Of a stretch of DNA of 17,073 nucleotides, positions 1-17,073 are shown in pieces; positions within the stretch are counted from its first letter, which is position 1, and each line of letters opens with the position of its first letter. This DNA comes from Planctomycetota bacterium (GTDB taxonomy: Bacteria; Planctomycetota; Planctomycetia; Pirellulales; Pirellulaceae). The notes beneath the pieces were generated by a model that was not told where the DNA came from, ran no database searches, and worked only from the letters and a program-made list of their open reading frames with translations. The stretch covers positions 1 to 17,073 of the forward strand of contig JAJDEH010000223.1 in the NCBI GenBank assembly GCA_029259935.1, read 5' to 3'. The position numbers were made by a program, and so were the translations under genes.

Positions 1-5
1 AACGA

Positions 6-11
6 TATAAT
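6..11 (+). promoter_or_regulatory. Possible -10 box upstream of tRNA-Val
   Basis: TATAAT sits 46 bp before the first tRNA base, directly followed by a GC-rich hairpin. The -35 region would lie outside the window, so this is only a consensus match. Confidence 0.3.
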
Positions 12-28
12 GGTCGCCAGTGGCGACC
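12..28 (+). other. Perfect 7-bp hairpin before the tRNA
   Basis: GGTCGCC-AGT-GGCGACC is a perfect inverted repeat with a 3-nt loop. No T-tract follows, so it is not a canonical terminator. It could be part of the tRNA leader or the end of an upstream unit. Confidence 0.4.
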
Positions 29-57
29 CACATTCCGCCACCGCAGCCCCAAATTTA

Positions 58-131
58 GGGCGGTTAGCTCAGTTGGCTAGAGCGCCACGTTGACATCGTG
101 GAGGTCGTTGGTTCAAGCCCAATACCGCCCA
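58..131 (+). tRNA. tRNA-Val (anticodon GAC)
   Basis: The full cloverleaf is visible. The acceptor stem GGGCGGT (58-64) pairs with ACCGCCC (124-130), with discriminator A131. The D-arm is GCTC/GAGC. The anticodon stem CCACG/CGTGG encloses the loop TTGACAT with anticodon GAC at 92-94, which reads valine GUC. The T-arm GTTGG/CCAAT encloses TTCAAGC. The 3' CCA is not encoded, and a short T-run at 133-137 may end transcription. An integrase gene begins about 115 bp downstream in the same direction, which makes the 3' half of this tRNA the likely attachment core of the island. Confidence 0.96.
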
Positions 132-246
132 CTTTTTACAAGTCCTTGCTGAGTCACATCTTGTGACTACCTGCCTTGCCTCGGCAGCGCGGCGTGGAAC
201 GGGTTACTACCCATTTCACTACCCTTTTTCATTCATGGGAGCCGCG

Positions 247-1512
247 ATGCGCCAACAACGAAAGCCCGCCTATCAACTCCACAAGGCCACCGGGCAAGCC
301 CGCGTTCATCTGGCCGGAAGGGATTTCTACCTCGGTGAGCACAACTCACCGCAAAGCAGAGTACGTTACGATGAGTTGATTACCGAGTGGCTCGTCAAAC
401 AAGACACGAGCAGATACTCACTCACGATCGATGATCTTTGCCTCCTGTTTTTGAGGCACGCCAATTCCTACTATCGGCGACGAGACGGTACGCCAACCGG
501 TACTATCGATAACTTCAAAGAGGCTCTCCGTTATTTGGTGAAAATGTACGGAACCAATCGAGTGCGAGAATTCGGCCCAAAAAAACTCAAATCCATTCGC
601 GATGCGATGATAGACGACAATCGATGCCGAACGAATATAAATCGGCTGGTCGCATTGATTCGGCAGGTGTTTCGATGGGGCGTCGAAGAAGAAATTGTCC
701 CAGCCGGTGTTCACCAATCAATTGCGGCCGTGAGAGGGTTGAGAGCGGGAAGATCCAATGCGAGGGAGAGTGAGCCAGTTCCGCAAGTGTCCGACGCCAT
801 GGTTGCGCAGACAATCCCGCACCTTCCCGCCACGGTCGCGGATATGGTCACGATTCAAAGGCTAACTGGGTGCCGCCCGACAGAAGTTTGCAAGTTGCGA
901 CCCTGCGATCTCGACCGTTCGGGACGCGTTTGGAGGTACACTCCAGACAGTCACAAATCAGAGCATCACGGTCGTCATCGAGTCATCATGATCGGACCAA
1001 AGGCACAGGCTGTTCTGCTTCCCCATTTATTGCGTGACAAGACCAGCTACTGCTTCTCGCCCATGGACAGCGAGAAAAAGCGGCAGAACGAACGACATCT
1101 GAATCGCAAGACGCATCGGTCGCATGGAAATAAACCCGGAACCAATCGCAAGAGAAATCCAAAGCGAAAACCAAGTGAAAGATATAACAAGGACTCATAC
1201 GCCCGGGCGATTGCACGAGCTTGTGAAAAAGCGTTTCCACCTCCCGAGCCACTGGCAAGACATTCAGGTGAAAGCGTACGATCATGGCTTGGCCGGTTGA
1301 ATGATCAGCAACAGGAAGAATTGAAGGCTTGGAAAGCCGCAAGCTCTTGGAGCCCGAATCAGCTACGCCACACCCTCTCCACGGAGGTTCGTCGAGATTT
1401 TGGATTGGAAGCTGCTCAGGTAGTCTTAGGCCATTCGCGCGCCGATGTTACACAGATATATGCAGAACGAGATCTCCAGCTGGCAGAACAGGTCATGGTT
1501 CAAATCGGTTGA
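247..1512 (+). CDS. Tyrosine-type site-specific integrase
   Basis: Predicted tyrosine recombinase of 421 aa that would catalyse integration and excision of the island. From the chosen start there is an N-terminal arm/core-binding region (about 1-175), then the catalytic domain. The visible catalytic set is Arg210 in TGCRPTEVCKL, Arg374 in NQLRHT (Asn replaces the usual first His of HxLRH), His396 in VLGHS and nucleophile Tyr405 in IYAERD. A strongly basic insert lies near residues 275-314, between the first Arg and the second box; such inserts are common in planctomycete integrases. I chose ATG 247 because GGGAG lies just upstream. The frame is open back to 163, and ATG 235 is an alternative. 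The position directly downstream of tRNA-Val fits tRNA-targeted integration. The recombinase call is secure; the element type is inferred. Confidence 0.93.
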   Translation: MRQQRKPAYQLHKATGQARVHLAGRDFYLGEHNSPQSRVRYDELITEWLVKQDTSRYSLTIDDLCLLFLRHANSYYRRRDGTPTGTIDNFKEALRYLVKMYGTNRVREFGPKKLKSIRDAMIDDNRCRTNINRLVALIRQVFRWGVEEEIVPAGVHQSIAAVRGLRAGRSNARESEPVPQVSDAMVAQTIPHLPATVADMVTIQRLTGCRPTEVCKLRPCDLDRSGRVWRYTPDSHKSEHHGRHRVIMIGPKAQAVLLPHLLRDKTSYCFSPMDSEKKRQNERHLNRKTHRSHGNKPGTNRKRNPKRKPSERYNKDSYARAIARACEKAFPPPEPLARHSGESVRSWLGRLNDQQQEELKAWKAASSWSPNQLRHTLSTEVRRDFGLEAAQVVLGHSRADVTQIYAERDLQLAEQVMVQIG

Positions 1513-1578
1513 GCAAATGTGCCTGCGCTCCAGTTAAATTCGTCGATCAATGATCACAAATCAGCCACTGGATTTGAA

Positions 1579-2592
1579 ATGACCGCGGATGACGAGCAAG
1601 GGAGATGGACGATAAGGGCATTTGATGTCACGAAGGAGCAATGGTTCGACGACATTGTGAAGTGTCCGAACATTTACTCTCTAGGGCGTCTATTGAACGC
1701 TACGGAATGGGTCCGGCTACGTGCGTACCTACTTCGCAATGAGCAAGGAAAGGAGATCGTGGAAGTTCTGCAGAAGCGATCGGAGAATTGCACCTACTCT
1801 TGTTTGGCGAGCCGTGCAGAATGCTGCGTGCAACTACTCCGAGGCTGGCATGAGGAGATGCTTGAGTTCTGGGATTCCGAAGAGTTTGTTGAGTGGCCTG
1901 ACGAACTCTGTGAACCAGATTTGAGGTTTGAGCGAAGTAATGCAGAACATTGGCTTGGGGCGGAGAAGCCGGTCGTTGCTCTCGCGGAAAACCTCGACGA
2001 GAACGAAGCGCATGTGCTGTGGCTAGGAGTTCATGTAGACCGGAAACTGCGGCCATTTTTGTGCGGTTTCCCAGAAGAAGTTGCAAAATCAGTCGCTTCG
2101 GGAGTCATAGAGAATTCGCACTTCAGTCATCACGCCGGTTGGCTTGAGGACATCCGAGGACGCAGTTGTCGAATTGGTCTCGATTGCAAGGATTTCTGTT
2201 CTGATGCGGACCGGAGTAAATGGAATCTAGACACGCTGGTCCAAAAAGTTGACCAGTGGGTGAGATTGTCGCTGCGCGAAATAGAGTCGGCAACTCAGCA
2301 ACCAAAAAGCGAGAAGGGCATTCTTGGCATGTGGATTGATAGAGAAAATCGAAAGGTCTGGCGAGAGGGTTACGATGAGATTGTCGACTTTTCCAGATGC
2401 TCGGAGTCTTGGCAAGCTTTCCGTTTCTGCTGGGAGGCCGGTGAGGATGGAACTCGGTGGGAGAAAGTCAAGGACGGTTACGAAGGAGAATGGGATGCTA
2501 GGCATGAGGTCCGCCAAGAACTCTGCGAAAAACTCAAGCCCATCGGAATTACGGTGGCTAAGAGAAAACTCCAGTTGATCGACCTAAGGTGA
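1579..2592 (+). CDS. Hypothetical protein, unrecognised, island cargo
   Basis: Open frame of 337 aa from ATG 1579. A GTG at 1519, 6 bp after the integrase stop, would add 20 residues, and neither start has a good ribosome-binding site. The product is soluble-looking, acidic and rich in Trp, Cys and Glu. It has no signal peptide, membrane segment or nucleotide-binding motif I can see. Two stretches, around ECCVQLLRGWHEEM and the C-terminal WEAGEDGTRWEKVKDGYEG, look well formed but match no family I know. It lies between the integrase and the DUF1580-like gene on the same strand, so it is probably cargo of the element. The long frame with ordinary codon use supports a real gene; its function is unknown. 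Confidence 0.72.
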   Translation: MTADDEQGRWTIRAFDVTKEQWFDDIVKCPNIYSLGRLLNATEWVRLRAYLLRNEQGKEIVEVLQKRSENCTYSCLASRAECCVQLLRGWHEEMLEFWDSEEFVEWPDELCEPDLRFERSNAEHWLGAEKPVVALAENLDENEAHVLWLGVHVDRKLRPFLCGFPEEVAKSVASGVIENSHFSHHAGWLEDIRGRSCRIGLDCKDFCSDADRSKWNLDTLVQKVDQWVRLSLREIESATQQPKSEKGILGMWIDRENRKVWREGYDEIVDFSRCSESWQAFRFCWEAGEDGTRWEKVKDGYEGEWDARHEVRQELCEKLKPIGITVAKRKLQLIDLR

Positions 2593-2695
2593 TTCTTAGC
2601 AGATCACTGCGTGTCGATCTTAAGTCAAAGTCTTTTAATAGCTTCAATCTAGTTCGAATCTGTCCACGACAGTTCACTCGATTGGAGTTTTTTTC

Positions 2696-3061
2696 ATGGG
2701 AATCGATATTCACTCAGAACACCTCATTTCGCTTTCTGAGGCTGCACGTCTTTTGCCTGGAAAGCCAAGTCCAGCAACGATTTGGCGTTGGTATTCGAAA
2801 GGGGTGAAAGGCGTCCGTTTGACAACGATAGTTTGCGGAGGCCGGCGAGTGACGTCCAAGGAGGCTTTACAGAAATTCTGCGATCGATTGACGGAAGCGA
2901 AGGCCACGCAGCAAGAAGATTTGGACAGAGACATGCGAGCGGAAGCGACGCGCAGGAGAGTCAGTCGCCGAGAAGCCAAGGGGACGGGGAAAGATCTGGG
3001 GGATAGCGACGAGCGACGTGAAGCGACGCGCAGGAGATTGAAGGAGACAGGGCTGCTGTGA
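2696..3061 (+). CDS. DUF1580-like helix-turn-helix protein
   Basis: Small 121-aa protein. The N-terminal half carries a MerR/excisionase-like DNA-binding pattern: HLISLSEAARLLP, then PSPATIWRWYSKGVKG, then a strand RLTTIVCGGRRVTSKEAL. This is the layout of the planctomycete DUF1580 family. The C-terminal half (about 75-121) is very charged, with a repeated EATRRR element encoded by an exact 18-bp direct repeat. Start ATG 2696 is supported by GGAG 8 bp upstream. Proteins of this kind usually sit near integrases in planctomycete islands, so a role as excision or directionality factor, or as regulator, is plausible but inferred. Confidence 0.8.
   Translation: MGIDIHSEHLISLSEAARLLPGKPSPATIWRWYSKGVKGVRLTTIVCGGRRVTSKEALQKFCDRLTEAKATQQEDLDRDMRAEATRRRVSRREAKGTGKDLGDSDERREATRRRLKETGLL
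2942..3037 (+). repeat. Exact 18-bp direct repeat in the DUF1580-like gene
   Basis: GAAGCGACGCGCAGGAGA occurs at 2942-2959 and again at 3020-3037, 78 bp apart (a multiple of 3). It encodes the repeated EATRRR segment of the charged tail and suggests in-frame duplication. Confidence 0.85.
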
Positions 3062-3149
3062 GGGGAAGCAAACACCAGGCCGAGAACTCGCCACTGAAAC
3101 CGTTGAATCCTGTCCTTACGGTTTTCGACGACGACTGGAATCTAGAGAA

Positions 3150-3359
3150 ATGAAAAAGAAAAAAGCCAAACCATCAGCACCACGAACTCGCCAGATCAAG
3201 TTTCGGGTGACAGCGGAAGAGCAGAATCTCATCCGGGGAGCTGCGGCCCTTAGTAAGAAACACAGCATGGCGGCTTTCGCGCGTGAGGTGGTACTCAACG
3301 ATGCACAACGATTGACGGTTGAATTCAGGCTCGCTGCGGAGTCCGCAAGACGACGGTGA
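3150..3359 (+). CDS. Small ribbon-helix-helix / MobC-like DNA-binding protein
   Basis: Protein of 69 aa with a lysine-rich N-terminal tail (1-10), a basic strand RQIKFRVTAEEQNLI and two helices ending in MAAFAREVVLNDAQRL. That is the strand-helix-helix plan of ribbon-helix-helix proteins, close to the MobC/DUF1778-like type used in mobilisation proteins and antitoxins. Start ATG 3150 has only a weak AGAGA upstream. The stop lies 10 bp before a perfect 20-bp palindrome that precedes the RT-like gene. RHH dimers commonly bind such dyads, so it is a candidate regulator of the downstream genes (inference). No partner toxin or relaxase is visible. Confidence 0.7.
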   Translation: MKKKKAKPSAPRTRQIKFRVTAEEQNLIRGAAALSKKHSMAAFAREVVLNDAQRLTVEFRLAAESARRR

Positions 3360-3369
3360 AGCGTTTAAT

Positions 3370-3389
3370 TTCTATTAACGTTAATAGAA
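3370..3389. promoter_or_regulatory. Palindrome site 1, operator-like
   Basis: TTCTATTAACGTTAATAGAA is a perfect 20-bp palindrome between the RHH gene and the RT-like gene, ending 16 bp before the RT start. Three more variants occur in the window. It is likely a protein-binding site; the function is inferred. Confidence 0.7.
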
Positions 3390-3405
3390 TTTATCAGAGG
3401 TGGAT

Positions 3406-4560
3406 ATGCCTATCCAAGTTGACAATCTCTCATTGAAGCTGGTTACGATAAACGAAGGGCGTGAGGCTATCGCTCTGGCACCTTGCACAGATGAATTGAC
3501 TCATCTTTTGGGCACGACGTTCTATACGGTGCAGCATCGACCAGTACAAGGTTCGACAGGCTATCGCCTGAAGCCGGAATGGTTCCCCTTGATTCGTGTT
3601 GTCCACGACGACCTGTACGACCGAGACACGATCGTATTACATGCTGGAATGAAGAGCATCGTTTGCGAGTTGCTTGCGAAAGCCGGCTATCGTGTTCGCA
3701 TTGAGGACAAGCGCATTGAGGACAAGATCGAACAGCTTCGGCGTCCACAGATGGATGAGATCGATGAGCCAATCGATCGGGGTCTCTTAGATGTGATAGA
3801 GGCACACCGGACGTTGTTTGAAACAGATTTAGCGGAAGTAGTGGAAGCCAGCGACCGTGAGCGGATTCTAGAGTACATGGCGTTGATACTGCGGGGCAAC
3901 GACACACGCCGGCAAATCGGCATTGATGAAGGAAATCCATATTCACCAACGGCACTGAACGTGCTGTTGCACACCGTACACGATCTCCGGCTTAGCCGGG
4001 AATCGTTGTTTCCGTTCTGGTTTCGCTACGCCGACAACTTGGTGTATGCGTGCCAGAGCGTGTCCGAAGGCCAACAGGTGCTCCAACACGTGCGGCAACT
4101 CCTGCGGATTAGGAATCTCGAACTAAAGGAGAAAACGAACGTGTTCGATCTTGCCGCCGGAGACGAAGTCAAGCTGCTTGGCTTTTGGCTCCGGCTTACG
4201 GAAAAAGGTCTGCAGTTCCGGCTTGACGCTAAAGTCGCCGAACGGAACTTGAAGGAACACCTGCGCCGTGCTCATCAAGCCACTAACCCTACCAAAGCAG
4301 CCGCAGAAGCTGTAAGGGGTATGATGGCGAGCATTGGTCCGGCCTTTGAGGCGGCAAGACCCTGGATAGGAACTGCTCCCCGGATCTGTGTTCACGAGGG
4401 TTTTCGGGAAGTTCCCGGACCTAAGGACTGTATGCGGATAGCGGAGGAGTCGCATAGGGCCTGGGAAAAGGCTCTGGCGGCTGCCTATCGGCAGGTTTCT
4501 ATTTCGCAGGCTCCGCCGTGCGGGTTTTCCGGGCTTAGATTGCCCGAAGCCGGCACCTGA
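3406..4560 (+). CDS. Reverse-transcriptase-like protein with YADN active-site box
   Basis: Protein of 384 aa starting at ATG 3406, with AGAGG 5 bp upstream; GTG 3400 is an alternative. Residues 137-262 follow the RT palm order. FETDL (Asp141) sits at the first catalytic Asp position, followed by ASDRERIL. GNPYSPTALN (176-185) matches the G-x-P-x-SP-x-x-x-N box, RYADN (207-211) the YADD box, KEKTN the downstream lysine motif, and LLGFWL (257-262) the LGF motif. A helical thumb-like region follows (about 280-315). The second Asp of YADD is Asn here. Residues 1-130 do not look like normal RT fingers; CTDELTHLL and LYDRDTIVLHAGM recall the N-terminal part of some phage-type SF2 helicases (weak inference). 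No maturase or endonuclease domain is evident. The RT assignment is good; activity and role are unknown. Confidence 0.78.
   Translation: MPIQVDNLSLKLVTINEGREAIALAPCTDELTHLLGTTFYTVQHRPVQGSTGYRLKPEWFPLIRVVHDDLYDRDTIVLHAGMKSIVCELLAKAGYRVRIEDKRIEDKIEQLRRPQMDEIDEPIDRGLLDVIEAHRTLFETDLAEVVEASDRERILEYMALILRGNDTRRQIGIDEGNPYSPTALNVLLHTVHDLRLSRESLFPFWFRYADNLVYACQSVSEGQQVLQHVRQLLRIRNLELKEKTNVFDLAAGDEVKLLGFWLRLTEKGLQFRLDAKVAERNLKEHLRRAHQATNPTKAAAEAVRGMMASIGPAFEAARPWIGTAPRICVHEGFREVPGPKDCMRIAEESHRAWEKALAAAYRQVSISQAPPCGFSGLRLPEAGT
4530..4546 (+). other. Small hairpin inside the 3' end of the RT-like gene
   Basis: CGGGC-TTAGATT-GCCCG forms a 5-bp GC stem just before the terminator, so the end of the message is highly structured. 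It may be incidental coding sequence. Confidence 0.35.
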
Positions 4561-4584
4561 CTCTGTCGGGTGCTGGCTATTTTT
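4549..4584 (+). terminator. Rho-independent terminator after the RT-like gene
   Basis: GCCGGCACC pairs with GGTGCTGGC (9 bp, one G-U) around an 11-nt loop, followed by TATTTTT. The stem's left arm lies in the last codons of the RT-like gene, so termination would occur right at its stop. The following paralogue genes therefore probably need their own promoter. Confidence 0.75.
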
Positions 4585-4653
4585 CAAGCCAACTCAGGTA
4601 TATCGCATCACGCAGACCTTGGGCCAATATTAATTCTTATGGATGAAAAGATC

Positions 4654-5412
4654 ATGGAGAGTTCAACTGCTGACGTAAGCGAGTGTTACTCAATTCTCAA
4701 ACCGACTCGCAAAGGCCAGCGTTTAGTACGGCAACTTCTGGCAAATCTGCGAGAAGGTGAACACTGCCCTTCGCTGGCGAGCTTAGCTGCCGGCGACCTG
4801 AGCCTGGTTCTCCGCTTTCTCTCTGCGACCCCAGGCATGTGCTTCTTCTTCGTGGGATCACACCAGCGGCGTCTGTACGCTTTGGGAGGGCCTCGAAAAG
4901 ATTCGGTGTTGGATCTTGGACTGAACTTGTTAAATGAAGTCGAGAGTACGTCGGTGGCTGTCGTGCGAGCCGATCCGCTGCATGCAATCCAATCCAGCGT
5001 GTCACGGTTACGCCATCCTTTTATTTCCGAAGCGATAGCGCAAATATGCGATGCGGTAAAGGCGCGAGACGACGTCATTCTTGTTCTCGGCTGGCGAATC
5101 GATGGCGAGCAGGAATGCCACATCGCTCGTAGTTTCGGCATAAGCGGGGCGCTTGCACGTGATCACATTTGCTGGTTTCTTCAGCATCGCTTGGGAGCGA
5201 CGTGCTTGGGAGCGACGTGCTTGGGATCGCCTGAGTTGAAGCTCTCCAAGGATGGCTTAACGGACCGTCGAATCAGCATATTCGCACTGCTGATTGTTTC
5301 CCAGCGAATTGCCAGCCGACCATTCTCACGGTTGCCTTGCAATTTTTCCCCGTTTCTATTAACGCTAATAGAGACTCACTTGTACGGATTAGTTCGATCA
5401 TGGACGGTTTAA
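4654..5412 (+). CDS. Unrecognised protein, tandem paralogue A of the RT-associated pair
   Basis: Protein of 252 aa from ATG 4654. This start is chosen by alignment with paralogue B, since both begin GATCATGGA and then run into LKPTRK. ATG 4639 and GTG 4570 are upstream alternatives. The first ~205 residues are homologous to the next gene along their whole length: CPSLASLAAGDLSLVLRFLS, a FFFVGSHQRRLYALGG strand, LHAIQSSVSRLRHP, and ARDHICWFLQHRLGA. An in-frame 15-bp tandem duplication gives LGATC twice. After KLSKDG the protein continues into about 50 residues with no counterpart in paralogue B. That tail runs through palindrome site 2 and overlaps the next start by 13 bp, so it may be a readthrough extension after loss of the original stop. 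No known family, signal peptide or membrane segment is recognised. Confidence 0.68.
   Translation: MESSTADVSECYSILKPTRKGQRLVRQLLANLREGEHCPSLASLAAGDLSLVLRFLSATPGMCFFFVGSHQRRLYALGGPRKDSVLDLGLNLLNEVESTSVAVVRADPLHAIQSSVSRLRHPFISEAIAQICDAVKARDDVILVLGWRIDGEQECHIARSFGISGALARDHICWFLQHRLGATCLGATCLGSPELKLSKDGLTDRRISIFALLIVSQRIASRPFSRLPCNFSPFLLTLIETHLYGLVRSWTV
5191..5220 (+). repeat. 15-bp tandem duplication
   Basis: TTGGGAGCGACGTGC is present twice in a row (5191-5205, 5206-5220), followed by a partial third TTGGGA. It adds five residues to paralogue A; paralogue B has only one related unit. Confidence 0.9.
5354..5373. promoter_or_regulatory. Palindrome site 2, operator-like
   Basis: TTCTATTAACGCTAATAGAG matches site 1 at 18 of 20 positions. 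It ends 26 bp before the start of paralogue B and lies inside the extended 3' end of paralogue A. Confidence 0.65.
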
Positions 5413-6005
5413 ACGCAGCTGTTAGTAAGTGTTCCGCAGTACTCAAGCCGACGCGCAAAGACCTGCGCGCAGTGCGGCAGATTCTCGCCGGTCAGTGCGA
5501 AGGGGAGCAGTGTCCGTCGCTGGTCAGATTGGCCACCGGTGACTTGTCATTAGTTCTTCGTTTTCTCTCCGCGATCCCAGGCTTGTCGTTTATCTTCGTT
5601 GCATCACATCGACGCCAGCTCCTCGCTTTTGGAGGGTCGCGTGAAGAGTCAGTGCTGCGGCTCGGTTTTGACCTATTGGGTGAAGAGTCACAACCGCCCG
5701 GAGTTGAATCGCCACACTTTGCAGACTCATTACATGCGTTGCAATCCAGCGTGTCACAGATGCGTCGTCCGGTGATTGCAGATGCTGTGGAACTTGTTTG
5801 CGATTCGTTACGAGAACGAGACGATGTCGCCTTCGTCTTGGGCTGGCGATTCAATGACGAAGTGGATGCTCAGTTGGATCGCAGCTTCGGTTTGAGTGAT
5901 GATCTTTCGCGTGATCACATTCGCTGGTTTCTGCGACATCGATTGGGAGTGACGTCGCTGGGAGCACAAGAGTCAAAGCTATCCAAGGACGGGGTGCTAT
6001 GCTAG
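5400..6005 (+). CDS. Unrecognised protein, tandem paralogue B of the RT-associated pair
   Basis: Protein of 201 aa from ATG 5400. It aligns with paralogue A end to end. Shared elements are VLKPTRK near residue 20, CPSLVRLATGDLSLVLRFLS, a hydrophobic strand FIFVASHRRQLLAFGG, LHALQSSVSQMRRPVI, RERDDVAFVLGWRF and SRDHIRWFLRHRLGV. The product looks like a soluble alpha/beta protein; I see no catalytic motif I can name. The stop codon overlaps the next ATG in ATGCTAG, so the following gene is probably translationally coupled. Palindrome site 2 lies 26 bp upstream, which suggests control by the same factor as the RT-like gene. Function unknown. Confidence 0.75.
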   Translation: MDGLNAAVSKCSAVLKPTRKDLRAVRQILAGQCEGEQCPSLVRLATGDLSLVLRFLSAIPGLSFIFVASHRRQLLAFGGSREESVLRLGFDLLGEESQPPGVESPHFADSLHALQSSVSQMRRPVIADAVELVCDSLRERDDVAFVLGWRFNDEVDAQLDRSFGLSDDLSRDHIRWFLRHRLGVTSLGAQESKLSKDGVLC

Positions 6006-7069
6006 TGGCCAGCAGTGAATTCGAGCGCTGGAATCCCCTTCGGCCGGTTGATTGGCGCTGGCGGCGTGCCCTGGCGATTGTCGAAGAAGGTCGTCGCTAC
6101 TCGTCTCGCCGCGATGACCCTGTTATCAGTGAGGCGATTCGTTTTCTGCGTGGTTTGCGGCGGGCTAATACAGACCGTGCTCTGATGCTGTTAAAGCGCC
6201 GCATGCCGGCGCTGTATGCGGCTTACGAGCTTCATGAAGCGGACAATCAAGCCGCTTGGCTAGTGCAGGCTCGGTTGTTGGCGGGTTTGAATGTGGAACC
6301 GGTCGCTGCGAGGGGTGAATTGGATGCGGCTGTCGTCGATTTGTATGAACACGTGTTCTTCAATGTTCGAGATCGGCTGGATGCTCGGTCATACATCCTT
6401 AAAGCGGCGATCGGGCGTGAAGAGCCAGATCAACTGCCCGAGGCAAGCGTCGCTGTGCTATTGCGGAAGTGCGGCTATTTCGGCGGGCCTTTAGCGCTGG
6501 AGAAAGCCGCTGCCGTACTATTGCCCAGCACGCCCGGACAGCCTGTGTCCTGCGGCGATCAAGCCGGCTTAGCCGCGCTACGAATCAACGTGCTCGCACG
6601 GCTGGAATCAGCGCGACTGGACGAGCTGAACCCGGCAGCGCTCACTGAATTATGCAAAACCACCCAAACAGCGGGTGCTTCCGACAACGCACCGTTCACC
6701 GCTTCAACGGCGCACCTTCTCAATGGTTTGATCGTGAACTTAATGAACGGCAACAAGTCAAAGGATGAGGACGCCAAGAAGATAACAGTGGTCAACGGCG
6801 ACGATGGCACATGGAGCGTCCGCTCTGAAGGCAATGAGATCAGCAAGGGAACCAGCACCTTCGATCCAACGAAGAAGCCCAAGACCATCGACTTCACACC
6901 CACCGAAGGCGGCGGAAAGGGCGATCTGTTCCTCGGGATTTACAAACTCGGCAAGAACACTCGAAAGCTGTGCTTTGCACCATCGGGCAAGGAGCGGCCC
7001 ACTGAGTTTTCTTCCAGCCCTGACAATCGGCACATTCTCGTTACGTTCGAGCGAGTCAAATCTGAGTAG
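5999..7069 (+). CDS. Two-part protein: RPxDWRW-type N-terminus fused to TIGR03067-like domain
   Basis: Protein of 356 aa whose ATG overlaps the stop of paralogue B (ATGCTAG), so the two are an operon. Residues 10-135 contain NPLRPVDWRWRRALAIVEEG, a helical segment, and a helix-turn-helix-like stretch ending DLYEHVFFNVRDRLDAR. Together these suggest a nucleic-acid-associated module of a planctomycete family, from memory only. Residues about 261-356 match the C-terminal part of TIGR03067 domains: FDPTKKPKTIDFTPTEG, then FLGIYKL, then LCFAPSGKERPTEFSS and HILVTFERV. The usual N-terminal LQGTW half of that domain and any signal peptide are missing. A low-complexity linker (NGNKSKDEDAKK) joins the parts. 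The C-terminal domain match is strong; a joint role with the RT-like gene is inferred from position. Confidence 0.75.
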   Translation: MLVASSEFERWNPLRPVDWRWRRALAIVEEGRRYSSRRDDPVISEAIRFLRGLRRANTDRALMLLKRRMPALYAAYELHEADNQAAWLVQARLLAGLNVEPVAARGELDAAVVDLYEHVFFNVRDRLDARSYILKAAIGREEPDQLPEASVAVLLRKCGYFGGPLALEKAAAVLLPSTPGQPVSCGDQAGLAALRINVLARLESARLDELNPAALTELCKTTQTAGASDNAPFTASTAHLLNGLIVNLMNGNKSKDEDAKKITVVNGDDGTWSVRSEGNEISKGTSTFDPTKKPKTIDFTPTEGGGKGDLFLGIYKLGKNTRKLCFAPSGKERPTEFSSSPDNRHILVTFERVKSE

Positions 7070-7133
7070 CGGTAGGTGACGATCATCAGCCTCGCCGAGA
7101 AAGTGTGACACTTAAACTTCGGGAGATGTGTGG

Positions 7134-7592
7134 ATGGAAATCGCCGAATTCATAGATGAATACGCTGCCGGGCCGCAGAAATTGCGTGATGCCATCGCCG
7201 GGATGACGCTTGAGCAGATCGACGCCGCTCCGGTGCCCGGCAAATGGTCAACACGACAAGTCATCTGCCATCTTGCCGACTTCGAGCCGGTCTATGCCGA
7301 CCGAATGAAGCATGTCATCGCTGAGGACCAGCCGACATTCCCCGGTGGCTTTGATCGGCAGTTTGCCGAGCATCTCGCTTACGATCAGCGGGACATCGAG
7401 GAAGAACTCACGATGATTGAAGTCACTCGAAGTCAAATGGCTCGCATCCTGCGTTCCTTGCCGTCCGAGGGATTTGAACGAACGGGCATTCATGCCGTAA
7501 GAGGCCCAATGACACTTCGGACATTGCTGGAAGCAATCACCAATCACATTCCACATCATGTCCGGTTCATACACAGTCTTCCTCTCGACTGA
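7134..7592 (+). CDS. DinB-like (DUF664-type) metal-binding protein
   Basis: Protein of 152 aa with the four-helix DinB/YfiT pattern. PGKWSTRQVICHLADFE supplies the first His (46). The C-terminal NHIPHHVRFIH supplies the HxxxH pair (138 and 142), which together form the usual metal-binding triad. Members of this superfamily are thiol-dependent S-transferases or uncharacterised proteins. The substrate cannot be read from sequence, and the name DinB does not imply DNA repair here. I chose ATG 7134 because GGGAG is 8 bp upstream; GTG 7128 is too close to it. The length is typical of the family. The gene lies 64 bp after the TIGR03067 fusion gene on the same strand. Confidence 0.88.
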   Translation: MEIAEFIDEYAAGPQKLRDAIAGMTLEQIDAAPVPGKWSTRQVICHLADFEPVYADRMKHVIAEDQPTFPGGFDRQFAEHLAYDQRDIEEELTMIEVTRSQMARILRSLPSEGFERTGIHAVRGPMTLRTLLEAITNHIPHHVRFIHSLPLD

Positions 7593-7656
7593 CGATCCGG
7601 CCATCGCTTATGGGGTCGTGGCGCTGACCGACCCGTTCGAGGATCTCGTCGGCCCG

Positions 7657-7846
7657 TACCTGCCCATGATGACCGAGACGGTATTGTCGAGATGGAAAAC
7701 CGTGCATCGAGTTTTCGTGGGACGGCAATGACGAAATGGACCCGGCGCAGGGTCGTGGCTGGGGGGTCTATGACGGCGATGAGCTTTCGGGCACGATTTA
7801 CATCCATCATGGCGACGAGTCAGATTTCACTGCAATACGGAAGTGA
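7657..7846 (+). pseudogene. Frameshifted remnant of a small acidic protein
   Basis: Two reading frames together give a sensible acidic product. DDRDGIVEMENR is read in one frame up to about 7702. CIEFSWDGNDEMDPAQGRGW, then LSGTIYIHHGDESDFTAIRK, is read from 7703 to the stop at 7844-7846. One missing base near 7700-7703 would explain the break. The glycine- and acid-rich tail with a clean stop 3 bp before the next ATG looks like a genuine gene end. No intact start was found in frame upstream. An alternative short frame begins at ATG 7558 but looks less protein-like toward its end. No family is recognised. Confidence 0.4.
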
Positions 7847-7849
7847 TCC

Positions 7850-8710
7850 ATGGGTAACATCAGCAAACGGCTGCATCGGAAACTGGCGAGCAAATCAGGC
7901 AATTTGCCAACCAAAGCGCCAAAAAGGCGTCCCGGAGAGCCTTTGCCCGGCAACATCAAGGATGTTGAGATGCTTATCAAGGACGGACTTGATCCCGTTC
8001 ACGCCGTCTATGCCTACATCCAACAGATCAGTGCTCACTTTGCCGAGGGCGTTTCCCAACTGCCCGAGATGAAGCAATGGGCTCGTGCCGTCGAGAAGGC
8101 CGAGGAGGAGTACATGCCTTCCGGCCCACCTATGAGCCCGCTGACCGGAAGTTACTTTACGACGTGGGTGCTGTACGACTTCCGCATCGGCGGCACGGGC
8201 GACACCATGGCGGAGTGCCAGATTGATGCAAACGACGTGTTCCTGATGAACCCGGATCAACTGGACGCTTTGAGGAAACAGGCAGCGTCTCGAATGGGGA
8301 TTTACGAGCACGTCGGCATGGTCGGTCCTCATGTGCGACTTCGGGAATTAATTACTGGCGATGAGTGTAACTGTCTTAGCGCAACAGGCTACCAAGGACA
8401 CGAAGGCGAACTCTGGTACGTCAGACTCCTACCGCCAGTGATGCCCGAATTCGCCGATTATCACATCGTGTTCACGACGCCATACATTCTGATCCATGCC
8501 ACCAAAGGCGACTGGGTGAACTTTCTGACACGAAGCCTGTTACAGTTCAAGTCCGACGATGAGCGGCAAGCGCTCCAGCAGTTGATGAAGTACGGTCCAG
8601 AGCAGAACTTCTGGAACGAGTTTGTGTTCAAGGCGTATCACCACCACCAGCACGATGCGATCTCTTTGGCGGGTATCCCCGACCTGAAAGACAGTCTGCC
8701 CCATGCGTAA
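7850..8710 (+). CDS. Conserved hypothetical protein
   Basis: Protein of 286 aa. A basic N-terminus (1-30) leads into a helical region and then a well-formed globular domain. Recognisable stretches are GPPMSPLTGSYFTTWVLYDF, ASRMGIYEHVGMVGPHVRLR, GYQGHEGELWYVRLLPP and YHIVFTTPYILIHATKGDW. I have a general memory of this pattern in conserved uncharacterised proteins of environmental bacteria, but no function is attached. There is no signal peptide and no obvious catalytic motif; the histidine cluster AYHHHQHD near residue 265 could bind metal, though this is speculative. ATG 7850 follows the previous remnant's stop by 3 bp. The next gene starts 9 bp after its stop, so they are probably co-transcribed. 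Confidence 0.8.
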   Translation: MGNISKRLHRKLASKSGNLPTKAPKRRPGEPLPGNIKDVEMLIKDGLDPVHAVYAYIQQISAHFAEGVSQLPEMKQWARAVEKAEEEYMPSGPPMSPLTGSYFTTWVLYDFRIGGTGDTMAECQIDANDVFLMNPDQLDALRKQAASRMGIYEHVGMVGPHVRLRELITGDECNCLSATGYQGHEGELWYVRLLPPVMPEFADYHIVFTTPYILIHATKGDWVNFLTRSLLQFKSDDERQALQQLMKYGPEQNFWNEFVFKAYHHHQHDAISLAGIPDLKDSLPHA

Positions 8711-8719
8711 GGAATGAGC

Positions 8720-9151
8720 ATGGCACTCAAACTCGGCAAAGGGTCGGCATTCGTGAAGCGCCGCTTGCTGCGTCTTCCACAGCACGACGACATTTGGGAG
8801 GCCGACTTTCTCCCGGAAGCTGACTACTGGACCGGAATGGTCATTGAGCAAGAGCATGGTTTTGTCTTCGCCATGAAAATGTTGGAAACGACACCGACCG
8901 TCAACGACCTCGCACGCCTTTTGGCTGATGCGATGCAGCGGCCTCTGGTCGAGATAGGATGGCACCGGCCACGGAGCATCCGAATAAGGGACAATCCAGA
9001 ATGGCAGGAGTTGGTGCCACATTTGCACGAACTGCGTATCGAGGTGGTTGTCGGTGAGGATCTTTCGGCATGGGACGATGCCGCCGCCGACTACCATTCT
9101 CCCGTGAAAGATCTGTGGTTGAGTCTGCGGGACCAAACACCTATCGATTAG
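8720..9151 (+). CDS. DUF6930/DUF7309-like hypothetical protein
   Basis: Protein of 143 aa from ATG 8720, favoured by TAAGGA 6 bp upstream; ATG 8714 would sit directly on that site. The sequence starts IWEADF and has a strand MVIEQEHGFVFAMKML. Then come a proline-containing helix TPTVNDLARLLADAM, a HRPRSIRIRDNPEWQELVPHL segment and ELRIEVVVGEDLSAWDDA. This order resembles DUF6930/DUF7309 domains, in which each half compares a strand with a predicted binding helix; the assignment is from memory. It lies 9 bp after the preceding gene and 11 bp before the next, so it is part of a tight three-gene unit. Confidence 0.68.
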   Translation: MALKLGKGSAFVKRRLLRLPQHDDIWEADFLPEADYWTGMVIEQEHGFVFAMKMLETTPTVNDLARLLADAMQRPLVEIGWHRPRSIRIRDNPEWQELVPHLHELRIEVVVGEDLSAWDDAAADYHSPVKDLWLSLRDQTPID

Positions 9152-9162
9152 GTCCGAGTGCA

Positions 9163-9630
9163 ATGAACGACGAAGAACCTTCCATCAAAGATCGGCTGGC
9201 TGACGTTCTGAACTCGATCCTCTGCCCGGTGGCTGGCTGCTGGCCGCTCCACGGTGGTCATTCCGAATACTACTTCGACACCGACGCCGAGTCGCACGTC
9301 TTGGAGGTCTGGCCGGTTGGAATTGAGGAACCGGAAGAACACGCAGGTAATGGGCATCATCAAACTGAACAGGGCTTGTTGTACGAACTGGCTGAGTTCG
9401 ACTTCACAGAGTTGGCAAAAGAGATTCCGCTGGAACACTTCCATTTCAGCCAACGACGCTCGATCTTCGAGATCGGCTGGGAGGAAGACGGCCAGCAATT
9501 GGAGCTTCGGGTACTGATGCACGGGCGGCATCCGCGGTTAGCGAAAGCGTCGCACAAGCACGTTTTTGGACGGTGCATCAGCAGCGGTGCGCACGGCGGC
9601 TGGACGCGGCGTACCGATCGTTGGCCGTGA
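9163..9630 (+). CDS. Small acidic hypothetical protein with a possibly replaced C-terminus
   Basis: Protein of 155 aa from ATG 9163. The N-terminal ~120 residues are acidic and well formed (HGGHSEYYFDTDAESHVLEVW, then ELAEFDFTEL, IFEIGWEEDGQQLELRVLMHG), consistent with a small cytoplasmic protein; no family is recognised. After LMHGRHP the composition turns basic and Gly/Arg-rich up to the stop at 9630. The same DNA in another frame reads as a convincing C-terminal fragment of a different protein, so the original end of this gene was probably lost when foreign DNA joined at about 9530-9550. It is the last gene of the 7850-9630 unit. Confidence 0.62.
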   Translation: MNDEEPSIKDRLADVLNSILCPVAGCWPLHGGHSEYYFDTDAESHVLEVWPVGIEEPEEHAGNGHHQTEQGLLYELAEFDFTELAKEIPLEHFHFSQRRSIFEIGWEEDGQQLELRVLMHGRHPRLAKASHKHVFGRCISSGAHGGWTRRTDRWP

Positions 9631-9692
9631 TTCGAAATCTTCTGCCGAAAGAGGAGGGAAAGGCCGCCAAACGGAGAAAACTTCACGCATGA
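9549..9692 (+). pseudogene. C-terminal fragment of an unknown basic protein
   Basis: This frame, overlapping the end of the previous gene, reads as helical protein: QARFWTVHQQRCARRLDAAY, then RSLAVIRNLLPKEEGKAAKRRKLHA and a stop at 9690-9692. The heptad-like hydrophobic spacing and basic tail resemble C-termini of planctomycete proteins with conserved LATVRKLL-type endings. There is no start in this frame. It is best explained as a remnant carried in by insertion or deletion. Confidence 0.35.
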
Positions 9693-9979
9693 GAGCTGTA
9701 TTGCCCATTCTGGCTGCAGATTCGCCCGCTAGCGAGAGATTTTGGACTGGGCCGTCTTTCTAGTCGGCATCCACAGATCTGCTCCTACAGCTCAAATCTG
9801 TAGCTCTCCTGCCGCTAGCCCGGTAGCGGGGTGTTGGTCGTTTGTCTCCGGCATCGGATGCACAATGCTGCCAAGCGAACCGAGGAATTCTATTAGCGTT
9901 AATAAATCTCTAATGGCGTGGCTGCACTGAGCAGCCTCGCTCGGCGCTTGCGGTCCGAAGTAACGGTGCTGGCCCGCAA
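9693..9979. other. Gene-free scar region with two hairpins and palindrome site 3
   Basis: No plausible gene is seen. Two small inverted repeats stand close together: CTACAG-CTCAAAT-CTGTAG at 9785-9803 and CCGCTA-GCCCGG-TAGCGG at 9812-9829. Palindrome site 3 follows at 9888-9907. The region lies between protein fragments on both sides. Confidence 0.5.
9888..9907. promoter_or_regulatory. Palindrome site 3, degenerate right arm
   Basis: TTCTATTAGCGTTAATAAAT keeps the left arm TTCTATT and the core of sites 1 and 2 but differs in the outer right arm. No intact gene follows; only fragments lie downstream. Confidence 0.55.
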
Positions 9980-10087
9980 GTGAACCACTGGGTGAATATT
10001 AGGATCGACTGCATGTCGCACGGGTTGCCGCCTTTGCGAGATCGCGGTAACGACATTCGTCTGCTCGCCAGACATTTTGCCAGTTCA
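9980..10087 (+). pseudogene. Fragment of a sigma-54-dependent activator (AAA+ domain)
   Basis: The frame reads VNIRIDCMSHGLPPLRDRGNDIRLLARHFA. LPPLRxRxxDIxLLAxHF is the conserved segment late in the AAA+ domain of NtrC-type activators. Nothing of the ATP-binding or GAFTGA segments remains before it, and no DNA-binding domain follows. The frame continues without a stop into transposase sequence, so this is a short relic trapped at a junction. The boundary near 10085 is approximate. Confidence 0.6.
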
Positions 10088-10357
10088 GAATGGAAAATCG
10101 AGTTGGGCATGGGAGCGTGTCAACTGCGCAGCGGCCAAGGCCAGACCAGGCACATGCACTTGGTGATGTTGGCGTACACGTTTCTGATGCGGCAACTCCG
10201 CAACCGCCGCGCGAACGATTGGACACGGGAAAAGCTGACGACCATCGGCCAAGCCTGCCGCGCCGTAACCCGCGAAACACTCCGCTGGGCCATCACGGAA
10301 ATCGTCGACAAATCTCAACAACCAGCTCACGTTATCGCCCAATTGGGATTGATTTAG
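10088..10357 (+). mobile_element. C-terminal remnant of an IS701-like transposase
   Basis: In frame with the sigma-54 fragment, the reading frame continues ACQLRSGQGQTRHMHLVMLA, then YTFLMRQLRNRRA, then KLTTIGQACRAVTRETLRWA and a stop at 10355-10357. This is the typical end of an IS701/IS4-type DDE transposase: the final catalytic-domain helix region and the tail. The N-terminal ~80% and recognisable terminal inverted repeats are absent, so it cannot be active. It shows that an insertion sequence once helped build this junction. Confidence 0.6.
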
Positions 10358-10419
10358 CGTTTTGCAAAAGCTCAGTGTTAAGAAAGAAAGCGGCGTAAAC
10401 GGAGTAACGATTCCCGATC

Positions 10420-11456
10420 ATGCCCGAAGCCCTGAACGGATTCATCGAACGTGTCACCTACCACAATCCAGAGAACGGTTTTGCCGTGCTTCGGGTGAAA
10501 GTAAAAGGACGGGACGATCTTGTCTGCGTGGTCGGCAGCACGACCTCGGTGACCGCGGGAGGATGTCGAAGCCATTGGCCGCTGGGTGATCGATCGACAG
10601 CACGGACAGCAATTCAAAGCCGACGAACTCAAGACGACGCATCCGGCTTCTGCGGAGGGCATCGAGAAGTACCTGGCGTCAGGCGCTATTCGCAGTATTG
10701 GTCCAAAAATCGCCGCCAAGATCGTGTCGGTCTACAAAGAACGCACGCTCGACATTTTCGAGAATTATGCCGACCTGCTGCTGCATGTCAAAGGCATCGG
10801 CGCAGAGCGACTCAAACGCATCCGCCAAAGCTGGCAGGAACAAAAAGAGGTTCGCAAGATCATGCTCTTTCTCACCGAGCATGGCATCACACCGGGACGG
10901 GCTGTTCGCGTTTACCGCACTTACGGCCATGAAGCCATCGCCAAGATCAAGGAGAACCCCTACCAACTAGCCGATGACATCCGTGGTATCGGCTTCAAAA
11001 CCGCCGACGAATTGGCAGCAAAACTCGGTATCGACCGCAACAGTCCGTATCGGGCGAGGGCTGCCGTACAGTACACACTGCAAGACTTGGCTTCCAAAGG
11101 GCACTGCGGCTACCCAGAGTCGGGCGTGGTGGAACATGCGATCAAGCTGGTCGAGATCGAACAGAAGATCATCGAAGATGCGGTGCGGATCGTTGTCCAA
11201 GATGGAAGCGTGATCCGTGAATTTGTCGAAGGCGAGCCTTGGCTTTATCTCGCCGCCCTCTACCGGGCCGAAGTCGGGTTGGCACAGTCGGCTCACCGGA
11301 TTGCCTCCGCTACGCCGCATCCCTTGCCACGCATCGACGTAGAAAAAGCCATCACCTGGGTCGAGCAGCGATTAGACATCCAATTGGCCGCCGCGCAACA
11401 GGAGGCAATTCGGCAGGCTTGTCAGCACAAGATGCTTGTCATCACGGGCGGGCCGG
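10420..11456 (+). pseudogene. recD2: Truncated, frameshifted RecD2-type DNA helicase
   Basis: ATG 10420 opens a typical RecD2 N-terminus (ALNGFIERVTYHNPENGFAV). At about 10559-10562 the frame breaks: GCGGGAGGATGTC reads correctly again (EDVEAIGRWVIDRQHGQQF) if two bases (GA) are restored. The second frame then gives the helix-hairpin-helix-rich middle (GIGAERLKRIRQSW, GIGFKTADELAAKLGI) up to MLVITGGP at about 11456. There the Walker A motif GGPGxGKT should continue but unrelated sequence follows. All helicase motifs after the first Pro of Walker A are missing, so no ATPase activity is possible. RecD2 enzymes are normally ~720-740 aa; about half remains here. Confidence 0.85.
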
Positions 11457-11791
11457 ACAGAATGCGAGTTGTCTCCGCTGCGTGTAATGTCGCAGGCAAC
11501 CTCGGGCATCCCAGTCGGTCTTATTCCGAAAAATTGGTTTCGGCACTCCTCCATCCTGAGTTTCTATTCGCGGGAATAGAATTGGCTTGTTTCGGAAACC
11601 GCTTCAATGGAGACCGGGATAAACGATCGCCAAACGGGCTTGCCGGACTTCACGTCAAGGCACCAAACCCAATCTGACCACGAATCGCATCAAGCAACCC
11701 AACAATTCTGACTCCAGTGCCTGGGTCCGTGACATTGGCCGCCAACACCGGTATGCTATTTCACGTTCCTTCACCTAACAAGGAGCGACTC
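11457..11791. other. Non-coding or unassigned sequence after the recD2 break
   Basis: The recD2 frame stays open to 11677 but the product no longer resembles a helicase or any family I know. No convincing gene is seen on either strand. Palindrome-like site 4 lies in the middle at 11562-11581. The right end supplies the ribosome-binding site for the FG-GAP fragment. Confidence 0.5.
11562..11581. promoter_or_regulatory. Palindrome-like site 4 with a divergent core
   Basis: TTCTATTCGCGGGAATAGAA has both 7-bp outer arms identical to site 1 (TTCTATT and AATAGAA) with the same 6-bp spacing, but the central six bases differ. It may be a diverged copy or chance similarity. Confidence 0.4.
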
Positions 11792-12055
11792 ATGCGCGCC
11801 ACAATTTCGCTGATTTTCTTGCTCGGTCTAACGTTCACGGCTTTTGGCGACGATGCGTTCCCAAGTTTTGAAGCCAAGGTCATTGATCCTAACATTGGAA
11901 AAGTTTGTTACGCCGTCACGTTAGCCGATGTTGATGGCGACAAGAAACAGGACATCGTGGCGGTGAGCGAGAATCGTGTGTTGTGGTATCAAAATCCGAC
12001 TTGGAAACCACACGTAATCATCGAGGACTGCGGCTATTCTACGGAAATCCATTGA
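11792..12055 (+). pseudogene. N-terminal fragment of a secreted FG-GAP/VCBS repeat protein
   Basis: ATG 11792 has AGGAG 6 bp upstream and encodes a clear signal peptide (MRATISLIFLLGLTFTAFGD). One FG-GAP type repeat follows: VTLADVDGDKKQDIVAVSEN, with the calcium-binding-like DVDGDKKQD loop, then VLWYQNPTWKPHVI. After IIEDC the sequence leaves the expected pattern and stops at 87 aa. Complete planctomycete relatives run for several hundred residues of such repeats, so this is a 3'-truncated gene. It converges on the sulfatase gene 51 bp away, which suggests a deletion joined the two. Confidence 0.72.
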
Positions 12056-12106
12056 TGTTCCATGGAAGTAGCGGCATGGATTCACGGTCCTCACCGCGAC
12101 ACCGGC

Positions 12107-13540
12107 TCATTCAAATCTCGCCCCGACACGCTGTTGCCACTGCTTTAGTTGGGCCAGCAGTCTCGCGGTGAGTTCAGGTTTCCGCTCACTGAGATCTTGT
12201 TGTTCGCCGAGATCTGTTTTAAGGTCGTACAGTTCGACTCGGCCCGTCTTGAATCGATGCAACAGCTTGTAGCGGCCTGCCCGAATCGCGGCTTCATTGC
12301 GGCTGTGGGGGTAGTGCCAGTACAGCGCATCGCGCTCGATTGAATCCCGATCACCGAGCAACAGATCGGCGAAGCTGACACCATCGAGATGCTGTTCGTT
12401 CCGCGGCGCGTTTCCGGTCAATTGCAGAATCGTGGGATAGAAGTCGGTGCTAATCAGCGGTGTCGCATTTCGGATGTTCGCTGCGATACGGTCTGGCCAG
12501 CGGATGATCGTCGGCACACGAATTCCACCTTCGTACAGATTGTGCTTCATGCCCCGCAACGGCAGATTCGATGTCACCGAACCCTTGCCGCCATTGTCCG
12601 ACGTCCAGATGACAATCGTACTGTCACGCAAATCCAGCTCGTCCAATCGCCGGAGGAGACGCCCGACGTTTTCGTCCATGTGCTCGACCATCCCGGCATA
12701 GGCCGCGTTATTCTGAAACGCCTTTTCGCCGCGGTCCTTTTCCTGCTTGCCGTCCAGCCCCAATGCGGCAATCTTCTTTCGATACTTTTCGATCTTCTCC
12801 GGCTTCGGCTGCAGCGGAGTATGCACTGTGTGGAACGACAAGAACGCGAAGAAAGGCTTTCCGCTTTTTGAACCACCGCGATGTTGTTCGATGAACGCGA
12901 TCGTTTCATTGGTGAGCCGTTCGGTGAGGAATTCACCATCAGGGCCGTTCTCAAGGTGGGTCATGTGGTATGGACTGAAAAATCGCGTGTGATTCTCGGG
13001 CAATGGCGGCTCGCGATCCGGCCAGGCAAGTTTCCACGCATGTGGCGAATCAATCCCGCCTTTCGCTGTCTCAAAGCCCTGATGCGCCGCCCAGTGTTCT
13101 GCCTTGTACCCCAGATGCCACTTGCCAAAGTAGCCGGTCGAATAACCTTCCTCGCGCAACGCCTCTGCGACGATGAACTCTTCCATCGGCAAGTGATGCG
13201 TGACGAAGGGCGGGTCATTTTCCGGTGTATATAGCCACTTTGTCAGCCCGATCCGCGCTGGGGCTTTACCGGTCATGATCGACGCGCGCGTCGGCGAACA
13301 CACCGGCCCGGCGGAATAGAAATCGGTCAGTACCATGCCCTGCCGGGCGAGCTGATCGATGTGCGGCGTCTCGTAGACCCAAGTTCTTCCGTTATAGCCG
13401 ACGTCGGACCAGCCCAAATCGTCCACAAGAATAAACAAGACATTCGGCCGCTGTTGAGGCTCTGCCGACTCAACGTCGGACAACGCGGCGCAGACAACCG
13501 TCAATATGACGAAAACCTGTTTCACTTTGAAAGGACTCAT
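12107..13540 (-). CDS. Secreted formylglycine-type sulfatase
   Basis: Protein of 477 aa, start at 13540 chosen because it begins a signal peptide (MSPFKVKQVFVILTVVCAAL, cleavage near ESA). The frame is open further upstream, and an ATGATG overlaps the sialidase stop. Family I sulfatase motifs are all present: Asp40-Asp41 (metal) in FILVDDLGWSD, the C-x-P-x-R signature Cys81-Ser-Pro-Thr-Arg85 (Cys81 is converted to formylglycine), Lys140/His142 in GKWHLG, His240 in TVHTPL, Asp315-Asn316 in TSDNGG and Lys332. Length and order fit arylsulfatase A-like enzymes that remove sulfate from polysaccharides in the periplasm or outside the cell. It lies downstream of the sialidase on the same strand (29-bp gap), giving a two-gene glycan-degradation operon. 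The exact substrate cannot be read from the sequence. Confidence 0.93.
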   Translation of the reverse strand: MSPFKVKQVFVILTVVCAALSDVESAEPQQRPNVLFILVDDLGWSDVGYNGRTWVYETPHIDQLARQGMVLTDFYSAGPVCSPTRASIMTGKAPARIGLTKWLYTPENDPPFVTHHLPMEEFIVAEALREEGYSTGYFGKWHLGYKAEHWAAHQGFETAKGGIDSPHAWKLAWPDREPPLPENHTRFFSPYHMTHLENGPDGEFLTERLTNETIAFIEQHRGGSKSGKPFFAFLSFHTVHTPLQPKPEKIEKYRKKIAALGLDGKQEKDRGEKAFQNNAAYAGMVEHMDENVGRLLRRLDELDLRDSTIVIWTSDNGGKGSVTSNLPLRGMKHNLYEGGIRVPTIIRWPDRIAANIRNATPLISTDFYPTILQLTGNAPRNEQHLDGVSFADLLLGDRDSIERDALYWHYPHSRNEAAIRAGRYKLLHRFKTGRVELYDLKTDLGEQQDLSERKPELTARLLAQLKQWQQRVGARFE

Positions 13541-13569
13541 GCCCAATGATTCATCGCCATCGAAACACA

Positions 13570-14715
13570 TCATTTCAAGGTGCCTCTGTGTTGGTCCTTC
13601 ACGAAGTCCGCCTCGCGAATCTGGACGCGCAGCCCGCCCTGCATCGTCGTGATCCATAATCTGCCGGGACTGAATTCGAAGACGTACGGATAGGCGACCC
13701 AACGACTGCCCTTGCGCGTGTCGTGACGGTGAGCTATCACGGCTGGTTTGGTCCATGACTTTCCGTGGTCGTCGGAGAATGCCACCGACAGTTCTTCGCG
13801 ATGATTGCTGACCGGCGTCGCCGACCAGCGGTTGTCGCCGCCGCTAAGCGGCCACTCGGTCGTTCCGTCGGGGAAAGGACGATTCCAGACTAGCAACAGG
13901 CGGCCGCTGCTCAGCCGCCTCAACAGGCCAGGTGCGCTGCTGGCTGGAATCCCCGATGGCTGAATGACGCGCCAGAATTGACCGCCGTCATGCGAGTACG
14001 CCGACCAGAATTCGCCCCAGTTCGTCCGGATCAGCATCCACAGCCGGCCATCCGGCAGTTCGGTCACCGTCGGTTCAGTCACGCCGCCGTGATGCCCGGC
14101 ACCGCCCAAGTCGATTAGGTTGCTGGCCTTCCACGTTTTGCCGTCGTCGGTTGACGAGTAGGTCATTACCGCATGTCGTCCGGGATCATGTTGCATCTTC
14201 ATGGCGGTGAATATCACTCGACCGGCTTTGGTCTGGATCATGTCACGCACGGCCCCTGACCAATCGTCGTGCAATTTCTGAATGTCCTGCCACGACTTGC
14301 CGTCGTCCACGCTGCGCATCACGTAGGTGGGCAGTCGCGCGGCGGGTGCGTCGCCAAGATCGTTGCTCCACGTCCAGTGACGCTCGGCAAGATTCATGAA
14401 CGCCGCGATGATCGTTCCGTCCCGCGTGCGAAATACTGCCCGTTCGTTGCTTACCTTGATATTACGCTCATCCGAGAGCAGCGGCCGTGGCTCTGACCAC
14501 GTTTTTCCCTTGTCGCTGCTGACGTAGCTGGCCGTCGCGTCGATCGTCAGCAGCGCGCCGTCCGACGTTCGTACGAACGGGCCGAGCTTATCTGTCGGCA
14601 GCGGCTCAACGCTGGGAGCGAGCCATAACCCATCATCGGCATGGGACGATGACAGCAGCAGTCCACTCACTCCAATCATTGCGACCACAACACGAGTTGT
14701 ATTCTGCATGGTCAT
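13570..14715 (-). CDS. Secreted sialidase-family protein with Asp-box repeats
   Basis: Protein of 381 aa. Start ATG 14715 is favoured by GGGGGA 7 nt upstream; ATG 14730 in the same frame adds 5 residues. A signal peptide (TRVVVAMIGVSGLLLSSSHA) is followed by a six-bladed beta-propeller signature, with Asp boxes S-x-D-x-G-x-T/S-W at SSDKGKTW, SVDDGKSW, STDDGKTW, SHDGGQFW (diverged) and SDDHGKSW. Conserved Arg in FVRTSDG and RAVFRTRDG and the EPTVTELPDGRLWMLIRTNWG segment fit sialidase-fold (BNR) glycosidases. Planctomycete members are often uncharacterised, so true sialic acid cleavage is uncertain. The stop overlaps an ATG of the sulfatase frame; the sulfatase start used here is 29 bp later. 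Likely co-transcribed. Confidence 0.88.
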   Translation of the reverse strand: MTMQNTTRVVVAMIGVSGLLLSSSHADDGLWLAPSVEPLPTDKLGPFVRTSDGALLTIDATASYVSSDKGKTWSEPRPLLSDERNIKVSNERAVFRTRDGTIIAAFMNLAERHWTWSNDLGDAPAARLPTYVMRSVDDGKSWQDIQKLHDDWSGAVRDMIQTKAGRVIFTAMKMQHDPGRHAVMTYSSTDDGKTWKASNLIDLGGAGHHGGVTEPTVTELPDGRLWMLIRTNWGEFWSAYSHDGGQFWRVIQPSGIPASSAPGLLRRLSSGRLLLVWNRPFPDGTTEWPLSGGDNRWSATPVSNHREELSVAFSDDHGKSWTKPAVIAHRHDTRKGSRWVAYPYVFEFSPGRLWITTMQGGLRVQIREADFVKDQHRGTLK

Positions 14716-14901
14716 TTTTCGGTCCCCCATGTCCGTGTGATTCTATCCGCTTGGAAACGCCGTGCCGCATGGCAGCGATCGTCAGCTTGTCAATAAGGTA
14801 CTCTGTCGCGACGCAAACCTATTAATCATGGCGGTTGCCTACTGCAAATGGAATAAGGCGGAGGACGAGAATTGTCATTCGGTCGCGCGGAACGATGTTG
14901 G

Positions 14902-16185
14902 TTATGCCTCGCCGTTGAGCATGTCGAGCATGCGGTTTAGCAAACGCTCGCCGTCGGCTCGAAGGCCGTTGTGGTCATATTCGCTGGTGAGCCAGACCCG
15001 TGTGTTTCCGATCCGGCTCGCCGTTTCTTCGGATAGCGAGCGGTCCACGTACATGTCGTCCGAATAGACCGCGGCAATGACCGGGACGGAGTTGTTACTC
15101 AGAACATCCACGTCGTAGAGACGGGGCCAGTCGTCCTTCTGGGCCAAGATGTGCGCGGCGTCGCCTAGGGGACGAAGCTCCGGGTAGTCGTCGAACATGG
15201 ACGGGTAGATCATTTCTCCGGTGAAGCAGAAGGAATCGTCTGCCGAGAGTTCGGGATAGTCGCCTCGGAGTCGCTCAGCGGACCAACGCGACGCATATTC
15301 TTGGCAGTAGATCGCCTCGTGCAGGGCAGCGAAGATCGGATTCGTTTGAAAGGGCACGGCGGTCTCAAAGCCACGCAGAAAGAAGTAACTGAGTTCGCGT
15401 CCCGATACACCGTCGACCCAGGCGTCTTCCAGCAGATAGTGGACCGACTCGAAGCCGTCACTCATGCCAAACGCGAGACCGAGTTGCTGGAGCATTCTCG
15501 GCTTGAGGCGACCCCCGCCCGGTAACCGCACTTCAGTCTGATCCAGGTAATCCGCGATCTCGCGCAGACGGTCGGCGTCTTCCGCGTACCTCTCGAAGTA
15601 GCGGCGTTTGCGATCGATGACCCGCGGATACGTGGCTCGGTAGACGTCGTCCACGTGCCGATCTAGTGAGGGCAGGCCGCCAGTGATCAGAGCCGCCTCG
15701 AGTCCTTCCGGTGACGAAGAGAGATAGTGAACGGCGCAAAACCCTCCGTAACTCTGTCCAAGAATCGTCCACGGTCTTCCGCCCGTGAGTTCTGATCGAA
15801 TCAGTTCTGCGTCACGAACAATGGCGTCCAGGCGAAAGTGAGACAGGTATTTGGCCTGTTCTTCTGGTGAGCCGAAGCACGCCAGCGATTGCCGACAGAC
15901 TCGCGTGCTCCGACCGGTGCCACGTTGATCGAGCAGCAGCACGCGATACTTCTCCAGCGCCGCCTTCAGCCAGCCGCTCTTGTCGGTCGGGCGAGGTGAT
16001 TGAAAACCAGGTCCTCCCTGAAAAAACACAAGCCAGGGAAGATCATCCTTTTCTCGAGTCGCGCCGACGACTTCTCTGGCATAGACCTCCAGGGAGCCGC
16101 CGTCTGAAGTGTCGTGATCCACAGGCACATGGAATAAGTGATCAGTGGTCACGATCCCAGATAAACGGCGAGATTGTAGTCGCAT
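14902..16185 (-). CDS. Proline-iminopeptidase-like alpha/beta hydrolase (S33 type)
   Basis: Protein of 427 aa. Start 16185 is chosen because AAAAGGA lies about 8 nt upstream and the preceding open frame is not protein-like. The motifs are those of peptidase family S33: the oxyanion-hole segment FFQGGPGF (GGPG at 57-60), LLLDQRGTGRST (86-94), nucleophile Ser145 in ILGQSYGGF, the acid region VIAAVYSDDMYVD and the catalytic His in SEYDHNGL near the C-terminus. A helical cap domain lies between residues ~200 and 330. There is no signal peptide, so it acts in the cytoplasm, probably releasing N-terminal proline or acting on small peptides or esters. It is encoded on the same strand as the sialidase-sulfatase pair but 186 bp upstream of it, so probably separate. 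Confidence 0.88.
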   Translation of the reverse strand: MRLQSRRLSGIVTTDHLFHVPVDHDTSDGGSLEVYAREVVGATREKDDLPWLVFFQGGPGFQSPRPTDKSGWLKAALEKYRVLLLDQRGTGRSTRVCRQSLACFGSPEEQAKYLSHFRLDAIVRDAELIRSELTGGRPWTILGQSYGGFCAVHYLSSSPEGLEAALITGGLPSLDRHVDDVYRATYPRVIDRKRRYFERYAEDADRLREIADYLDQTEVRLPGGGRLKPRMLQQLGLAFGMSDGFESVHYLLEDAWVDGVSGRELSYFFLRGFETAVPFQTNPIFAALHEAIYCQEYASRWSAERLRGDYPELSADDSFCFTGEMIYPSMFDDYPELRPLGDAAHILAQKDDWPRLYDVDVLSNNSVPVIAAVYSDDMYVDRSLSEETASRIGNTRVWLTSEYDHNGLRADGERLLNRMLDMLNGEA

Positions 16186-16274
16186 GTCGCATCCTTTTTC
16201 AACTCCGGCCGCTGCCGAAAACAGATGTCTTTTGGCATGGGCCGCGCGGCGGCTGCGCAGCGACGAGCGCTGTT

Positions 16275-16652
16275 TTACACCCCGGACCGGCAGCAAGAGG
16301 CTCTTGAATTAATTGGTTCTGATTCTGATTGACAACACCGTCGCTTGTCGAGCTTGCCCGCGTGATTAAGCTGCACTACGTCGAAATAGCCATCGAGATT
16401 ATAGCCGTGTATTTCGCAGGCAAAGATGTGGCCGGACGCGTCGAAACAAGTCGCCACAGGGTCAGCTAGGTGCGGTTCGGCAGCCACCAGCTCGACGCGA
16501 AACGCAGCGTCGACGCGAAACATTTGGAGACTATTTTCGGGCTCATGGGCTTGCGGTGCGTCAAGGGCTGGCTTGATCTCTGCTGCGGCTAGAAATGCGA
16601 GTTGTGAAAGCATCAAAGCACATGTTGCCAGAATTTTCAGCTTGTTGGCCAT
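16275..16652 (-). pseudogene. N-terminal fragment of a PVC-type membrane-bound (haem-binding) dehydrogenase
   Basis: ATG at 16652 begins a signal peptide (MANKLKILATCALMLSQLAF), then ENSLQMFRVDAAFRVELVAA, EPHLADPVATCFDASGHIFA and CEIHGYNLDGYFDVVQLNH. This is the start of the beta-propeller of PVC-type membrane-bound dehydrogenases, large (often about 1000-aa) planctomycete proteins with a C-terminal CxxCH cytochrome domain. After GKLDK, at about 16338, homology ends and the frame stops at 16275. The rest of the propeller and the haem-binding region are absent, so the gene is a truncated remnant. Confidence 0.7.
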
Positions 16653-16755
16653 AGGTCACCGTCGCCTGAAAGTGATTCGCCTAATGCTTGTGATCGGTAC
16701 AATAGCAGTTTAGCACGCGTGGCCATGAGTCACGTGGCAACCCAATTGCTATTTT

Positions 16756-16917
16756 ATGTGCGTTCGCCAGCGAGCGAAGAAATTGCAGAACATTTCGCAA
16801 AAGTCCTGCGATGTTCTTCAGAAGATGGGTCCACAGATTCAGTGGGTTTTCAGCTACGTCACGGCGGACAAGGTCGGACAAAGTCTACGACGGCCGAACC
16901 ATCTCGAACGTGATTGA
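16756..16917 (+). pseudogene. Fragment of a DUF4242-like (nickel-binding SCO4226-type) protein
   Basis: The frame reads LQNISQKSCDVLQKMGPQIQ, then WVFSYVTADKV. This is the core of DUF4242 proteins (pattern CxVLxxLGPxIQWVxSYVTxDK, ferredoxin-like fold). The expected N-terminal strand before LQNISQ and the following CxYxAPxxExVxEHA segment are missing. The frame ends in unrelated residues at 16915-16917. It is therefore an internal fragment with both flanks lost; the boundaries are approximate. Confidence 0.6.
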
Positions 16918-16944
16918 GGCAATCACGAAATGAGATTCCTTGTC

Positions 16945-16967
16945 AAAAAACGTCGATTCCGACGTTT
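16945..16967 (-). terminator. Rho-independent terminator for a gene entering from the right
   Basis: Read on the minus strand, AAACGTCG-GAAT-CGACGTTT forms an 8-bp stem with a 4-nt loop and is followed by further T residues, giving a run of six. It stands about 35 bp after a possible minus-strand stop codon. Confidence 0.65.
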
Positions 16968-17001
16968 CTGAAGAACGCCAAGCAACCTTTTACGGTAGCG
17001 T

Positions 17002-17073
17002 TCACACCGGATCGCCCGAATCCGATTGGCCGTCGACCCAACCTGACCGATTACGATTCTTTACTTCAGCACC
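17002..17073 (-). CDS. Possible C-terminal end of a gene running in from the right
   Basis: On the minus strand the last 72 bases form one open frame ending in TGA at 17004-17002 (23 residues, ending GQSDSGDPV). The terminator 35 bp further on supports a real gene end, but the visible part is too short to identify. Confidence 0.3.
   Translation of the reverse strand, partial: GAEVKNRNRSGWVDGQSDSGDPV

Follow-up and report, generated by a model that had tools for sequence, protein, structure and literature searches.

The window analysed here, a stretch of 17,073 nucleotides from a planctomycete contig, begins with a tRNA-Val gene, followed by a gene for a tyrosine recombinase, an open reading frame (ORF) in which a helicase-like protein (hel) appears to be fused to a reverse transcriptase (RT), two paralogous genes (par1 and par2) and an RPxDWRW gene (hereafter WRW). 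The positions of these and the other features are listed in Table 1.

Table 1. Features of the window, with the matches by which they were named.
Feature	Position	Strand	Details
tRNA-Val (GAC)	58..132	+	ARAGORN, Rfam; presumed integration site
Tyrosine recombinase (island integrase)	163..1512	+	PF00589, E 3.7e-10
Island gene, no convincing family match	1519..2592	+	
DUF1580 protein	2696..3061	+	PF07618, E 3.8e-15
NikA-like protein	3150..3359	+	PF21983, E 1e-6, above its cut-off
Palindrome before hel::RT ORF	3369..3388	.	TTTCTATTAACGTTAATAGA
hel::RT fusion ORF, putative internal-deletion remnant	3400..4560	+	386 codons, stays open
Putative hel N-terminal part, residues ~15-136	3442..3807	+	hel profile 17.0 bits, collinear with model 16-132
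RT C-terminal part, residues ~130-362, RYADN	3787..4485	+	RT profile 254 bits, model 185-416 of 419
GC-rich terminator-like hairpin over RT stop codon	4548..4578	+	
par1, first paralogue	4639..5412	+	ORF open from 4570
Palindrome before par2	5353..5372	.	
par2, second paralogue	5400..6005	+	
WRW (RPxDWRW) gene, cut near 3' end	5999..6742	+	profile 281 bits, model 1-241 of 279
TIGR03067 domain, truncated, fused in frame to WRW	6743..7069	+	E 1.6e-14, model 19-106 of 107

The order tRNA-Val(GAC), integrase, DUF1580, hel and RT is common to the window and to the planctomycete locus L020, where a tRNA-Val with the same GAC anticodon precedes a related integrase (46% identical to that of the window, E 1e-111). 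The DUF1580 protein, which we take to be a small HTH-like protein, also has a homologue in L020 (47% over 70 aa), and the gene following the integrase shows a short weak match (34 aa, E 0.003) to the gene at the same position there. Matches to the NikA-like protein, presumably of the ribbon-helix-helix type, stand before the WRW gene at two loci, L021 (E 2e-10) and L022 (weak, E 0.02). Given the tRNA, the adjoining integrase and the related island at the same tRNA elsewhere, the window appears to carry a tRNA-targeted integrative island, as a preliminary description of this DNA had proposed. For the att site at the far end, the tRNA plus 40 nt gave no exact repeat of at least 11 nt within the window and none of at least 12 nt in 36 kb of G371; the right end of the window may have been lost. 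The island does not stand out by its G+C content, and no replication gene of the Prim-Pol or DUF927 type was recognised in the window.

Two of the units are preceded by the same palindrome, as had been noticed at first reading, and two further sites were found, a close match at 9887-9906 and a weak match at 11561-11580. These four sites give eight strand matches, compared with a mean of 1.05 in shuffled sequences, among which at least eight matches were reached in 0 of 200. A general planctomycete repeat was rejected as an explanation, since the core CTATTARCGYTAATAG occurs in 0 of 392 genomes. The palindrome has one match in IMG/VR. A hairpin such as the one over the RT stop codon is also present at the RT end of L002.

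The fusion ORF had been described as an RT gene. Its identity as an RT-palm protein with RYADN was borne out by TIGR04416 (E 1.2e-14, 54 bits) and Pfam RVT_1 (E 2.4e-5), although neither match reaches its curated cut-off, and by the PADLOC RT model (E 1.1e-8). The RT is not whole: its front is missing and the ORF opens with a helicase-like N-terminus. The RT profile match begins behind motif A, where it adjoins that of the independent hel profile, and runs to the RT end. In 9 of 29 comparisons (11 counting two partial ones), BLAST pieces extend left to residue ~118, and where the alignments extend in this way, MAFFT places DEIDEPID under the motif A columns, with Glu in the column of the catalytic Asp (P0003 D177) and Ile in the Phe column. 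The RT part may thus start at a degraded motif A. Overall, the RT has no fingers, its motif A is either degraded or absent, and motif C reads RYADN, not YxDD. Since the catalytic Asp is gone in either reading of motif A, activity is unlikely.

For the N-terminal part, whose hel match is weak, residues 1-130 were compared with shuffled sequences, of which the best of 1000 reached 7.8 bits with the hel profile. When all frames of the window were scanned with this profile, the fusion ORF ranked first (E 2.2e-5; next E 1.3), and no other hel or RT pieces were found among them. BLAST matched this part to hel of L001 (E 1e-4), L020 (E 1.9e-4) and L002 (E 0.016). The junction falls in a stretch where both partners look alike (LLDVIEAH). 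The profile and BLAST matches lend moderate support to a fusion of the hel N-terminus to the rear of the RT. No second copy of the fusion protein was found, and it comes from one contig only. That the ORF stays open over 386 codons could be due to selection on the chimera, to a recent deletion or to a join made in assembly.

We examined the neighbours of whole relatives of this RT. In all ten RT loci (L001, L002, L015-L022), hel lies upstream of the RT on the same strand; the two are fused in L001 and L015, adjoining in six loci and separated by an ORF of ~160 aa in L021 and L022. The RT was counted in 392 genomes at E 1e-60, a threshold at which weaker RTs drop out, and for RT, par, WRW and hel alike at most 3 to 6 candidates per genome were scored, so that misses are possible. 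Within this search, hel was found in 9 of the 392 genomes, namely the eight in which the RT was counted and G218, in which a hel fragment precedes an RT. The full-length hel copies all lie beside an RT (9/9); eight of these nine are members of the search profile and were thus re-found partly by construction, the hel and WRW profiles both containing loci fetched because of the RT. The less circular result is that no full-length hel was seen without an RT. Moreover, hel and RT distances are correlated over the ten loci (r 0.957, permutation p 2e-4), and still so when 2 close pairs of the 45 are left out (r 0.89). A contig-edge relative, L059, carries a stop inside its hel match, which makes decay of hel-RT pairs plausible.

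Walker A and DExH are absent at the motif positions in 10/10 hel copies, with stray GKT/GKS or DExH/D-like strings elsewhere in four of them, and ATP-driven unwinding is therefore unlikely. The hel profile has weak matches to DEAD-box proteins. A structure model built from two sequences found SF2 proteins as its top Foldseek matches (E 2.5e-10, TM about 0.25); as its pLDDT is only 51, we use these fold matches, which would agree with the tandem RecA-like fold of SF2 helicases, as no more than supporting evidence. Profile and model thus suggest a degenerate SF2-helicase-like protein. A comparison of hel with PHROGs gave nothing useful, and PADLOC, run on ten neighbour proteins, gave one match, an ankyrin protein of L021.

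The RT family probably represents the G2L5 group, judged by planctomycete origin, group II-like sequence and the lack of a ribozyme. Motif C reads RY[AV]DN in 26 of 30 sequences, window copy included; the exceptions, read by eye, are P0009 (CYADN), L020 (RYGDD) and L021 and L022 (CYADD). Neither the window RT nor that of L001 has a maturase domain among its Pfam matches. One genome, G387, holds two hel-coupled RTs that are 28.4% identical, one of them with a transposase-like ORF nearby (by eye).

Such an RT could be a group II intron maturase that has lost its intron, given that TIGR04416 is its best curated match and that, among solved structures, chains of group II intron RTs score highest. 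In an unrooted tree, which included three group II RTs and left out P0004, P0016, P0018, P0019 and the window fusion, the RTs of L020-L022 and L059 adjoin the group II RTs (support 99), so that a single origin of the hel-coupled RTs depends on the root. We nevertheless regard a lost intron as very unlikely: six whole relatives reach 90-179 bits with TIGR04416 against a cut-off of 300, the three group II RTs form a branch of their own (support 100), and Rfam finds no intron RNA in the window or at any of the ten hel-RT loci, whereas one is present at 3/3 control loci (the weakest, fourth RT match being left out).

Nor did the comparison with defence RTs single out a named class. PADLOC yielded no evidence of defence: its generic RT model ranks first for 7/7 RTs scanned, with no named UG/DRT model best; DRT models match at modest scores and are all outscored there by TIGR04416. 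Rfam has no retron msr/msd match at the window or the ten hel-RT loci; not all retron RNAs are in Rfam. Of the 20 largest direct repeat families, none was conspicuous as the template and variable repeats of a diversity-generating retroelement. The window RT has no match in plasmids and the RT alignment none in IMG/VR; P0003 matches 30 phage records, all below 60% identity and none covering 80% of the query. What is supported is a planctomycete RT lineage that lacks intron RNA and resides on mobile islands, one of which sits at the same tRNA-Val(GAC). To this extent the planctomycete RT system first suggested for this locus stands; a working system in the window is not supported.

The genes behind the RT are real, and the two tandem homologues (57% identical) and the third gene overlapping the par2 stop (by 7 nt, ORF 5999-7069) were seen correctly from the start. 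Pairwise dN/dS between par1 and par2 is 0.22 or 0.32, depending on the method, as expected of old, constrained genes. By sequence, par is nearly an orphan family, with one clear homologue only (in G268; no RT in the 12.6 kb fetched) and no relative in IMG/VR. In L026 the homologue matches par2 (29% over 173 aa, E 2.6e-14) and lies directly upstream of an RPxDWRW gene. What had been taken for a two-domain gene encodes an RPxDWRW protein whose end has been cut off, with a TIGR03067 tail attached in its place. The WRW profile behind this reading includes the window copy; the tail is 72-77% identical to stretches of P0023, P0037 and P0042, and the junction is again a stretch where the partners look alike (NGNK). 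A similar gene follows WRW in 10 of 13 loci (by eye), and the window has no match to it. WRW may be a helical protein, perhaps with an HTH: the AF2 model of its relative P0065 consists of helices and is confident only over residues ~20-120. A WRW fold search gave no match with E <0.001 and PDB sequences gave none; par and WRW against PHROGs yielded nothing useful, and nothing was found on TIGR03067 in papers.

The preliminary description had placed the paralogues and WRW in one module with the RT. As a shortened but functional system, the fusion ORF, both paralogues and WRW would act together, which agrees with their common strand, the open fusion ORF with its well conserved RT part, the constrained paralogues, and the position of WRW less than 3 kb from an RT in 3 of 10 RT loci (L016, L021, L022; searched with the window query alone). 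Genomes with both RT and WRW number 5 against 0.24 expected (hypergeometric p 5.6e-7, kinship and search bias ignored), and three of the 12 WRW genomes were re-found partly by construction, since the profile holds loci fetched via the RT. The proximity in three loci indicates that WRW and RT share islands. However, WRW is divergent from hel-RT in these three loci and not in one operon with it, and 7 of the 12 WRW genomes, including that of the sole clear par homologue, have no such RT nearby (L026, L042, L045-L048, L050; no match to this RT at E 1e-60 genome-wide and no RT match at E 0.01 in the 8-16 kb fetched). Homologues without an RT nearby had been named in the preliminary description as an observation that would refute its module, and in part they are observed. 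With the fingers and an intact motif A also lacking, joint function of the four genes is highly improbable. Integrase, Prim-Pol or DUF927 genes occur in all four WRW loci scanned. The regular partner of the RT is hel, which the first reading could not reveal, and not the paralogues or WRW. The genes do not form one module; par and WRW are not supported as parts of the RT system and are better read as a separate island unit.

Our preferred explanation, to which we assign a probability of roughly three in four, is that the window holds the damaged interior of a tRNA-Val(GAC) island, in which a hel-RT remnant adjoins a par-par-WRW unit. The first unit would be what is left of a two-gene cargo operon, hel and then a group II-like RT (probably G2L5), after an in-frame deletion that fused hel, cut at residue ~115-135, to an RT part starting at motif A or immediately after it. 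With the motif A Asp, the RT fingers and the greater part of hel gone, the product should not polymerise, and we infer that the window copy has lost polymerase activity. The second unit would belong to the backbone of planctomycete integrase/primase islands, and at a second break the TIGR03067 tail would have taken the place of the WRW end and of the gene that usually follows WRW.

Given the fusion ORF and the hel-RT coupling elsewhere, the window holds either a deletion remnant or an assembly join. Mis-joined reads could have produced hel-RT, and perhaps WRW-TIGR03067, as the protein comes from a single contig, both junctions lie in look-alike stretches and a RecD2 gene within the window is broken too. 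We consider this unlikely, since the reading frame is kept at both joins, L020 has the same gene order with an unbroken pair, and the hel match of L059 is itself interrupted.

In whole relatives, where gene order and hel-RT coupling are directly observed, hel would bind nucleic acid without acting as an ATP-driven motor and, complexed with the RT, would supply it with a template or primer. We favour defence cargo as the putative role of such pairs. They might instead serve the life cycle of the island, in replication or transfer through a cDNA step, a role suggested by the genes linked to hel-RT (integrase and DUF1580 in L020, WRW in L016, L021 and L022) and by an RNase H match of the L021 RT (E 1e-36, below cut-off), whose C-terminus is near-identical in L022 (by eye). 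This role seems rather doubtful to us, because the backgrounds vary between loci (L020 has integrase-DUF1580, L017 and, by eye, L018 have a ParB-like gene, and L016, L021 and L022 have WRW) and because some WRW loci, L042 and L044 among them, are free of an RT over the fetched stretch, a pattern that exchangeable cargo would produce. A broader proposal remains tentative, at somewhat less than even odds: an obligate planctomycete system of a motor-dead SF2-helicase-like protein coupled or fused to a G2L5-type RT, distinct from group II introns and apparently also from retrons, DGRs and named DRTs, with a mostly substituted YADN/YVDN site, would travel as cargo between integrase islands and probably defend them by helicase-guided cDNA synthesis, the window copy being inactivated by deletion. 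As an RT without an intact motif A, that copy is not to be read as a working system; what appears to be undescribed is the hel-RT partnership of its whole relatives.

Among known systems, the Prim-Pol/DUF927 islands resemble the window in tRNA target, tyrosine integrase and WRW unit; the window differs in that no such replication gene is recognised and no right-hand att repeat was found. SF2 helicases of the XPB, RadD and UvsW kind resemble hel by the low-confidence model fold, although hel lacks Walker A and DExH. UG/DRT defence RTs and retrons share with the hel-RT family the RT palm, the island location and modest DRT matches, but the generic RT model fits this family best and Rfam detects no associated RNA. 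The closest curated and solved relatives of the RT are the group II intron RT/maturases. Group II intron RTs carry YADD at motif C; the hel-RT family differs in its mostly RY[AV]DN motif, the lack of intron RNA and the helicase-like partner.

The RT family also resembles G2L5, a listing that dates from 2008. For years G2L5-type RTs have stood in such lists without a function (PMC4424553), and a conserved maturase domain is stated for G2L3-5 (PMC4244168). PMC8934634 describes two G2L5 RTs of Gimesia maris that share 28% identity; one lacks the GIIM domain and one is flanked by transposase genes. The word 'helicase' does not occur in the main text of either PMC4244168 or PMC8934634, and no helicase partner for G2L5 was found in the open-licence PMC literature. 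The window copy differs from these RTs in being truncated. Compared by description, the family agrees with G2L5 in being planctomycete, group II-like and without a ribozyme, and also in copy number, 28% identity and a transposase-like neighbour. G2L5-type RTs would thereby gain a defined gene pair: the partner is regular and in some loci naturally fused to the RT, the two diverge together, and a tRNA-Val island is shared.

The reverse transcriptase (RT) of the window, a planctomycete group II-like enzyme, is matched by 19 relatives (P0002-P0020; PF00078 is precomputed for 18 of them) in the rear part of its open reading frame (ORF) only. Residues 130-362 score 254 bits against the RT profile (model positions 185-416 of 419), and residues 15-136 match the N-terminus of the profile for hel, a degenerate SF2-helicase-like protein, with 17.0 bits (best of 1000 shuffles, 7.8). 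The two matches join at LLDVIEAH, a stretch where hel and RT resemble each other. Two observations count against a clean RT edge just after motif A: the RT match extends left to residue ~118 in 9 of 29 BLAST comparisons, and MAFFT aligns DEIDEPID under motif A, with Glu in the column of P0003 D177 and Ile in that of F182. Under either reading of the edge, the window RT lacks the fingers and the catalytic Asp. No further hel or RT piece was found in the frames of the window. The fusion is most simply explained by an internal deletion of ~1.7 kb, a size estimated from the lengths of relatives. Alternatively, the fusion may be an assembly join; the broken RecD2 gene is a further sign that the region is decaying or mis-joined. 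We regard the region as real sequence, though damaged and composite. Beyond RecD2, sulfatase- and hydrolase-like ORFs were seen by eye.

Features of the window (coordinates in nucleotides)
Feature	Position	Remark
tRNA-Val(GAC)	58-132	start of island
Tyrosine integrase	island left part	PF00589
DUF1580 protein	island left part	
NikA-like protein	island left part	
hel::RT fusion ORF	3400-4560	
Paralogues par1 and par2	4639-5412 and 5400-6005	
WRW::TIGR03067 ORF	5999-7069	
DinB-like gene	right of ORF 5999-7069	
DUF6930 gene	window right side	
RecD2 gene	10420-11460	HHH_RecD2; frame change near 10560; cut just after GGP motif

GC-rich terminator-like hairpins lie across the RT stop codon in the window (4548-4578) and at the RT end of locus L002 (3390-3445). 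The C-terminal peptides PEAGS/PEAGT or EAGS are alike in P0014, P0018, P0019, L002 and the window, and by eye are absent from the other nine loci compared.

The value of the finding lies in the whole relatives, which give an orphan RT group a helicase-like partner. A same-strand hel gene stands upstream of the RT in all ten loci examined: fused to it in L001 and L015, adjacent in six, and separated by a ~160-aa ORF in L021 and L022. Among 392 planctomycete genomes, RT occurs in eight (E 1e-60) and hel in nine (E 1e-5), namely those eight and G218, whose hel is a contig-edge fragment with one stop and adjoins an RT gene. All nine full-length hel copies in these genomes, eight of them members of the search profile, adjoin RT; one additional fragment (G001:C7) runs off the end of its contig. 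Moreover, hel and RT distances correlate across ten loci (r 0.957, permutation p 2e-4). Contig-edge hel pieces also occur in L043 (1-994 and 2437-3291), divergent from a WRW gene, as in L016, L021 and L022.

Walker A and DExH are absent at their expected places in a nine-member hel alignment, and a scripted scan of ten copies returned stray motif strings elsewhere only, in four. In L001 and L002, Pfam gave nothing above cut-off for hel; L001 had NYN at E 0.19. Against PDB sequences the profile matched weakly 4d25 (molecule named BMVLG; E 0.0023) and eIF4A/Dbp5 (0.05-0.5), mixed with unrelated weak matches. An AlphaFold model from two sequences is poor (pLDDT 51), yet the top Foldseek matches to it (E 2.5e-10, TM ~0.25) are SF2 proteins, among them ISW1, XPB, RadD, UvsW and Hef. 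We call hel SF2-helicase-like, with a motor that is probably dead; in the proposed mechanism it would hold nucleic acid for the RT.

The preliminary description had joined RT, paralogues and the RPxDWRW gene (WRW) in one module, a grouping that did not hold: in seven of the 12 genomes with WRW (among 392), the stretch examined around the gene gave no RT match (E 0.01). A protein search found no par2 homologue outside the window; the 392 genomes hold one clear par homologue (G268, E 4e-11), directly upstream of a WRW gene, and two weak ones. Given this co-location, the RT-free WRW loci, and the integrase, Prim-Pol or DUF927 genes in the four WRW loci whose neighbours were scanned (L026, L045, L046, L048), par-WRW is probably part of island backbones. 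Downstream of WRW, 10 of 13 loci share, by eye, a similar small gene, whose profile had no convincing match in the window (best E 0.2). The window copy of WRW breaks off near model position 241 of 279 and runs on into a TIGR03067 domain (6743-7069) that lacks its start. The domain and its relatives (P0037-P0061), mostly 55-77% identical, stand behind N-termini of several unrelated kinds (methyltransferase, hydrolase, esterase), which gives the domain the look of a shuffled tail.

In islands L042 and L044, WRW stands as a tandem pair, with no RT within the stretch; by eye, L042 has flanking genes in common with L021/L022, which are hel-RT islands, and this looks like an exchange of cargo. In L048 (9378-10743), the integrase gene of a WRW island ends at tRNA-Gln, another tRNA-associated island.

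Locus L020, from another planctomycete, matches the window in order: tRNA-Val(GAC), integrase (46% identical), a gene weakly homologous to 1519-2592, DUF1580, one further gene, hel and RT. By eye, the DNA after the tRNA is also similar; a search for a far att repeat found none. The other hel-RT loci have different backgrounds, which suggests that hel-RT travels as cargo. Putative defence cargo is our first choice for its role, at about even odds.

A palindrome family around CTATTARCGYTAATAG has four sites in the window (3369, 5353, 9887, 11561). One site lies before the fusion ORF and one before par2, and none before par1 or WRW. The exact core had no match in the 392 genomes and one in an IMG/VR contig (L067:7736); the palindrome is possibly an operator for a local regulator.

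As to the kind of RT, TIGR04416 gave 90-179 bits on six whole relatives (cut-off 300), and the generic RT model of PADLOC ranked first in 7/7 RTs scanned. Group II intron RNA was found neither at the window nor at ten hel-RT loci, and was present at 3/3 control loci, which are three of the four weaker RT matches that two of these genomes also carry. In an unrooted tree, the three control RTs form their own branch (support 100) beside L020-L022 and L059 (support 99). RY[AV]DN occurs in 26 of 30 sequences; the remaining variants, read by eye, are CYADN (P0009), RYGDD (L020) and CYADD (L021/L022). Of the hel-coupled CYADD enzymes (L021 5654-7411, L022 6495-8252), that of L021 has a C-terminus that fits an RNase H model, under the model's cut-off, and L022 is near-identical there by eye. 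The named group II-like class G2L5 is described as planctomycete sequences of uncertain placement (PMC4244168), and Gimesia maris is reported to have two of its members, which share 28% identity and of which one has flanking transposase genes (PMC8934634). Likewise, genome G387 holds two members of our family 28.4% identical, with a transposase-like ORF seen by eye near one, and we infer that the hel-coupled RT family is G2L5.
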